NCBI GenBank assembly: GCA_001897515.1
Contig: MKTA01000019.1
Location: 165,726 to 229,725, forward strand
DNA: 64,000 bases
Direction: 5' to 3'
Source of the DNA: Bacteroidetes bacterium 41-46
GTDB lineage: Bacteria > Bacteroidota > Bacteroidia > Bacteroidales > UBA932
The number at the start of each line of letters is the position of its first letter. The first letter of the stretch is position 1. Position numbers and translations under genes: made by a program. The notes under the pieces are model-generated. The model was not told the origin of the DNA. It saw only the letters and a program-made list of their open reading frames with translations, and made no database searches. Below, in pieces: positions 1-64,000 of the stretch.

Positions 1-104
1 GCCCTTTCAAGAGTTAAAAGACCTTTTGGCTCTTCTGCCTGTATTACATGGGATTGAATAATTAAACTAAACCCAAGGAGAAATTTGTATATTGATGTTT
101 TCAT
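1..104 (-). CDS. Partial secreted protein (N-terminal signal peptide only)
   Basis: Only the first 34 codons are inside the window; the gene continues past the left edge. An ATG at 104-102 opens a frame with a typical signal peptide (MKTSIYKFLLGFSLIIQSHV...) and stays open to base 1. It begins 8 bases after the stop of the DUF4876 lipoprotein gene, so it is probably the next gene of the same operon. In other Bacteroidota a DUF6850-type outer-membrane beta-barrel gene often follows a TonB receptor/DUF4876 pair; that identity is inferred from context only, since too little protein is visible. Confidence 0.7.
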   Translation of the reverse strand, partial: MKTSIYKFLLGFSLIIQSHVIQAEEPKGLLTLER

Positions 105-112
105 AATTATTC

Positions 113-1342
113 TCATTTAGCAAGAGAGGCTCTCTTCCTCGTTTCAAAATCTAAAGTAGAGTTATTTGTGTCCATATATACAACTCTTTGTCCCTGTGAA
201 GTCTCCACAACTCTCTCAACTCTCCTGTGAACGCTCTCTCCACTGCCAATACCTGATGTCATTGCAAAGCCATTATCAATTTCTGGCCTCAGTCGCTTTG
301 AGTCAGTAGCCTCCCTGAAGCACTCTAGCCCATCAATTATCAACTCCTTGTCAATCAAAAGACAGTCAAAAATTCTTCTCTCTGGCTGATTAGGATGCCA
401 AGTATATGTATCTGAGACAAATTGCTGAGTACTTTTTCCTCCCAGAGAGAATATGAAAAAGGCAGGGCTTGTCTGAGAAAAACTGAACTGATTAGAAGTT
501 CCTACTTTCCAGAAGCAGGTCAATCTTTTAACACCGACATTTGGCACGGTCTGACCACTTGTCATCACGGGATCATAAACAGCCCAATATCCTGCAATCC
601 CTAGATTAACAGCTGCAGGGGAGATAGTTGTATGGTCAATTCCATTCATTGATATTACAATTTCTTCACCAGGCAACAGAGGATTATCATATCCGCTTCC
701 GGGAAAGATCCAGGCCATTGATACAGCTGGTATTGAATCTCTCAGTTCTGAGGTTCCCGGTTTAATCCAGGCAGATGGCCTGCCGGCACCGGGAGCATTG
801 TAAGGTTCTGCCATAGCAAAGCCGAGCGAGTCAAGATAAGCCACCTCATCTGAATTATTGTAAAGAATAACATATTTATCGTATGCATAATTTTTACCGG
901 TTATGGGGTTAAGAGCACCTCCATAATATGCCTCCTTAATAATAAGCTGCCCTGTCTTAGATGCATTTAACGGGATGGTGACATTTGCAATATTGGGATC
1001 GTTGGGTGTGACAGAGATTTTATTGGCTGAACCATTGAATATATAAATAATTCCCCCTGGCTCTGCATGTTTAACAACAGCGGTAGCATTGTATGTTCCA
1101 TGAGCAACCCTTATTGATGCCCTGCCGTTTGCATCAGTAGTGCCTGAGAACTGCAGCCCTGATACAGGATCACTTATAATCAATGATATCCCCTCTGAAT
1201 TAAAGTCATATCCAATCGGCATTTTAACCTCAATCTCTATGACTGAGCTTAGAGAATCTTCACAAAAGGCCTCTTTTCTCAACTCCTTCATACACCCACT
1301 GATAATCAGTGCAATTATTATTGAAAATAAAACTCTTTTCAT
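113..1342 (-). CDS. DUF4876-type surface lipoprotein
   Basis: A 409-residue lipoprotein. Residues 1-17 form a lipoprotein signal with lipobox ISGC (Cys17). Residues about 35-125 look like a beta-sandwich carboxypeptidase-regulatory or Ig-like segment, followed by a lamin-tail-like region with the motif IKEAYYGGALNP and a 'plan of a gift'-style fold typical of DUF4876. In Bacteroidota this family is almost always encoded beside a TonB-dependent receptor, as here, where the receptor ends 10 bases upstream. The likely role is a surface-exposed partner of the receptor in binding a ligand that cannot be named from sequence. The family assignment is from memory of the DUF4876 pattern and the gene order. 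Confidence 0.75.
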   Translation of the reverse strand: MKRVLFSIIIALIISGCMKELRKEAFCEDSLSSVIEIEVKMPIGYDFNSEGISLIISDPVSGLQFSGTTDANGRASIRVAHGTYNATAVVKHAEPGGIIYIFNGSANKISVTPNDPNIANVTIPLNASKTGQLIIKEAYYGGALNPITGKNYAYDKYVILYNNSDEVAYLDSLGFAMAEPYNAPGAGRPSAWIKPGTSELRDSIPAVSMAWIFPGSGYDNPLLPGEEIVISMNGIDHTTISPAAVNLGIAGYWAVYDPVMTSGQTVPNVGVKRLTCFWKVGTSNQFSFSQTSPAFFIFSLGGKSTQQFVSDTYTWHPNQPERRIFDCLLIDKELIIDGLECFREATDSKRLRPEIDNGFAMTSGIGSGESVHRRVERVVETSQGQRVVYMDTNNSTLDFETRKRASLAK

Positions 1343-1352
1343 ACTATGATGT

Positions 1353-4220
1353 TTAGAAGGTTAGTCTTAACTCTGCCCCAAAATAAATCTCTGTATTCAT
1401 TCTTGAACCCGCAGCATTAGGCCTTGTGTTCAATTTCATTATGGGCCTGGAGTTGGTAAAATTGTTAGCATAAAACGATAGCGAAGCAAGATTTCCTATC
1501 TCTTTGGTTATTCTCAAATTTGCCATAAAATAGGGTTTATATCCTGATTTTTGGAAATAATAGGGCTGGCTTGAAGAGAGTATAAGCATCTGTAATCTCT
1601 TCTTAAGATCAGGATCTGTTGTAGTATAATAATCTTCAAATGACCTTATATTTCCGTTTTTATCCATATAGAAATCGGGATTTCTGTACAGGGTGCCATC
1701 AACTCTCTCACCGCCCCAGTCTCCATAAACTCTGTTTCCCTCATTGTCAAGCATATAAATCCGCTCTTTATCATATATATTCCATTTGTCGTTTACCCAT
1801 ATGAATTGGCCTACAAGAGAGATTACAAGCCTAATAGAGGGGATGTTAGTAATAATATGAAGATTTGAATTAAACCTGCTGCTACCATCCCCGACTGTTA
1901 AATAATGAGCTTTTGATTCATATATTCCGACATACGGGAGCTTTTCCCTGTTATTGACAGGATCAGTTATTGATATATATTCTCGCCTCAGGCCCGGAGA
2001 TCCGTCAAGCTGATAAATATATGCACCGCTCAATATAATTGATGTGTTAAGAGACTTAATTCGTCCAAAATCAAATTCATACTCTAACCCCCACTTTTTT
2101 GTTTCACCTCTGTTATCAGGAGTTGAATATTGCTTAAACTCTGTATAAGTAGTATAGTCAAGCGGAATATACTCTCCCTGATTGTTTTTTATCCAGACCT
2201 TTCCCTCCCTGAAAACCGGTGAGGCATTAGGATCCGTCACGCTACTGTAGTAATCATAAGAGGAGGTCAAATAGGAGTAGTTGTCCGTTATGCCATTCTT
2301 TAATCTTTCATTGAACCATGTCAATCTGGTTTTGATTCCTACTATATCAATATCAGCACCTATCTCAACATTTCTTGTTTTTACAGGTTTCAATTCATAT
2401 TGAAGCCGGTTGTCAACAATTTCTGTCTGGATAACCGCCAGTGACTGACCTGAAGATGAGTTTCTATACTGGAAAAGCGGTATATCAATGTATGCAGGAG
2501 CAGGATATAGAAGCCCTATTGCCGGCAGTCTATTCATCAATCCCCACCCACCTCTTAAGGTTATCTCCCGGAATACCCCTTCTCCTCTGTATGGGAACAG
2601 AGAGTATTTGACATTACTTCTTGGGTCAATTGTCGGCTTGTAACTGTACCCTTTGATCATCATCTTTGTAACTCTCGCACCTGCGCTGATCTCAAAGTCC
2701 CTCCCGAAAAGTTTTCCGGCAACTCTCTCCTCAGCATATACACTTATATCATTCATGAAAGGGATATCCGAATATGGTCTCTCTCTGAAATACTGAGGTG
2801 CACTTCCTGTGTAATAGGTTCCTCTCCCACGGTTCCCTTTGCTGTTGAATTCAATACCGGCCATGGTTCTGAAGATAGTACCGGCAATCTCTCTGTTTAG
2901 AAAAGCTGATACTTTCCCGCTTAAATAGAGAGGAAGCTCCTCATTTCTTCTATCAAATTCATCTAGTTCACCTGTAAACCACCCTTCTCTAATACCCTCA
3001 CTCATGCTATTGATAGTGGGTTGAGGAAGTCCGTTATTTATTGAGAATTTCTGAAAATTCTCTTTAGAGAATCTTCCTGAAAGGTTGTAGTTAAGTGATG
3101 TTATCCAGCTCCTCTTGAGTTGCCAGTTACCATAGATAGAGAGTGCTATATTTGACTCTCTTCTTTTTGTAAAGTCCCTGCGTGAGACATCCGGGTCAAC
3201 CATTGAGTTATTTCTTACTAAATATCCACTAAGATTTGCATTGAATCTTAAAGGAGCATTGTTTCTGATAAATGTATTAGAATAGGTTATTCCTAGAGTA
3301 GTTCTGTTAAAAATATCCACCGGAGAACGGGCATCTTTGTATGCATGAGCAAAGTCTGCATCTACATTTAAGTTTCCTCTCTCTCCTCCCAGGTAGAATC
3401 CTTTGCTGAATGATATGGCCTTTGTTCTGGGATCGGCTTTTATTCTGATTTCATAAGGAGATTTTCCCGCCTTGGTTTTAACCAATACCGCACCCGAAGT
3501 TACGTCTCCGTACTCCGCTGAAAGTATCCCCTTCAAAACCTCTACAGATTCAATATTATCCGTGGAGTAGCGCCTGTAGTCTAATGTGTTAAACAGGTCT
3601 GTCTCAGTCTCAACAAAATGTGTTGCATCGTTAAAGACCCTTGATCCATTCATAAATAGAGCAACTCCCCTTGCATTATTTTTGCCGGGATCCTGAACAG
3701 ATCTGATAGCTATGTCATTTTTACTAGTCAGACTTGGATTTGAAGTTAATGCTCCCGGCAAAAGCTGCATTATATCTGCCAGGCTGGAGGGCTGCAGGTG
3801 CCTTATTGCTGTTGGTCCAATTACAGATGATGTATTAATTGACTTTCCTGTTACTGCTGTTACAGTAATCTCCTCTATCTCCAGATTCTCCTCCTCTAAT
3901 TGCAGGACAATCTCCTTAATATCCTTTCCTGCATCGGCAACTATTGTTAAATCTGCATAACCCAGTGTTGTTATATCAATATTATACCTCCCTTTAGGTA
4001 TCCTCTCAATTTTAAACTCCCCTCTTTCGTCTGAATATGCCCATACACTAAGCTCTCTTATAAGCACAAATGCGTTAGGCAAAGGGTCCCCTGTCTCCTT
4101 TGCCACCACTTTACCCTCAATTATTACACCCTCCTTGCCGACAGATTGTGCACTCACAGATGCCGATATCAGGACCAGCAATATGGCGAGAACTGGTAAT
4201 CTTAAGTTTTCAATTATCAT
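1353..4220 (-). CDS. TonB-dependent receptor with carboxypeptidase-regulatory-like domain
   Basis: A 955-residue outer-membrane receptor. It has a signal peptide ending near SVSAQ (residue 25), a CarboxypepD_reg-like domain at about 32-112 (VIIEGKVVAKETGDPLPNAFV...GYADL), a plug at about 120-255 containing ALFMNGSR and the Bacteroidota hallmark IESVEVLKGILSAEYG, and a beta-barrel that ends in an aromatic residue (AELRLTF). There is no SusD-like gene next to it, so this is not a classical Sus polysaccharide locus. The partner is the DUF4876 lipoprotein, which suggests metal, peptide or small-ligand uptake rather than glycan import. The substrate is unknown. It starts 12 bases after the upstream hydrolase gene. 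Confidence 0.93.
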   Translation of the reverse strand: MIIENLRLPVLAILLVLISASVSAQSVGKEGVIIEGKVVAKETGDPLPNAFVLIRELSVWAYSDERGEFKIERIPKGRYNIDITTLGYADLTIVADAGKDIKEIVLQLEEENLEIEEITVTAVTGKSINTSSVIGPTAIRHLQPSSLADIMQLLPGALTSNPSLTSKNDIAIRSVQDPGKNNARGVALFMNGSRVFNDATHFVETETDLFNTLDYRRYSTDNIESVEVLKGILSAEYGDVTSGAVLVKTKAGKSPYEIRIKADPRTKAISFSKGFYLGGERGNLNVDADFAHAYKDARSPVDIFNRTTLGITYSNTFIRNNAPLRFNANLSGYLVRNNSMVDPDVSRRDFTKRRESNIALSIYGNWQLKRSWITSLNYNLSGRFSKENFQKFSINNGLPQPTINSMSEGIREGWFTGELDEFDRRNEELPLYLSGKVSAFLNREIAGTIFRTMAGIEFNSKGNRGRGTYYTGSAPQYFRERPYSDIPFMNDISVYAEERVAGKLFGRDFEISAGARVTKMMIKGYSYKPTIDPRSNVKYSLFPYRGEGVFREITLRGGWGLMNRLPAIGLLYPAPAYIDIPLFQYRNSSSGQSLAVIQTEIVDNRLQYELKPVKTRNVEIGADIDIVGIKTRLTWFNERLKNGITDNYSYLTSSYDYYSSVTDPNASPVFREGKVWIKNNQGEYIPLDYTTYTEFKQYSTPDNRGETKKWGLEYEFDFGRIKSLNTSIILSGAYIYQLDGSPGLRREYISITDPVNNREKLPYVGIYESKAHYLTVGDGSSRFNSNLHIITNIPSIRLVISLVGQFIWVNDKWNIYDKERIYMLDNEGNRVYGDWGGERVDGTLYRNPDFYMDKNGNIRSFEDYYTTTDPDLKKRLQMLILSSSQPYYFQKSGYKPYFMANLRITKEIGNLASLSFYANNFTNSRPIMKLNTRPNAAGSRMNTEIYFGAELRLTF

Positions 4221-4232
4221 TATATATGGGTT

Positions 4233-5162
4233 TTACAATGTTTCAATAAATTTGCATATTCGCCTAAAATAGAGATCTCCTCCGGACTCCCAAATATCAA
4301 GATGAGAGGCATTTTGTAAAATCAAAATTGAGCTCATTCTGTTCTTTAAAGCTGAATAAATCTCATAGGCATTGGCCGGGTTAATCTTGTTGTCTCTGCC
4401 TCCATGCACTATCATCACAGGAATATTTATCCTTTTGGCAGCAATGGAAGGCGATACTGTTTCGGGGTCAAGACCAGTCAATCCAATAACTCTTTTTACA
4501 ATTACATTTTCAGCCGGCTTGAAATTTAACCCTGCCATTAAACGGAAGTAGCCTTCTGCTACGTTTTCAAACCTTCCATAAGAGCTTTCAGAAACAACGC
4601 CGTCAACTCGTGAATCCTCAGCAGCCACCAAAAGAGAAACTGCAGCTCCGAGAGATTGGCCCCACAATATGAGCTTTCCATTTATTCCCCATTTTTTTTC
4701 AATATAATCTATCAGCTCTTTCAGGTCGCCTCTCTCCAAATGACCATATGTTACAAAATCCCCCTCGCTCTCTCCATGATATCTCATGTCCATTGAGAAG
4801 CAATCAAATCCGAGTCGGGAGTAGTAGGATGCAAGAGGGTAGAAAATCTCTTTTGATCTTCTGATGCCGTGAGAGAAAATAATAGTGCCTTGATTGCGTA
4901 AAGAATCTATTGCTGAGACTTTTAAAACACTAATTGAAGCCCCGTTTGAAGTTTCAAAATTGAATTTGGAAACAAACTTCTTATTGATGTTGAAACTCTC
5001 ACATTCAAGCAAAGAGTCAGAGGAGTGATCTGCCATGAACAGTGAAGAGATTGATGAGTTCACCTTAACTGAAAGGATTGGAACTATCCAGTAAATTGCA
5101 GCCGCCAATGTGAATATGACGGCAAAAATAAAAATAAAGAGAATTCTATACGGTCTTTTCAT
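4233..5162 (-). CDS. Membrane-anchored alpha/beta hydrolase
   Basis: A 309-residue protein with one N-terminal membrane segment (about residues 7-30), so the catalytic domain is probably periplasmic. The alpha/beta hydrolase core shows the oxyanion-region sequence IIFSHGIRRS (about 95-104), the nucleophile elbow GQSLG with Ser171, an acidic residue in VHGGRDNKI, and a C-terminal His in NASHLDIW. The family resembles serine aminopeptidase S33 / YfhR-BEM46-type hydrolases. The start overlaps the end of the DUF4105 gene by 17 bases, implying translational coupling. The substrate cannot be assigned. Confidence 0.85.
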   Translation of the reverse strand: MKRPYRILFIFIFAVIFTLAAAIYWIVPILSVKVNSSISSLFMADHSSDSLLECESFNINKKFVSKFNFETSNGASISVLKVSAIDSLRNQGTIIFSHGIRRSKEIFYPLASYYSRLGFDCFSMDMRYHGESEGDFVTYGHLERGDLKELIDYIEKKWGINGKLILWGQSLGAAVSLLVAAEDSRVDGVVSESSYGRFENVAEGYFRLMAGLNFKPAENVIVKRVIGLTGLDPETVSPSIAAKRINIPVMIVHGGRDNKINPANAYEIYSALKNRMSSILILQNASHLDIWESGGDLYFRRICKFIETL

Positions 5163-6279
5163 TAACTCTCTCTCTTATGCCTCCCAGCATTGCAAACTGT
5201 GAAGCAACAATTAACACATACTCCGGCAAATAACCTTGAATACCATTAAGCCATATTACAGCAATCGTCAGAGAGAGCACCAAAAGAATAATTATCAGCA
5301 CTCTGGCAAGCTTCCCACATCTCTTTACGAATGGAAGAGTTACCAGAAGCAGAGCGTAAATAGGATTACACCACAAAAGGTTGTAATTGGCATGCAGCTC
5401 AATATGGTCAGTCATAATTATTATGCCGGTCAGTACCAACCCTAGCAGGGCCGACAGAACAAGTACAATATCCTGAACCGGTCTCAGAACTCTTATAAAT
5501 CTTGATGCCACAGTAAGCAGGAAAATTATGATTGAGATAAAAAGCGGAGAGATAAAAAAATTTGTCGGTTTTGACACAGATGTCTCCTTTCTTGGCATAA
5601 GCTCTTTGAAATCTGCTGATTCGGACAACCCGTCAAAAAGTTTATCCGGAAGAAACATCCCCTCTCTCAATGAAATAACTCTATCAAGATTTGAACCCAG
5701 TATAAGATTAATTCCGGCTCTTGTCCACTTTGATTCCCTTACATATCCATTGATAAGTTCTCTGAAATTCTTATCCTCTGTACCAGTCGGCAATTCAACA
5801 TAATTCTCAAGGATGTCTCTTAACTCTGTAGTACAGTTTTTGAACAAAAACGAATATAGATAGTACCTGTTTTCCGGTCTGTAGAGGTAAATGAGCCTCT
5901 CCATAATCTCATTTTTTTGTTCTTGTGTAAGATCTATTATCTGTTCAACTACACCACGTCCCTCATAATCATACTGCCAAAGAAAATCCTCAGTATTCTG
6001 CACCCCAAGCATATAGTTGAGCTTGCCCTGCATAAATTTCAGATAGAAATTTGGTGTTGCAAAATCAAACAGACCAAAGTTGAAAATAACATCCATTGAG
6101 AGAGAGTCATCTTTTACTCTTAAAGCACTGTGGCCAAAAGTAGAGTAGAGCTCACTTCCACCTGTGCAGGTTATAAGAGAAATGGTGGCATTTCTGTATT
6201 TGACATCATTGGCATTTGCCGTAGTCCAGGCAAAAACTAAAACACTTATCAGAAAAAATTTAATTAAAAGATTCCGCAT
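5146..6279 (-). CDS. DUF4105 membrane protein (Lnb-like lipoprotein N-acyltransferase candidate)
   Basis: A 377-residue protein with a signal peptide (about 1-23), a DUF4105 domain at about 30-200 (LITCTGGSELYSTFGHSALR, FLFKNCTTELRD) and about five C-terminal membrane helices (about 230-370). The Cys-containing stretch KNCTTELRD and the early GHSALR motif are the conserved family signature. A Bacteroides DUF4105 protein (Lnb) has been reported as the lipoprotein N-acyltransferase of Bacteroidota; if this is the same subfamily it would finish triacylation of the many lipoproteins encoded here. Its ATG overlaps the amidase stop as TAATG. The family is confident, the Lnb function is inference. 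Confidence 0.8.
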   Translation of the reverse strand: MRNLLIKFFLISVLVFAWTTANANDVKYRNATISLITCTGGSELYSTFGHSALRVKDDSLSMDVIFNFGLFDFATPNFYLKFMQGKLNYMLGVQNTEDFLWQYDYEGRGVVEQIIDLTQEQKNEIMERLIYLYRPENRYYLYSFLFKNCTTELRDILENYVELPTGTEDKNFRELINGYVRESKWTRAGINLILGSNLDRVISLREGMFLPDKLFDGLSESADFKELMPRKETSVSKPTNFFISPLFISIIIFLLTVASRFIRVLRPVQDIVLVLSALLGLVLTGIIIMTDHIELHANYNLLWCNPIYALLLVTLPFVKRCGKLARVLIIILLVLSLTIAVIWLNGIQGYLPEYVLIVASQFAMLGGIRERVNEKTV

Positions 6280-7880
6280 TACCTTCTTTTTCTAAATCTG
6301 AAAGAGTTGAGATAATTCGGTGCCCTTCTATGATTTGTCCCCTGTTCAAAGGAGTAAGCTATTGCCAAAAGTTCAGCCTCACTCCAGGCCCTCCCGAAAA
6401 ATGAGATCCCAACAGGCAGGTCTCCAATAAATCCCATTGGTACAGTTATATTTGGATAGCCTGAGATAGCAGCATATGAGGAGCTGCTTCCCAGAAAGTT
6501 ATCTCCGTTTATAAGATCCGTCTTCCATGCAGGTCCTCCGGTTGGAGCCATTAATGCATCAAGTTTGTTATCTCTCATAACTTTATCAATTCCCTCCTCC
6601 CTAGTCATCTTCTGCATATGTGCAAGCGACCTCTTATACTCATCCTCCTCCAGAGAACCTTTCTGAGCAGCCATTATAAGCAGCTGCTGATCAAAGAACC
6701 TCAGCTCAACAGAATCCTCTCTGTTAAATTCAATTAACTCTTCCAGAGTCTTCACAGGAGCACCCTCTCCCAAAGATGCGAAGTAGCTCTCCAGTCCATT
6801 TTTAAACTCATACAGCATAACCTGAAAAGAGGCGGCACTCACCCCTGATCCCAATGGATAATTTATCTCAATTATCTCTGCACCTGCTTTTTCCATAAAA
6901 GCAACAGCATCATTCATTACAGAGTCAACCTTAAAATGAAAACCGCTTATATTTTTCAGAAGCCCGATTCTCTTTCCCTTAAGAGCATCCTTGTTCAAAT
7001 AAACAGAATAATCATTTATAAACCTGGCTTCCGGATTAAGCGTTTTGCTGTCGGAAGAGTCTATAGCAGCCAATACTCCTAAAACTATAGCAGCATCTTC
7101 CACACTCCGTGTCATAGGGCCCGGTGTATCCTGAGTAAAAGATATCGGGATTATTCCACTCCTGCTTATTAATCCTACAGTCGGTTTAAGACCCACAATT
7201 CCATTGTTGTTAGAAGGGCATACTATAGAACCGTTGGTCTCAGTTCCGATTGCAAAAGCACAGAGATTTGCAGCAACCGCCACCCCGGAGCCGGAACTTG
7301 ATCCGCAAGGATTTCTGTCAGTTACATATGGGTTCCTGGTTTGGCCTCCAACTCCGCTCCACCCGCTTGAGGAGAGGTTTCCTCTGAAATTTGCCCACTC
7401 ACTCAAATTTGATTTACCAATTATTATTGCACCGGCCTCTCTTAAAAGCTCTGCTACTCTGCTGTCTCTTCCTGGAAAAGAATGCATTAGCACAGTCGCA
7501 CCTGCTGTAGTAGGCATTGAGTCCTTTGAGTCAATATTGTCTTTTAAGATGACCGGAATTCCATGAAGAGGTCCTCTGTCATTTCCCTCTTTCAGCTCTC
7601 TCTCAAGCTCCTCTGCAATTTTTAATGCATCAGGATTAACAGAAATTATAGAATTAAGCATTGGCCCACTCTTGTCAAGCTTCTCAATTCTTAAAAGATA
7701 GTCCTCAGTTACCCTCCTGACAGAGAGTGTACCGTTTCTAAATCCCTCTCCCAGCTCTTTTATGGTTATCTCCTCAAGGTAAGAGGTATCTGCCCTATCT
7801 ACGCCTCCCGAACAAGAATGCAACACAGCACAAATTGACACAAAAGAGGTTAATAACAATAGTAGCGCAATCTTTTTCAT
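6279..7880 (-). CDS. Amidase-signature-family lipoprotein
   Basis: A 533-residue amidase of the AS family (Ser-cisSer-Lys hydrolases such as GatA and FAAH-type amidases). The N-terminus is a lipoprotein signal with Cys23 (AVLHSC). The catalytic Lys113 lies in ILKDNID, the Gly/Ser-rich cis-Ser motif in CGSSSGSG at about 192-199, and the nucleophile is Ser218 in TETNGSIVCPS, all intact. The C-terminal NITVPMGF motif is also typical. Export to the periplasm argues against a GatCAB role and for amide or peptide scavenging. It is translationally coupled to the DUF4105 gene by a one-base overlap. Confidence 0.9.
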   Translation of the reverse strand: MKKIALLLLLTSFVSICAVLHSCSGGVDRADTSYLEEITIKELGEGFRNGTLSVRRVTEDYLLRIEKLDKSGPMLNSIISVNPDALKIAEELERELKEGNDRGPLHGIPVILKDNIDSKDSMPTTAGATVLMHSFPGRDSRVAELLREAGAIIIGKSNLSEWANFRGNLSSSGWSGVGGQTRNPYVTDRNPCGSSSGSGVAVAANLCAFAIGTETNGSIVCPSNNNGIVGLKPTVGLISRSGIIPISFTQDTPGPMTRSVEDAAIVLGVLAAIDSSDSKTLNPEARFINDYSVYLNKDALKGKRIGLLKNISGFHFKVDSVMNDAVAFMEKAGAEIIEINYPLGSGVSAASFQVMLYEFKNGLESYFASLGEGAPVKTLEELIEFNREDSVELRFFDQQLLIMAAQKGSLEEDEYKRSLAHMQKMTREEGIDKVMRDNKLDALMAPTGGPAWKTDLINGDNFLGSSSSYAAISGYPNITVPMGFIGDLPVGISFFGRAWSEAELLAIAYSFEQGTNHRRAPNYLNSFRFRKRR

Positions 7881-7891
7881 AGTATTACAAT

Positions 7892-8455
7892 TTATTTGCC
7901 GATTCTCCAGCGAGACATCAGAGATCTGGTTTTCGGGAATATTCCTCTCTGCTTGACCCTTACATCCTCAACTACATAAAAAACATCCGGGTCAAACTCT
8001 GTAACAATCTTTTCAATCTTCTTCATCTCCTTTCTCTCAATAACAGTCTCAATAATTTCAATCCTCTCCATTGAGCCTGTAGCTTCAAGAAGTGTAGCTC
8101 CGTAATTGTTGCTGTTGAAAATTGAGACCAGTTCACGACCATTCTTTCTTGTGTAAATTCTGCATAGAATTATCCCAAAAGCAATTCTCTGCTCTATCAA
8201 TATCCCTACAAAATTACCTGAAGCATATCCGGCTGCATAAGAGATATAGGCAACCATATCATTTGCCCTAGAGAAGATTTCGGAGATAACTACAATCCAG
8301 ATCAGCACCTCAAAAAAGCCAATAAGAGGGGCTTTGTATTTCTCCCCTTTTGAGACAAAAATAATTCTTAGAGTTCCCAGTGTAACATCTATAATCCTTC
8401 CGAAAAAAATAATCACAGGAAGAAGGTATGGGTATGTATCCAGAAAGTCAAACAT
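7892..8455 (-). CDS. UPF0316 membrane protein with DUF2179 domain
   Basis: A 187-residue protein. Three predicted membrane helices occupy about residues 8-100 (PVIIFFGRIIDVTLGTLRII is the UPF0316/DUF5698 signature), followed by a cytoplasmic DUF2179 domain at about 110-175 (IIETVIERKEMKKIEKIVTEFDPDVFYVVEDVR). No biochemical function is established for the family; DUF2179 is a small alpha-beta domain thought to be regulatory. It is 11 bases upstream of the amidase start and co-directional, so it is probably in the same transcription unit. Confidence 0.88.
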   Translation of the reverse strand: MFDFLDTYPYLLPVIIFFGRIIDVTLGTLRIIFVSKGEKYKAPLIGFFEVLIWIVVISEIFSRANDMVAYISYAAGYASGNFVGILIEQRIAFGIILCRIYTRKNGRELVSIFNSNNYGATLLEATGSMERIEIIETVIERKEMKKIEKIVTEFDPDVFYVVEDVRVKQRGIFPKTRSLMSRWRIGK

Positions 8456-8494
8456 AATCTGTTTTTTATATTATTTTCAAAATTAACAATTATT

Positions 8495-10009
8495 TCATTG
8501 CCTTTTAAAGAGCAGGTCGTGAAAGTCGTAGCTAAAATCTGTCAATGGAGAGATTGCCCTCATAGTAAAACTATCTGCAACACCCTCACGATCCAGGGTA
8601 TAAACAGCAAATGCGTCTGCATCAAAAGACCTGTCATCCCACTTAACAATGAAAGTGTTTCCTTTATAAAAAAACATCTCTCCGGAGAGCTTGGGAGATC
8701 TGGCAGAGGTGAATCTTAGTCTCTCTCCGGAAAGATCAATTCTCACCTCTCCCAGCCAGCTATCTTTAAAGGTTCCGCAATACTTTTTTAACTCCTCATT
8801 ACTTAAACCTCCTTTTGCACCCTCCACAACTTTCTCAACCTCATTTACAATTTTACGGGCCTCATTTGTAGCCCTTTGGAACCTCTCAAAATTTTCAGAA
8901 ACTCTGTCACGCCCCTCTATTCCTAAATAGCTGTCAAGAATAGTATTGGTTATTGATGAGAAGGCCTCAGAAGATTGCTGATTTGTGAAGACAATTATAC
9001 CCAATTTAAGATCCGGTATCATTGTGACCTGAGTTAATACTCCGGAGAGTCCGCCTGTATGGGTTACCATTCGGAATCCCTCTATATCGTTTACACGCCA
9101 TCCTAATGCATATGCAGAGAAATTCACTTTATATGCAGCCGGGCCTCTGACAGGAATAATAGTTTGCGGAGTCCAGGTATCTTCATACTCTCTTTTTTCC
9201 ATTTGGGCGATAATCCATTTTGACATATCTGACACACTGCTGTAAATCCCACCGGCAGGGTTTGCCATGGGATTCAGCTTCATCTCAACAACCTGCACTC
9301 TCCCGTTTACAGACACATGGGGGTCAATCACATTGTTTTTATCCTTTAACCTTGCGTATGAAGCTGCGCTCCTTGTCATACCTAGTGGAGACATAATTCT
9401 ACTCTCAACGAACTCCTCCCAGCTAATCCCTGAGACTCTTGACACCACCTCACCGGCAACAATATACATCAGGTTGTTGTAGCTGTATTTAGTTCTAAAG
9501 GGAGACTCCCCTTTTAGAAATCTAAGATTGTAGATTACATCCTTTGTATTGAAATCTGAGCCGTCAGGCCAAATCATAAGGTCTCCTGAGCCAAGCCCAT
9601 AACCCCCTCGGTGAGAGAGAAGGTCGCTTATTGTGAAGTTTTGAGTTACATAAGGGTCATAAAGCCTGAATTCAGGGATTATATCACACACCTTAGTATC
9701 CCATCTAAGCTTTTTCTCCCTGACTAAAATTGAGAGTGCAGCACCGGTAAATGCCTTACTGTTTGAAGCTATTGCAAAAAGGGTATGTTCATCAACCGAA
9801 GCCTTACCAGCCAATGATGATACTCCATATCCCTTCATATGAACAATCTTTCCATCCTTAACAACTGCTACAGCAACTCCCGGAACATTGAATGTATTCA
9901 TTACCCTCTCCGTGACCTTATCAATCAATTTGCTTTTAGCAAATGCAAAACATCCCGGTAGAATCACAAGGGCCAGGAGGCTAATCAAAAATTTTGTACT
10001 CTTTTTCAT
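8495..10009 (-). CDS. Secreted serine hydrolase, class C beta-lactamase fold
   Basis: A 504-residue protein with an N-terminal export signal (residues 1-25; the LPGC sequence could be a poor lipobox). The penicillin-recognising-enzyme core carries S82-N-S-K85, the YSYNN (YxN) motif, and HTGG in place of KTG. A C-terminal beta-barrel of about 110 residues (YCGTFKDSWLGEVRI...) matches the DUF3471 accessory domain common in D-aminopeptidase and esterase relatives. It is more likely a peptidase or esterase than a resistance beta-lactamase. The start overlaps the 3' end of the Nudix-like gene by 29 bases. Confidence 0.9.
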   Translation of the reverse strand: MKKSTKFLISLLALVILPGCFAFAKSKLIDKVTERVMNTFNVPGVAVAVVKDGKIVHMKGYGVSSLAGKASVDEHTLFAIASNSKAFTGAALSILVREKKLRWDTKVCDIIPEFRLYDPYVTQNFTISDLLSHRGGYGLGSGDLMIWPDGSDFNTKDVIYNLRFLKGESPFRTKYSYNNLMYIVAGEVVSRVSGISWEEFVESRIMSPLGMTRSAASYARLKDKNNVIDPHVSVNGRVQVVEMKLNPMANPAGGIYSSVSDMSKWIIAQMEKREYEDTWTPQTIIPVRGPAAYKVNFSAYALGWRVNDIEGFRMVTHTGGLSGVLTQVTMIPDLKLGIIVFTNQQSSEAFSSITNTILDSYLGIEGRDRVSENFERFQRATNEARKIVNEVEKVVEGAKGGLSNEELKKYCGTFKDSWLGEVRIDLSGERLRFTSARSPKLSGEMFFYKGNTFIVKWDDRSFDADAFAVYTLDREGVADSFTMRAISPLTDFSYDFHDLLFKRQ

Positions 10010-10964
10010 TGCTATAATTTATTATTTCATTTTCCAACCCTGTCAGTAGTGAATTAATTCGCTCCTGATACAATTGATTATCACCGCTCTCCCTGCGAAT
10101 AAGATCTTTGTATAACAATACAAGAGTATAAAGAGCAGATGGTTCCCAAGGCACAGAAGCTATCTCTCTAACTGCCCTGTCAAGATCCTTTACGCTATAT
10201 GTAATCAAATCAAGAGATTCATATTCAAACATATCCCTGGCCCCTCCGGCAGCATTAAGTATCTCATAGAAAGACATATCAGTTTTATAGTAGAAGCTGA
10301 ATTGAAAATATCCAAGTTGATTATCATACCCAAAAGAGATAAGCTCAATATTTTGAATATCAATATTAAAATTAATCTCTTCCAGCGTCTCCCTCTTAAT
10401 AGTTTCAAACGGACTCCTGTCTGATAAATCCACACTACCACTTGCCGAATAGGTTCTGAATAGTCTGTGTGTATCAATAATGGTCGGATTTGGTCTCATG
10501 CCAATAAGCACTCTGTCATCTGCGTCTGCTCCCTCCCCTCCCCTTTTGCAATTAATGAATATTCCGGTACCACAATGATTTGAAAGAGACCTTTCGCCAA
10601 CCCTTCCATCTGAAAGTCCTTCAGCACCATCTGCCTTATCTTTAATAATCTGAAAACCCTTGTAAATGCTGTACCTGGATGGCATATAACCCACACTTAG
10701 CATTCTGCCGTCAAGATTGAACGAAGTTATTCTAACTGTTTCACCATCACCAAATCTAAGCTTTGCAGCCTCTGAACTAAAAATATGACTGACATCCTGC
10801 TTGCCAATAAAAGATAAATATCCCGAATATTTTTCAGGAGGTTCCTGAAAGTAAATCAGCGATTTAAAATCAATTCTTCTTAAATCGCATTCAAATGTAA
10901 AATTTGGATTAAGTATTTCAAAATAGGGGATCTCCCTTCTATGTATCTTAGCTTTTTTTATCAT
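9981..10964 (-). CDS. Nudix-like protein with a degenerate Nudix box
   Basis: About 327 residues from the ATG at 10964. I prefer this start because translation further upstream (to 11057) only repeats the antisense-frame end of the histidine kinase. Residues about 180-225 resemble a Nudix box: SPFETIKRETLEEINF fits the REtLEE core. However, the usual Gly-Glu before it is Asp-Arg, and the final Gly is Asn, so pyrophosphohydrolase activity is doubtful. A long N-terminal region (about 1-110) is unassigned. It overlaps the histidine kinase end by 17 bases and the next serine hydrolase by 29 bases. Best called a Nudix-fold protein, possibly a sensor or binding protein. Confidence 0.6.
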   Translation of the reverse strand: MIKKAKIHRREIPYFEILNPNFTFECDLRRIDFKSLIYFQEPPEKYSGYLSFIGKQDVSHIFSSEAAKLRFGDGETVRITSFNLDGRMLSVGYMPSRYSIYKGFQIIKDKADGAEGLSDGRVGERSLSNHCGTGIFINCKRGGEGADADDRVLIGMRPNPTIIDTHRLFRTYSASGSVDLSDRSPFETIKRETLEEINFNIDIQNIELISFGYDNQLGYFQFSFYYKTDMSFYEILNAAGGARDMFEYESLDLITYSVKDLDRAVREIASVPWEPSALYTLVLLYKDLIRRESGDNQLYQERINSLLTGLENEIINYSNEKEYKIFD

Positions 10965-11910
10965 TTTTTCTTCTTGATGGTGAAACCGGTTTAAATGGCA
11001 CTGTAAAGATAAACACAGAACCTCCATCAGGATTAGGCTGGGCCCATATTTTTCCACCCATCATTTCAACATAGGATTTGGCTATTGATAAACCAAGCCC
11101 TGCACCATCATATGTTTTCGTATAGCTCATATTTACCTGAACAAACCTGTTGAAAATTTTATCAAATTGTCCGTCAGGTATTCCCACACCACTGTCGGCA
11201 ACCTCAAAGTAGATGTAGCCACCATCTCTGTGGCAGCCCACTCTTACATAACCGGAGTTTGTGTATTTGATTGCGTTCTTTATAATTTTTGAAAGCACGC
11301 ATACAACCTTCTCCCTGTCTATAACAATCTCGGTTACTCGCTCACTCTCCTTACAAGGGGATACTATAAGTTCTATTTTTTTCTCCTCTGCTGAAGGTGA
11401 AAACAGCATAGTTAAAGAACCAAGAAGTTCAATAATATTGACTTGTGATAATTTAATCTTAACCTGTCCGGAGTCAGCCATAGAGATATCCACAATATCT
11501 CCAATAAGTTCAAGCATCCTCTCCCCGCTCTTTTCAATTATTGATATATAATGAAGACGCTCCTCATTGCTGAGGGATTCATCCTTGAGCAGTTCTGCAA
11601 AACCAATTACTCCATTCATCGGAGTCCTGATTTCGTGACTTACATTAGCCAGAAAACCCGACTTCAGCCTGTCGCTCTCAAGAGCCTTCTCCTCAGCGTT
11701 TCTAAGCTTCTGCAGATGCTTCCTCAGGAAGAAATAGAGTAGCACTCCTGTAATAAAAACATAAAACAGTCCCTTATATGTTTGGAAATGTGCCGCAATT
11801 TCCGGAGTTGGGGCAAGAAGCAATGTCAGTTCATCAGAAAAAAGAATCCATCCGCTACCAACAAGCAGATAGATTAATATAACTGCATACTCAAATTTAA
11901 ACCTGACCAT
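10948..11910 (-). CDS. Orphan membrane sensor histidine kinase
   Basis: About 320 residues from the ATG at 11910 (an in-frame TTG at 11931 is the alternative). Two membrane helices (VILIYLLVGSGWILF and YVFITGVLLYFFL) flank a short periplasmic loop. A HisKA domain follows with FLANVSHEIRTPMNG, then a HATPase domain with the N box IIKNAIKYTNSG, G1 VADSGVGIP and G2 GAGLGLSIAK. All catalytic boxes are intact. No response regulator gene is adjacent, so its partner is elsewhere. There is no PAS or large sensor domain; the signal could be membrane-derived or linked to the overlapping downstream genes. Confidence 0.9.
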   Translation of the reverse strand: MVRFKFEYAVILIYLLVGSGWILFSDELTLLLAPTPEIAAHFQTYKGLFYVFITGVLLYFFLRKHLQKLRNAEEKALESDRLKSGFLANVSHEIRTPMNGVIGFAELLKDESLSNEERLHYISIIEKSGERMLELIGDIVDISMADSGQVKIKLSQVNIIELLGSLTMLFSPSAEEKKIELIVSPCKESERVTEIVIDREKVVCVLSKIIKNAIKYTNSGYVRVGCHRDGGYIYFEVADSGVGIPDGQFDKIFNRFVQVNMSYTKTYDGAGLGLSIAKSYVEMMGGKIWAQPNPDGGSVFIFTVPFKPVSPSRRKNDKKS

Positions 11911-11961
11911 AACAGCAGGATTTGACTGCAATATAGCAAATTATAGTCTAAGCGCAAATGT

Positions 11962-12582
11962 TTAGAGGAGAATTTCGTCAATAGCGGATACAAGCCTCTT
12001 AAAGTCTATAAAGCCTGCCAGACGTGATCTCTTACCGGATAAAGATGAGAAAATATATGTCGGAAACAGGTCAATACTGAGACTTTTTGCAAAATCAAGA
12101 TCCTCCTCAAACAGCTCTCTGCCTCTCCCCTCAAAGTCTCTTACAAAACTCTTCATATTTAACCCCGCGGACTCGGCAACATCCATAATATTTTCAGTTT
12201 TTGCAATATTCACCCTTTTATGGAAGAGTCTTTCCCTTAATAAAAAGTAAAACTGCAATCCCCTCTCCTCACCCTGAAGCATTGCCGCCTTAAATGCAAT
12301 TGAAGGAGGATAGGAAGAGGCTGGAGGGTCTGTAGTCCATACTGAACCGTCTATTTTAAAACCAATCTTTTCAGATGCCTCTGGCCAATGCCTGCCAACA
12401 ATAGCAGGGCCTTCCGGATTACTGCCAAAGATGGACCAATCCGGCATAAGGCCTCCCATTTTATACTCTATTGTGAAGAGCTCACCTCTCTCCCGCTTAA
12501 GTCTGGAGAGTATTGGCTCGCTTCCCCAGCAATATGAACAAAGCGGATCAGAGAAGTATGTGATTTTTACCGGCTTTACCAT
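11962..12582 (-). CDS. DsbA-family (FrnE/HCCA isomerase-like) thioredoxin-fold protein
   Basis: A 206-residue cytoplasmic protein with no signal peptide. The thioredoxin-fold start TYFSDPLCSYCWGSEP gives the C15-S-Y-C18 active-site dithiol typical of the DsbA-like/FrnE group, and the C-terminal LFPTYIF holds the cis-Pro loop. Members act as cytoplasmic disulfide isomerases or oxidoreductases. It starts 5 bases before the end of the hemerythrin gene spacing (12588), so the two are probably co-transcribed, consistent with a redox or oxygen-related role. Confidence 0.85.
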   Translation of the reverse strand: MVKPVKITYFSDPLCSYCWGSEPILSRLKRERGELFTIEYKMGGLMPDWSIFGSNPEGPAIVGRHWPEASEKIGFKIDGSVWTTDPPASSYPPSIAFKAAMLQGEERGLQFYFLLRERLFHKRVNIAKTENIMDVAESAGLNMKSFVRDFEGRGRELFEEDLDFAKSLSIDLFPTYIFSSLSGKRSRLAGFIDFKRLVSAIDEILL

Positions 12583-12587
12583 CTCTG

Positions 12588-12998
12588 TTAATTATTGTTT
12601 TCAACAAACCTCATATAATCCAAATCCATCTCAAGTATATGGTTAATCCACCATTTAACGAGAAACTCGCAAACCTCTTCCGGGTCAGTTGGAGTAAGAT
12701 TGGAGTAGTTGAGATTAAAAAGGGCAACCTTTTTAATATAGTAGTTATGCGCCCTCTTATGCTCTTTAATGTCCGGGAAGCCCCTCTCTGCCATATAGCG
12801 CTCCTCCTCACGGAAATGGATAAGACTGTAGTCAGTAAGCTTAGAGAGAACCTCTGCAAGTCCTACAGATTTAGTGTCTCTCTCCTTTTCAAAGACAAAA
12901 TCATTAATGATCCTAAAGATCTCTTTATGCTGATCATCAATTCTGCCTTCATTTACAGAGAGTTCCGCCCTCCATTCAATTGTTGTGCAATTTGCCAT
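12588..12998 (-). CDS. Bacteriohemerythrin
   Basis: A 136-residue single-domain hemerythrin. The complete di-iron ligand set is visible: His24 (DDQHKE), His61 and Glu65 (HFREEERYM), His80 and His84 (HKRAH), His120 and Asp125 (HILEMD). Such proteins bind oxygen reversibly or act as oxygen scavengers and sensors in microaerobes. It is divergent from pdxH and is first in a long co-directional series on the minus strand. The start at 12998 keeps the family N-terminus (IEWRAELSV). Confidence 0.94.
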   Translation of the reverse strand: MANCTTIEWRAELSVNEGRIDDQHKEIFRIINDFVFEKERDTKSVGLAEVLSKLTDYSLIHFREEERYMAERGFPDIKEHKRAHNYYIKKVALFNLNYSNLTPTDPEEVCEFLVKWWINHILEMDLDYMRFVENNN

Positions 12999-13062
12999 TT
13001 TCTCCGGTTCAATTAATCAAAAATACCACTTTTTTGTTAATTTGTAATAAAAGAGATCAAGT

Positions 13063-13698
13063 ATGGAAAGTAAGATACTTTACAAAATGAGAAAAGAGTA
13101 CACACCCGGGCCTCTTACTGAAGATATTATGTCCGCTTCACCATTCATCCAGTTTGACAGGTGGTTTGAAGATGCAAAAAAAGAGGAGAAACAGGAGGCT
13201 AATGCGATGATACTTTCTACATCTACACCTGATGGTTCTCCCTCTTCAAGGGTTGTGTTGCTAAAAAGTTTTTCCGGAGAAGGATTCGTGTTTTTCACAA
13301 ATTACAACAGCAGAAAGGGGAGAGAGATTTCAGAGAATCCTAAAGGAGCCATTCTCTTCTTCTGGCCACAGGCCGCCAGGCAGGTAAGAATTGAGGGTAT
13401 TCTGTCCAAAATTGACGCTAAGGAGTCCGACGACTATTTTTTAAACAGACCTGCCGAGTCACGAGCCTCGGCGATTTTGTCAAAACAGAGCCAGATTCTT
13501 AATGATAAAAATCAGTTTGACGAAGCGGTAAAGGCCATCTCATCACATGAATCACTTAAAAGACCCGATTTTTGGGGAGGCTACATATTGAGTCCACATT
13601 ACTTTGAGTTTTGGCAGGGGGCTTTGAGCAGGTCTCATGACAGGTTTGCATATAAGTCCATTAACGGGATATGGTCTGTAAATCGTCTTTATCCATAA
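13063..13698 (+). CDS. pdxH: Pyridoxamine/pyridoxine 5'-phosphate oxidase
   Basis: A 211-residue FMN enzyme that oxidises PNP or PMP to pyridoxal 5'-phosphate using oxygen. The family pattern is complete: IRrEY-like N-terminus (MRKEYTPGPL), SRVVLLKSF, FFTNYNSRKGREI, RQVRIEGI, the substrate-binding FWQG...RSHDRF, and the C-terminal RLYP. It stands alone on the plus strand, divergent from the hemerythrin gene and convergent with a Crp/Fnr gene 14 bases beyond its stop. Confidence 0.95.
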   Translation: MESKILYKMRKEYTPGPLTEDIMSASPFIQFDRWFEDAKKEEKQEANAMILSTSTPDGSPSSRVVLLKSFSGEGFVFFTNYNSRKGREISENPKGAILFFWPQAARQVRIEGILSKIDAKESDDYFLNRPAESRASAILSKQSQILNDKNQFDEAVKAISSHESLKRPDFWGGYILSPHYFEFWQGALSRSHDRFAYKSINGIWSVNRLYP

Positions 13699-13712
13699 AT
13701 CCAGAAGAATCT

Positions 13713-14408
13713 TCAGCCCTTAAGGCTTATCTCCTCCAGAATTTGCCTCTTTTTAACAACTACTTCCCTCTCCTTTAACTCAATAATACCCTCTTTTTCA
13801 AAACTCTTCAGGATTTTCACCATACTCTCCAATGAGACCGATGCAAAATCTGCCAGCTCCCGTCTTGAAAGGAGTCTGAAAATGTCTGGGTGAATCCTCT
13901 CCAAAGACTCAAGATAGAGGATAGTCTCCGCCACTCTGCCGTTCATTTGTTTATACAGCAGGCTGTTTAATGAAGAGTATAAAGAGCTGTTCTGACTGCA
14001 GTATCTTTTAATAATACCCATTGCAAATCCCCCGTTTCTCTCCACCACACCAGACATTGCATCTCGCTCAACAAGTACAGCATGGCAATCTGTCAGTGCG
14101 GCAACACTGTATGAGTATATGTTCTTATCAAAAACGGAGGAGAGCCCTATAAATTCTCCGGGCTGAATAACTCTTACGCTATAACTCTTCTGGCCGGGAC
14201 CTTCAATATACTGCTTGCATAAACCATTAACGATAAACAGGATGTAGGAAGCGAATGCCCCCTGCTTGGCTAAAGTATCACCCTTCTTAAAAAGCACCTG
14301 TGTTCTTGCGGATTTTACAAGCTCAAGCTCACTTCTGTCCAAATCCTTAAAGCAAGGAGCCTGGATATCACAGATAAACTCATTATCGTTTTCATCTATT
14401 CTCTTCAT
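13713..14408 (-). CDS. Crp/Fnr-family transcriptional regulator (next to trx genes)
   Basis: A 231-residue regulator with a cyclic-nucleotide-binding-like beta-roll (about 15-140, with ILFIVNGLCKQYI and IQPGEFIGLSSVF) and a C-terminal winged helix (about 165-225, SRRELADFASVSLESMVKILKSF). Scattered Cys residues (Cys13, Cys19, Cys64) do not form the Fnr iron-sulfur pattern clearly. It is divergent from the thioredoxin/trxB operon with 139 bases between starts, so control of that operon is a reasonable inference. Confidence 0.88.
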   Translation of the reverse strand: MKRIDENDNEFICDIQAPCFKDLDRSELELVKSARTQVLFKKGDTLAKQGAFASYILFIVNGLCKQYIEGPGQKSYSVRVIQPGEFIGLSSVFDKNIYSYSVAALTDCHAVLVERDAMSGVVERNGGFAMGIIKRYCSQNSSLYSSLNSLLYKQMNGRVAETILYLESLERIHPDIFRLLSRRELADFASVSLESMVKILKSFEKEGIIELKEREVVVKKRQILEEISLKG

Positions 14409-14485
14409 AACGCAAAATTAATCCATTTCAATAAAATAATTGATTAATTTCAATTTATTGGTTATAAAACTACAATGTCCTTTTA

Positions 14486-14516
14486 TTGACATGATTATAA
14501 ACTCGCCCTACCTTTG
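14486..14516 (+). promoter_or_regulatory. Bacteroidota-type promoter for the thioredoxin/trxB operon
   Basis: A TTG (-33 element) at 14486-14488 is followed after 20 bases by TACCTTTG (14509-14516), a full match to the Bacteroidota -7 consensus TAnnTTTG. Transcription would start near 14523, about 25 bases before the ATG at 14548. Confidence 0.65.
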
Positions 14517-14547
14517 CACTCAGTTAAAAACATTAAAATAATCAATT

Positions 14548-14901
14548 ATGCTTTACACAAATTTAAAACACATAGAGAGTGCATCTGAGCATGCAAAAAT
14601 ATTGAGCGAAAACGAAAATGTAATGGTCATCTGCGGCAGAATGGGCCCCATGTGCATACCAGTTTATGGGATAGCAGAGGAGTTGGAGAGTGAATACACT
14701 CATGTTAAGTTTTTTGACATGGAATTTGACAACCCGGAATCCCATGTAATCAGAAACCTTCCTGAGGTAAGAGGATTTATGGGTATCCCCTTCACTATTT
14801 ATTACAAAAACGGCAAAGTTGCCAAAGCAACATCAAGCATTCAGAGCAGAGAACAGGTGACAACAATTCTTGACAAAGAGTTTGGTGCACCAAAAAAATA
14901 G
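14548..14901 (+). CDS. Atypical thioredoxin-fold protein
   Basis: A 117-residue protein with the thioredoxin layout: a helix, central strand VMVIC, active-site helix, and cis-Pro loop GFMGIPFTIYYKNGK. The active site is unusual. Aligning on the helix, WCGPC becomes M-G-P-M-C36, so the nucleophilic first Cys is Gly33, while another Cys (Cys29) sits in the preceding strand. It is 4 bases upstream of trxB and so almost certainly its partner or substrate. It may work through a Cys29/Cys36 pair or as a monothiol protein; a canonical Trx mechanism is not possible with the usual CxxC missing. Confidence 0.82.
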   Translation: MLYTNLKHIESASEHAKILSENENVMVICGRMGPMCIPVYGIAEELESEYTHVKFFDMEFDNPESHVIRNLPEVRGFMGIPFTIYYKNGKVAKATSSIQSREQVTTILDKEFGAPKK

Positions 14902-14905
14902 CAAT

Positions 14906-15841
14906 ATGGAAAACCACTATGAAGCAATAATAATTGGAGCAGGCCCTGCAGGATTGACTGCAGGGATATATCTCTCCAGAGCCAGAGTCAAAACACTTAT
15001 CTTGAATGAAGGAACCGTTGGCGGACAGATGGTCCTAACTCATGAGATTGCAAACTATCCTGGAGTTGAGAGCATCAGCGGATACCAGCTTGCAATGATA
15101 ATGAAGAGGCAGGCTGAGAGTTTTGGATGCACAATTAAGTCAAATATTATTGTTAAAGAGATAGAGACCAAAGGGCGGATAAAATCCGTCAAGCTATCAG
15201 ACGGGAAGCAGTTTACTGCCGATGCACTAATTATAACAACAGGAGGAAGATCAAGGACTATCGGAGTGCCCGGAGAAGAGAAACTTAAAGGAAGAGGTAT
15301 TTCATACTGTGCAACTTGCGACGGAGATTTTTTTACTGACAAAGAGATTGTAGTTGTCGGTGGTGGCAACTCAGCACTTGAAGAGGCTGTATCTCTTACA
15401 AAATATGCGTCAAAAGTTACCATAGTACATCAGTTTGACCATTTTCAGGCATTGCAGCACTATGTAGAGGAGGCAAAAAACAATCCAAAAATCAATTTTA
15501 TTATGGAGTCAACTATTGCCGCATTTCATGGTGACGAAAAGCTTGAGAGTGTTGATATAAAAAATCTTAAATCAGGCGAGATTTATAATTTTAAAACCGA
15601 CGGGACATTTGTATTTATTGGCTATGTACCAAATACAGAATCCCTTACAGATAAAATTGATCTGAATAAGTGGGGAGAGATAGTAGTTAACCCTGACATG
15701 GCTACAAGTGTTGAAGGTGTTTTTGCAGCCGGAGACAGCATAACAAAGAGATACAGACAAGTAACAACGGCAGTCGGTGATGGAACCATAGCGGCCCTGT
15801 CAGCATCGGGATACATAAATGAGCTTAAAAAGAGTAAATAG
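14906..15841 (+). CDS. trxB: Thioredoxin reductase
   Basis: A 311-residue FAD/NADPH enzyme from the ATG at 14906 (an earlier in-frame ATG at 14870 would overlap the thioredoxin gene). FAD-binding GAGPAGLTAG is at residues 11-20, the redox motif is C135-A-T-C138, the NADPH fold is GGGNSALEEA, and the C-terminal FAD motif is GVFAAGD. Length and Cys positions match E. coli TrxB. It follows the atypical thioredoxin gene by 4 bases, so the two form one operon. Confidence 0.95.
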   Translation: MENHYEAIIIGAGPAGLTAGIYLSRARVKTLILNEGTVGGQMVLTHEIANYPGVESISGYQLAMIMKRQAESFGCTIKSNIIVKEIETKGRIKSVKLSDGKQFTADALIITTGGRSRTIGVPGEEKLKGRGISYCATCDGDFFTDKEIVVVGGGNSALEEAVSLTKYASKVTIVHQFDHFQALQHYVEEAKNNPKINFIMESTIAAFHGDEKLESVDIKNLKSGEIYNFKTDGTFVFIGYVPNTESLTDKIDLNKWGEIVVNPDMATSVEGVFAAGDSITKRYRQVTTAVGDGTIAALSASGYINELKKSK

Positions 15842-15843
15842 GT

Positions 15844-16863
15844 CTATTTCAAATTTTTGCAGAATTCCGAAATGAGTGCCTCTGCTTCTGACTCTCCATA
15901 AGAATAAGCTCTTCTCCAGTCTCTGCATGCGCCACTTTTATCTCCTAAATTATTAAGCGTTACACCCCTGTTAAAGAAAGCCAAAGCATTTGAAGGATCA
16001 AGCTCAATGGCCCTGTTGTAGTCCGACAAAGCGCCGTTGAGATCCTTTATGCTGTACTTTGATATTCCACGATTTACATAAGCCTGAGTCATATTAGGTC
16101 TTAACTCAATTGCTTTTGAAAAATCCTCAATACTTTCAGAATATTTCCCAAGCTTCTGCCTGACAACACCTCTGTTGTAATAGGCAATTATAATTTCTGA
16201 GTCAAGCTCAAGGGCCTTTGTGTAATCCTCCTCTGCACCCCGTATATCATTCAGGACGCTTTTACATAAACCTCTGTTTACATAGGCAATCGCATCATCA
16301 GGAATAAGTTCCAGCTCTCTTGTATAGTCATAGATGGCCTCATAATTAAATCCAAGTTTCCTGTGAGACTCTGCAACTGCGTACCATGCATCTGGAAATT
16401 TCGGGTCTATAGCAATACATTTTTTCAGACTCTCTATTGCCTGTTCATGAAAGTTGAGCATCGCAAGAATTGTCCCCTTGCCATACCATGAACGTGCATG
16501 AAGTGAATCAACCTGAGTTCCCCTTATGTAATCATCCAGAGCATCTCTGAAGCGTTCCTGATACTCACGCGACAGACCTCTGCTGTACAAAGCCTCTGCA
16601 CTCTCCGGGTTTAATTCTATGGCTTTAGTGAAATCATACTCTGCTTTGCTAAACTCCTCAAGTGTAAGATAAACGACACCACGGTTAAACCAGGCAACTG
16701 CAAGTTTAGGATCAATTCTTACTGCTGACGTATAGTCTGCAATTGCCCCCTGATACTCTTTTTTACTATGCTTTTCAATGCCGGAATTGTATAATTGTTC
16801 GGCAGACTGACCCAAAAACATTACAGGGAGCAGTAAAGCTAAAATCAATGAAATCGTTTTCAT
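15844..16863 (-). CDS. Secreted TPR-repeat protein
   Basis: A 339-residue protein with a signal peptide (about 1-19, ending FLGQS) followed by about nine consecutive 34-residue tetratricopeptide repeats (each with the W/Y-x-x-G...A...A pattern, for example AWFNRGVVYLTLEEFSKAEYDFTKAIELNP). It has no catalytic domain. The role is probably periplasmic scaffolding. It is convergent with trxB, with 2 bases between stops. Confidence 0.9.
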   Translation of the reverse strand: MKTISLILALLLPVMFLGQSAEQLYNSGIEKHSKKEYQGAIADYTSAVRIDPKLAVAWFNRGVVYLTLEEFSKAEYDFTKAIELNPESAEALYSRGLSREYQERFRDALDDYIRGTQVDSLHARSWYGKGTILAMLNFHEQAIESLKKCIAIDPKFPDAWYAVAESHRKLGFNYEAIYDYTRELELIPDDAIAYVNRGLCKSVLNDIRGAEEDYTKALELDSEIIIAYYNRGVVRQKLGKYSESIEDFSKAIELRPNMTQAYVNRGISKYSIKDLNGALSDYNRAIELDPSNALAFFNRGVTLNNLGDKSGACRDWRRAYSYGESEAEALISEFCKNLK

Positions 16864-16955
16864 TGCCCATTTGTTTTCAGAAAGTTACATAAAAAATAAA
16901 TAGCCCCTGCAAAATAATTATCTTTGTTGTTGACATTGAGTAGAAAGACTTGTAG

Positions 16956-19280
16956 ATGAATTTAATCCACAAAATACTGAAGCTGATTTCACTTTTTTTG
17001 CTATCAGTTATGCTTCTTCCGGAAGTTAAATTGAACGCCCAGGAGAGTGTAAGGACAATTGAGATAGACGAACTAATTGTCAGGGGAGGAAGAATCAAAT
17101 ACAGAAACAGAGGTAATCCCGCAGTAGAGCTAATTGATAGTGTACTGGCATATAAAGATTTAAACAGAAGCACAAATTTCAACTCTCTCAGATACCAGAA
17201 ATATGAGAAGATTGTCTTCTCATTTACAAATATTGGAGAGAGAGTAAAGACCATGAAGCTTCTTAATAAATTCAGTTTTGTTTTTGACAATATTGATACA
17301 ATTAGAAGTCCGGGAAGAGAGGTGCTTCCTATATACATCCGTGAAAGACTCTCTGACTACACTTATCACGGAGAGAGCAGTACTTCCAATGAAATTATCA
17401 GAGGAGAACGTATGGTTACCTTTGAAGAGCATATGGATGAACAGGGTATCGGAGAGTGGCTAAACTATCTTTACGAGGAGGTTGATATATATGACAACAA
17501 CATACTCTATCTTACCAACAGGTTTATAAGCCCTATATCACCCTCCGCCCCCTCTTTTTACAGATACTACATTACAGATACTGTCTCCAGTGGAGGAGAG
17601 AGTTGCATAAGACTCTTTTACACACCAAGGAATAAAACCGATTTTCTTTTTCAGGGATATCTCTATATAACAATGGATGGCAGCTATGCTGTTAAGCGAG
17701 CAGAGATAGAGGTTAACAAAAACATAAACCTGAATTGGGTAAAAGAGAGCCGGATTGTTCAGGAGTTCAGAAGGAGCGGGCAGGGAGGATGGATACTAGA
17801 CAAAAACGAAACCTCTCTTGACCTGGGATATAGTAAAAACGGACTTGGAATATTCGGACAAAGATCTGTTTCATACAGAGATTATATTTTCAATGCACCT
17901 GTTCCGACTGACTACTTGACCAAACAGACAGCCAGGGCAGATTCAATATTCAGCAGAGATGAGGTTTTCTGGAGAGAGGGTCGTCACCAGGAGCTAACAA
18001 AATCAGAAGAGGGAATCTATAAAATATCCGACTCCCTGAAAAGTATGCCATCATTCAGAAGGATAACCGGTTTAATAAGGCTGGTATTTGCAAGCTACCA
18101 CGATTTTGGAAAGTTTGAGATTGGTCCTGTAAGTACATTTTATAGTTACAATCCTACGGAGGGCTCAAGGGTAAGATTAGGAGGAATGACCACTCAGAAA
18201 TTCAGCAAAAGATTCAATTTTGACGGCCATATATCATATGGTTTCAAAGACAATCAGATTAAATACAAATTAGGGACAACAATCTCATTAACTGATAAAA
18301 CCATATATGATTTTCCGGTTCAGTCTTTAAGAGTAAGTGTACAGAAGGAGACGAAAGTGCCTGGAGTAGAGCTTTACTTTGTTCACGAGGGGAGTGCATA
18401 CCTCTCCATTAGCAGAGGCATTGACGATAAACTATTCTACAACCAGGGGGTAACTGCCGAATATTTCAGGGAATTCAGCAACCACTTCTCATATAAGCTA
18501 AGCTATAATTATACCAGACAAAAACCGGGGGGCAGTCTTGACTTTGGGACTATTCCACACCTTGACATTGGTGAAATGAGCATTGATTTGAGATATGCCC
18601 CCAATGAACAGTTTTATCAGAAAAGAATGTTCAGAGTACCCGTCGTTAACAGACATCCTGTTTTCCAGCTAAACTATACATTTGGGAACAGGGTTTTGGG
18701 AGGAGACTACAACTATCATCTCATAAGATTCAATGCAAGCAAACGATTCTATCCATCAGTAATTGGATATACAGATGCAACAATTGAGAGCGGAGTAGTG
18801 ATAGGCACAGTGCCTTTTCCGCTTCTTGAGATGCACAATGCAAACCAATCATATATTTATCAGGCTAACAGATATAACCTGATGAACTTCCTTGAATTTG
18901 TAAGCGACAGATATATATCTCTTTTTGTAGATCACAATTTCAACGGATTTATATTCAACAAAATTCCTCTGATCAAACACTTGGGATTAAGAGAGATTAT
19001 AACATTCAAAATCCTGTACGGAGGTCTTGGGAAGAATAACAATCCTGGGCTTATGCAACCATCAGAGATTTCAAATGCACAGCTGATGCCACTCCCAAAA
19101 GACATGTCAGGAAATCCATTAACATTTACACTGGACAGAGGGCCATATATTGAGGCAAGCATTGGAGTAGGGAATATATTTAAGTTATTGAGAGTGGACC
19201 TTGTAAGGCGAATAACATACATGGACAATCCAAATACAACTAAATGGGGAATCAGATTTAGGGTAAAATTTGATCTCTAA
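16956..19280 (+). CDS. DUF5686-family outer-membrane protein
   Basis: A 774-residue protein with a signal peptide (about 1-30, LPEVKLNAQ). The DUF5686 signature begins at about 40-60 (RNRGNPAVELIDSVL) and is followed by a long beta-rich region ending in an outer-membrane-like aromatic C-terminus (WGIRFRVKFDL). Many relatives carry an N-terminal carboxypeptidase-regulatory domain that is absent here. Function is unknown; the fold suggests an outer-membrane beta-barrel. A TAnnTTTG-like -7 element (TATCTTTG, 16919-16926) lies upstream, with no convincing -33 partner. Confidence 0.85.
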   Translation: MNLIHKILKLISLFLLSVMLLPEVKLNAQESVRTIEIDELIVRGGRIKYRNRGNPAVELIDSVLAYKDLNRSTNFNSLRYQKYEKIVFSFTNIGERVKTMKLLNKFSFVFDNIDTIRSPGREVLPIYIRERLSDYTYHGESSTSNEIIRGERMVTFEEHMDEQGIGEWLNYLYEEVDIYDNNILYLTNRFISPISPSAPSFYRYYITDTVSSGGESCIRLFYTPRNKTDFLFQGYLYITMDGSYAVKRAEIEVNKNINLNWVKESRIVQEFRRSGQGGWILDKNETSLDLGYSKNGLGIFGQRSVSYRDYIFNAPVPTDYLTKQTARADSIFSRDEVFWREGRHQELTKSEEGIYKISDSLKSMPSFRRITGLIRLVFASYHDFGKFEIGPVSTFYSYNPTEGSRVRLGGMTTQKFSKRFNFDGHISYGFKDNQIKYKLGTTISLTDKTIYDFPVQSLRVSVQKETKVPGVELYFVHEGSAYLSISRGIDDKLFYNQGVTAEYFREFSNHFSYKLSYNYTRQKPGGSLDFGTIPHLDIGEMSIDLRYAPNEQFYQKRMFRVPVVNRHPVFQLNYTFGNRVLGGDYNYHLIRFNASKRFYPSVIGYTDATIESGVVIGTVPFPLLEMHNANQSYIYQANRYNLMNFLEFVSDRYISLFVDHNFNGFIFNKIPLIKHLGLREIITFKILYGGLGKNNNPGLMQPSEISNAQLMPLPKDMSGNPLTFTLDRGPYIEASIGVGNIFKLLRVDLVRRITYMDNPNTTKWGIRFRVKFDL

Positions 19281-19316
19281 TAGCTATATTTGAGTTTGCA
19301 ATACTAACCCCTCAAT

Positions 19317-20396
19317 ATGAAACAGCCATTTACCAAAATCTTGTTGCTTGCAATTGCAGCCTTTTCTATGTTTTCAAACAGTGCAACATCCCAGCGACTG
19401 GCAGCTTTAGACAATTACAGAATACCTCTGAAGGTTAAATCTGCCAATATTGGCAAAATCATAATGCCGGAGGCTGGTCATGAAATATCACATCAATGGA
19501 AATTCAAGATTATAAATGACACCGCTGACATTTTCCGAATTAACAGCAAAGGAGAGCTATCCCTGAAGAGAGGTAAATCATTGAACCCAGGAGGGCCATT
19601 CAGGTATTCGCTAACCATATCTACTAAACGCAAGGGAGGAGGTAGTGAGTCAAAGATATTGGAATTTGAGCTCGTAAAGGATGAGTTCCTTAATAATATT
19701 GTGGTTGCCCACAGAGGGGCCTGGCGAGAATCCTCTGCCCCTCAAAATTCAATAAAGGCTCTTGAAAACGCTATAAATATTGGATGTTCCTGGAGTGAAT
19801 TTGACCTATGGATGTCTGCTGACGGTGTTCCAATATGCAATCACGATCCCTCTGTAAAGGGATATATGGTTGAGGATACAGATGCCTCAGTTCTCACATC
19901 TCTAGAGCTCTCCCCCGGAGAGAGGCTGCCGACAGTAGAGGAGTACATTAAAAAAGCTATGAGTCAGAATAAGACCGGTCTGGTAGTGGAGATAAAACCA
20001 TCCGGAAAATCTCCGGAGAGGACACTTGAACTGACTGATAAGGTTGTGCACCTTGTCCATAGCCTAAAGGCACAGGCGTGGGTTACATATATAAGTTTCA
20101 GCTATGAATCCCTGTTAAGAGTAATGGAGCTGGACCCGACTGCAAAGACAGCCTATTTGGGGAGTAATAAAACCGTTGAAGAGATAAGTAGAAGCGGAAT
20201 GTGGGGCATTGATTTCAATATCAGCCTCTTTAAAAAGGACCCTCTTCTTGCAGAAAGAGCTAATAAGCTGGGCCTCACAGTAAATGTCTGGACGGTAAAT
20301 TCAGAAGAGGATCTAAAATTGATGATGGATATGGGGGTAGATTACATAACTACAAATGAGCCTGAACTACTCTTCAGATTAATTGAGAGACTTTAA
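19317..20396 (+). CDS. Secreted glycerophosphodiester phosphodiesterase
   Basis: A 359-residue protein with a signal peptide (about 1-25), an N-terminal cadherin-like beta segment (about 30-120) and a GDPD TIM barrel (about 128-355). The catalytic pattern is intact: VAHRGA, the E-x-D pair in WSEFDLWMSADG, the second His in CNHDPS, and the metal-binding Glu in VVEIKPSG. It would release glycerol 3-phosphate from deacylated phospholipids in the periplasm. It is 36 bases after the DUF5686 gene and 21 before the DUF1460 gene, so the three may be co-transcribed. Confidence 0.92.
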   Translation: MKQPFTKILLLAIAAFSMFSNSATSQRLAALDNYRIPLKVKSANIGKIIMPEAGHEISHQWKFKIINDTADIFRINSKGELSLKRGKSLNPGGPFRYSLTISTKRKGGGSESKILEFELVKDEFLNNIVVAHRGAWRESSAPQNSIKALENAINIGCSWSEFDLWMSADGVPICNHDPSVKGYMVEDTDASVLTSLELSPGERLPTVEEYIKKAMSQNKTGLVVEIKPSGKSPERTLELTDKVVHLVHSLKAQAWVTYISFSYESLLRVMELDPTAKTAYLGSNKTVEEISRSGMWGIDFNISLFKKDPLLAERANKLGLTVNVWTVNSEEDLKLMMDMGVDYITTNEPELLFRLIERL

Positions 20397-20417
20397 ATTT
20401 AATTTTAACATTCACAG

Positions 20418-21275
20418 ATGATGAGAAAAACATTAATATCAATTCTTTTTCTTGTACAGATTTTATCAACAACTTATACAAACGCACAGGGTTATAATAT
20501 CTACAGTGAACCTCGTGATAAACAAATATTTGACAATTACATTTCAGTAATGAAGGGCAAAGAGAGGCTTGAAATTGATAAAATAATTGTAGAGACAGCA
20601 AAGTTTTTCCTCTCTGTGCCATATGTAGCTCACACTCTTGAAATTGAGCCGGAAGGACTTGTTATTAACTTAAGAGGAATGGACTGCACAACATTTGTTG
20701 AAACTGTATTGGCACTTTCCAGAACAGTTAAGGAGGGAGAGCCAACTTTTGAAAAATTCTGCGATAACTTGAGATTTATTAGATACCGGGAGGGAAAAAT
20801 AAGTGGATATCATGACAGGCTTCACTATACATCAGACTGGATGTATGAAAATGAGAAGAAAGGGATAATCAGGAGAGTAATTCACACTCCGGAATGGGAG
20901 CCACTATTTCTCAATCTGCACATTATGTCATCAAATCCCGGCAAATACAAGCAACTATCAGGAGATGATTCTCTGAAAGAGACTGTTAAAAACATTGAGA
21001 AAGATATTAATACAAGAGACCACTTCTACCTCCCCCATTCAAAAATCCAAAAAAATGCTTCTCTTTTTAAAAGCGGAGATATTGTAGGATTTACAACAAA
21101 AATAGATGGATTAGATGTTACACACATGGGTATTATTTATAAAGAGGGCAATAACCTTACATTTATACACGCCTCACTTACACACAAAAAAGTTATTGTA
21201 AACAGGGAGCCCCTTCATACATACCTGTCTAACACAAAAGGGACCGGAATAATTCTATCCAGAGCAGAGAATTAA
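20418..21275 (+). CDS. DUF1460 secreted NlpC/P60-like hydrolase
   Basis: A 285-residue protein with a signal peptide (about 1-24). The DUF1460 domain has the catalytic Cys90 in RGMDCTTFVETVLAL and a His in DVTHMGIIY (about residue 240), consistent with a papain-like amidase fold acting on cell-wall peptides. ATGs at 20418 and 20421 are both usable. It ends 2 bases from the convergent HerA-like gene. The substrate is inferred from the family only. Confidence 0.88.
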   Translation: MMRKTLISILFLVQILSTTYTNAQGYNIYSEPRDKQIFDNYISVMKGKERLEIDKIIVETAKFFLSVPYVAHTLEIEPEGLVINLRGMDCTTFVETVLALSRTVKEGEPTFEKFCDNLRFIRYREGKISGYHDRLHYTSDWMYENEKKGIIRRVIHTPEWEPLFLNLHIMSSNPGKYKQLSGDDSLKETVKNIEKDINTRDHFYLPHSKIQKNASLFKSGDIVGFTTKIDGLDVTHMGIIYKEGNNLTFIHASLTHKKVIVNREPLHTYLSNTKGTGIILSRAEN

Positions 21276-21276
21276 C

Positions 21277-22767
21277 CTATCTTTTGAATATTGCCCCCAA
21301 TATACCCCTGACAATTTGAGTCCCCACACTTCTCCCAATGCTTGTAGCCGCTGACCCTATTGCCTTATCCAGAGCTGATTTTGACCCTGCTCTCCGCTGA
21401 GTCCCGGACGGAGCAACCTTTTTCTCCCTTTGATACTCCATCTCCCTTCTCTCCCTCTCTGCGGCCATCCTCTGCTCCTCCATCTGCTCAATGGAGATTC
21501 TTTCATAAGCCGAATCTCTGTCAAATTGCCTTTCGTACATTCCAAAGAGTCTGCTCTGTTTAATAAGAGCCTCCCTTTGCTCGCCTCTGATTGCCCCTAT
21601 CTGACTCAAAGGAAACAGCATCTTAGCCCTCTCCACAACAGATGGAGAACCCTTATCGTCAAGGAATGAGACTAAAGCCTCGCCTGTGCCCAGTTCTAAA
21701 ATCGCTTGTTCAGTATTGAATTTTGGATTTGTCCTGAAAGTTTGAGCCGCCGCTCTGACCACCTTTTGATCCTGAGGTGTGAATGCTCTTAGTGCATGCT
21801 GAATTCTGTTACCAAGCTGTCCCAGTATCTCAATTGGAATATCAGCCGGAGACTGAGAGATGAAATAGACTCCAACGCCCTTTGACCGAATAAGCCTGAC
21901 AACCAGTTCTACCCTCTCCTTTAAAGCCTTAGGGGCATCTTCAAACAACATATGGGCCTCATCAAAGAAGAATACAAATTTTGGAACAGGGAGGTCCCCT
22001 ACTTCAGGAAGCTGATCATAGAGCTCAGATAGTAGCCAAAGAAGAAAAGTAGAATAAAGTTTAGGAGCCATCATAAGCTTATCGGCGGCAAGAATATTCA
22101 GTACACCTCTCCCACCCTCACTCTGCAAAAGATCAAAAATATTGAATGCAGGTTCTCCAAAAAACTTATCCGCACCCTGACTCTCAAGGGCAAGCAGAGC
22201 CCTCTGAATAGCTCCGATACTTGAGGCTGACACATTGCCATATACAGAGGTATATTCTTTAGAATTTTTAGAGGTCCAGTCAAGCATAGCCCTGAGATCC
22301 TTTATATCAATAAGCAACAACTGCTTTTCATCGGCTATCCTGAATACAATATTCAGAACGCCCTCCTGAGTATCATTAAGGTCCAGGAGCCTGGAAAGCA
22401 GCAGTGGACCCATCTCAGAAATTGTTGTTCTCATAGGGTGTCCCTGCTCCCCAAAGACATCAAAGAATCTGACAGGAGCTCCAGAGAAGTTGAGAGCAGA
22501 GCGATCCATACCAAACTCCTGAATCCTAGCTTCAATAAATTTATTCACCACCCCGGCCTGACTCAATCCGGCTAAATCTCCCTTCATATCAGCCAGAAAT
22601 GAAGGTATTCCGGCCCTGCTGAATGTTTCGGCAAGCACTTGAAGAGAGACCGTCTTTCCTGTACCCGTAGCACCGGCAATAAGACCATGCCTGTTTACCA
22701 TTTTTGGGTCAATATAAATTGGTGAGTGAGAGTGGGCCACATACATTTTATTATCCATGTCCAACAT
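21277..22767 (-). CDS. HerA-like helicase / DUF853 P-loop ATPase
   Basis: About 496 residues from the ATG at 22767 (a GTG at 22776 and another ATG at 22758 are also in frame). The Walker A is GATGTGKTVSL near the N-terminus, the Walker B is FVFFFDEAHMLFED, and an arginine-rich sensor region follows (VVRLIRSKGVGVYFISQSPADIP). This is the YjgR/DUF853 branch of the HerA-FtsK superfamily. The C-terminal tail is rich in Arg, Glu and Met and then low-complexity. There is no NurA gene nearby, so a role in end resection is unsupported. Confidence 0.9.
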   Translation of the reverse strand: MLDMDNKMYVAHSHSPIYIDPKMVNRHGLIAGATGTGKTVSLQVLAETFSRAGIPSFLADMKGDLAGLSQAGVVNKFIEARIQEFGMDRSALNFSGAPVRFFDVFGEQGHPMRTTISEMGPLLLSRLLDLNDTQEGVLNIVFRIADEKQLLLIDIKDLRAMLDWTSKNSKEYTSVYGNVSASSIGAIQRALLALESQGADKFFGEPAFNIFDLLQSEGGRGVLNILAADKLMMAPKLYSTFLLWLLSELYDQLPEVGDLPVPKFVFFFDEAHMLFEDAPKALKERVELVVRLIRSKGVGVYFISQSPADIPIEILGQLGNRIQHALRAFTPQDQKVVRAAAQTFRTNPKFNTEQAILELGTGEALVSFLDDKGSPSVVERAKMLFPLSQIGAIRGEQREALIKQSRLFGMYERQFDRDSAYERISIEQMEEQRMAAERERREMEYQREKKVAPSGTQRRAGSKSALDKAIGSAATSIGRSVGTQIVRGILGAIFKR

Positions 22768-22927
22768 AACTGACACTTTTTATATTAGTTAAATATAATA
22801 AAAATTGAATCTAATCTCTTTTTTAAATTTCTCTATATTTACACCTTTCGTATTTCATTAGGTGATTATTTTATTTTAGTACACTATTTTACTTGTTTAT
22901 ATAGAATCTCTTTATTTACACTACGTT

Positions 22928-22956
22928 TTTGCAGTTAGAAATTTTTAGTTATCTTG
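22928..22956 (+). promoter_or_regulatory. Candidate promoter for the acyl-activating enzyme gene
   Basis: TTTG (22928-22931) and TATCTTG (22950-22956) are separated by 18 bases, close to the Bacteroidota TTTG / TAnnTTTG pattern. They lie in the 229-base gap between the HerA-like gene and this gene; the rest of that gap is plain AT-rich sequence in which I see no other feature. Confidence 0.45.
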
Positions 22957-22996
22957 CGCCCCGAAAAAAGAGGAGATAATTAAATTATTTGCTTTA

Positions 22997-24520
22997 ATGA
23001 TACTACACGAGCAATTTATCAGAATGGCCAAGAAGAATCCTTCAAGGATGGCCATAATTGACAAAACTCTTGACAGAAGGGTAACATATTCTAAGGCGCT
23101 TATTGGCTCCATAATTTTAAGCAAGCGTTTTAAAAAGGAGTCATCAAATTTTATAGGCGTGATGGTTCCTACGTCAGCAGGATGCACTCTTGCTACATTA
23201 GGAGTTCTGATGAGCGGCCACACTCCGGTAATGATTAATTATTCAACAGGAGCAGAGGCTAATGCAAGGTATGCTCAGCAGAAATGCGGATTCTCTACCA
23301 TTATTACATCCAAAGCCCTGCTTGAAAAAATTGGCTGTCCAAAGTTGGAGGGGATGATCTTTCTTGAGGATATAATGGCCGGAATAAAAACTGCTGAGAA
23401 GATTAAGGCAGCTCTAATCAGCAAGCTCCCGGCATCTGCAATAATCAACCTTACATACAAAGGCAAAGAGGATGACATGGTTGCCATGCTCTTTACAAGC
23501 GGTAGTGAGAAGGATCCTAAGGCAGTGCCTCTTACCAACAGGAACATCTCATCTAACATTGAGAGTTTTGGGAGTTATGTTGGAATTGGAGACAAGGACA
23601 CAATTCTTGCAAATCTGGTGTTCTTCCACATATTTGGACTAACTGTAAATCTGTGGGTTCCGCTATATTATGGAATTACTATGGTTACATATGCAAATCC
23701 TCTGGATTTCATAACTGTCAGCAAGATTGCGAGAGAGGAGAAGCCAACGATGATGGTGGGAACTCCAAGCTTCTTCTGGGGATATCTGCATAAGTCTGAA
23801 CCCGGAGATTTTAAATCTGTAAGAATAATGGTCTCTGGGGCAGACAAATGTCCTGATGCCCTGAGAGAGGGGTATATGAAGAAACACGGGGTAACTCTGC
23901 TTGAAGGATACGGTGCTACGGAGACATCTCCTGTTATATCGGTTAACTCACATGAATTCAACAGGCCCGGAAGCACAGGTAAGCCTATACCCGGAGTTCT
24001 AGTAAAAATTGAACATTTAGAGAGCGGAGAAGAGTGCAGGCCGGGAGAGATTGGGAAAATACTTGTAAAGGGACCCTCCGTTATGGCCGGGTATTATAAA
24101 GACCCTCTGCTAACTGAAGAGGCGTTAAAAGATGGCTGGTACAACACAGGAGATATGGGATATCTTGATGAAGAGGGATATCTGTATCACTCCGGAAGGT
24201 TCAAGAGATTTGTAAAGATTGGAGGAGAGATGGTATCTCTCGTCAAGGTAGAGAATACCTTGGAGAAGCATCTTCCGGCAGGAGTATCATGTTGTGTCGT
24301 GGATGTGCATGATGAGGTGAAGGGTTCGTCAATAATTGCAACTGTTACAATTGAGGTTAACAAATCAGAGATTTTGAAAAAAATGGGCGAAGAGCTTCCT
24401 AACATCGCACTTCCTAAACACTTTGTAGTGATCAGAGACCTCCCAATGATGGGCACAGGGAAAATTGATTTCAGGAGTGTAACCAAGATTGTCCAGGAGA
24501 TTTTTGATAAAGAACAATAG
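22997..24520 (+). CDS. AMP-forming acyl-activating enzyme (Aas ligase-domain-like)
   Basis: A 507-residue ANL-superfamily adenylating enzyme. The A3 loop is MLFTSGSEKDPKAVPLTNRN, A5 is YGATETSPV, A7 is YNTGDMGY, and the C-terminal catalytic Lys is in MGTGKIDF. It most resembles the acyl-[ACP] synthetase half of Aas, here without the acyltransferase half, so it probably activates fatty acids for phospholipid recycling. The substrate is inferred. The small ASCH-like gene starts 56 bases downstream and may share the transcript. Confidence 0.87.
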   Translation: MILHEQFIRMAKKNPSRMAIIDKTLDRRVTYSKALIGSIILSKRFKKESSNFIGVMVPTSAGCTLATLGVLMSGHTPVMINYSTGAEANARYAQQKCGFSTIITSKALLEKIGCPKLEGMIFLEDIMAGIKTAEKIKAALISKLPASAIINLTYKGKEDDMVAMLFTSGSEKDPKAVPLTNRNISSNIESFGSYVGIGDKDTILANLVFFHIFGLTVNLWVPLYYGITMVTYANPLDFITVSKIAREEKPTMMVGTPSFFWGYLHKSEPGDFKSVRIMVSGADKCPDALREGYMKKHGVTLLEGYGATETSPVISVNSHEFNRPGSTGKPIPGVLVKIEHLESGEECRPGEIGKILVKGPSVMAGYYKDPLLTEEALKDGWYNTGDMGYLDEEGYLYHSGRFKRFVKIGGEMVSLVKVENTLEKHLPAGVSCCVVDVHDEVKGSSIIATVTIEVNKSEILKKMGEELPNIALPKHFVVIRDLPMMGTGKIDFRSVTKIVQEIFDKEQ

Positions 24521-24576
24521 GTTTTCTCAGCTCTTTTCATTAAATTGCATGAAGTTAGACACAAGAAAAAAGAAAT

Positions 24577-24912
24577 ATGACAGTAAAACTTGAGTTTAAT
24601 GTAGAGAGAGATATATTTAACAACATCTTTTCAGGTGTTCAGAAGGCTTTTGTATCACAAGTAAAACCAGCCGAACTAAACAAATATTTCCTCCTTACGG
24701 AGGATAAAAAGATTGATGTAAGATACTTCAATGAAATAGAGTTTACCAACGGTTCAAGGAGATGTTCATTTAAAATCGGGTATGCGGAAATTGATTTTCT
24801 TATCCCAAATGAGCTAATTGATTCCGGCATTGAAGACCTTACAGAGTGCTACAATTATGAGAACATGCCTCCCATAGAGATAGTCTTCCAACTCAAAGAG
24901 AGGCTCTCATAA
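24577..24912 (+). CDS. Small protein with weak ASCH/PUA-like resemblance
   Basis: A 111-residue soluble protein with no signal or membrane segment. FNNIFSGVQKAF at the start and VRYFNEIEFTNGSR in the middle recall the ASCH pattern (a GxK loop, then a strand with YD-x-I-x-F-x-NG), but the characteristic Lys is replaced. I do not assign a function. It is probably the last gene of the acyl-activating-enzyme transcript, and a terminator-like hairpin follows 23 bases after the stop. Confidence 0.6.
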   Translation: MTVKLEFNVERDIFNNIFSGVQKAFVSQVKPAELNKYFLLTEDKKIDVRYFNEIEFTNGSRRCSFKIGYAEIDFLIPNELIDSGIEDLTECYNYENMPPIEIVFQLKERLS

Positions 24913-24933
24913 AGGATTGACACTATAATTAAA

Positions 24934-25596
24934 CTAGCCCTTGTCTGCAATCAGCTGAAGGGCTTTTTTATTTAGTATCATCATATGCCTGCCGGAAAGT
25001 GTAATAAGACCATCGCGCTGAAAATCCGACAGAGTGTTTATCACACTCTCTTTTGAATATCCAAGTGTTGCTGCCATCTCCTCCCTGGTAAAAGGAAGCA
25101 CAACCTTAACATCTCTGAAAAGCCTCTCTAGGCTAAGAAGAAGCATTGCAATAGCTCCATTTGCATTTTTGTGACTAAGTGAAATGAGCGTATGAACCAC
25201 TCCATTTGTCAATTCAGACATCATGGTCACAATATAGACAGCAAAATCACCATTCTCCCTAATCAAGCGTTCAAACACATCTCGGTCAAATATTCTCACC
25301 TTTGAGTTTGTAATGGCAATGGCGGAGAACTCAAGCCTCTTTTTGACAAAGGAGCACATAAGACCAATAAAATCACCGTTTACAGCAAAACTAAAAGTTG
25401 TATCACGTCCCCCCTCTTCCAGATTTAGCTTTGCCATCCCATCCTCAATAAAGAGTATCTGAGATGCAAGAGATCCCTGTTTGATAATTGCCTCTCCCTT
25501 ATTATAGTCAAGTAGTACTGAAGAGCTCATAAGCTCCTTAAGTTCCGGCTCTTTCAGCCTGCTTGTCCATTGATATATTTCACCGGGAAGCATCAT
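24934..25596 (-). CDS. Crp/Fnr-family transcriptional regulator (next to osmC-like gene)
   Basis: A 220-residue regulator with a cNMP-binding-like beta-roll (about 15-130; ILFIEDGMAKL, NGDFIGLMCSF) and a winged-helix domain (about 160-215; TREEMAATLGYSKESVINTLSDF). It is divergent from an OsmC-family gene and a perfect 14-base palindrome lies between the two starts, suggesting it controls that gene and itself. The effector is unknown; no Fnr-type Cys cluster is present. Confidence 0.9.
   Translation of the reverse strand: MMLPGEIYQWTSRLKEPELKELMSSSVLLDYNKGEAIIKQGSLASQILFIEDGMAKLNLEEGGRDTTFSFAVNGDFIGLMCSFVKKRLEFSAIAITNSKVRIFDRDVFERLIRENGDFAVYIVTMMSELTNGVVHTLISLSHKNANGAIAMLLLSLERLFRDVKVVLPFTREEMAATLGYSKESVINTLSDFQRDGLITLSGRHMMILNKKALQLIADKG
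24936..24970 (+). terminator. Rho-independent terminator overlapping the 3' end of the Crp/Fnr gene
   Basis: A 7-base-pair stem AGCCCTT (24936-24942) / AAGGGCT (24958-24964) with a 15-base loop is followed by TTTTTA. It suits the plus-strand transcript ending at 24912. It lies inside the last codons of the convergent Crp/Fnr gene, so the coding sequence doubles as a terminator. Confidence 0.5.
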
Positions 25597-25621
25597 ACAA
25601 GATTGAGTTAACTGTCAAATG

Positions 25622-25635
25622 ATGTAATATTACAT
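25622..25635. promoter_or_regulatory. Perfect palindrome, candidate Crp/Fnr operator
   Basis: ATGTAATATTACAT is a perfect 14-base palindrome in the divergent gap, 26 bases from the regulator start and 31 bases upstream of the -33 element of the OsmC gene. Position and symmetry fit a dimeric Crp-type activator site. The assignment is inferred, not shown. Confidence 0.55.
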
Positions 25636-25665
25636 ATTTTTTAATTAAAAACTGCACTTTGTTTA

Positions 25666-25698
25666 TTGAGATAAATAGGTGATGTGTTGGTAAATTTG
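25666..25698 (+). promoter_or_regulatory. Candidate promoter of the OsmC-family gene
   Basis: TTG (25666-25668) and TAAATTTG (25691-25698) with a 22-base spacer match the Bacteroidota promoter pattern; the -7 element is a full TAnnTTTG. The predicted transcription start is about 17 bases before the ATG at 25722. Confidence 0.55.
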
Positions 25699-25721
25699 CA
25701 AAACATCAAAAAAAGATCATT

Positions 25722-26165
25722 ATGGCAGATTCAAGATTCAGGGTTAAAGCCCATAGCGCTAGCGCAACAAAGACAGTAGTAAAAGCAAGACAATTTGAGA
25801 TAGTTATTGATGAACCGGCTGAGCTGGGCGGCACAGATCTCGGAGCCAATCCTGTTGAGTATGTACTTGCAGCCTTTGCAGGTTGCCTGAATGTAATGGC
25901 CCATGTCATTGCAAAAGAGTTAAATTTTGAACTCAGAGGCGTTGAGATAGATTTGTACGGAGACCTGAACCCGGCGAGGCTTTTTGGTATGAGCTTTGAC
26001 GAGAGGGCGGGCTATAAGCAAATTTCAATTACACTAAAGCCAGACACAGATGCAGATGAAGCAACTCTTGCTAAGTGGGCAGAGATGATTGAAGACAGAT
26101 GCCCTGTGAGCGACAATCTTCAACATCAGACTCCAGTAAAAATAGAGGTTAAAAGGCAAAAATAA
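25722..26165 (+). CDS. OsmC/Ohr-family peroxidase-like protein
   Basis: A 147-residue protein of the OsmC family, thiol-dependent peroxidases that act on organic hydroperoxides. The two conserved Cys are Cys55 (FAGCLNV) and Cys127 (DRCPVSDNL). An ANPVEYVLAA motif precedes the first. It is monocistronic, with a strong terminator 23 bases after the stop and a divergent Crp/Fnr regulator upstream. Confidence 0.92.
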   Translation: MADSRFRVKAHSASATKTVVKARQFEIVIDEPAELGGTDLGANPVEYVLAAFAGCLNVMAHVIAKELNFELRGVEIDLYGDLNPARLFGMSFDERAGYKQISITLKPDTDADEATLAKWAEMIEDRCPVSDNLQHQTPVKIEVKRQK

Positions 26166-26187
26166 GCAGTTGACAAATTACCCCCGG

Positions 26188-26224
26188 GACCCTGTAGAAA
26201 TTGGTGTCTGCAGGGTCTTTTTTT
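26188..26224 (+). terminator. Rho-independent terminator after the OsmC-family gene
   Basis: An 11-base-pair stem (GACCCTGTAGA / TCTGCAGGGTC, one G-T pair) with an 8-base loop, followed by seven T residues. It ends the OsmC-family transcript. Confidence 0.85.
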
Positions 26225-26259
26225 GTAAATTGCAGTGCTAATCCCAAATCTAATCACTT

Positions 26260-27378
26260 ATGAAAAAGCTATTTTTTCTTTCCGCACTCTTAACATTAAT
26301 AACATTTTTAAATCCGTTAAGAGCCATGTCAGAGAGGGCAGCACTTGACTCTATTTTACCGGTCAGAGGTTTTTGCATCGCATTGCCTACTCCGGACAGG
26401 ATGGATGAGTTTGTAAAATTTATTGAGACAGAGCTAGCCCCAAGGCACGTTAACACTCTTGTACTAAGAGTGGAATACAAATACAAATGGAAGAGCCGGC
26501 CTGAACTCATAGACACTCTTGCCCTTTCAAAAAGAGAGGTAAAGAGACTTCTAAAAGTATGCAAGCAGAATAATATCAAGATGATTCCTCTTATTGATCT
26601 GCTGGGGCACCAGTCAGGAAGAGGAGGGCTCAACATGTTGCTTAAAACATATCCGGAGTTTGAAGAGACTCCGGCAGAATTTAGTAACGACCCTGCAAGA
26701 CTGCCCATGAACGGATTCAACATGAGAAGCTACTGTCCAAACCATCCCGATGTTCACAAAGTAGTATTTGACGTCGTTGATGAGATTTGTGAAGTATTTG
26801 AATCAGACATTTTCCATGCAGGAATGGACGAGGTCTTTGATATTGGCAATGACAAGTGCCCAAGATGTGCAGGCAGAGATAAGGCGGAGCTTTTTGCTCA
26901 GGAGGTCTGGACAATCAGAAACCACCTTGCCTCAAAAGGAAGAAAAATGTGGATGTGGGGGGACAGGCTGCTGGACGGACGGACAATAGGACTTGGCAGA
27001 TGGGAGGGTAGCTACAACAATACTCACAGGGCCATTGACATGATTCCCAAAGACGTAACAATATGTGACTGGCACTATGAAAGAGCAGACGTGACTGCAG
27101 CTCTCTTTGCGATGAAGGGAATAGACGTAATGACCTGCCCCTGGAGAAACCCTCAGGCAGCAGTTCTGCAAGTAGAAGATATGGTAAGGTTCCGACAAAA
27201 TACGGCAAAAGTAATGAAGCCAAGATTCAGAGGCGTGATGCACACAGTCTGGTCAAACGTTGGGACATTTCTGGACGGGTTTTATGGCAAAAATGAAGAT
27301 AAAAGCCAGGGTGACCAGACACCTTGGGAGGCTTTCAGAAGGATGTATGACCGAATTGCCTTATTACCTGAAGAGTAG
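26260..27378 (+). CDS. Secreted GH20-like beta-N-acetylhexosaminidase domain protein
   Basis: A 372-residue protein with a signal peptide (about 1-24). The TIM-barrel shows the GH20 Asp-Glu pair D190-E191 in FHAGMDEVFD and the early IPLIDLLGHQ strand. It lacks the N-terminal GH20b domain of full-length hexosaminidases, making it a compact form. The likely substrate is a GlcNAc- or GalNAc-containing glycan. Its last 44 bases overlap the convergent GH5 gene. Confidence 0.82.
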   Translation: MKKLFFLSALLTLITFLNPLRAMSERAALDSILPVRGFCIALPTPDRMDEFVKFIETELAPRHVNTLVLRVEYKYKWKSRPELIDTLALSKREVKRLLKVCKQNNIKMIPLIDLLGHQSGRGGLNMLLKTYPEFEETPAEFSNDPARLPMNGFNMRSYCPNHPDVHKVVFDVVDEICEVFESDIFHAGMDEVFDIGNDKCPRCAGRDKAELFAQEVWTIRNHLASKGRKMWMWGDRLLDGRTIGLGRWEGSYNNTHRAIDMIPKDVTICDWHYERADVTAALFAMKGIDVMTCPWRNPQAAVLQVEDMVRFRQNTAKVMKPRFRGVMHTVWSNVGTFLDGFYGKNEDKSQGDQTPWEAFRRMYDRIALLPEE

Positions 27379-28618
27379 AGGAATCAGAGACAAATACTGA
27401 GTACAGGCCCTGGGGTTCTTGAGCCGGATCTCCGGTGTATGGGTCTCCTTTTTTCCAGTTGTAACTTCCCGTCACAGAGCCGGCAAATCCACCCCAACCC
27501 CAAAAATTTCCTCCTACAAGAGCCCCTCCCTCCGAGGAGCTCTTTTTTATCCTGTCTATTACAAATTTGTAATAAGCATCCCTTGCCCTTACTGTACTAT
27601 TTCTGGAAAATGAAAATCCATCTCTTGGATAACCGAACTCTTCAAGAACAAGGGGCTTTCTTAGATTTTCAGCTATTTCAATATGAATTTTCATATAGGT
27701 CTCCGTTTCGGTTATTGAGTTGGCAAGCTTCTCTTCTATACTGTCTTTTGATGCCCATCCCCAATTGTACGGCCATATGTGCATATTGAGATAGTCAATA
27801 TTCTCATCTGAATGTATTCTCTTATATAAATCAATATCCACCTCACATCCATACAGCCCTTCACTGCCTGTGGATACCATGTGGTTTTTATCAATTGACT
27901 TAATCAGAGCAGCCACATCAGTCAGCCAGTTGTAAAAAGCCTCCTTCCCCTCATCAGAGAATGCTCTGGGCTCATTGGCTATTTGCCAGGAAAATAGAGC
28001 GGCATCCTCTGAATAAGGCCTTCCGGTTATAGAGTTAACTCTTGACACAATAAATTTAACATGGTCACTAAACATTGCCTTACATGAATCACACGCTACA
28101 AATCCAGCAACGTAGTCCCTGAATGGGTGCCATCCGTCAATATTTGGTATTGGGGCTCTACCTTCTCCGGACCACATTAGATACTGTGAGTATCCCCCTG
28201 ACCACTCCCATGAGTTTCCCAGGTATAATACAGCCATCATTTCCCTCTTTCCAAGCTCTACCATAAGTTTATCAAGTCCTCTCAAAAGGGTGTCGTTATA
28301 TACTCCCGGTGTTTTCTGTAAAACAGGCTCAATTTTGGAGTGTACACCCGCTTCTCCCTCTGCCCCAACCAAAACTCTGATATTGTCAACACCCAGGCCT
28401 TTTAATAAGTCCAGCTCCTTAAAGAGCCTTAGTGTATCTCCCCCCTCGCCCTCTGACGCAAGGATAGCAGCATACCACATATTTGCCCCCATAAAGCTGT
28501 ATGGCTCTCCGTTAACAATAAACCTCGTACCCTCTGTATGAGCAAATCTGCTCTCTTTGGAGAGGATAGTACATCCGATATTACAAACCAGTAACAGAAA
28601 CCATATATATCTATTCAT
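27335..28618 (-). CDS. GH5-like beta-mannanase lipoprotein
   Basis: A 427-residue protein with a lipoprotein-like signal (NIGC, Cys16). It has the GH5 family mannanase layout: FMGANMWYA at the start of the barrel, acid/base Glu216 in QIANEPRAF, MHIWPYNWGW, and nucleophile Glu328 in VLEEFGYPRDG. The predicted role is hydrolysis of beta-1,4-mannosidic bonds at the cell surface. It is the downstream partner of the transglutaminase-like gene, with a 4-base ATGA overlap, and overlaps the GH20 gene tail to tail. Confidence 0.85.
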   Translation of the reverse strand: MNRYIWFLLLVCNIGCTILSKESRFAHTEGTRFIVNGEPYSFMGANMWYAAILASEGEGGDTLRLFKELDLLKGLGVDNIRVLVGAEGEAGVHSKIEPVLQKTPGVYNDTLLRGLDKLMVELGKREMMAVLYLGNSWEWSGGYSQYLMWSGEGRAPIPNIDGWHPFRDYVAGFVACDSCKAMFSDHVKFIVSRVNSITGRPYSEDAALFSWQIANEPRAFSDEGKEAFYNWLTDVAALIKSIDKNHMVSTGSEGLYGCEVDIDLYKRIHSDENIDYLNMHIWPYNWGWASKDSIEEKLANSITETETYMKIHIEIAENLRKPLVLEEFGYPRDGFSFSRNSTVRARDAYYKFVIDRIKKSSSEGGALVGGNFWGWGGFAGSVTGSYNWKKGDPYTGDPAQEPQGLYSVFVSDSSTLQVIRQFGHTSF

Positions 28619-31128
28619 AGTTTTTTAGAAATTTTAATCAGCCTCTCACCTGCTCCAATTGAATAGCCACCAATATTATATACAATGCGACCAAAGGTAT
28701 CTGCAACTACAACAAATGGAGAAGGATAGGGCATTTTTACCTCCAGCCCGCTATATATTGAATTTGACAGATTTCCACTTTCATCCTCTATAAAAATAAA
28801 ATTATCAGGGAGCTTTTCGTTGGCAAATTTCTCAAGAGCCAGTTTTAAAGAGTGCCTGTCAGGATATACAAAAAAGATCGCCCTGCCCCATTTTTCAAAT
28901 TCATCTTTGTACTTCATAATATCATTTACCATATGTACTCCGGGCTCATGATTATGCTTAAGAAGCACCATAATAAAGTAGCCCCTGCCACTTCTTTCAA
29001 TTATTGAAGCATCAACACTCATATTGCCTATAACCCTTAATTCCTCAGTATCCTCTCTTAAAACCAGCTGAATATTTGTTTTAACTCCCTCTGTAAGATT
29101 GAAAAAGTGTGCTCTTGCCAAAACCTTGCCATCTGCCATTCTTGTTCCGGAGGTAAGCAAGGTGTATCCTGGTGAGAGATTTACATATCTGCCCTCATCA
29201 AAGATGCTCTTATATGAGTTTGTCCCTTCAAAACCCTCCCTACCCCTGAATGACAAAAGTCTGAATCTCTTTCCATCAAACTGAGAGATTGAGAAATGGC
29301 TTTCAAACCTTGGATTCTCAACTACTCCTCCGCTGTAATTAAGAGACAAATAAGCAGGATCTGACTCAGAGACGGAGTCATATGTAGGATTACGATTGAA
29401 ATTAGCCACTCTCCATAGACCATCCATTTTATATTCCGGCTGTGAATTAAGGGGATTTAGCCTTGATGGGATTCCAAATGTCCTGCAGAGAGCTACAAAA
29501 AGGATATCTCTGGAATACTCATCCGCCAAACCCATTCTCCAAACACCTACAGGAGATATAGGAATAAACTGTGGATTAAGGCTGTTATCAACTCTTATTC
29601 CGGAGAGAATTTTCTCTACAGCCAGTGGATCTCCATGGAGCGTATCTGCACCTGGCAAAGACTTAAAGAATCCCCTCCAGGAAGTTAAAAACTCTCTTCC
29701 TACCCTTGGAGAGACTATATATGGGTCTGTTTCACCAGCTTTAATATTTGCCAGATGGTCATTCAGAACACGTGAGCTTACATCCTTTATGTCTTTTGCA
29801 GTAAGCGAAGTGATTATTGCCTCACCTGTTACACTGCTTCTCTCATCAAATTCAGACCTAAATTTCTCCACCTCATTTATAATACCTCTCAGCTCTTTAA
29901 CTCTTAAAACTCTTATTGAATCCTCCCTTGCAAGACGTCTATTATTATTCTCAATCTGTTCAGGAGTAACATTGTCAGTTTTAGACCTTTCATCAGGAGG
30001 TGAAATACTAAACTCTGCGATAAACTCTTCGCCAATTACCCTGTCCATGATTATTTCACCGCAATATTCAGCCTCCCGGGGAGAGATCATTGCAATCCCA
30101 AACTTCTCCCCTTTGTGCGCCCTAACAACAATATCGCCCAAACCCATTCTGGCATTGACAAAACCCTTTGAATCACTAATCCTTCTTATTGCTGGCCAAA
30201 ATTCTGAATAATTATAAATACAGAACTCAACGGCAGCTCCCTCAACAATCTCTCCTCCCGGATCCTTTACAACAAGCTTAATAGTGGATACCGGTGCATA
30301 GTTCTCAGTAACATTAATCTCTGCAAACAGATCTGTCTGCTCAATAACCTCCTCAGTTCCTGTGTATTTTCCGAATACCCTTGTATGCATCAGGAGGGCT
30401 CTTGTAGCTGATGAAGTAAACCATGCCCTGTTAAGTACAGGCTCAGGTTCACATGCTCCAATATAGTACCACTCTCCATCGGCCCAAGCCTCTACCCAGG
30501 CATGGTTGTCGTCAGTATGTGCCCATCTTGGAGTATAAACAAGCCTGGCAGGAATGCCAACAGCCCTGAGGGCAGCTACTGTAAGAACCGACTCTTCACC
30601 GCAACGCCCCTCTCCATTCCTCATCGTTGCCAGTGGAGAGGAGGTCCTCTCATCACTTGGAGCGTAGGTAGCATATTCGTGGCACCAATGGTTAACCTCC
30701 AGTATTGCCTCTTTTGCTGTGAGGCCGGCAACCCTTGGAAAAAGCTCGCGGAAAATAACAACTCTTGAGCTGTCCAGAGTTTCATTGTTAACCCTTAAGG
30801 GAAGAACAAAGTGCCTGAATATCTCATTCGGTACATCTTTCCCCCATGGAGACTCTTTTCTGGTCTTTATTGCAATTTTAGCTGCATCTTCAAATATTGA
30901 GCCGTCGTAATCGCTGATATCCCCAGCAGGCATATATGCGAAAAGAAATTTAAGAGCATCTTTCAGCTCTCTGTTTTGGGATGTGTCAACAACAAGAAAG
31001 AGGCTCCGGTCTCTGACCAGAAGCCTCTTTTCATTAAAATCCCTGTCAGTAAGGTTCACTGAACAGGAGTGAAGAAGTAGTGTTGATAAAACAAAAAAAA
31101 CTAGTACTAGGACTTTAAACTTATTCAT
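28615..31128 (-). CDS. Transglutaminase-like lipoprotein with C-terminal thioredoxin-like region
   Basis: An 837-residue lipoprotein (lipobox LLHSC, Cys22). The transglutaminase-like core at about 135-235 has Cys176 (GRCGEESVL), His209 (DDNHAWVEAW) and GEWYYIGACEP. A carboxypeptidase-regulatory-like segment follows at about 275-360. A second, degenerate transglutaminase-like stretch (DILFVALCRTFGIPSRL) occurs in the middle. The C-terminal 130 residues look thioredoxin-like without a CxxC. Such proteins are thought to act on peptides or glycoproteins outside the cell; the substrate is unknown. It is translationally coupled to the GH5 gene. Confidence 0.82.
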   Translation of the reverse strand: MNKFKVLVLVFFVLSTLLLHSCSVNLTDRDFNEKRLLVRDRSLFLVVDTSQNRELKDALKFLFAYMPAGDISDYDGSIFEDAAKIAIKTRKESPWGKDVPNEIFRHFVLPLRVNNETLDSSRVVIFRELFPRVAGLTAKEAILEVNHWCHEYATYAPSDERTSSPLATMRNGEGRCGEESVLTVAALRAVGIPARLVYTPRWAHTDDNHAWVEAWADGEWYYIGACEPEPVLNRAWFTSSATRALLMHTRVFGKYTGTEEVIEQTDLFAEINVTENYAPVSTIKLVVKDPGGEIVEGAAVEFCIYNYSEFWPAIRRISDSKGFVNARMGLGDIVVRAHKGEKFGIAMISPREAEYCGEIIMDRVIGEEFIAEFSISPPDERSKTDNVTPEQIENNNRRLAREDSIRVLRVKELRGIINEVEKFRSEFDERSSVTGEAIITSLTAKDIKDVSSRVLNDHLANIKAGETDPYIVSPRVGREFLTSWRGFFKSLPGADTLHGDPLAVEKILSGIRVDNSLNPQFIPISPVGVWRMGLADEYSRDILFVALCRTFGIPSRLNPLNSQPEYKMDGLWRVANFNRNPTYDSVSESDPAYLSLNYSGGVVENPRFESHFSISQFDGKRFRLLSFRGREGFEGTNSYKSIFDEGRYVNLSPGYTLLTSGTRMADGKVLARAHFFNLTEGVKTNIQLVLREDTEELRVIGNMSVDASIIERSGRGYFIMVLLKHNHEPGVHMVNDIMKYKDEFEKWGRAIFFVYPDRHSLKLALEKFANEKLPDNFIFIEDESGNLSNSIYSGLEVKMPYPSPFVVVADTFGRIVYNIGGYSIGAGERLIKISKKL

Positions 31129-31420
31129 TATACTCTTGATTCAACTGCTTTTGGTTCTGAGCGCGGAGTTTTTTAGCCTTCTCTCTCTCTTCATTTATAA
31201 GGTTTTCGGCAAACCCTACCAATGCAACCAGAATAAAAGCAGCAGAGATCCAAATATAATAGGTCCAGTCCGGTCCATCTCCCCTCTTTTGAGGACTGCT
31301 TGCTGTTTCATGCACTACAACATTATTACTTGCCAGCACCTCCGAATTTTTTGGATTATTGGCCGTCAAGGGTAGTACGAACGCAAGAAACAGGATAAAT
31401 ACCGTAATCTGCCTTTTCAT
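31121..31420 (-). CDS. Small single-pass membrane protein
   Basis: A 99-residue protein with a signal peptide (about 1-21), one membrane helix (about 54-72, YYIWISAAFILVALVGFAENL) and a charged, coiled-coil-like tail rich in Glu, Lys and Gln. I do not recognise the family. It overlaps the transglutaminase-like gene by 8 bases, so it is likely the first gene of that operon and may tether or assist the lipoprotein. Confidence 0.75.
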   Translation of the reverse strand: MKRQITVFILFLAFVLPLTANNPKNSEVLASNNVVVHETASSPQKRGDGPDWTYYIWISAAFILVALVGFAENLINEEREKAKKLRAQNQKQLNQEYNE

Positions 31421-31508
31421 AAAGGATAAGTAATCTTATAGTGTAAAATTAACTTTCCTTTCTCTATAAATGAGCAAATATTGGTGAATACCCGATTATT
31501 CCCCTATT

Positions 31509-32318
31509 CTACCCTTCGCTTAAAGCCGCTCCTATTGCTGTTGCAAATTCGCCATCCTGAGGAAATTCAAATTTGATTTTATACATATTTGAGATGTTCT
31601 CAAGAATCTTTTGTCCAATCTGATTTCTGCTTCCATTACCCGTAACCAACACACAATTAGTATGTCTGCTCCGGGCTGCAAATACAGAGATAACACCTAT
31701 AACCTGAAAAACCATATTGATTATACCAATTGCAATATCCTCCTTCTGTGCAGTGTCAAGCATCTTACCAAAGTTGGCAGCAGTTGCAGTTTTATCAAGG
31801 AAGCTGATCTCCTTTTCTGAGATATCGCCAATTAAAAGGTCAACCTGGTCCAGATCTCCCCTCTCTGCGAGTTTAAGAATATTTTCAAAAACCGACGTCT
31901 TAATAAGCTCTTTTGACAATCCGGTAATTGTACCTCCTCCCACTCCGGTTCCACCCAGGTGGAGTATCCTGTCCTTAGAGGCCTCAATAATAGATGTTCC
32001 CGTTCCTATATTGGCAATAACTACCGGATCCCTTTTTGCAAGAAACATTCCTCCCAAACCTATTGCGTGTATCTCATCAATTTTATGAGTAGTTATACCA
32101 AAAATCTCTTTGTTTATATTTACAGAACCTGCTCCGGTAATAATAATCTTCTCTACAGAGGAGATGTCAAAATTACTTTCAAGAATCATCTTCCCAAGCG
32201 CACCTGTGGCAGATGTAACAGCATCAAAAGCCCGGGTTTTTATTGTTTTTATAATTTCTCCACCCTCAACAGCGACAGCCTTTGTAGTGGTACTTCCTAT
32301 GTCTATTCCTATTATCAT
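31509..32318 (-). CDS. coaW: Type II pantothenate kinase
   Basis: A 269-residue ASKHA-fold kinase that phosphorylates pantothenate in the first step of CoA synthesis. Phosphate-1 motif GIDIGSTTTKAV is at residues 3-14; the CoaW signature NIGTGTSII and LGGTGVGGGTI follow, and the C-terminal DGEFATAIGAAL is typical. The length matches bacterial type II (Fumble-like) enzymes. It stands apart from its neighbours, so it is probably transcribed alone. Confidence 0.9.
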   Translation of the reverse strand: MIIGIDIGSTTTKAVAVEGGEIIKTIKTRAFDAVTSATGALGKMILESNFDISSVEKIIITGAGSVNINKEIFGITTHKIDEIHAIGLGGMFLAKRDPVVIANIGTGTSIIEASKDRILHLGGTGVGGGTITGLSKELIKTSVFENILKLAERGDLDQVDLLIGDISEKEISFLDKTATAANFGKMLDTAQKEDIAIGIINMVFQVIGVISVFAARSRHTNCVLVTGNGSRNQIGQKILENISNMYKIKFEFPQDGEFATAIGAALSEG

Positions 32319-32377
32319 TACTGGAATTAATTAGAAAAAACTTGTCAAATATACTCAAATCAACAATACTGCATAAA

Positions 32378-33457
32378 TTATTTCAGCACCCAGTCGTGAA
32401 TTGCCAAAGGCTCTTTATTCCCTAAAAAGAGGATAGCCATATCATTAATTACATCATGTCCTGCCGCACTGTTTGTGAAATAGACCAATATCCGCTTTGG
32501 TTTTCCCCTGCCTTTTGGAACAATAATGAAGAGAGCTTTAAAGTTTCCGTTATCTCCCCAGTGGAATACAATATCACCAAGCTCTCTGTTCTTCTCAATA
32601 CCAACTCCCAATCCCCAGAAGATTGTATTGTCACACTCCCGTGGCCTCTCAGGGTATCTTACAGCATTAATAACCGGTGTGAAAAGCTCCCTGGATGCCC
32701 TTTTGCCAATTCCAACACCTTCAGTTATTGCTGAGAGAAATTTAATATAATCCCCTGCTGTGGTCCTTAATGTATAGGCCGAGTTAGCTCTCGGAAAACT
32801 CCCTACCCCCCTGTTGACACCCTCTCTTGTGTACCCGGATGAAGCCAGAGAGTCATATCGGTCCAGCCATATATAGGAGGTAGAGCTCATACCCAAAGGG
32901 ATAAATACCTCCTCCCTTGCAATCTCTTCAAGACCACGACCTCTTATATTCTCGACAGCTCTCTGAAGATACGCATAGGCCTCGCCTGAATAGGAGAAGG
33001 CGGAATCCGGCCTGAACCTGAATGAGATTTTTGATGCTGGCCAATCGGCAGATCCGGGTGAGAGTGCCCAGTTGGGCAATCCACTTCTATGTGAGAGAAC
33101 TATCCTTGCGGTAAGCAATGATGCATAACCCCAGTTATCAAATCTGTCAGCGTCTGCATAGCGGACAAGTGGGGCGTCCAGGTCTATTTCGCCCCTTTCA
33201 GCCATTTTCACAACAATGTATGCAAACAGAGGCTTGCTTAGAGATGCTGCCTGAAAAACTGTTGAACAATCCTCTCTCTCCATAACCCCGTCAGCAGTTG
33301 CCACTTCATATAGCGAAACTCTTTTACCCTCTGAATATGCAACCTGAATCAAAGGGATGGACGAGCGAGAAGCAATCTCCCTGATTTTTTCAGAAGAGAA
33401 AGCAGTTTCTGAAAACAGAAAAAGAGGAGAAATAGCAAAAAAGAGATATTTAAGCAT
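32378..33457 (-). CDS. Secreted serine hydrolase, class C beta-lactamase fold
   Basis: A 359-residue protein with a signal peptide (about 1-20). The active-site motifs are S72-L-S-K75 (QAASLSKPLF), YSGEAYAYL in the YxN position, and FHWGDNGN for the KTG strand. The YSG and HWG variants are usual for esterase or peptidase relatives, so antibiotic resistance is not implied. It is divergent from the Rossmann-fold gene at 33512, with 54 bases between. Confidence 0.9.
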   Translation of the reverse strand: MLKYLFFAISPLFLFSETAFSSEKIREIASRSSIPLIQVAYSEGKRVSLYEVATADGVMEREDCSTVFQAASLSKPLFAYIVVKMAERGEIDLDAPLVRYADADRFDNWGYASLLTARIVLSHRSGLPNWALSPGSADWPASKISFRFRPDSAFSYSGEAYAYLQRAVENIRGRGLEEIAREEVFIPLGMSSTSYIWLDRYDSLASSGYTREGVNRGVGSFPRANSAYTLRTTAGDYIKFLSAITEGVGIGKRASRELFTPVINAVRYPERPRECDNTIFWGLGVGIEKNRELGDIVFHWGDNGNFKALFIIVPKGRGKPKRILVYFTNSAAGHDVINDMAILFLGNKEPLAIHDWVLK

Positions 33458-33511
33458 AAAATAGCATTTGCCCGTAAAGTTACTATTTTTACATAAGCAA
33501 TTATTCGGAAG

Positions 33512-34174
33512 ATGAAAGCATTGATCATAGGAGCCACCGGTCTTACAGGAGGTAAAATTCTAAAAGAGCTGTTAGATAACCCCTCTTTTACAGAGATTGT
33601 CTCATTTCAAAGAGGAGCCTCTGTAGTTAAACATCCAAAATTAAGGGTAGTTATTACTGACATGAGAGATCTGAGTGCCGTAAAAGATCTGGTAAAGGGG
33701 GATGTGCTTTTCAACGCTATGGGAACTACTATTAAAAAGGCAGGGAGTAAAAAAGAGCAACAAAGAGTTGATAGAGATATTCCAATAGAGTTTGCCAGGA
33801 TGGCTTCAGAGTCAGGGGTAAGTCTTATGTTGAATGTCTCAAGCATTGGAGCATCCCTCAAAAGAGGATTCTATTTAAGGACAAAGGCCGAGATGGAGCA
33901 TGGCACATCAGAGGCTATGGGTGGCAGGGTGATCCACTTCAGACCCTCAATCCTGCTGGGAGAGAGGAGCAGAAGTGATTTCAGGCTGGCAGAGAGAGTG
34001 TCGGGATCATTAATGTATCTGGCTGCACCATTGATGAGAGGAGCACTTAAAAAATACCGGGGCATGGATACCGGAAAACTGGCAAAGGCGATGGTAGTGG
34101 CCTCCCTTAAACCTGAAAATCTTCAAAGCATATTATATTATTGCGATATCGTCAAAATCGCTGAAGAGCTATAG
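33512..34174 (+). CDS. NAD(P)-binding atypical SDR (HTATIP2-like)
   Basis: A 220-residue Rossmann-fold protein. The nucleotide-binding motif GATGLTG is at residues 7-13, an Asn-Ala-Met-Gly segment follows (VLFNAMGTT), and the YxxxK pair is in FYLRTKAEME. The pattern is that of the TIP30/HTATIP2 group of atypical short-chain dehydrogenases. The substrate is unknown. No operon partner is obvious downstream because the next gene is broken. Confidence 0.85.
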   Translation: MKALIIGATGLTGGKILKELLDNPSFTEIVSFQRGASVVKHPKLRVVITDMRDLSAVKDLVKGDVLFNAMGTTIKKAGSKKEQQRVDRDIPIEFARMASESGVSLMLNVSSIGASLKRGFYLRTKAEMEHGTSEAMGGRVIHFRPSILLGERSRSDFRLAERVSGSLMYLAAPLMRGALKKYRGMDTGKLAKAMVVASLKPENLQSILYYCDIVKIAEEL

Positions 34175-34227
34175 GATAATTACACTTTTATAGCTATATT
34201 CGGTTGAACAATCTAAAAATACTGGCC

Positions 34228-35639
34228 ATGAAAAGAATAGCCGGTCTTATAATGAGGGCAATTCTATTCGCCGCTCTTCTGTTTTCACTTTCAAGTTGTG
34301 AAAAGGATTCAACCTCCTACTCAATTCAGATTTTCCACGAAGCTATACCCGGGAGTAAATACCATGGGCCAAACGGCACCTGGTGGGGATATAATCAGAG
34401 TAAAATTGTCAGGAAGGGGGCCAATGTATTTATGTATGTCATAGAGAACGAAAACCTTGACATTAACCAGAATCCTAACGCCTCAAACCCTTCCAAAATT
34501 GTTCTTTACGGAAAATATGGTGAGGGAGCCTGGACAAAAGGTGCCTCATTAAACACTTCAAGACCAGGAAATATTTTGATAGATTCTCAGGGAGCTGTCC
34601 ATTTAATTGTATTTGAACCCACCTACACATCACCTGACGAGAACGGCTCATATGGCCGGCTGGTTCACTATGAATTCTCCGGGGCACAACAGGGGAATAT
34701 TACAACATATACCAGAACTATTATTCAGGACAATGACGGGTTTAAAGATGGAGAGAATGTAAATATAAGAATTGGAGCATCAATATCAGAGGATGACAAC
34801 ATAGCAATATCTTACGGCTTGTTCCGTTCAATGAGAGTCTGGCATAAAAAGAGAGGAGAGGCCCCTCAACACCGGTTAAATACCAAATAATCAGGTTCTT
34901 TGAAAAAAGAGGTAGCGGTCAGTGGAGCAGCACCATAATAAGCGACCAGAGAACTCATTCTCTCGCTTCAACCAGGAGTCAGCTAGTGGAGAACTGCGAA
35001 ATTATGGAGGATAACTCAGGTAAAATACACCTTGTTTACCAAACTAGACTGGACCCGGGAGATCAGTGGAAGAATGCATTCTATCATGATATAATAAGCT
35101 CCGGAATAAAAACATCAAACGCGACGAGTGGTCCCGGCAACAACGGTTCATGGATGCGACTGGTTGAGGCCGGCGGTGAGATATTCTACCTTTGCAGTGC
35201 CTGGGACAAACTATACATTAAAAAAGGCGCTAACGGGAAATACGTAAAACTTGATGTTCCTGCTGTTGACGGGATGTATATTTATACAAGCGCCACAAGA
35301 GGAGGCACAGGCAGAGGAGAAGCCTATCTTGATATACTTATGCTTTGTGGCAGTAGCAGTGCATATCCAAACGCAAAAAACTACTATGTCAGAATATTAA
35401 AATCGGACCTGGAAAAACTTGAATAAGAGGCAAACTATTTTTCTGAGGCTGGAAATCACTCTCTGAAGAAAGGAGGAACAGTTAATCTTGTCTGGCGTAT
35501 AGGGGCTGGTGTAACTGATGTCTGTACGACAATCATTGTAGATAACAATGGAAACAGAAGATGGGACTGCGGAGTTGACGAAATGAATTTTGAATGTCCA
35601 CCGTCGGTTAAATATATGTGGGACTTTATTGTAGAATAA
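34228..35639 (+). pseudogene. BNR-repeat-like lipoprotein gene, frameshifted and with an in-frame stop
   Basis: The gene starts at the ATG at 34228 with a lipoprotein signal (LFSLSSC). The frame runs to TAA at 34888-34890, but coherent protein continues in the next frame from about 34863 (KYQIIRFFEKRGSGQW...). Adding one C to the CCCC run at 34862-34865 restores a single frame. This second frame meets TAA at 35424-35426, then continues in the same frame with ordinary sequence (EANYFSEAGNHSL...) to TAA at 35637-35639. The intact protein would be about 470 residues and resembles secreted BNR/sialidase-fold lipoproteins. The family call is tentative; the lesions are visible in the sequence. Confidence 0.75.
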
Positions 35640-35654
35640 TTAAATGTAAAAAAG

Positions 35655-36419
35655 ATGAAAAAAACATTCACAACTATTGCATTTCTATTGATGATGCTTC
35701 CTGTGCTGCTATACGCACAGACCATTCCAAAGACAATGAATATTTACGAGAAGAACGGTACTCTAACCAAGATTCCGCTTGACAGAATTGAGAAGATAAC
35801 TTTTGACGGGCCACAGATTGGGTACAACGACAATGTTGTACGTGACGGGGATGGTAACATTTATCAGGTTGTCAAGATTGGACACCAGGTATGGCTGGCG
35901 TCAAACCTTAGAACAACAAAGTATAATGACGGAACTCCCATCCCTAACATAACAGTAGGAGCTGAGTGGAACAAAGCCAGAACCGGTGCATACAGCTGGT
36001 ATATGAACAATGCCGACAACAAGGAGGTCTATGGAGCTTTGTACAATTGGTATGCAGTTGCGGAAGATAAAATCTGTCCGAAAGGATACCATGTACCAAG
36101 AAAAGAGGAACTTAAGGCCCTGGTAGAGACAGTTGGATATGCACAACCTGGAGCCAAACTTAAGGTAGCCGGAACTCAATACTGGAAGAACAACAAACCA
36201 GAGACTGACAATTCAAGCGGTTTCAGCGCACTACCCGGAGGAGGGAGGCAGCTTAACGCAGCATTTCAGGGAGAGGGGGCAACAGGAAGATGGTGGGCAA
36301 TTGATGCAGGGTCTGCAGATTATGCCGACTTCCTGATTATGTACGACAACAGCAACGCTGCAAACTTTATGGCTGCAAACAAATGGCTTGGAGCTTCAGT
36401 TCGCTGTGTTAGAGATTAA
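35655..36419 (+). CDS. FISUMP-domain secreted protein
   Basis: A 254-residue protein with a signal peptide (about 1-21, LLYAQ). The Fibrobacter succinogenes major paralogous domain occupies about 58-254: VKIGHQVWLASNLRTTKYNDGTPIP, YSWYMNN, YGALYNWYAV, CPKGYHVPRKEEL and the final SVRCVRD. Cys residues in the domain probably form disulfides. These are surface or secreted proteins of unknown function in Bacteroidota. It follows the broken BNR-like gene by 15 bases and ends overlapping the GHL10 gene by 4 bases. Confidence 0.92.
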   Translation: MKKTFTTIAFLLMMLPVLLYAQTIPKTMNIYEKNGTLTKIPLDRIEKITFDGPQIGYNDNVVRDGDGNIYQVVKIGHQVWLASNLRTTKYNDGTPIPNITVGAEWNKARTGAYSWYMNNADNKEVYGALYNWYAVAEDKICPKGYHVPRKEELKALVETVGYAQPGAKLKVAGTQYWKNNKPETDNSSGFSALPGGGRQLNAAFQGEGATGRWWAIDAGSADYADFLIMYDNSNAANFMAANKWLGASVRCVRD

Positions 36420-37567
36420 ATATCCCCTTTGTAGATTTTAATCGCCTCTTTAAGTCTCTCCCAGTAACCGTCAGTTCTGTCAACCAGTTCCAGTGAGAAA
36501 AGGCAGATACCCTTTGAACCGCCATTTTTTGCGTAGTTAAAGAACTCATTTATTCTCTCCTTTGGGACATGCCCCACAAAGAGTCCTGAGGTGAGGATTG
36601 CTTTGCTTCCGGTGCTCCTTAGAGCCTCAACACCCTCTCTTGTTGCCCTCTCTATATCCTGGTCCTCCCAGTCATAAAACTTATGATATATCATAGGGAA
36701 AAGAATGTCAACATTCTTGAAGTTTGCCCAGTCCTGTCTAACCAACTTCTTAGACTCTTCCGGAGACGCAAAGACAGCTGCAGAGGAGGTTTTTCCGTGC
36801 GCCTTAATCTCTTTTGCAACTTCACTTGCCATTTTAGCCAAAGCATCCCATCTAAACTGCATCCACTTCTCATCTGCAGTAGGATCTTCAATATCCATTG
36901 GGTCAACTCCGCTCCTCTCTTTAAACTGTTTTCTGCATTCATCACAATAACAGAAGTCCCACAGAGGATAAACTCTGTCCTGAACAACATTTCTGGATTT
37001 ATGGAGTCCGTATGGTAAGATAGCATCGGGATATCTTATGAAATCCAGATGAATCCCCGCAAGCCCATCAATTTCTGCAAGCTCGGAAACCCTGTCCTTA
37101 AGGTACTCCGTTGCCTCCGGCCTTGACGGGCAGAGCCATCGGTAATGCTCCCTGTTATATAGCTTAATATCCAAACAAGATTCACCCTGTGCGTTCACCT
37201 GGTACCAGTCCGGATGGGCGTTTCTAAGGCTCATCTCAGTCCTGTTGGTAGTCCAGATCCAGGCGTGGAGCTCAATATTATACTTCTGAGAATATTGAAG
37301 GGCGGTTTTGACAATATAAATTGCCGCACTGTCCCTGAATGATGCAGAGTCGCCAATAACCTCCGGATAGCCACCGTGACACTCAAGGATAATAGCGTCT
37401 ATCCCCGCATCTGATGCATTTTTAAAATAGTGCTCCCAATTCTCGGGAGTCATTGTGGTTTTGCCGGACATCCATGCCCATACTTTTCGCTCGTTGCCAT
37501 GTTGCCTACTGCAAGACAGTATGATTGAAGAGATTAGCAAAACAGAGAGTATTATGGAGTTTTTCAT
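36416..37567 (-). CDS. GHL10 (DUF187) family glycosidase-like lipoprotein
   Basis: About 383 residues from the ATG at 37567 (an ATG at 37588 adds seven residues before the signal). The lipoprotein signal ends at SIILSC. The barrel shows KVWAWMSG, IILECHGGYPEVI, HAWIWTTNRTEM, the catalytic-region GIHLDFIRYPD and MIYHKFYDWED, all typical of family-10-like glycosyl hydrolases. A CYCDECRKQF segment could bind a metal. The substrate is unknown. Confidence 0.85.
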   Translation of the reverse strand: MKNSIILSVLLISSIILSCSRQHGNERKVWAWMSGKTTMTPENWEHYFKNASDAGIDAIILECHGGYPEVIGDSASFRDSAAIYIVKTALQYSQKYNIELHAWIWTTNRTEMSLRNAHPDWYQVNAQGESCLDIKLYNREHYRWLCPSRPEATEYLKDRVSELAEIDGLAGIHLDFIRYPDAILPYGLHKSRNVVQDRVYPLWDFCYCDECRKQFKERSGVDPMDIEDPTADEKWMQFRWDALAKMASEVAKEIKAHGKTSSAAVFASPEESKKLVRQDWANFKNVDILFPMIYHKFYDWEDQDIERATREGVEALRSTGSKAILTSGLFVGHVPKERINEFFNYAKNGGSKGICLFSLELVDRTDGYWERLKEAIKIYKGDI

Positions 37568-37631
37568 ATCCAAAATTAATAAATCCATAATTAAAACCTG
37601 AACAAAAAAGGGTATATAGCGTTAGATACAT

Positions 37632-38375
37632 ATGATGGCACACACAAAAACAGGTCCGGCGGGAGACTCATTTAAATGCGAAGCAAACGGGCTTAAAGAG
37701 CTCGCTAAAGCAGATGTTTTACCTGTTGCCAGGGTTATATCATACGGGCCAAACTTTATTACCACAGAATATATTGCCTCAACCAGACCATCTGAAGATT
37801 TCTTTAATAAGTTTGGCAAAGGGCTGGCCCAACTGCACAAATACAAACAGCCTGAATACGGATTTTATGAAAACAATTTCATTGGAGCAACACCTCAGCT
37901 AAATATCCCTTCAGAGGGAGAAAAACACAACTGGGCCCAGTTCTTTTTCAATAAAAGGCTGTTACCTCAATATCTTCTACTGGAAGATAGTGAAAAGGTT
38001 ACAGAGAGGATAAAAATTGGATTTGCAAAACTTGAAAGAGAGATAGATTCATTATTAAGCGGTGCCGAGAGTGAAGGCGCATCACTTTTACACGGAGATC
38101 TGTGGTCTGGAAATTACATTTGCAACACACGAGACCAGGCTGTTCTTATTGACCCTGCTGTTTACTACGGGCACAGAGAGGCAGACCTTGCAATGACAAG
38201 GCTTTTTGGATACTTCCCTCCGGATTTTTACAGTGCATATAACAGTGAATACCCCCTTATGGATGGATGGCAAGAGCGAGAAAAGATATACCAACTCTAC
38301 CATCTTATGAATCACCTTAATCTTTTTGGAAAATCATATCTTGGAGAGGTAGAGAGGTTGATTACTTCAATCTAA
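37632..38375 (+). CDS. Fructosamine-kinase-family protein, N-terminally short
   Basis: A 247-residue protein. The C-lobe is complete: catalytic loop LLHGDLWSGN, metal motif LIDPAVYYGHREADLAM and YQLYHLMNHLNLFG. The N-lobe lacks about 40 residues that normally carry the glycine-rich loop and the ATP-binding Lys; the protein starts at the FKCEANGLKEL helix. An in-frame TAG lies at 37623-37625, and no frame upstream encodes the missing part. It may be a decayed gene or a non-kinase remnant. The full family phosphorylates fructosamines for deglycation. Confidence 0.75.
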   Translation: MMAHTKTGPAGDSFKCEANGLKELAKADVLPVARVISYGPNFITTEYIASTRPSEDFFNKFGKGLAQLHKYKQPEYGFYENNFIGATPQLNIPSEGEKHNWAQFFFNKRLLPQYLLLEDSEKVTERIKIGFAKLEREIDSLLSGAESEGASLLHGDLWSGNYICNTRDQAVLIDPAVYYGHREADLAMTRLFGYFPPDFYSAYNSEYPLMDGWQEREKIYQLYHLMNHLNLFGKSYLGEVERLITSI

Positions 38376-38415
38376 AGCTTAAGCCACTTTTCATCAATAA
38401 TTGTATATTTGTCAT

Positions 38416-39093
38416 ATGAAAAGAGTATTGGAATTTCTTAATAATCTTCAGCAAAACAACTACAGAGAGTGGTTTGAGGATAATAAATCTGAGTATAAAG
38501 AGGCGCAAGCAATTTTTAACGAAACAGTAAACAAGCTAATTGTAGCAATTTCATCTTTTGACCCGGCAATAGCAAAACTTACAGCAAAGGATTGCACATT
38601 CCGGATATACAGAGATGTAAGATTTTCAAAAGACAAGAACCCATACAAAACACATATGGGTGCCTTTATCTCTCCATACGGAAGGGGCAGTGGCTATTCA
38701 GGATACTATTTTCATGTTGAGGCAGAAGGTGCAAACTATATCGGCGGACACATACTCAGTACGGGAGTTTACCGGCCAGAACCGTCTGCATTAAAAAGCA
38801 TACGCGAAGAGATATTCCTAAATGGCGAGCGATTTGAGGATACAATTGCAAAAGCAAAAGACTTTCAACTTGAGACCGGCGAGGCACTAAAAAGGGTACC
38901 CGGCAGATACCCCTCTGATTACAAATATGCAGACTATCTTAAACTGAAAAATTACTTTCTTACCAGATACGTTGACGACAGCTGGATGACCTCGCCTGAC
39001 CTGATTGAGAGATCTGTTCAAGAGTACAGAACCACAAAAGAGTTCCACGATATGCTCAACAAAGCAATCAGCTACGCTTTTGAAAAGAGATAA
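38416..39093 (+). CDS. DUF2461 family protein
   Basis: About 225 residues from the ATG at 38416 (a TTG at 38401 is less likely). The DUF2461 / TIGR02453 pattern is clear: FLNNLQQNNYREWFEDNKSEY, TFRIYRDVRFSKDKNPYKTHMGAFISP, GYYFHVEAEG and GGHILSTGVYRPE. No function is known. A -7-like TATATTTG sits at 38404-38411, directly before the ATG, which would give a nearly leaderless mRNA. Confidence 0.9.
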   Translation: MKRVLEFLNNLQQNNYREWFEDNKSEYKEAQAIFNETVNKLIVAISSFDPAIAKLTAKDCTFRIYRDVRFSKDKNPYKTHMGAFISPYGRGSGYSGYYFHVEAEGANYIGGHILSTGVYRPEPSALKSIREEIFLNGERFEDTIAKAKDFQLETGEALKRVPGRYPSDYKYADYLKLKNYFLTRYVDDSWMTSPDLIERSVQEYRTTKEFHDMLNKAISYAFEKR

Positions 39094-39109
39094 GTTCCGC
39101 TTTACTTAA

Positions 39110-39928
39110 TCAATTTCTGTATAGCTCTATAAGCTTATCCTTTGTCTCAGCTAAGTGACCCGCACCCATTACAACAAATACTCTTTTATACTCATTTTTA
39201 GACTTCTCTAGTAAGTTCAGAAGATGAATATTTCTAAACGAGGTTATATCAAGGTATATATTCTGAAACATCTTATTGTCTCTTTGGTTACTTGCGTATT
39301 CCCTGTACATTTTTGATCCCTCCCAATTGGTTGAATCAATTTTTTTAGAAATGTTTGAATTGACAACCTCCAGTAACCTGTCAAATCCTATAAGAGTTGA
39401 ATCTATTACTAGTCCATCTTTAATAAGGTCATTCGTCATACTCTTCATAATCTGTTCTAAAGAGAGTTTCCTTATATTTCCCGTTAACTGGATAGATCCA
39501 ATTTGTCTTACAATATAAAATGCTAGAATATTTTCAGGACTATATTTTGACTGGAGATAGCGCAGCTGATCTTTAAAAGAGGGCTCAATGTCTCTAACTA
39601 AAATACCTTTGCTTTTTGCATAAAATGAAGCAAATGAAGACTCTCCAGCCTTTATTGCATCAGCTTTTGTTGTGTCTCTCCTCCTGTTAGCACCTCCCTC
39701 AACAAAAACAACATCCGGGTAGAATTCATCTATCTTTAACTCAATCTCCTTAAAAATTGGATTTTCTGCAGATTCGGAGTGTATAGTATAAAACCAGAAC
39801 AGCGATCTCTCACCGTCACTAAGTATTAAATGTTTGTTACGGTGTTCATATTTAACATCTTTATCGGCACATACTCCATTTATATGAAAAAGAGCAAAGA
39901 ACACAGAAAAGAATACAAAAGTCCTCAT
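39110..39928 (-). CDS. TraB/GumN (TIKI)-like secreted protein
   Basis: A 272-residue protein with a signal peptide (about 1-21). The erythromycin-esterase/TIKI-related layout shows VVFVEGGANRR near the start and VFVVMGAGHLAETKD near the end, the usual position of the GxxH motif. The early GxxH of active TIKI proteases is less clear (YTIHSES). Protease activity is therefore uncertain. It is downstream of guaC but separated by a terminator-like hairpin. Confidence 0.65.
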   Translation of the reverse strand: MRTFVFFSVFFALFHINGVCADKDVKYEHRNKHLILSDGERSLFWFYTIHSESAENPIFKEIELKIDEFYPDVVFVEGGANRRRDTTKADAIKAGESSFASFYAKSKGILVRDIEPSFKDQLRYLQSKYSPENILAFYIVRQIGSIQLTGNIRKLSLEQIMKSMTNDLIKDGLVIDSTLIGFDRLLEVVNSNISKKIDSTNWEGSKMYREYASNQRDNKMFQNIYLDITSFRNIHLLNLLEKSKNEYKRVFVVMGAGHLAETKDKLIELYRN

Positions 39929-39995
39929 ATATAAATCAATTAATTACTATAATCCGTCATAAAAATAAGGGTGTATAAATTTAAATAAAAGAAAG

Positions 39996-40022
39996 ATGGG
40001 TGAAGCTGAATACTTCACCCAT
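39996..40022 (-). terminator. Terminator-like hairpin after guaC
   Basis: A perfect 10-base-pair stem, ATGGGTGAAG (39996-40005) / CTTCACCCAT (40013-40022), with a 7-base loop. Read on the minus strand it is followed by CTTTCTTTTATTT. It lies 63 bases after the guaC stop and before the TraB-like gene. The rest of this 156-base gap is AT-rich with no other feature seen. Confidence 0.65.
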
Positions 40023-40084
40023 GAACGAGATACATCCGACCCTACTCTGGCCATATTGACATTTATCCTTAATATTTATAATTG

Positions 40085-41128
40085 TCACCCCTTTGAGTAT
40101 ACCTGATTCTCCTGCTCCTCAACCCTGATAAATGTTGTGCGCTTTGAAAGTTCCTTAAGCTGAGATGCTCCTACATATGTACATGTACTTCTTACACCTC
40201 CCAAAATATCAAGAACCGTTTCATCAACTTTTCCTCTGTAAGGAACAGTAACGGTCTTTCCCTCGCTGGCCCGATATTCGGCTACACCCCCGGAGTGCTT
40301 TTTCATTGCCGTTGCCGAACTCATACCGTAGAATATTTTAACCTTCTCACCGTTCTTCTCCTCAATCTCTCCGCCACTCTCGTCGTGACCGGCAAACATA
40401 CCGCCGAGCATCACAAAATCTGCCCCTGCCCCAAATGCCTTTGCCACATCTCCCGGTGTTGAGCATCCGCCATCACTGATTATAAGGCCACCCAGACCGT
40501 GGGCAGCATCAGCACACTCAATAATTGCAGAGAGCTGGGGATAACCCACTCCTGTTTTTACCCTTGTTGTGCAAACAGATCCCGGGCCAATACCCACTTT
40601 GATTATATCAGCACCGGAAAGTAGCAACTCCTCAACCATCTCGCCGGTAACAACGTTTCCGGCAATAATAACTTTATCAACAAATTGCTTCCTAACCTTT
40701 TTCAGGAATGCAACAAAGTGCTCAGAGTAACCATTTGCAACATCAATGCAGATAAACCTTAACTGAGGGTTTTCATTAACCACATTTACAAGTTTATCAA
40801 AGTCAACACTTGAAGTTCCTGTACTTACAGCGATAAAATTCTCAATTCCTGCCGGAGCTTTAGTCATAAACTCCCGCCACTCCTGCAGAGAGTAGTGTTT
40901 ATGGATAGCAGTAAACATTTTGTGTTTAAATAGGGCAAGTGCCATCTCAAAAGTACCCACAGTATCCATATTTGCAGCCATCACAGGCACCCCTGTCCAT
41001 TCGGTCTTAGCATGAAGCAGTCTGAAGGTCCTCTCAAGCTTCACCTGAGAGCGGCTCTTAAGAGTTGATCTTTTAGGACGGAACATCACATCCTTGAACC
41101 CCAGTTTTATGTCGTATTCAATTCTCAT
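40085..41128 (-). CDS. guaC: GMP reductase
   Basis: A 347-residue enzyme that converts GMP to IMP with NADPH. Catalytic Cys186 is in [17 protein letters not shown], the same position as in E. coli GuaC. The [32 protein letters not shown] loop and the absence of CBS domains separate it from IMP dehydrogenase. It is probably transcribed alone, with a hairpin terminator downstream. Confidence 0.95.
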
Positions 41129-41199
41129 TATGCAATATTTTTCTCAATTATAATTTATAACCAGTGACAATTTATTACCCCTAACAATTAAGCTGTTGC

Positions 41200-41757
41200 T
41201 CAGAACCCTAGTTTAGTCTCAATAGGCGCCAGTGCCTCAATTGCCAGCTCTGCAAACTCATCCAGAGGGATCCCCAGCTTTTCGCACTCAAGAATATTCT
41301 CCCTGTGAACAGATGCCGCAAACAGCTTCTCCTTCATCCTCTTCACAACCGACTTTGTTTTTACGCTTGATATCTTTTTGTCCGGATATACAAGAGCCAC
41401 CGCAAAAATTAGCCCGGTAATAGTCTCACCGGCAGCCAAAGCGTGATGGAATTTCTCACTCCTCAGCCTTCCGGTAGCCTTTTCATTATGCAGCAGAATA
41501 GCCTCGATCGCATCCTCCGGAAAATCCTCATTCCTCAACATCTGCGCAGATACATTTCCATGTTTCAATGAATCCCCGTTAGTAATCTCAACATCAAGAT
41601 CGTGCATTAGCCCGGCCATCCCCCATTTCTCCACATCCTCCCCCAGCCTTGTTGCCAACGCCCTCATCACCGCCTCAGACGCAAGGCAATGTGCAATCAT
41701 TTTAGGATTAAAGATATGTGCTTTCAGAAGATCAATGTAGTATTCTCTGGTTTTCAT
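41200..41757 (-). CDS. HD-domain phosphohydrolase
   Basis: A 185-residue protein of the HDIG type. Metal-binding residues are visible in the order His (KMIAHCLASEAVM), HD (LMHDLDVE), and later HNEKATG. No second domain is present. The family includes nucleotidases and phosphodiesterases; the substrate is not predictable. It lies downstream of the GC-rich repeat region. Confidence 0.88.
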   Translation of the reverse strand: MKTREYYIDLLKAHIFNPKMIAHCLASEAVMRALATRLGEDVEKWGMAGLMHDLDVEITNGDSLKHGNVSAQMLRNEDFPEDAIEAILLHNEKATGRLRSEKFHHALAAGETITGLIFAVALVYPDKKISSVKTKSVVKRMKEKLFAASVHRENILECEKLGIPLDEFAELAIEALAPIETKLGF

Positions 41758-41816
41758 TTCACTATAATTAGGGGAACGAAGTTAGAAAAAAACACAAAAC
41801 TCCACCACCCCAGCCG

Positions 41817-42047
41817 CAGCCGTAACCTAGGGGTCAGCCGCAACCCAGAGGTCAGCCGCAACCCAGAGGTCAGCCGTAACCCCAGCCGCTACCCCAGGGG
41901 TAAAGTGTCAAACACCAGATAATAAACATCTTACAAAAAATAGTTAGTTTAAACAAAATACTAATTATCAATTGTTTGACACTTTACCCCTGGGGTAGCG
42001 GCTGGGGTTGCGACTGGGGTAGCGGCTGGGGTTGCGGCTGGGGCGTT
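41817..42047. repeat. GC-rich tandem repeats in a long inverted repeat
   Basis: Two arms of 37 bases (41878-41914 and 41973-42009) are perfect inverted copies around a 58-base AT-rich centre. Outward of the left arm are about three 18-base units like GTCAGCCGCAACCCAGAG (41833-41885). In and outward of the right arm are four 12-base units like GGTTGCGGCTGG (about 41994-42044). The unit sequences are related on opposite strands. The right arm encodes the C-terminal tail of the MarR protein. No transposase gene or flanking duplication was seen. Confidence 0.85.
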
Positions 42048-42510
42048 GGCCTGCCAGCAGCTTCAGCAAAGTACTGCGGAAGGCGATAACCTCGGCCTCG
42101 GTAATATTACTGCCGCTGAAGGAGGCGACTATCTTTTCGGGGATGGAGAGGGCTCTCTCTTTCAGGGCAGTCCCCTCCCGGGTGAGGGAGACGATAACGC
42201 TGCGTTCGTCCGATTCAGAGCGGCGTCTGTTTACGATACCCTTTTGCTCAAGGCGTTTGAGCAATGGTGTTACTGTGTTTGATTCAAGCAGTAGTTTGTT
42301 GCAAATCTCCGTTACCGGCATCTCTTTGTGCTGCCAGAGAACCAGCAGCACAAGATATTGCGGATAGGTAAGACCCAACTCATCAAGGAGCGGGGTGTAG
42401 ATTTGAGTGGTCAATCTGGAGGCTGCATATAAAGGAAAACATAGCTGATTCTCCAGATATAACATCTCACTTTTATCTTTCATAATTTTCTGTGGTTTTG
42501 ACTCGAACAT
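41968..42510 (-). CDS. OhrR-type MarR-family regulator with a repeat-encoded tail
   Basis: A 180-residue regulator. The redox-sensing Cys24 is in NQLCFPLYAASR, matching the reactive Cys of OhrR. The winged helix is at about 60-130 (MPVTEICNKLLLESNTVTPLLKRLEQKG). The family core ends near LLKLLAG (residue about 154); the last 26 residues (SRNPSRYP-type repeats) are encoded by the GC-rich inverted repeat and are not part of the family. The start overlaps the glutathione peroxidase stop as TAATG; an ATG at 42483 is an alternative. Confidence 0.9.
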   Translation of the reverse strand: MFESKPQKIMKDKSEMLYLENQLCFPLYAASRLTTQIYTPLLDELGLTYPQYLVLLVLWQHKEMPVTEICNKLLLESNTVTPLLKRLEQKGIVNRRRSESDERSVIVSLTREGTALKERALSIPEKIVASFSGSNITEAEVIAFRSTLLKLLAGQRPSRNPSRYPSRNPSRYPRGKVSNN

Positions 42511-42989
42511 TAAAGTATCTTCTCCAGGAACGACTCCATTTTCTCAGGTTTGGTAAATGGCGAGAACCTCTTAACCGGTTTGCCGTTTTTGTCAATCACA
42601 AACTTATTAAAATTCCATTTGATTTTGCTTCCAAATATGCTGCCCAGCTTAGATTTCAGATATACAAACAGCGGATCGGCAGTAGGGCCGTTCACATCCA
42701 CCTTTGCAAACATAGGGAAGGTAACCCCATAGTTCAGCTGACAAAACTCCTGAATATCACTTGCGCTGCCCGGTTCCTGGTTAGCAAATTGGTTACACGG
42801 AAAGCCGAGAATCACCAGCCCCCTATCCTTATACTTCTGATAGAGCTTCTCCAGACCATCAAACTGCGGAGTAAGCCCACACTTACTTGCAGTATTAACC
42901 ACAATCACCGTTTTACCCCTATAGTCTGCCATTGAGACCCTTTTCTCCTGAAGCGTAAGCACTTCTAAATCGTAAAAATTTTTATTCAT
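42510..42989 (-). CDS. Glutathione peroxidase-family thiol peroxidase
   Basis: A 159-residue Cys-type GPx. Peroxidatic Cys37 is in NTASKCGLT, the second motif is GFPCNQFANQEPG, and WNFNKFVID completes the catalytic site. Such bacterial enzymes usually use thioredoxin and reduce organic hydroperoxides. It is translationally coupled to the OhrR-type regulator, suggesting peroxide-inducible expression. Confidence 0.94.
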   Translation of the reverse strand: MNKNFYDLEVLTLQEKRVSMADYRGKTVIVVNTASKCGLTPQFDGLEKLYQKYKDRGLVILGFPCNQFANQEPGSASDIQEFCQLNYGVTFPMFAKVDVNGPTADPLFVYLKSKLGSIFGSKIKWNFNKFVIDKNGKPVKRFSPFTKPEKMESFLEKIL

Positions 42990-43026
42990 AAAGATTTTTA
43001 TTTGTCTTTTTATCGTGATAGATTAT

Positions 43027-43038
43027 ATCGTTTACGAT
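43027..43038. promoter_or_regulatory. Candidate OhrR operator upstream of the peroxidase gene
   Basis: ATCGT-TT-ACGAT is a palindrome with 5-base arms 38 bases upstream of the glutathione peroxidase ATG. A further ATCGT half-site lies at 43012-43016. The location fits autoregulation by the MarR protein; the assignment is inferred. Confidence 0.45.
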
Positions 43039-43115
43039 GCAAATATGGAAAAAAGATTTAGAAAAACAAAATTTAAGGTGGTCTCTAGCCGTTCTCACGC
43101 CTCAGAGACTTGACT

Positions 43116-45488
43116 CTATAAAACAGCAATAAGCTCCCCCACCACCTGATAGTTATCGTCATCAGAGAGGATGATTGGATCATAATCCCTATTTAAGGGT
43201 ATAAGTACAATCTTTTCGTGGATCCATTCGCCGGTATCTTGGTCGTAGGTCTTTTCGCTTGTATATTTCTTGATTGTGAAATGACCGCTGTGATCCGGGT
43301 CAAACAGTGAGTGATGCTGGACAAGGACAATTTTATTGTTTCTTGAACCAACAACATTAGCGCGGAAAACGCAGAGACTTCCGTCTGCAATCCTTGGTTC
43401 CATAGATTTTCCGGAGGCCCTAACCACAAACATATTCTTATTCAGCTTTCCCAAGCCATCTGCTCTCACCCAGCCGGAAATCTGCGCCTCCTCCCCTTCT
43501 CCGAACTTCCCGCAAGCCGCTTTAATTGTATAAAAAGGGAGAAAATCAATAAATTTTGCACTGTCAATAACATCAGGCTCAATACGTAGCTTCTTGTCAA
43601 TTATCTCTTCCTGAACAGGTTTTTCTGCCGAAATCTCCATCTGCATCCTGAAGTGGTTTGCAAGAGGCTTGTCAGAGAAATAAACCCAGCAACCCTTCAT
43701 GCCTCTAGTCATCAGGGTTCTGTAAGTGTTTTTAATAATTCTGTCAGCTGTTTTAAGTGCCTCCTGAGGATTCTCTTTAAACATAGTGCGAATCCCCTTT
43801 AGCGACTGGTCCATTTTTGACCTTCTTTTAAAATCTGTGACTATGCTTCCATCTTCACACCTGATATCTGGACCAACAATAACACCAACATAATCCAGTT
43901 CCAGACCCTGACAGGTGTGAATGCAGCCAATCTCCGTTACAGAGTCTGGAGCAATAATCCAGTTGCTGCCGTCATTTTTCAGGTTCCAACGCATCTCAAA
44001 ATTATGTTCAGGTATTTTAACATCCATTGACAAAGGATTATTTGAACTTATCCAATCCCAACAATATCCTGCAACCATCCTGGATTTATTGTTAATCTTA
44101 TTCATTTTCTCTATCTCTCTTCTGAGCTCATTTGGGTCATCAAATATCCTGAAGTCAAATGTGTCTCCGGTGAGTTTTATATTTGCAGTGTTTGCAATTT
44201 GCAGAGTGTTGTCCAGCCACGAGAGATATCCATCCGATCCGTTGCATCTGAACTGCGACTCCAGCCTGAGTGTGGCTACCTGTGCACCAGACTTCTTTGC
44301 CAGATCTGTAATCTCTTTGCTTGTTCCAATATCCTTGATATGTACCCGCTGGTCGTTATCTATGAAGAAAATTGAAAACTTAGAGGCATTAATAATTTCA
44401 AGAATCTGGTTGTCTCCCATATTTTGAAACAACCCCGACTTTAGATTGAGTCTGTGAGCCTCATCCACAATCAGAGCATCAAACAAATCCGGCTGACAGT
44501 CAATAAAACTGCCGGAACCTCCAAAAAGATTGTTGATACTGCTGCTTTTTACTACCCCTCTAAGCTTTGTAGTATAGACAGCCCTTGGGGCAGCATTCTT
44601 TGATACATATTTAGCAACCATCCCCTCTTTGGTAAGATTTGCAAGAAGATTTATTGCCACAACACTCTTACCTGTACCCGGCCCCCCCTCAACAATCAGC
44701 ACTTGCTTTTTGCCGTTTTTGCTGGTTCTAGCCATTCTAACAGCCGACTCATAAACCAGTTTCTGGTCATCAATCATAATAAACTCGCTGTTACCCTTAA
44801 GCATTGAGCCGATAGCATCGGCGAGCTGCTTTGATGGTCTAAGCTTACCATTCTCAATCCGGTACATTATGTCCCTGTTGTCACCATATTTTACATATCT
44901 CTTGATGAAATTCCTCAGTTTTATTGCATCTGGTCTGAGAAATACAGGAGCCTTTTCAGTATAATATCTAAAGACCTCATTGGTGATAACATTGTCCGGA
45001 GAATAGTTGTGAAGATAAGCACAGGGAATTATATCTATTTTCTCATCCTGAATGGTTTGATTATAATCCATTAAAGTAGACGCATAAGACCAGGCCTGAT
45101 ACGATGGATGGACAGTATCTGTATATCCATGCTGAAACCTTGTTCTCACCAGATCCGGCATAGATGTCAGCTCTGCCTGACTCCACTGCTTTAACTCCAC
45201 TATTACCACCTTCTCCTTTCCCTCGCTGTCAAGGCCGGTAATTATAAAGTCTATTCTTTTGGATGTGAGCGGAATCTGAAACTCAATAGATATTCCTGCA
45301 TCATGAGCGATTTCTGGATCTTCAAGAACATTCTTCATCCTTAGCATAGAGTTAGCCCAAGACTGAACTTCATTTGGAGCCGCATTTCTGCCCAGAAAGC
45401 TCTTAAATGCCTTCTCTATCTTTATTTCAATTTCGTTATGAATAACGTCGTTAAGAAAATCCTGTTTAATTGCCTGGTAAACTATCAT
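43116..45488 (-). CDS. PD-(D/E)XK nuclease - DUF2075 helicase - S24 protease fusion
   Basis: A 790-residue protein with three parts. The N-terminal region (about 1-200) has a restriction-nuclease-like site, Asp80 (SKRIDFIITG) and E98-L-K100 (VVIVELKQW). The DUF2075 P-loop helicase core (about 245-640) has Walker A GGPGTGKS at 268-275 and DEAH at 342-345, followed by later helicase motifs (RLESQFRC, HTCQGLELDYVGV). The C-terminal LexA/UmuD-type S24 domain (about 650-790) has Ser695 in ASGKSMEP, Lys740 in FTIKKY, and Cys659-Gly660 as a possible self-cleavage site. It overlaps the MazG-like gene by 4 bases (ATGA). A nucleic-acid-processing defence or damage-response protein is a plausible inference. 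Confidence 0.87.
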   Translation of the reverse strand: MIVYQAIKQDFLNDVIHNEIEIKIEKAFKSFLGRNAAPNEVQSWANSMLRMKNVLEDPEIAHDAGISIEFQIPLTSKRIDFIITGLDSEGKEKVVIVELKQWSQAELTSMPDLVRTRFQHGYTDTVHPSYQAWSYASTLMDYNQTIQDEKIDIIPCAYLHNYSPDNVITNEVFRYYTEKAPVFLRPDAIKLRNFIKRYVKYGDNRDIMYRIENGKLRPSKQLADAIGSMLKGNSEFIMIDDQKLVYESAVRMARTSKNGKKQVLIVEGGPGTGKSVVAINLLANLTKEGMVAKYVSKNAAPRAVYTTKLRGVVKSSSINNLFGGSGSFIDCQPDLFDALIVDEAHRLNLKSGLFQNMGDNQILEIINASKFSIFFIDNDQRVHIKDIGTSKEITDLAKKSGAQVATLRLESQFRCNGSDGYLSWLDNTLQIANTANIKLTGDTFDFRIFDDPNELRREIEKMNKINNKSRMVAGYCWDWISSNNPLSMDVKIPEHNFEMRWNLKNDGSNWIIAPDSVTEIGCIHTCQGLELDYVGVIVGPDIRCEDGSIVTDFKRRSKMDQSLKGIRTMFKENPQEALKTADRIIKNTYRTLMTRGMKGCWVYFSDKPLANHFRMQMEISAEKPVQEEIIDKKLRIEPDVIDSAKFIDFLPFYTIKAACGKFGEGEEAQISGWVRADGLGKLNKNMFVVRASGKSMEPRIADGSLCVFRANVVGSRNNKIVLVQHHSLFDPDHSGHFTIKKYTSEKTYDQDTGEWIHEKIVLIPLNRDYDPIILSDDDNYQVVGELIAVL

Positions 45489-45814
45489 AACTCATTATAC
45501 TTTTTCGCATTACCCTTAGCTTTATCCACAGGGTATTTTTTTGAATTATGAACTAATTTCTCTTCAATAATATTATGAACATCAAAGTCAAACTTATCTG
45601 CCAGAAGAAGCGCATAAATCATTACATCTGCAAGCTCCTCCTTTAATCTCTCCCTGTTCGCATCATTCTCCTTTTTCCACAGAAACAACTCAAGCAACTC
45701 AGACGCCTCAATATTTAAAGCAATAGCTAAATCCTTGGGGTTATGGAACTGTGCCCAATCTCTATCATCGCGAAATTTTACGATTTTAGAAATCAATTCA
45801 TTCAATTCTGACAT
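45485..45814 (-). CDS. MazG-like nucleotide pyrophosphohydrolase
   Basis: A 109-residue all-alpha NTP pyrophosphatase of the DCTPP1/RS21-C6 type. The sequence FRDDRDWAQFHNPKDLAIALNIEASELLELF carries the first E-x-x-E metal motif, and KEELADVMIYALLLADKF carries the second (E-x-x-D). Relatives hydrolyse dCTP and modified dNTPs to monophosphates. It is the first gene of a two-gene operon with the nuclease-helicase-S24 protein, 39 bases after a terminator-like hairpin. Confidence 0.92.
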   Translation of the reverse strand: MSELNELISKIVKFRDDRDWAQFHNPKDLAIALNIEASELLELFLWKKENDANRERLKEELADVMIYALLLADKFDFDVHNIIEEKLVHNSKKYPVDKAKGNAKKYNEL

Positions 45815-45853
45815 ATTGGAGAGTTTTTAAAAATATTCTTTTACAAATGTATC

Positions 45854-45880
45854 AAAAAAAGGCCACCTCACGGCGGCCTT
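45854..45880 (-). terminator. Intrinsic terminator (possible attenuator) before the MazG-like operon
   Basis: On the minus strand, AAGGCCGCC-GTGA-GGTGGCCTT forms a 9-base-pair stem (one G-T pair) capped by a GNRA-type tetraloop and followed by a run of T. It begins at the stop codon of a 19-codon open frame and ends 39 bases before the MazG-like ATG. It may end the small upstream transcript or act as an attenuator for the operon. Confidence 0.8.
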
Positions 45881-45938
45881 AGTGTAAAGTAATGTTTGGG
45901 GTTAGTCTTCTTGAATTGAAACTTGATAAATGTTTCAT
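45879..45938 (-). CDS. Candidate 19-residue leader peptide
   Basis: ATG at 45938 opens a frame encoding MKHLSSFNSRRLTPNITLH and ending with TAA at 45881-45879. A well-formed promoter lies 9 bases upstream and the terminator stem starts at the stop codon, so a ribosome at the stop would cover the 5' arm of the stem. The peptide has no match I recognise and no runs of one amino acid. Whether it is translated is unknown; the transcript could equally be a small RNA of about 90 bases. Confidence 0.45.
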   Translation of the reverse strand: MKHLSSFNSRRLTPNITLH

Positions 45939-45947
45939 ATTCAATTA

Positions 45948-45977
45948 CAAATATATAAACATTTTTGTATGAAACAA
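45948..45977 (-). promoter_or_regulatory. Bacteroidota promoter of the leader and MazG-like operon
   Basis: On the minus strand, TTG (45977-45975) and TATATTTG (45955-45948) are separated by 19 bases, an excellent fit to TTTG / TAnnTTTG. The predicted start is a few bases before the leader ATG at 45938. The rest of the 237-base gap up to the antiporter stop shows nothing else. Confidence 0.65.
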
Positions 45978-46051
45978 GTGAATTTTCTGATAATTTACTC
46001 AAAAAGAGCTACTAATCCGGTGTATGAATATTTTCCATTGGTATTGATATT

Positions 46052-48151
46052 CTACTTCCTCCTGAAAAGTCTTATTATATTTTTACCTATCTCATCAAGT
46101 CTTTCAAATGGTTCAACCAAAGATGGGTTGTTTGGATCCGTTTCATCGGCAACATGCTGCACAGGGTAAACAATAATAAAACTGTTGTTTTGAAAATATC
46201 TGTTGAGGTATGACGGAAGATTTATCATGTTGGGATGGTATGATACCTGATTAATTTTGCTGAGAATAATCAGAAGATTATCATCACTCTTTACATCTCT
46301 GGATATTATCAGAAAATCGTCCCAGTCATCAAATATTCTAAAGTCGGCCTCAATAGGGTGCTTATGCTGAATCTTTTTAATGTACTCTGTTGTCTTCTCA
46401 TTTGCATAAAAAACCAGTTTCGCACCTGTGTTTTTAGGGATATTCCACACCTTTGAAAGCCAGAATGGGAATCCAAACTCCTTTTCTGCATTTTGCGGTA
46501 TAACAACAATGTGCCTTTTTATAGTGGCGACAGGCTGGAGAGGTTTGTAAATGAACGTTGTTGTGTTGCATCTGGATAGCACACTATCTGTAATCTTTCC
46601 AAGGTATGACTCAGTTATCCTTTTATTTTGGTGTAGTCCCAGGACAAGGTCTGTTATATTGTGCTCCTTCACTACACCCACTATTCCGTTTGCAGTATTT
46701 ATATCGTATCTGGAGAGAGTATTAAGCGAGATGTCTGCTGCTGCCGCAGAAACCTCGGCCTTCTCCAGAAGTCTTTTTCCATGTGAGGAGTTATCAGTAT
46801 CGTCATTTTCAACAATATTAAGAGCATAAATCCCCTTTTTATTCTCTTTGCTCTTAAGGATTGAGCTCATAGATATAAGCTCCTCAATGGTTTCCGGATT
46901 ACTCACCGGTATAAGTATTCTCTCCCTCTTTTCAAGATCCTCCTCTTCCGGAATGGCTGTCTCTTTAAGAGATATGTTCTTTCCTCCCTTTTGAGCCTCC
47001 AGCGAAGCAATTGTGCAGGTTATTAGTATCATCACAATGGTTCCGTTGAGTATAGTTTCATCCAGAAGGCCCACGTTAAATCCCACAAGAACAGCAGCAA
47101 GAGTAGCCGCTGCCTGAGCATTGCTTAGGCCGAATATAATTCTTCGTTCGTCAGCAGAAAATCCTAAAGATTTTTGTGTAAGCCACGCAGCCGCATATTT
47201 AGCTACAGTAGCTACAACAGTCATTACAGCAGCAACCTTTATTGTCTCAAAATCTTTAAAAAAAGCCTTGTAATCAACAAGCATTCCCACCCCAATCAGG
47301 AAGAACGGTATAAACACAGCATTCCCTACAAATTCTATCCTGTTCATCAATGAAGAGGTAGATGGGATTAACCTGTTCAGAGCCAGACCAGAAAGAAAAG
47401 CCCCCACAATCGCCTCAATCCCCGCTAGTTCGGCAAGGACAGCTCCTAAGAAAACCATCACCAGAACAAATATGTATTGAGAGACACTATCGTCAAACCT
47501 TTTTAAAAACCATCTTGCAATAACAGGAAAGACAAATACAACTGTCAGCCCAAACAAAACCATAGACACAGAAAGTCTTGTCCAAAATGCAGTATCAACA
47601 ACTCCTGCATTCATCCCTACGATAACAGCAAGAACAAGAAGGGCAAGGGTATCGGTAATCATCGTTCCGCCTACGGATATATTTACTGCCCTGTTTTTTG
47701 TCACACCCAGCTTGCTTAGTATAGGATAGGCTATAAGTGTATGAGATGCAAACATACTCGCTAGTAAAACAGAGGACATTACTGAGAGTTCTAGTAACCA
47801 GTAGCCGGCAATTGTCCCTAAAGCCATTGGAATCAAAAAAGTGAGCATTCCAAACAACAGACTCTTTCCACTATTTTTCTTAAACTCGGCCAAATCAATT
47901 TCAAGCCCCGCAAGAAACATAATGTAAAGGAGACCTGCTGTTCCCGATAGGATTATGCTGCTATCCCTGAGCAAAAGATTGAATCCGTTAGGACCAATAA
48001 CTGCTCCGGCAATTATAAGCCCCAGAATATGGGGTATTTTGAACCTGTTTAGAATTAAAGGCGCAAACAGTATAATTATCAATATTACCAAAAACTTGAG
48101 AACCGGATTGCTCAAGGGTAGAGTAAGATCTGTTATTGCCAGGAAAATCAT
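46052..48151 (-). CDS. Kef/CPA2-type cation:proton antiporter with Usp domains
   Basis: A 699-residue inner-membrane protein. About residues 1-390 form a Na+/H+ exchanger domain with roughly 12-13 helices (IPHILGLIIAGAVIGPNGFNLL near the start, GMLVDYKAFF mid-domain). About 415-690 form tandem universal-stress-protein-like domains (RERILIPVSNPETIEELI; VVIPQNAEKEFGFP). No TrkA-N domain is present. A role in pH or monovalent-cation homeostasis is likely. It starts 12 bases after the transaldolase stop, so the two are co-transcribed. Confidence 0.92.
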   Translation of the reverse strand: MIFLAITDLTLPLSNPVLKFLVILIIILFAPLILNRFKIPHILGLIIAGAVIGPNGFNLLLRDSSIILSGTAGLLYIMFLAGLEIDLAEFKKNSGKSLLFGMLTFLIPMALGTIAGYWLLELSVMSSVLLASMFASHTLIAYPILSKLGVTKNRAVNISVGGTMITDTLALLVLAVIVGMNAGVVDTAFWTRLSVSMVLFGLTVVFVFPVIARWFLKRFDDSVSQYIFVLVMVFLGAVLAELAGIEAIVGAFLSGLALNRLIPSTSSLMNRIEFVGNAVFIPFFLIGVGMLVDYKAFFKDFETIKVAAVMTVVATVAKYAAAWLTQKSLGFSADERRIIFGLSNAQAAATLAAVLVGFNVGLLDETILNGTIVMILITCTIASLEAQKGGKNISLKETAIPEEEDLEKRERILIPVSNPETIEELISMSSILKSKENKKGIYALNIVENDDTDNSSHGKRLLEKAEVSAAAADISLNTLSRYDINTANGIVGVVKEHNITDLVLGLHQNKRITESYLGKITDSVLSRCNTTTFIYKPLQPVATIKRHIVVIPQNAEKEFGFPFWLSKVWNIPKNTGAKLVFYANEKTTEYIKKIQHKHPIEADFRIFDDWDDFLIISRDVKSDDNLLIILSKINQVSYHPNMINLPSYLNRYFQNNSFIIVYPVQHVADETDPNNPSLVEPFERLDEIGKNIIRLFRRK

Positions 48152-48163
48152 AGTTATTCAGTC

Positions 48164-48820
48164 TTAACCATTAACCTTCTTATAATCAGACAAAAACTTT
48201 TCAAGGCCGATATCAGTCAGCGGATGCTTCAGCAGACCGAGTATAGCCTCCAGAGGACAGGTGGCAACATCGGCTCCGGCTTCAAGGCATTGGATAATGT
48301 GCATTGTGTGGCGGATGGAGGCGGCAAGAACCTCGGTCTGATAACCATAGTAGTTGTAGATATCAACAATCTGTTTAATTAGGGCAACTCCATCGGTAGA
48401 GACATCATCCAGTCTCCCTACAAATGGAGAGACATATGTTGCACCTGCCTTTGCGGCAAGCAGTGCCTGGCCTGCAGTAAAGACAAGCGTACAATTGGTC
48501 CTGATGCCATTTTCGCTAAAGAATTTTATTGCCTTAATACCCTCTTTTGTACAAGGTACTTTAACAACAATCTGTTCATGAAGAGCAGCAAGCTCCTCCC
48601 CCTCTTTTACCATCCCTTCAAAGTCTGTCGCAATCACCTCTGCACTTACATCACCCTTAACGATGTTGCATATATCTATATAATGCTGTTTGATGTTTGA
48701 GTCACCCTTTATGCCCTCTTTCGCCATAAGCGATGGATTTGTTGTTACGCCGTCAAGGACTCCCAGGTCATTGGCCTCTTTTATCTGATTCAGATTTGCA
48801 GTGTCAATGAAAAATTTCAT
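48164..48820 (-). CDS. Transaldolase / fructose-6-phosphate aldolase-type
   Basis: A 218-residue small transaldolase (TalC/FSA subfamily). Start motif [23 protein letters not shown], Schiff-base Lys87 in IVVKVPCT, and [10 protein letters not shown] are all present. It acts in the non-oxidative pentose phosphate pathway or as a fructose-6-phosphate aldolase; these cannot be separated confidently by eye. It is first in an operon with the Kef-type antiporter. Confidence 0.92.
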
Positions 48821-48848
48821 GAGGTTATATTTTTTTGATGAATTTACA

Positions 48849-48856
48849 CAAAGATA
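48849..48856 (-). promoter_or_regulatory. -7 element of the transaldolase-antiporter operon
   Basis: TATCTTTG on the minus strand matches TAnnTTTG and lies 29 bases before the transaldolase ATG. No clear TTTG is found at the -33 position. Confidence 0.45.
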
Positions 48857-48923
48857 ACACTTTAAAAACTTATGTTTAATCTATTTTTCCTATTTTGGCC
48901 CTCCAAATGAAAACCAACAAAAT

Positions 48924-50348
48924 ATGAGAATCAAAGCTCTTCTTATTACAATTATTGCCCTTTTCCAGATGGGTAACTTTTTAACAGCACAAATACATGG
49001 CAAGTGGCATGGCAAGATGAAAATTAACGAAACCAATTCGCTCACCATCGCATTTGAAATCAACTCTTCAGAAAATGGTGCCTTAATCGCTGTAATGCAT
49101 AGTGTTGACCAAAAGGCATATAATATCTTGGTTGACTCAATAAGCTCAGGCAGAGATGATCTCTTTTTATCAATTATGTCACTAAGAGCCGAATATAGTG
49201 GGAAAAAAATATCTGAAAATGAGATTGAGGGATTTATGAGTTTCCCGGGAGGGGTAAAGATGGAGCTTAATATGATAAGAGCAGAGGAGTTCCCCTTTAA
49301 AATTGCCCGAAGACCCCAGGAGCCAAAAGAGCCCTACCCATATATCTCAGAAAACATTGTCTTTGAAAACAAAGCAGAAAACATCAAACTCGCCGGAACG
49401 CTTACTACCCCTGACAAAGATGGTAAATACCCGGCGATAGTACTTATCTCAGGATCAGGACCATCAGACAGAAACCAGACAATCTTTGGACATAAAACCT
49501 TCCTCGTACTTTCAGATTTGCTAACTAAGGCCGGCTTCGCAGTACTAAGGTATGACGACAGGGGTGCCGGCGAATCAGGGGGAAGCTACATTAACGCATC
49601 AAATAAAGAGCATGCAGCCGATGCCTCCTCTGCTGTAGAATTTCTTAAAACCATGCCTTTTGTTAATCCGGACAAAGTGGGAATACTTGGACACAGCCTC
49701 GGGGCAGATATAGCACCTGTAACTGCCTCCATTAACAGCGGTCTGGCATTTGTAATTCTGATGGCCGGATCTGCCAATCCATTGACAGAAGACATTATTG
49801 AGCAGTGCAGGGCAATCTATCCTGCCATAGGTGTAAGTGAGTCAGGAACAAATCTAAACATTGAGATCATCAAAAAGATGTTTGAAATAATTAAAGATTC
49901 CGAGAACATAACTATTGCCAGAGAGAGAGCTGTAAAGGCCCTTGTAGAGTTTGACCAAAGGGCAGCAGAACTATCAGCAGAGGATATAAAATTATTGGGT
50001 TACCGAACACCACTTAACATTAATTCCTGGAGGGATTTCTTTCTCCCTCATATGAAATATGATCTTTTCCATAATAGTGCTGAATATTTCTCAAAAGTTA
50101 AATGTCCAGTACTTGTTCTTGGAGGAGAGAAGGATATGCAGGTTCTGCCTCATCATGTAAATCTGATAAAGGAGGGTCTTGAAAAGGGTGGCAACAAAAG
50201 GGTAACTGCTATACTGTATCCCGGTAAAAACCATTTAATGCAAGATGCCACCACAGGAGACCCTGGTGAATACGGAGACATTGAGAATACAATTGCACCT
50301 GATGTAGTTGCCGATATTGTGAATTGGATCAAAAAAGTTGTAGAGTAA
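48924..50348 (+). CDS. Secreted alpha/beta hydrolase with N-terminal beta domain
   Basis: A 474-residue protein with a signal peptide (about 1-22). Residues about 25-125 form a beta-rich accessory domain. The hydrolase core shows AIVLISGSGPSDRNQT, YDDRGAGESGGS, the nucleophile elbow GHSLG with Ser258, and the catalytic His in PGKNHLMQD. The architecture matches Bacteroidota periplasmic esterases or peptidases often annotated as BAAT/acyl-CoA thioester-like or S9-like. The substrate is unknown. Confidence 0.88.
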   Translation: MRIKALLITIIALFQMGNFLTAQIHGKWHGKMKINETNSLTIAFEINSSENGALIAVMHSVDQKAYNILVDSISSGRDDLFLSIMSLRAEYSGKKISENEIEGFMSFPGGVKMELNMIRAEEFPFKIARRPQEPKEPYPYISENIVFENKAENIKLAGTLTTPDKDGKYPAIVLISGSGPSDRNQTIFGHKTFLVLSDLLTKAGFAVLRYDDRGAGESGGSYINASNKEHAADASSAVEFLKTMPFVNPDKVGILGHSLGADIAPVTASINSGLAFVILMAGSANPLTEDIIEQCRAIYPAIGVSESGTNLNIEIIKKMFEIIKDSENITIARERAVKALVEFDQRAAELSAEDIKLLGYRTPLNINSWRDFFLPHMKYDLFHNSAEYFSKVKCPVLVLGGEKDMQVLPHHVNLIKEGLEKGGNKRVTAILYPGKNHLMQDATTGDPGEYGDIENTIAPDVVADIVNWIKKVVE

Positions 50349-50349
50349 A

Positions 50350-51171
50350 CTAACCTTCACTCGTGAAGAATTGCTGAGCCCCTTTGTGTCCTCTTTCAGC
50401 GGCGTACCTCAGATACTCCTCTGCTCTTTCCTCATCCTTAGTGACTCCGTTACCTTTCAGGTAGCAAATACCCAGAGAATATGAGGCCTCAAGAACTACT
50501 TCCGGAGCATCAGATTTGAGACATTTCTCAAACCATCTGATTGCTTCCGGATAGTTTTGGGTTACCCCCTCTCCATTACCATAACAGGATGCAATGGCAA
50601 GATCTGCATAAGCAAATTTGTCAGAAGCTCTCATAAACCAGGAGAAGGCCTCTTGCTTATTGACATCTGTTCCCAACCCCATTCTAAGCATCATACCGAG
50701 CATATACATTGACTCGCCGTCTCCCTCTCCGGCTGCAGTACGGAACCATTTAACAGCCTGAACTCTGTGTTGCTCCTTACCCTCATTTAAGTAACTATAT
50801 GCCAAATATCTGTGAAGCGTGCTGTTTTCATAGCCTTTGTTAATAGCCTCCAGCATTAGCCCACCTGCGGTTTCATAGCTCCTCTCCACACCTTTCCCGT
50901 GAAAGTACAACATTGCTATATTGTAGTAAGCCATCCCATCACCCTGCATCGCAGCCTGTGAATACCACTCCATTGCCTTTTCATAATCATTTACACTCTC
51001 ATACCTGTCACCCATTATAATCTGAGCAATTGGGAGTCCCTGCTCCGCTGACTTTCTGCAGAAAGATGTATCGGTAGTAAGCCTGTCAAAAAAATTGAGA
51101 TCAATGTTTTGAGCAGTAAGAGTAGAGGAAAATCCAGAAATAATAGCAATTAATAGTGTAAACCTTTTCAT
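50350..51171 (-). CDS. Secreted SEL1-repeat protein
   Basis: A 273-residue protein with a signal peptide (about 1-20). About six SEL1-like repeats follow, each with the G-x-x-Y..G-x-G-V...A-x-x-W/Y-x-x-x-A pattern (for example AMLYFHGKGVERSYETAGGLM; AIASCYGNGEGVTQNYPEAIRWF). The role is probably protein-protein interaction in the periplasm. It is convergent with the preceding hydrolase gene with 1 base between stops. Confidence 0.9.
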   Translation of the reverse strand: MKRFTLLIAIISGFSSTLTAQNIDLNFFDRLTTDTSFCRKSAEQGLPIAQIIMGDRYESVNDYEKAMEWYSQAAMQGDGMAYYNIAMLYFHGKGVERSYETAGGLMLEAINKGYENSTLHRYLAYSYLNEGKEQHRVQAVKWFRTAAGEGDGESMYMLGMMLRMGLGTDVNKQEAFSWFMRASDKFAYADLAIASCYGNGEGVTQNYPEAIRWFEKCLKSDAPEVVLEASYSLGICYLKGNGVTKDEERAEEYLRYAAERGHKGAQQFFTSEG

Positions 51172-51256
51172 TAGCTTGATTTTTTAAACATCTTAAAGGT
51201 AATACTAATTATTTTTATTATATTCAAAGAATTAAGTGTAAAAAAGGACACATCAA

Positions 51257-52129
51257 ATGATTAAAGAGAATTACCTTTCAGTAACCGGAGGAAAGATCTG
51301 GTATAAAATAGCAGGGGCAGAAAAAGGGGGAACCCCGTTAATTCTCATACATGGCGGCCCTGGTGCCACGCACGACTATCTTCTACCTCTTGAAGAGCTG
51401 GCAGACAAACGACCTGTAATATTCTACGATCAACTTGGTTGCGGAAAATCAGACAATCCCGCGGATGTATCTCTTTGGACAATAGAACGATATGTAGAGG
51501 AGTTGGATTTATTATGTAAGAGCCTTAATTTTAAAAATTACCATATCCTTGGACAATCCTGGGGCGGAACCCTGGCAATTGAATATGCTCTTTCCGGGTT
51601 ATCTGACAGAATAAAAAGTCTTATTCTGTCTGCCCCTTTGATAAGCTCCAGCCGTTGGGCTGAAGATCAAAGAGAGTACATAGATCAGATGCCTGACATG
51701 ATGAAAAGTACAATTCTCAGGTGTGAAGCCGGGGGGGATTTTAATAACCCGGAATATCAGAAAGCATTGGAAGAGTTCTACAACAGACACCTTTGCAGAA
51801 TACAGCCTATGCCTGAACCAATGCAAAAAACATTTGAAAAGATGAACACAGAGATGTACTCATATATGTGGGGACCGAGCGAGTTCACAGTAAACGGAAC
51901 CTGTAAAGATTATGATGCATCAGAAAGACTAGGTAGCATTAATGTTCCTGTATTATTTACTGCCGGTGAGTATGACGAAGCCACACCAGAATCTCTTAAA
52001 TATTTTTCAAACAAAATACCCGGCTCAAAGGTTATAATATTTGAAAATGCATCTCATTCGCACCATCTGGAGAAGAGAGAGGAGTTCATTGGTGTTGTAA
52101 GAGATTTCCTTAAAAACGTTGAAAATTAA
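51257..52129 (+). CDS. Proline iminopeptidase-family alpha/beta hydrolase
   Basis: A 290-residue cytoplasmic peptidase of family S33. IHGGPGATHDYLLP is the proline-iminopeptidase oxyanion motif, Ser101 is in LGQSWGGTLAIEY, and the catalytic His is in NASHSHHLEKR. It removes N-terminal proline or related residues from peptides. It lies 16 bases upstream of katG in the same direction, so the two may share a transcript. Confidence 0.9.
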   Translation: MIKENYLSVTGGKIWYKIAGAEKGGTPLILIHGGPGATHDYLLPLEELADKRPVIFYDQLGCGKSDNPADVSLWTIERYVEELDLLCKSLNFKNYHILGQSWGGTLAIEYALSGLSDRIKSLILSAPLISSSRWAEDQREYIDQMPDMMKSTILRCEAGGDFNNPEYQKALEEFYNRHLCRIQPMPEPMQKTFEKMNTEMYSYMWGPSEFTVNGTCKDYDASERLGSINVPVLFTAGEYDEATPESLKYFSNKIPGSKVIIFENASHSHHLEKREEFIGVVRDFLKNVEN

Positions 52130-52133
52130 TTAA

Positions 52134-54356
<2,223 letters not shown>

Positions 54357-54385
54357 TCAAAAGATCTCACTTTTTATATTTATCA

Positions 54386-54426
54386 TTAAGCCCCCTTTCC
54401 CTCAAGGACAAGGGGCTTAATTTTTT
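54386..54426 (+). terminator. Rho-independent terminator after katG
   Basis: A stem of TTAAGCCCC and GGGGCTTAA (54386-54394 / 54412-54420), extended inward by further pairs, followed by six T residues. It separates katG from the convergent flavodiiron gene. Confidence 0.8.
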
Positions 54427-54460
54427 CCAGTCTGGAGAGCTTCGTCGCCTTTTGCATCCT

Positions 54461-55654
54461 CTATTCATTTTTTGATACTACAGATCTTCCAAACTCAAAT
54501 GCTCTCTGCATTGCATCCTCGTCCGGGCCCCAGTTACAGCTTATTGGTTCTCCAACCATTTCAAATCCGGACTCCTTTAAATGATTCCCTATAATCTTTG
54601 TTGAGGCATCACTCCACCCAAAGCACCCAAAAGAGGCACCTTTTTTACCTTTAAATTTTAGCCCTTTAACCATTTCCATCAACCCTGCAGTATGAGACAT
54701 AATCCCGTTGTTAACAGTAGGTGAACCAATAAACACAGCTTTGGACTTGAAGATCTCAGTTATTATGTCATTTAGGTCATTGGTGGCAATATTGTACAAT
54801 TTAATATCAACCACCTGATCTTCTGAATTTATCCCTTTAACTATACTCTCTGCAATTGATCTGGTTCCATTGTACATTGTCTCATAAACTATTGTAATTT
54901 GGTTCTCCTGATATGCAGAAGCCCACTCCACATATTTATGGATTATCTGAGCCGGATTATCTCTCCATATCACTCCGTGACTTGGACATATAAAGTCAAC
55001 AGGAAGGTTAAACTTGAGAACTTCATCAATCTTCTTCAAAACAAGTGGGCTAAAGGGAGTCAGAATATTTGCGTAGTACTTTATTGCCTCCTGATAAAGT
55101 TCAGACTGATTTACCAGGTCATTGAACAATAATTCTGTGCAGAAGTGCTGGCCAAAAGCATCATTACTGAAAAGTATATTATCCTTAGTCATATAGCAGA
55201 ACATACTGTCCGGCCAGTGTAACATTGGGGCCTGGATAAAAATAAGCTCCTTGCCATTTCCTAAATCTAACTTATCACCTGTTTTAACAGTTTTAAAATT
55301 CCACTCTCCGTGGAACTGCCCCTTCAGTGATTTGACACCATTCTCTGTACAATAGACAGGTGTCCCCGGAATCAGTCTCAGCAGTTCAGAAATAGCACCG
55401 CTATGATCAGGTTCAGCATGATTCATGATAATATAATCAATGCTCTTCAGATCAATCTCCGATGCGAGGTTGTCAATAAACTCTTTTGAGAAGGGCTGAA
55501 AGACTGTGTCAATCAAAACTGTCTTCTCCTCTTGTATCAAGTATGAGTTATAACTTGAACCTTTATGGGTTGAATATTCATACCCGTGAAACTTTCTCAG
55601 TTCCCAGTCGTTTTTACCCACCCAGTAAACATTGTTAACTATCCTCTTTTTCAT
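54461..55654 (-). CDS. FprA-type flavodiiron protein
   Basis: A 397-residue A-type flavoprotein. The metallo-beta-lactamase half has the di-iron ligands H79-x-E81-x-D83-H84 (NHAEPDHSG) plus His in MLHWPDS, Asp in FSNDAFGQH and His in CPSHGVIWR. The C-terminal flavodoxin half starts near ITIVYETMYNGTRSIAES. These enzymes reduce oxygen to water or NO to N2O and protect anaerobes. A TTACACTAACGTAA near-palindrome lies about 40 bases upstream. Confidence 0.94.
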   Translation of the reverse strand: MKKRIVNNVYWVGKNDWELRKFHGYEYSTHKGSSYNSYLIQEEKTVLIDTVFQPFSKEFIDNLASEIDLKSIDYIIMNHAEPDHSGAISELLRLIPGTPVYCTENGVKSLKGQFHGEWNFKTVKTGDKLDLGNGKELIFIQAPMLHWPDSMFCYMTKDNILFSNDAFGQHFCTELLFNDLVNQSELYQEAIKYYANILTPFSPLVLKKIDEVLKFNLPVDFICPSHGVIWRDNPAQIIHKYVEWASAYQENQITIVYETMYNGTRSIAESIVKGINSEDQVVDIKLYNIATNDLNDIITEIFKSKAVFIGSPTVNNGIMSHTAGLMEMVKGLKFKGKKGASFGCFGWSDASTKIIGNHLKESGFEMVGEPISCNWGPDEDAMQRAFEFGRSVVSKNE

Positions 55655-55743
55655 ATCTCTTAGGCATTAAATTTTTACGTTAGTGTAAATATAATCTAAA
55701 TAACAATTATAAATTTGTATTGTATCACTTAATTTAACCCAAA

Positions 55744-55919
55744 ATGAAAATTACCACTCCGCACCCTCCGGAGCAGTTTACGGACTTGGACTAATTGGGG
55801 CTGCAATCTATTTTATCGGCACAGCTACATCTTTCTGGATGGGCGTACTGGGCTTCCTGAAAGCAATTATCTGGCCGGCATTTCTTGTTTACGAGCTTCT
55901 TAAATATCTGGGAGCTTAA
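55744..55919 (+). pseudogene. Small conserved membrane protein gene, frameshifted near its start
   Basis: The ATG at 55744 is followed by AAAATT and a stop after 16 codons, but from 55746 another frame encodes an uninterrupted small membrane protein (APSGAVYGLGLIGAAIYF ... GVLGFLKAIIWPAFLVYELL) to TAA at 55917-55919. This frame has no start codon. One more A in the AAAA run (55747-55750) would join ATG-AAA to it, giving 58 residues with two helices and the family's usual N-terminus. The gene is either recently broken or affected by a homopolymer sequence error. It overlaps the DUF4491 gene by 4 bases at its end. Confidence 0.7.
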
Positions 55920-56203
55920 TACTTACGCTTTGGGTTCTTGGGATATCTTCCCTCTTTTACTCTCTTCTCCTGATCAATAACCTCCTTAATACTCCAAAGG
56001 CAGGTAAATCCCAGTACGCCTAAAACTGAGGAAAATGTAAAATTATTTACAGTAAGTGAAAGTGCTATGCTTAATAGACCTGACACAAGAAAAACCCAAA
56101 GGCTTATCCGCCCAAGATAATATTCTGCTTTTATTACCAGCGGGTGAAAAAAGCCAATAATAGCAAATGTTACCAAGCCAACTATAACCCCGTTAATATT
56201 CAT
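55916..56203 (-). CDS. DUF4491 membrane protein
   Basis: About 95 residues from the ATG at 56203 (a TTG at 56212 is unlikely). Three helices with the DUF4491 signature: GVIVGLVTFAIIGFFHPLVIKAEYY, SVLGVLGFTCLWSIKEVIDQEKRV and the C-terminal RYPKNPKR. Function is unknown. It follows the DUF805 gene by 16 bases, so they form a pair. Confidence 0.88.
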   Translation of the reverse strand: MNINGVIVGLVTFAIIGFFHPLVIKAEYYLGRISLWVFLVSGLLSIALSLTVNNFTFSSVLGVLGFTCLWSIKEVIDQEKRVKEGRYPKNPKRKY

Positions 56204-56219
56204 AAAACACAATTTGGAG

Positions 56220-56612
56220 CTAAACTAACTCTTTTGGATTAAACCCGTATTTATTTTCGCCTTGAGTGCCTTCAATAAGCATAAGGATTAGTAACCATAT
56301 TCCTCCTACTACAGGAATCAGAGCCACCAGAATCATCCATCCACTCCTTGATGTATCGTGCAACCTGCGCACTGTTACAGCCAGTGTTGGTATAAACATT
56401 GCCAGCATATAAAGCCCGTGTATCGGTCCAAACATATTGTATGGTGCACATACATAAGTTCCTCCGCTGAATGTTATACCAAAAAGTCTGTCAATAAACG
56501 CAGCAACTGCTGCAATCAGAATGTTTATAATAACAAACATCCAAAACTCAGTCCTCCTTGACCTGCCCTTGAAGTCTGAGTACTGCCTTAACACTTTCAG
56601 ATACCAGTTCAT
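56220..56612 (-). CDS. DUF805 membrane protein
   Basis: A 130-residue inner-membrane protein with about four helices. The DUF805 pattern is full: YSDFKGRSRRTEFWMF, then LAVTVRRLHDTSRSGWMIL, then GTQGENKYGFNP at the end. No biochemical function is established. It is the first gene of a pair with DUF4491. Confidence 0.92.
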   Translation of the reverse strand: MNWYLKVLRQYSDFKGRSRRTEFWMFVIINILIAAVAAFIDRLFGITFSGGTYVCAPYNMFGPIHGLYMLAMFIPTLAVTVRRLHDTSRSGWMILVALIPVVGGIWLLILMLIEGTQGENKYGFNPKELV

Positions 56613-56668
56613 AAACTTTGGTTTTTAATCATACATAAATTTAGTGTTTTTATTTTTAGATTTGATGT

Positions 56669-57604
56669 ATGGTTATAAAAGATAAAATAATTGTTGTCAC
56701 AGGTGGCGCCGGATCATTTGGAAGTGTGATAGTAAAGAGACTTCTTGAGCAGGGAGCCTCAGAGGTAAGAATCTTTTCCAGAAACAGCAAAACCGAATGG
56801 GATGGAGACATCAGAGACCTATCGGCCTTAAACAGGGTAATGAAAGGGGCCGACTATGTAATCCATGCAGCCGCCTTGAAGGATGTACACTATTGTGAGG
56901 CAAATCCAGCCGAAGCAATTGAGGTAAATGTATATGGTTCTCTGAACATTCTTACTTCAGCCAAAGAGGCTGGAGTAGAGAGGGTGGTGTTTATCAGCAG
57001 CGATAAGGCCTGCTTTCCAATGGGCACAATGGGCATAACAAAGGCCTTAATGGAGCGAATGGTTTTAAACGAATGCAGACAATCTGACTCGCCTGTTTGT
57101 ACAATAGTCAGATTCGGAAACTTGATGGGATCTGCAGGAACTGTTATCCCTCTTTTTGTAAAGCTTGCTAAGGAGGGAGCCGGGCTTACTGTTACAAACC
57201 CGGAGATGTCCCGTTTTATGATGACAATAGATGATGCAGTTGCATTAACACTTATCGCACTTGAATATGGTGAGAATGGCGATATTTTGATTGAAAGAGG
57301 ACATTCTGCCACTATTGAGGCGTTAGCTTTGGGAGCACTGCTTTATTCCGGAGTAAAATCAGAATCAGAGCTTGAATCCAGAATAAAGATAACTGGAGCC
57401 CGCCCTGGAGAGAAAATTTACGAGACGATGGCTACATCTGAGGAGATTTCTAAATCAAAATTAATATCCTTAAATGAAAAGTTATATATAAAAATACCCC
57501 TCTTATCCGAAAGTCAAAACAGGCATGCAGAGGAGTTCAACTCTCATAACGCACCATCTTTAACCCCTGAGGAGATGGCTGAAATAATTAAAAGGATAAT
57601 CTAA
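56669..57604 (+). CDS. CapD/FlaA1-like nucleotide-sugar 4,6-dehydratase
   Basis: A 311-residue extended SDR. The Rossmann motif is GGAGSFGS (residues 11-18), HAAALKDVHYCEANP follows, and the catalytic region ISSDKACFPMGTMGITKALME has Met in place of Tyr, the Ser-Met-Lys arrangement of FlaA1/CapD-type dehydratases. The stretch between IFSRN and GDIRD is about 18 residues shorter than usual. The substrate is presumably UDP-GlcNAc for surface polysaccharide. It is not in a polysaccharide cluster. It ends directly against the convergent racemase gene. Confidence 0.85.
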   Translation: MVIKDKIIVVTGGAGSFGSVIVKRLLEQGASEVRIFSRNSKTEWDGDIRDLSALNRVMKGADYVIHAAALKDVHYCEANPAEAIEVNVYGSLNILTSAKEAGVERVVFISSDKACFPMGTMGITKALMERMVLNECRQSDSPVCTIVRFGNLMGSAGTVIPLFVKLAKEGAGLTVTNPEMSRFMMTIDDAVALTLIALEYGENGDILIERGHSATIEALALGALLYSGVKSESELESRIKITGARPGEKIYETMATSEEISKSKLISLNEKLYIKIPLLSESQNRHAEEFNSHNAPSLTPEEMAEIIKRII

Positions 57605-58684
57605 TCAATTAAGCCTTTTTATCTTTTTGTCAATATATTTTGAGTTCAAAATCCTTAACACAGACATATAGTTAAGCCTGAACTCCAGCAAATCACCAAC
57701 CTTATAGCCCTTTTCATTACTCTTTAAGTCCAGAACAAACATATCCGAGCTGCCTCCGACAAATGATATATCGGAATCCGACGGGGTCAGGTGCTTATCA
57801 TCCACATCTAAAAGGCCAATATCTATCAGTGCCCTGCAGCTTGTCTTCCCGGCAAGCCTATCGTCAAAAGTTGAGACATCACCAACAAGATTGGTCCCCA
57901 TTTCCCCGTCCGGCACTTGTGGCTTTTCAATTAATTCAATAATCTCAGCATAGAGCAGAAATGCATCAGTTGCCATCTTCTTAAGCGGTCTGTCGTTATA
58001 AACGTCGGTTCCAAGATAAAGAGTCTCTCCCACACGAAAATGGTTGATCCCTTTTGGCAACATATTTTTAAAAATCAGAGGAATAGTTACGGATGAGCCC
58101 CCTGAAACATACTCAATTTTTTTATTGAATTTAGCCTCAATCAACTGTTGATAAAGGCTCAGTTGTATAAGCTTATCCTGATTAGGCAAAACTCCATACA
58201 GGCATGAGAGGTTTGCACCAATACCAATAACCTGAATATTCTCCAGCTTAAATACATTTGAATAGAACTCAACAAGATCATCCCTCATTATCCCCTCTCT
58301 CAACTCGCCAAGCTCTACCATGATAATAATTTTGTGAACTTTACTCTGCCTCTTAGCCTCATCTGATAAAAGTTTGATTGTCTCAATCTGAGTATTCATA
58401 CTGATATCGGCATATTGAACAACCCCTTTAACAGCCCTTCTTGCCGGGGGCTTAATGTAAATAGTCTCTACTTTGGGATTAATCTGTTTTATCATCTTCA
58501 GGTTAGAGATTCTTGAATCACAAACCTGAGTTATATTAAACTGTAACACTTCCTGAATATACTCTCTGTGTCCGCATAGCATTTTAGTTACGACAGACCA
58601 CTTAATACCTCTTTTCCGGAAGAGTTTGTCAAGATATTCAAAATTTGTCCTTAGCTTCTCTACATTTAGCGTAATATATGCCAT
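57605..58684 (-). CDS. Alanine/ornithine racemase-family PLP enzyme
   Basis: A 359-residue fold-III PLP enzyme. PLP-binding Lys is in WSVVTKMLCGH (about residue 34); VELGELREGI and GGSSVTIPL are the phosphate-binding and strand motifs of the alanine/ornithine racemase (OrrP/YhfX) group. It racemises a small amino acid, which one is not clear. It follows the GNAT gene by 4 bases and is probably co-transcribed. Confidence 0.87.
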   Translation of the reverse strand: MAYITLNVEKLRTNFEYLDKLFRKRGIKWSVVTKMLCGHREYIQEVLQFNITQVCDSRISNLKMIKQINPKVETIYIKPPARRAVKGVVQYADISMNTQIETIKLLSDEAKRQSKVHKIIIMVELGELREGIMRDDLVEFYSNVFKLENIQVIGIGANLSCLYGVLPNQDKLIQLSLYQQLIEAKFNKKIEYVSGGSSVTIPLIFKNMLPKGINHFRVGETLYLGTDVYNDRPLKKMATDAFLLYAEIIELIEKPQVPDGEMGTNLVGDVSTFDDRLAGKTSCRALIDIGLLDVDDKHLTPSDSDISFVGGSSDMFVLDLKSNEKGYKVGDLLEFRLNYMSVLRILNSKYIDKKIKRLN

Positions 58685-58688
58685 CGGG

Positions 58689-59132
58689 TTATTGTTTTGT
58701 ATATCTCATCTCAAGATACTTATTTGTGAAGCCCAGATTCTCGTATAATCTTCTGGCAGGATTATCGGGTTCCACATGCAGAGCTACTCCACCCTCTGCC
58801 CTTATAAGGGCTTGCTCCATCATGCACCTGCCTATCCCTCTCCCCCTGAACTTATTATGTGTTGCTATATAAACAAGAATGTTTTCTGGTATATATCCGT
58901 TCATCCCTGTTTTATTTACCACTACAACAGAAGATAACTCCCCCTCCTCAAAAGAGCGGAGAACAAAACCGCCAAACGACTCCCCCTCTTTAATTGCATA
59001 ATTAACAGCCTTCTCTATATCCTCCCGTTTATCTCCGAACTGCTCCAAATGCGTATATAAAAAATCCACGATTTCTCTCTTCTCCTCAAAAGTTGGTTTG
59101 CACTTTTCGTCAAATGACTTAATCTCTATCAT
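58689..59132 (-). CDS. GNAT-family N-acetyltransferase
   Basis: A 147-residue acetyltransferase. The acetyl-CoA pyrophosphate loop is in KFRGRGIGRCMMEQAL, preceded by the strand ENILVYIATHN, and the C-terminal NPARRLYENLGF is typical. The neighbouring racemase suggests an amino-acid or amino-sugar substrate, but this is inference. Confidence 0.9.
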   Translation of the reverse strand: MIEIKSFDEKCKPTFEEKREIVDFLYTHLEQFGDKREDIEKAVNYAIKEGESFGGFVLRSFEEGELSSVVVVNKTGMNGYIPENILVYIATHNKFRGRGIGRCMMEQALIRAEGGVALHVEPDNPARRLYENLGFTNKYLEMRYTKQ

Positions 59133-59258
59133 AATTTACTTGGCTTTTATAATCCATTTAATATACAAAAATTATAACACCTGAAAAGATTATTTTGTTT
59201 TAAAGTAAAATTATCAACTGCAGAATCAACTGTGAATAAAGCACTCTCATCTTTTATG

Positions 59259-59290
59259 TTTTATCCATTGTCACTATAACTATACTTTTG
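59259..59290 (+). promoter_or_regulatory. Candidate promoter of the flavodoxin-ferredoxin operon
   Basis: TTTT (59259-59262) and TACTTTTG (59283-59290, full TAnnTTTG) are separated by 20 bases. The predicted transcript would have a 5' leader of about 115 bases. Confidence 0.45.
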
Positions 59291-59308
59291 CTGAACAATT
59301 GTAAGATT

Positions 59309-59385
59309 TGACTCGGGACATTGTCTTTGGTGTGATCAACACGGATTTGTCAAAAGTAAGAGTAAGGGTTAGATCTCCCGAGTCA
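59309..59385 (+). ncRNA. Structured 5' leader, candidate cis-regulatory RNA
   Basis: TGACTCGGGA (59309-59318) and TCCCGAGTCA (59376-59385) are perfect 10-base inverted arms enclosing 57 bases with smaller hairpin potential (GTGT / ACAC at about 59331-59342). The arms lie wholly inside the predicted leader of the gene at 59412, ending 26 bases before its ATG. I recognise no known riboswitch class. The other part of this 279-base gap is AT-rich and featureless. Confidence 0.4.
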
Positions 59386-59411
59386 CATCTTTCCTTCAAA
59401 AAATCTAAAAA

Positions 59412-60212
59412 ATGAGTGAAATCAAATGTATTGTGTTGTACGAATCAATCTACAACAATAACACTCTTAAAGTAGCAAAGGCCATTTCTCACACTTTGGG
59501 CTGCAGATTGATAAAGGCTTCTGAAGCGATGGAGGAGGATCTGACAAAATATGAGACAATTGGACTCGGTTCCGGGATATATTTTGGCAACCTGCACCCA
59601 TCAATAATTAATATCGCTAAAAATTTTGACAACTCACCTCAGAGGGTATTTATATTTTCAACCAGGGGAAATCCAATACACGGCAAATATCATGGTCAAC
59701 TTAAAGAGATTTTAAATACTAAAGGGAAGAGAATTGTCGGTGAAATTAGTTTTAAAGGGTATGATGGTACAGGACCATTTCTCATTTTCGGCGGAGGGAA
59801 TATCGGCCGGCCAAATGAAAGGGATCTCTCACAGAGTATCTCGTTTATCAGGAAAGCCCTTCCGGAGTACTGCATTAAAGATTACTACAAACTACTGGAT
59901 AACAGATTACCTGTTATAGATGGCAGCACAAATAAATACTACTATAAAGATGGTAAAAATCTATTCCTGCTAAGGGGAGATATCGTTTCTATAAATCAAA
60001 ATCTTTGCACCGGATGTGGCAGGTGTAAAACCGTTTGTCCAATGGGTGTAATTGAGCTTATTGACAAAAAGGCAATCCCGGATAAGGAGCTTGATTGTAC
60101 TTTATGCAACCTGTGTTGCATAAATTGTAAAGAGAGAGCTATTACATTACACTACAACTGGAGAGATACAATTAATGTTGCAAAAAGACACAAGAACAGA
60201 AAATCACTTTAA
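59412..60212 (+). CDS. Flavodoxin - 2[4Fe-4S] ferredoxin fusion protein
   Basis: A 266-residue redox protein. Residues about 1-160 are flavodoxin-like (VLYESIYNNNTLKVAKAI; GLGSGIYFGN; FIFSTRGNP). Residues about 195-250 hold two 4Fe-4S motifs: CTGCGRCKTVCP and CTLCNLCCINC. Such EFR1-like proteins carry low-potential electrons in anaerobes. No partner enzyme is adjacent. The structured leader upstream could regulate it. Confidence 0.9.
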   Translation: MSEIKCIVLYESIYNNNTLKVAKAISHTLGCRLIKASEAMEEDLTKYETIGLGSGIYFGNLHPSIINIAKNFDNSPQRVFIFSTRGNPIHGKYHGQLKEILNTKGKRIVGEISFKGYDGTGPFLIFGGGNIGRPNERDLSQSISFIRKALPEYCIKDYYKLLDNRLPVIDGSTNKYYYKDGKNLFLLRGDIVSINQNLCTGCGRCKTVCPMGVIELIDKKAIPDKELDCTLCNLCCINCKERAITLHYNWRDTINVAKRHKNRKSL

Positions 60213-60224
60213 TGAAAATAAATT

Positions 60225-60644
60225 ATGTTTAAAAAGGTACTGTTTTGTATTTCTACTCTCTTTATTTCACATATTGCTTTATCAAAAACAAGTGTCTCTG
60301 TTCAAATAAATAATGCTGATCCGGACAGAACAATACTATATCTTTCAGTATTTAACAATGAAGAGGGTTATAAAAAAAGAGTTGCATACATTTCGACCTC
60401 TGCCATTGCGGGAAGGAGTATCGAAGTTATTGAGTTAGAACTGAGTCCGGGGAATTATCTCTTCTCAGTATTCCAGGATCTGAACAAGAACAAGAAATGC
60501 GACTCAAACCTGATTGGCATCCCAAAGGAGCCTGTGGGTATTTCAAAATATGACGGTAAAGGGGCTCCGGGGAATTTTCAAAAACATAAAGTATATATTG
60601 GATCAGAGTCTGTAAGAGTCTCTATTGACCTTCACAGACTTTAG
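60225..60644 (+). CDS. DUF2141 secreted protein
   Basis: A 139-residue protein with a signal peptide (about 1-20). The DUF2141 motif FSVFQDLNKNKKCDSNLIGIPKEPVGISKYDGKG contains a DxNxN(x)xxD-like segment that may bind calcium, and the gene product ends in a beta strand. Function is unknown. It is 12 bases after the flavodoxin-ferredoxin gene and overlaps the convergent PQQ-propeller gene by 23 bases. Confidence 0.9.
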   Translation: MFKKVLFCISTLFISHIALSKTSVSVQINNADPDRTILYLSVFNNEEGYKKRVAYISTSAIAGRSIEVIELELSPGNYLFSVFQDLNKNKKCDSNLIGIPKEPVGISKYDGKGAPGNFQKHKVYIGSESVRVSIDLHRL

Positions 60645-61827
60645 TCAAATCAATACAATAAACCCCTCCATCAGAACTCCCGAAATAAATCTTATCACCA
60701 TCCACAAAAGGAGTAGAGAGTATTGAACCCAGCGCGTGTATAGCTTTTTCTGATTCAAGATAATCTTTTCCGTAAAGTTGAAAGTCCGGACGGAATTTTC
60801 CATTGGAGTCAAAAACCCGAGAGTAGTTTTCTATGCTACCGGCTGTTTTAAATCTGTATTTTATCTCGCCGTTATTAATATCAACGCCTCTTAAAATTCC
60901 GTCAAAACATCCAAAATATACTATGTCGTTATTTACAACAGCAGAACCATAAACCCTCATTGGGAGAGGAACCCTCCATAATACTTTACCGGAGAGTTTA
61001 TCAAGAGAAACAAATTCATGAGTATCTGATGTCCCGTAAAAAACCATATTATTGTGAATTGTTGGAGATGATATTACCCAGCTTCCCTCCTTTAAGTTCC
61101 ACAATGCCCTGCCACTCCTTCTATTTATGGCGTAAATATTATAATCTCTGCTCCCGAAATAGATTGCATCCCTGTCAGCAGAAATCCCTTTCTGGATTTC
61201 TCCCTTTGGGAAATATCTGTCTCCGATTGTACGAAAAGACCATAATAGCCTCCCATCTTCCGTATCCAATGCATAGAGATTTCCGTTAAAATCTCCAATA
61301 AACAGAGTATCTCCAGCAATTGCAGGAGTAGCATGTATAATATCTTTTGCTTTAAAGCTCCATTTTAGTTTACCGTTAGCCTCATTTAAAGCATACATAC
61401 AACTATCTGCAGTACCCCAAAATACTAAGCCATCTGACACCTTTGGTGAGGAGATATAATAGTCCCAGATATCCCTTGATCTTTCTCCATATGAAAGGAA
61501 TCTCCAATTAAGAGAGCCTGTATTAATATCAACAGCATACAGACTTCCATCTTTGCTGCTAAAATACACATTTGAGTTACTCACTTCCGGAGAGGAGTGC
61601 ACATCACCATTTGTTCTGTATTTCCAAATTAAACTCCCATCGTACTTGTTCAGAGCGTACAAACAACTATCCCCGCTACCGATTAACAACTTTTCACCGG
61701 CAATGGCAGGAGAGGAGTAAACTCTTCCTCCCGTATTAAATCTCCACACACTCTCTTGAGCCCTAACTGTCAGAGAACAAATAGCTACAAAAAATATAGT
61801 ATAAAATACCGGCCTGATATTCTTCAT
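60622..61827 (-). CDS. Secreted PQQ-like beta-propeller protein (BamB-type repeats)
   Basis: A 401-residue protein with a signal peptide (about 1-23). Seven to eight beta-propeller blades have the repeated G-x-LYALN...G-x-L-x-W pattern (for example SCLYALNKYDGSLIWKY; GNLYALDTEDGRLLW). It has no catalytic Asp/Glu set of quinoprotein dehydrogenases, so it is probably a binding or scaffold protein. It follows the peptidase gene by 11 bases and is likely co-transcribed with it. Confidence 0.9.
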   Translation of the reverse strand: MKNIRPVFYTIFFVAICSLTVRAQESVWRFNTGGRVYSSPAIAGEKLLIGSGDSCLYALNKYDGSLIWKYRTNGDVHSSPEVSNSNVYFSSKDGSLYAVDINTGSLNWRFLSYGERSRDIWDYYISSPKVSDGLVFWGTADSCMYALNEANGKLKWSFKAKDIIHATPAIAGDTLFIGDFNGNLYALDTEDGRLLWSFRTIGDRYFPKGEIQKGISADRDAIYFGSRDYNIYAINRRSGRALWNLKEGSWVISSPTIHNNMVFYGTSDTHEFVSLDKLSGKVLWRVPLPMRVYGSAVVNNDIVYFGCFDGILRGVDINNGEIKYRFKTAGSIENYSRVFDSNGKFRPDFQLYGKDYLESEKAIHALGSILSTPFVDGDKIYFGSSDGGVYCIDLTKVCEGQ

Positions 61828-61838
61828 AATGCATACTT

Positions 61839-63098
61839 TTACATGTTATTATCCCTTTTAAAATCTTCAATTATCTGATCAAGGTTTTTCCCCGTTATGC
61901 TCATTACCGACTCTTCGATATTCTTACTCAAATAAACATTTTTAAACTTACTTAAACCTATTATATCAATTAAATACTTTGTGAATGTGGCCGATATTGG
62001 GTAGTAGGCCATATTTGAATAGAACTCACCGGACCCGCCTTTAATAATATCTCTGTTTAAAAGACTCAGATTATCTCTTACAACCTGTATATCATTACTA
62101 TAAGCAGTACTTGAAAAGAAATAACTAGTAAATGTGGCAAATCCCTCAAGGAGAAAGATATTCTCTGTTTTGCCGATTTTTTCCTCAATTACACTATGAG
62201 CTGTCTCATGTTTAAAAACAGTAATATCAAAATTATAAAGATGATTAATATTGCCTATTGACTTGCCGTAAACCGTCATACTCTTTGGTACTGCAATAAA
62301 GAACTGAAGGTCTGACATGTTTGAATATACATATGTCTTAAGCTTTTTGATATCAGACCCAACCTCTAGATGACTGCATAGTATTTTTATATAATCATCA
62401 ACATCATTTATTAATACTCTTTTTAGAGAATCTGTCACACCTCCTTTAGAAATCTCAAAATCCAGGTATTGCGTACTAAACGAATCAAAATATCTGTTTC
62501 TCTGCAGTTCAAGGTTATTATATCTTACACTATGAATAGTATTATTATCTTCAAAACCTGTTACCATTATTTCATTACCCCTAAAAACATAGAGCTGGTA
62601 GCATCCTGCTCCTATCTGAGTATAGATATTGTTATGCCTTTCAGAGTTCCTGCATGTCAATAATCTTTTAGCATCTGATGAAATATAGAATAGTGCATCT
62701 TCAGGGTCCTCATATTTAACTTTATCAAATTCAAATCCAAATGCAGTCTGTTTAAAAGGAGAGTTAATCAGTTGCTTATTTTTGAACTGAGAAAACGGAC
62801 CGTAAAGCTGTATTTTTTTTGAGTAGTCGGCACTTATGAGTTCCGACTCCTTTTTATAAATATAATCTGGCTTTTTTTGCCACTTATCCCAAAAAACATA
62901 CCTCTCTATATCTCTTTTATCGTAGTCATTAAGTATATAGCTATCCGGCGTTACAACCAAGACTGTGTCTGTTTTATGAAATAAAAGTGTTAAAGAAAAA
63001 TTGTCGTCCGGTAAGATCCTTTCCTGGGCTTGAGCCACTAACGGCATAGAGAAAATCTGCAAAATAAGTGCAAGAATAATAGAAATTGAGCTTCGCAT
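61839..63098 (-). CDS. Secreted gluzincin-type metallopeptidase
   Basis: A 419-residue protein with a signal peptide (about 1-24). The zinc site HETAH (297-301) is followed by Glu318 in FLLEGFATF, giving the HExxH-(x)16-E gluzincin pattern of peptidase MA-like enzymes. The N-terminal 280 residues are not recognised. It probably degrades extracytoplasmic peptides. Its neighbours are the PQQ-propeller protein downstream and a LytS-type kinase upstream. Confidence 0.75.
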   Translation of the reverse strand: MRSSISIILALILQIFSMPLVAQAQERILPDDNFSLTLLFHKTDTVLVVTPDSYILNDYDKRDIERYVFWDKWQKKPDYIYKKESELISADYSKKIQLYGPFSQFKNKQLINSPFKQTAFGFEFDKVKYEDPEDALFYISSDAKRLLTCRNSERHNNIYTQIGAGCYQLYVFRGNEIMVTGFEDNNTIHSVRYNNLELQRNRYFDSFSTQYLDFEISKGGVTDSLKRVLINDVDDYIKILCSHLEVGSDIKKLKTYVYSNMSDLQFFIAVPKSMTVYGKSIGNINHLYNFDITVFKHETAHSVIEEKIGKTENIFLLEGFATFTSYFFSSTAYSNDIQVVRDNLSLLNRDIIKGGSGEFYSNMAYYPISATFTKYLIDIIGLSKFKNVYLSKNIEESVMSITGKNLDQIIEDFKRDNNM

Positions 63099-63185
63099 GA
63101 AAATTTACAATGATTTAAATATCTTTTATCTAAAATAGTGCAGTTATGAAAAACAAGAACAGTTTAACTGATGAACCTGGATATT

Positions 63186-64000
63186 TTAAGCGTGAATAAG
63201 TGGCAAAACAGCTTTATAATAGCTATCCTCCAAAATAAAATCAGGGGTTTTATCACAAATTATTTCATATCTCCTTTTAACATTTTTTTGTCCAAGACCT
63301 GAAGAGTGCATATTTGAAATTTTTGGCTGAAAGTTATTACGTACAACTAAACTATCATCAACATTAAAAATTTCAATATGCAATGGCCTCTCTTCATTAA
63401 CAATATTGTGTTTAATTGCATTCTCCAATATGACCTGAAGAGAGAGGGGGGGAATCAAATAATTATAAGTGAGATCTTCCGAAATGTTTTCAGAGAATGA
63501 GAGAGAGTGCCCATACCTTATTTGCTGGAGAAAAATGTATGATTTGACAAATCTTAACTCTTTTTCTACAGATATCATAGGCTGTTCTATTGAATCCAGA
63601 ACATATCTGTAAATATTGGAAAACTCCTCAATAAATCTTTGAGCTTTTTCTGTGTCCTTTCTTAACAAGCTAGACAGCACATTAAGACTGTTAAACATAA
63701 AGTGCTGGTTAATTTGACTTTTAAGTATTTCGAGCTTAATTGAGGCAATTTCATTTCTCAATTTTAGAGCCTCTTGTTTAAGCCTTCTGCTCTCTTTATA
63801 GAACAGCAGCCCCTCAATTGAAGCAACAAAAAGCAAATTTGTGATAGAATAAATAAGCGTACCTCTGACTATTGAATGTTCCGCCAGGTTATTAACGGGT
63901 TTAACAATACCTATCAGCAGAGATACTATCAGTGAAATTATCAAAGAGACAATAATAATTACGCTTATTTCAACAACCAATCTTTTAATTGTCTTATTTC
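63186..64000 (-). CDS. LytS/YehU-type sensor histidine kinase, partial
   Basis: The frame is open to the right edge, so the start lies outside the window; the TTG at 63980 is only nominal. Two membrane helices are visible at the N-terminus, followed by a HisK domain (LKSQINQHFMFNSLNVLSSLL, with the phosphorylated His) and a HATPase segment (IPPLSLQVILENAIKHNI; SGLGQKNVKRRYEI). The family normally pairs with a LytTR response regulator, which is not in the window. Confidence 0.9.
   Translation of the reverse strand, partial: NKTIKRLVVEISVIIIVSLIISLIVSLLIGIVKPVNNLAEHSIVRGTLIYSITNLLFVASIEGLLFYKESRRLKQEALKLRNEIASIKLEILKSQINQHFMFNSLNVLSSLLRKDTEKAQRFIEEFSNIYRYVLDSIEQPMISVEKELRFVKSYIFLQQIRYGHSLSFSENISEDLTYNYLIPPLSLQVILENAIKHNIVNEERPLHIEIFNVDDSLVVRNNFQPKISNMHSSGLGQKNVKRRYEIICDKTPDFILEDSYYKAVLPLIHA

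Follow-up and report, generated by a model that had tools for sequence, protein, structure and literature searches.

Two overlapping genes, both read from the reverse strand of the window (the whole 64,000-nucleotide stretch of DNA analysed here), appear to form an as yet unstudied system of defence directed at foreign DNA. The first gene (45485–45814) encodes a MazG-like all-alpha NTP pyrophosphohydrolase of 109 residues, whereas the second (43116–45488) encodes a 790-residue protein that joins a putative nuclease, an SLFN-g3 helicase and a LexA/UmuD-type S24 region in one chain; the two share four bases (45485–45488), as the ORF coordinates confirm. A defence role for the pair is well supported by genomic context. 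As to how it would work, we give somewhat better than even chances to a horizontally transferred Type-IV-like restriction cassette, in which the small enzyme keeps C5-modified (or plain) dCTP in check and a damage-responsive switch is optional. Literature searches found nothing on MazG together with DUF2075, nothing on MazG with Schlafen beyond a liver-cancer paper, and nothing on DUF2075 with defence, the DUF2075 papers retrieved being on other subjects by title and opening lines of the abstract.

Architecture of the putative nuclease–helicase protein

The description of the 790-residue protein draws on the ORF list, Pfam, alignment and an AlphaFold2 model (mean pLDDT 85); searched by sequence against solved structures, the protein gives just weak matches in the P-loop region. 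Residues 1–230 (44799–45488, reverse strand) form the putative PD-(D/E)XK-like nuclease domain, modelled with a mean pLDDT of 88. The residues originally proposed for its active site, Asp80 and Glu98-x-Lys100, are correctly positioned and are invariant in all 38 aligned N-termini. Because a Pfam scan of the N-terminus matched no nuclease model, the PD-(D/E)XK assignment is drawn from this motif together with weak Foldseek matches, the best of which is EndoMS (E = 0.0074, probability 0.92), accompanied by VC1899 and Cap4. The same Pfam scan recognised no modified-base reader domain in the protein.

The SF1-type motor follows at residues 261–606 (43671–44708, reverse strand). It matches SLFN-g3_helicase PF09848, which we take to be the former DUF2075, over the full length of the profile (1–354 of 354; E = 4.2e-102, 342.5 bits), with Walker A at residues 268–275 and DEAH at residues 342–345; all 28 aligned sequences keep GGPGTGK and the Asp, Glu and His of DEAH unchanged. 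The protein is an SLFN-g3 (DUF2075) helicase, as had been predicted. Foldseek matches for the domain include DSH9, Dna2, RecD2 and SLFN14. The last of these, and the Pfam name, which stands for Schlafen group 3, would suit a Schlafen-like nuclease acting on RNA or tRNA and shutting translation down. We consider such an activity very improbable: SLFN14 ranks below both Dna2 and RecD2, Pfam gives no match to a Schlafen nuclease domain, the N-terminus carries the PD-(D/E)XK-like motif with its best, albeit weak, fold match to a mismatch nuclease, and in a sister clade that N-terminus is replaced by a GIY-YIG-like domain.

The C-terminal region (about residues 651–790; 43119–43538, reverse strand) matches Peptidase_S24 PF00717 at residues 677–786 (E = 2e-10). 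It contains Cys659-Gly660, Ser695 and Lys740, the serine lying 36 residues past the scissile pair, as in UmuD. The codons of the predicted self-cleavage bond, placed by [A/C]-G conservation, span positions 43509–43514 (reverse strand). Among 34 distinct S24 tails, gathered by similarity to that of the window, Ser and Lys are each present in 34 and [A/C]-G in 31. The predicted LexA/UmuD autoprotease signature (scissile [A/C]-G, Ser and Lys), which is that of SOS proteins, is thus intact. However, S24 occurs in at least 14 of 80 homologous loci, a count that includes L022 and L029, leaves out the more distant S24-like tail of L098 and covers some loci that end before the C-terminus; most homologues lack it. 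The protease switch of the original prediction therefore keeps its signature but becomes an optional regulator.

The MazG-like enzyme and its probable substrate

The window's MazG-like protein matches PF12643 (E = 3.7e-21), and Glu36, Glu39, Glu60 and Asp63 are invariant in all 55 sequences of the MazG alignment. A profile search of solved structures returns DCTPP1 first (107 bits) and 4qgp second (105 bits), whereas the window sequence alone returns 4qgp, a 'pyrophosphatase' of unnamed substrate, first and DCTPP1 second; the alignment to DCTPP1 covers residues 12–109 of 109, including the catalytic Glu/Asp motifs. By these sequence features the protein falls among the all-alpha MazG-like enzymes of the DCTPP1 group (E-x-x-E ... 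E-x-x-D), with DCTPP1 the nearest named relative. DCTPP1 is described as hydrolysing dCTP and 5-methyl, formyl and halogenated dCTP (PMC7162842). Since no named relative of solved structure is closer than DCTPP1, we prefer 'hydrolysis of dCTP and/or C5-modified dCTP' to the nucleotide depletion first proposed; DCTPP1 acts on plain dCTP too, so the enzyme may deplete the pool or may sanitise it.

Depletion would be central to abortive infection, in which the nuclease–helicase senses phage replication intermediates and the MazG-like enzyme, once set free or activated, breaks down the cell's dCTP so that replication stops. The activity of DCTPP1 on dCTP itself (PMC7162842) agrees with this scheme, as do weak profile matches to AbiO and to Nhi, for which activation by phage SSB has been described (PMC10732053). 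Yet the MazG-like enzyme, with a full active site in 109 residues, has no space for a separate regulatory domain, and the closest solved relative of the NUDIX enzyme in a parallel system (see below) is reported to prefer C5-substituted cytidine triphosphates, a preference that simple depletion does not call for. We judge abortive infection unlikely.

MazG has been connected with defence before. Burroughs 2015 reportedly named it as a predicted defence domain. DefensePredictor, in its Fig. 6F, places MazG among predicted, unvalidated defence domains (PMC13092281), and the MazG cases of either study might overlap the pair described here.

Conserved pairing, joint transfer and exchange of nuclease modules

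The pairing is not local to this genome. Of 80 homologous loci, drawn from many phyla, 70 have a MazG-like gene, in 64 of them upstream on the same strand and in 60 of these 64 adjacent (genes called by a simple longest-ORF script, with eight upstream genes in overlapping frames assigned by hand); the pairing recurs on a plasmid of a haloarchaeon and in one phage record. The four-base overlap is identical in L012, and similar stop-to-start spacing is seen at many homologous loci. Of the ten loci without MazG, three have no upstream sequence, one has only 1.15 kb, and six have full flanks. A survey of 296 Bacteroidota genomes gave 22 strong MazG-like hits (>50 bits) and 35 strong SLFN-g3 hits (>150 bits), and 14 of the former have one of the latter within 3 kb. 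Of the remaining eight, one is next to a 231-residue GIY-YIG/P-loop remnant, three are next to genes for HNH endonucleases (two identified by Pfam, the third by its similar start, judged by eye) and one is without an SLFN-g3, GIY-YIG or HNH partner; G297, G293 and G245, also strong PF12643 hits, are probably not true members, and in the two of their neighbourhoods examined no ORF matched the window's MazG. The pairing of MazG and SLFN-g3 helicase is far beyond chance. It thus upholds the original prediction, as does the conservation of nuclease and helicase residues among homologues.

Plasmid records with a match number 39; in five loci examined from them, MazG is present in two (L220 and L223, the latter with MazG beside a broken main gene) and absent from three. 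Four phage records have a match, one of which was examined; a pattern scan of viral contigs picked out 52 stretches, and no relative is encoded in any of them. The loci without MazG, i.e., the ten of 80 (four of them with missing or short upstream sequence) and three of five on plasmids, would agree with two unrelated genes that merely travel together. This is scarcely credible, since the pairing spans bacterial phyla and an archaeon, the genes overlap by four bases, and NUDIX, a comparable pyrophosphohydrolase, occurs in L172 as a fusion with a distantly related helicase.

The distribution is patchy: counting the genome of the window itself, 15 of 99 have a relative of the helicase region. 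Compared with G011, eight flanking genes are 83–98% identical in DNA and the pair 73–76%, whereas compared with G007 the pair is 85–86% identical and four flanking genes 72–77%. These identities indicate that, within the genus, the pair is transferred jointly and independently of the genes on either side.

The nuclease module itself varies. L012 combines a GIY-YIG-like domain with SLFN-g3 and S24, and is accompanied by MazG. In the GIY-YIG clade of nine proteins, the MazG partners are 57–70% identical to that of the window and the helicase proteins 24–26%; the GIY-YIG Pfam match scores 22.5 bits in L012 (cut-off 22.6) and 30.2 bits in L160, the other members being placed by tree. Sequence comparison thus points to the exchange of PD-(D/E)XK-like and GIY-YIG-like modules in front of the SLFN-g3 helicase. 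A mirror test of MazG against helicase proteins over 88 pairs gave no correlation (patristic r = -0.105; p-distance r = 0.098), whereas the PD-(D/E)XK set by itself gave r = 0.529 (n = 79).

Genomic neighbourhoods

Counted as models and not as proteins (one SauUSI-like protein, of L041, alone matches 11 at 1e-5), PADLOC matches number 143 for 143 genes of a first set of loci, 110 for 134 genes of further loci and four for 134 control genes. The first set comprises 143 of 191 eligible genes, among them the NUDIX and SauUSI-like genes of L041, from 16 loci hand-chosen partly after their gene maps had been seen; the test was therefore repeated on 56 other loci (55 with eligible genes), from which 134 of 583 genes, representing 47 loci, were drawn randomly. 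Controls were 134 of 289 eligible genes in 19 regions of 20 kb at hand-picked places in the first set's 16 genomes, a 20th region of 241 bases being dropped, and so represent the genomes of the first set and not those of the second. All sets omit genes that are shorter than 110 residues, contain X letters or run off an end of the sequence, as well as the main gene and nearby MazG genes. Strong enrichment in defence genes, a check proposed with the original prediction, is thus observed around members of the family. The window conforms to the earlier remark that its surroundings are no defence island, with one of 55 other genes matching PADLOC at 1e-15, but the remark does not extend to the family.

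By eye, the genes around the pair in the window (tal, gpx, marR, HD, guaC and an antiporter) look metabolic. C5-cytosine methyltransferase-like genes lie within a distance of seven genes in 7 of 93 loci (by eye), and Vsr and NUDIX clusters were also named by eye in the neighbour gene maps.

Ordinary-looking metabolic neighbours would also fit a house-cleaning or repair role, in which the pair rids both the nucleotide pool and the DNA of cytosine nucleotides that are oxidised or modified, S24 links this work to SOS, and the defence neighbourhoods are secondary. MazG and NUDIX enzymes have been described as house-cleaning enzymes, and the S24 signature is of the SOS-protein type. A repair gene would not, however, be expected to show so patchy a distribution, to be transferred as a unit, to turn up in archaea, a phage record and plasmids, or to be enriched near defence genes, and we regard this role as improbable.

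A parallel NUDIX pair and the proposed mechanism

In Bacteroidota, a NUDIX gene lies directly upstream of a SauUSI-like PLDc-SF2-DUF3427 gene in seven of the seven strong DUF3427 loci (of 44 DUF3427 places, the 37 weaker being left out of the count), and four of the seven carry a window-type S24. The closest solved relative of this NUDIX is 3GWY/Q5LBB1, with reported kcat/Km values of 4.8e6 for 5-Me-dCTP and 4.4e6 for 5-MeOH-dCTP (PMC5158307); SauUSI is reported to cleave m5C/hm5C DNA (PMC3874153). MutT homologues next to SauUSI homologues already appear in a figure legend of PMC7641849. In L041, the genes for MazG, Bro-N, the main protein, NUDIX and SauUSI-like-S24 stand in a row, so that both pairs adjoin.

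In the restriction-cassette reading that we favour, the 790-residue protein would be a helicase-driven endonuclease, its PD-(D/E)XK-like nuclease set before the SF1-type SLFN-g3 motor, which degrades foreign DNA. The most likely target would be DNA with C5-modified cytosine, in a Type IV-like action, and the protein might work like a SauUSI-like Type IV enzyme although it is no member of that family. The DCTPP1-type pyrophosphohydrolase would clear C5-modified dCTP, perhaps dCTP, from the pool, which would deny phage the modified precursors and keep host DNA free of modified bases that the nuclease would attack. In the window's lineage, S24 is predicted to self-cleave between Cys659 and Gly660, possibly in response to RecA-ssDNA, and would so act as a damage-responsive switch. 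Of the 'DNA-damage-responsive or anti-phage module' first suggested, the role against phage or other foreign DNA has the support of genomic context; the damage trigger, like the DNA and dNTP substrates, we infer.

Several observations weigh against this main reading: the lack of a recognised reader domain, the weak nuclease fold match, the absence of S24 from most homologues, the six fully flanked loci and three out of five plasmid loci that have no MazG, the negative all-pairs mirror test, the empty scan of viral contigs, the window being no defence island, and the rank of 4qgp above DCTPP1 for the window's MazG alone. At the 7 of 93 loci with cytosine methyltransferase-like genes nearby, a nuclease with a general dependence on m5C is hard to reconcile with those genes.

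More tentatively, we suggest as a possible general principle that C5-modified cytosine is policed twice, by a nuclease–helicase on DNA and by MazG or NUDIX, two folds recruited independently, on modified dCTP; the hydrolase would both starve modified phages and prevent self-attack, and an exchangeable LexA-like domain would tie either version to DNA damage. If true, this would explain the nucleotide pyrophosphohydrolases beside nuclease–helicases in many genomes, give a function to the widespread SLFN-g3 helicase family of bacteria and archaea, predict a new modified-DNA-dependent nuclease, and add SOS-type autoproteolysis as a defence switch; the clustering of 'house-cleaning' enzymes with defence genes would become a question directly testable with two genes.

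Comparison with known systems

The S24 region resembles LexA and UmuD in its Cys-Gly scissile pair, the serine at +36 and the lysine, but is joined to a nuclease–helicase, whereas LexA and UmuD are a repressor or a polymerase subunit. DCTPP1 (RS21-C6) is an animal house-cleaning enzyme that works on its own, whereas the window's MazG is paired with a nuclease–helicase.

Nhi and AbiO are nuclease–helicase or helicase defence proteins, and both profiles weakly match the helicase region of the window protein. Coverage is only partial (Nhi, E = 4e-9, positions 198–332 of 470; AbiO, E = 8.9e-10, positions 176–369 of 468), and the window system adds a MazG partner and S24; we assign the protein to neither family. 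To PDC-S41 and PDC-S07, candidates for phage defence in PADLOC, it is only a distant relative: L172, a NUDIX-SLFN-g3 fusion without S24, matches both nearly full-length and scores 951 bits for PDC-S41, whereas the window protein, which has S24, scores 57 bits through residues 19–299 (best profile stretch 20–275 of 657) and is not a member. No mechanism of PDC-S41 is known to us from the literature.

SauUSI with its MutT/NUDIX neighbour offers the same arrangement, i.e., a nuclease and a helicase motor in one chain with a small pyrophosphohydrolase gene directly upstream. The parts differ, PLDc, SF2, DUF3427 and NUDIX in SauUSI standing against PD-(D/E)XK, SLFN-g3 and MazG in the window; by Pfam, the window protein has no PLDc, no DUF3427 and only a weak ResIII match, which places it outside the SauUSI family.

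Architecture and catalytic residues of the pair

The two open reading frames, at 43116–45488 (−) and 45485–45814 (−), encode a nuclease-helicase-S24 protein of 790 residues and a MazG-like partner of 109, and their positions bear out the original prediction of both frames, their strands and the 4-base overlap. The Pfam profile PF09848 (SLFN-g3_helicase, formerly DUF2075) covers residues 261–606 of the large protein over its whole length (342.5 bits), Peptidase_S24 matches residues 677–786, and the small partner matches MazG-like PF12643. The nuclease residues that had been proposed, Asp80, Glu98 and Lys100, are invariant in 38 of 38 N-termini, as are the helicase GGPGTGK motif and the Asp, Glu and His of DEAH (28 of 28) and, in MazG, Glu36, Glu39, Glu60, Asp63, Lys86 and Tyr94 (55 of 55). 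The AlphaFold2 model is confident (mean pLDDT 85; 88 for the nuclease domain alone) and in full resembles SF1 helicases, including DSH9, Dna2, RecD2 and SLFN14. The top match of the nuclease-domain model is EndoMS, at an E-value of only 0.0074, with VC1899 and Cap4 weaker still; all three are PD-(D/E)XK nucleases.

The S24 tail retains the whole autoprotease signature, formed by Cys659-Gly660, Ser695 and Lys740, with a bond-to-serine spacing of 36 residues that equals that of UmuD. Among 34 distinct tails from three protein types, all collected by similarity to the window's own, all 34 have both the serine and the lysine, and 31 have the [A/C]-G bond. S24 is therefore optional: of 80 loci with a homologue, at least 14 have it.

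Conserved linkage and exchange of modules

A scan of 84,980 species genomes yielded 102 relatives. The best 80 loci were retained; judged by record titles, they span Bacteroidota, Bacillota, Omnitrophota, Verrucomicrobia, a gammaproteobacterium, candidate-phyla bacteria and others. Of these 80, a MazG-like gene is present in 70: upstream on the same strand in 64 (60 adjacent, four with a gap of 0.6–1.2 kb), directly downstream in four, and upstream on the opposite strand in two. Six of the ten loci without MazG have full flanks; three contigs begin inside or at the main gene, and one has just 1.15 kb upstream. The 296 Bacteroidota genomes searched give 22 strong MazG-like matches and 35 strong SLFN-g3 matches. 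Of the former, 14 have one of the latter no more than 3 kb away; of the latter, 21 lack a strong MazG-like match alongside. A haloarchaeal plasmid, where the annotations read ‘nucleotide pyrophosphohydrolase’ and ‘DUF2075’, also bears the pair, as does a Microcystis phage record. MazG is present in two of the five plasmid loci examined and missing from the other three, which include those of Methanosphaera and Halomonas. Five homologues assigned to candidate phyla by record title (L036, L038, L040, L050 and L093) likewise have MazG directly upstream.

Within the PD-(D/E)XK set, MazG distances agree with those of the large protein (r = 0.529, n = 79; the highest value among 1000 permutations is 0.125). 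This agreement is lost over all 88 pairs (r = 0.098; patristic r = −0.105), as expected from swaps of the nuclease module. At locus L012, a GIY-YIG-like nuclease replaces the usual one, the helicase and S24 are retained, and the MazG overlap is again 4 bases; in the nine-protein clade of L012, as delimited by a tree, MazG is 57–70% identical to that of the window and the large proteins 24–26%. Three other MazG genes stand next to HNH endonuclease genes, and so does one SLFN-g3 gene that lacks MazG. We note that such HNH genes occur at L161:7875-9208, L164:5389-6619 and L171:5607-8411, with N-termini that look EVE/PUA-like by eye only.

The 99 genomes searched belong to the genus, its family or its order and include that of the window. 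Matches occur in 17 and are confined in two cases to the S24 or P-loop part; at genus level the count is 10 of 25. Genome G011 keeps the order MazG, main gene, gpx, marR, HD and guaC (flanking names assigned by eye), and before tal two short ORFs intervene where the window has one antiporter gene. Measured as DNA identity, its agreement with the window is 94% in tal, 93% in gpx, 88% in marR, 83% in HD, 90% in guaC, 84% in DUF2461, 98% in Sel1 and 92% in a hydrolase gene, and falls below these flanks in the pair (MazG 76%, main gene 73%). Genome G007 has the opposite pattern, with the pair (86% and 85%) above the flanks (tal 77%, HD 74%, guaC 76%, DUF2461 72%), and the two patterns are best explained by joint exchange of both genes. 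In G017, a broken copy with two in-frame stops adjoins HsdM and HsdS genes. At L236:3833-9990, in a same-genus genome, the Type I restriction-modification genes HsdM and HsdS beside the broken pair give it a defence setting that the window lacks.

Defence neighbourhood

At E ≤ 1e-15, 143 genes neighbouring the main gene in 16 loci, picked by the analyst partly after viewing gene maps, match 143 PADLOC models, with mREase_IV and PbeA leading among the matches listed (five proteins each). In a second set, drawn at random from the other loci to take out this selection, 134 genes match 110 models, including, among the matches listed, Druantia, SspF, PglX, Type II and III restriction and PDC-S41; 134 control genes from the genomes of the first set match 4. 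The window itself is quiet, with one of 55 other genes matching PADLOC. Families recurring within seven genes in 93 loci, named by eye, include cytosine-methyltransferase-like (7), NUDIX (4) and Vsr-like (3). Whatever its mechanism, we regard the pair as probably a defence cassette.

In 6 of 93 loci, a related large gene recurs at most three genes away from the main one. This recurrent gene (L024:6657-8324, L219:2629-4647, and in L022, L068, L096, L176 and L187) overlaps MazG by 4 bases in L022, and Pfam identifies its L024 product as a TPR-repeat protein; in the Microcystis phage record, too, MazG follows a TPR protein gene. The recurrent gene is a possible third component of the cassette.

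A parallel NUDIX and SauUSI-like system

The window's S24 domain as query retrieves proteins of 1149–1161 residues that are SauUSI-like. In the one at L167, Pfam identifies PLDc, SF2 helicase and DUF3427 domains, with S24 at 23.2 bits, just under the 23.3 cut-off, and the large S24-type protein of L041 matches PADLOC mREase_IV at 6.6e-230. We know of no description of a SauUSI-like enzyme fused to a LexA/UmuD-type S24 domain. SauUSI itself, with PLDc, P-loop and DUF3427, cuts m5C and hm5C DNA (PMC3874153). DUF3427 matches 44 places in the 296 Bacteroidota genomes, 37 of them weaker and 7 strong (above 250 bits). All 7 strong loci, the ones examined for this, have a NUDIX gene immediately upstream, five overlapping by 8 to 55 bases, lengths that depend on the start codons chosen by the ORF script, and two 1–4 bases apart; four of the seven carry S24. 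MutT homologues beside SauUSI homologues were already noted by Bell et al. 2020 (PMC7641849). C-termini resembling the window's LexA/UmuD-type S24 domain are seen in the SauUSI-like proteins of L275, L277, L278, L279, L167 and L168.

The two systems also meet. On one strand of L041 (8697-15711), MazG, Bro-N, the main gene, NUDIX and the SauUSI-like-S24 gene follow in a row; a SauUSI-like gene immediately precedes MazG in both L089 (confirmed by Pfam) and L090, and in L070 one stands three genes away from the main gene. At L172:7125-9497 (−), a NUDIX domain is fused in frame to a distant SLFN-g3 protein, and the fusion matches PADLOC PDC-S07 and PDC-S41 nearly full length.

Nucleotide substrate and relation to known systems

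The nearest solved structure to the NUDIX proteins is 3GWY (E = 6e-38 for L041, 8e-39 for L167), an enzyme (Q5LBB1) that hydrolyses 5-Me-dCTP with a kcat/Km of 4.8e6 per M per s and 5-MeOH-dCTP with one of 4.4e6 (PMC5158307). MazG, whose fold differs from NUDIX, has DCTPP1 as its best profile match (E = 5.6e-30), followed by 4qgp (‘pyrophosphatase’, 2.1e-29), which ranks first when the window's MazG alone is the query; DCTPP1 substrates include dCTP and 5-methyl-, 5-formyl- and 5-halogenated dCTP (PMC7162842). Chiefly because comparable nuclease-helicases have recruited two folds that probably share a substrate class, we infer C5-modified dCTP as the substrate class. By analogy, the DNA target might be modified-cytosine DNA, and within the restriction-type reading we put forward C5-modified cytosine as target only tentatively. 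That reading as a whole, a Type-IV-like nuclease-helicase with a MazG that polices C5-modified dCTP (perhaps dCTP) and an optional S24 switch, is one we favour slightly.

No paper treating MazG and DUF2075 jointly was found in the open literature, the sole open-literature paper for MazG and Schlafen is unrelated, and among the matches listed in broader searches of this open literature, none describes the pair by title or abstract start. DefensePredictor gives MazG as a predicted, unvalidated defence domain, and PADLOC includes a sister helicase family as candidate PDC-S41. Restriction-type nuclease-helicase defence is known, and the nucleotide-policing partner with an optional autoproteolytic switch would make the cassette a variant of it.
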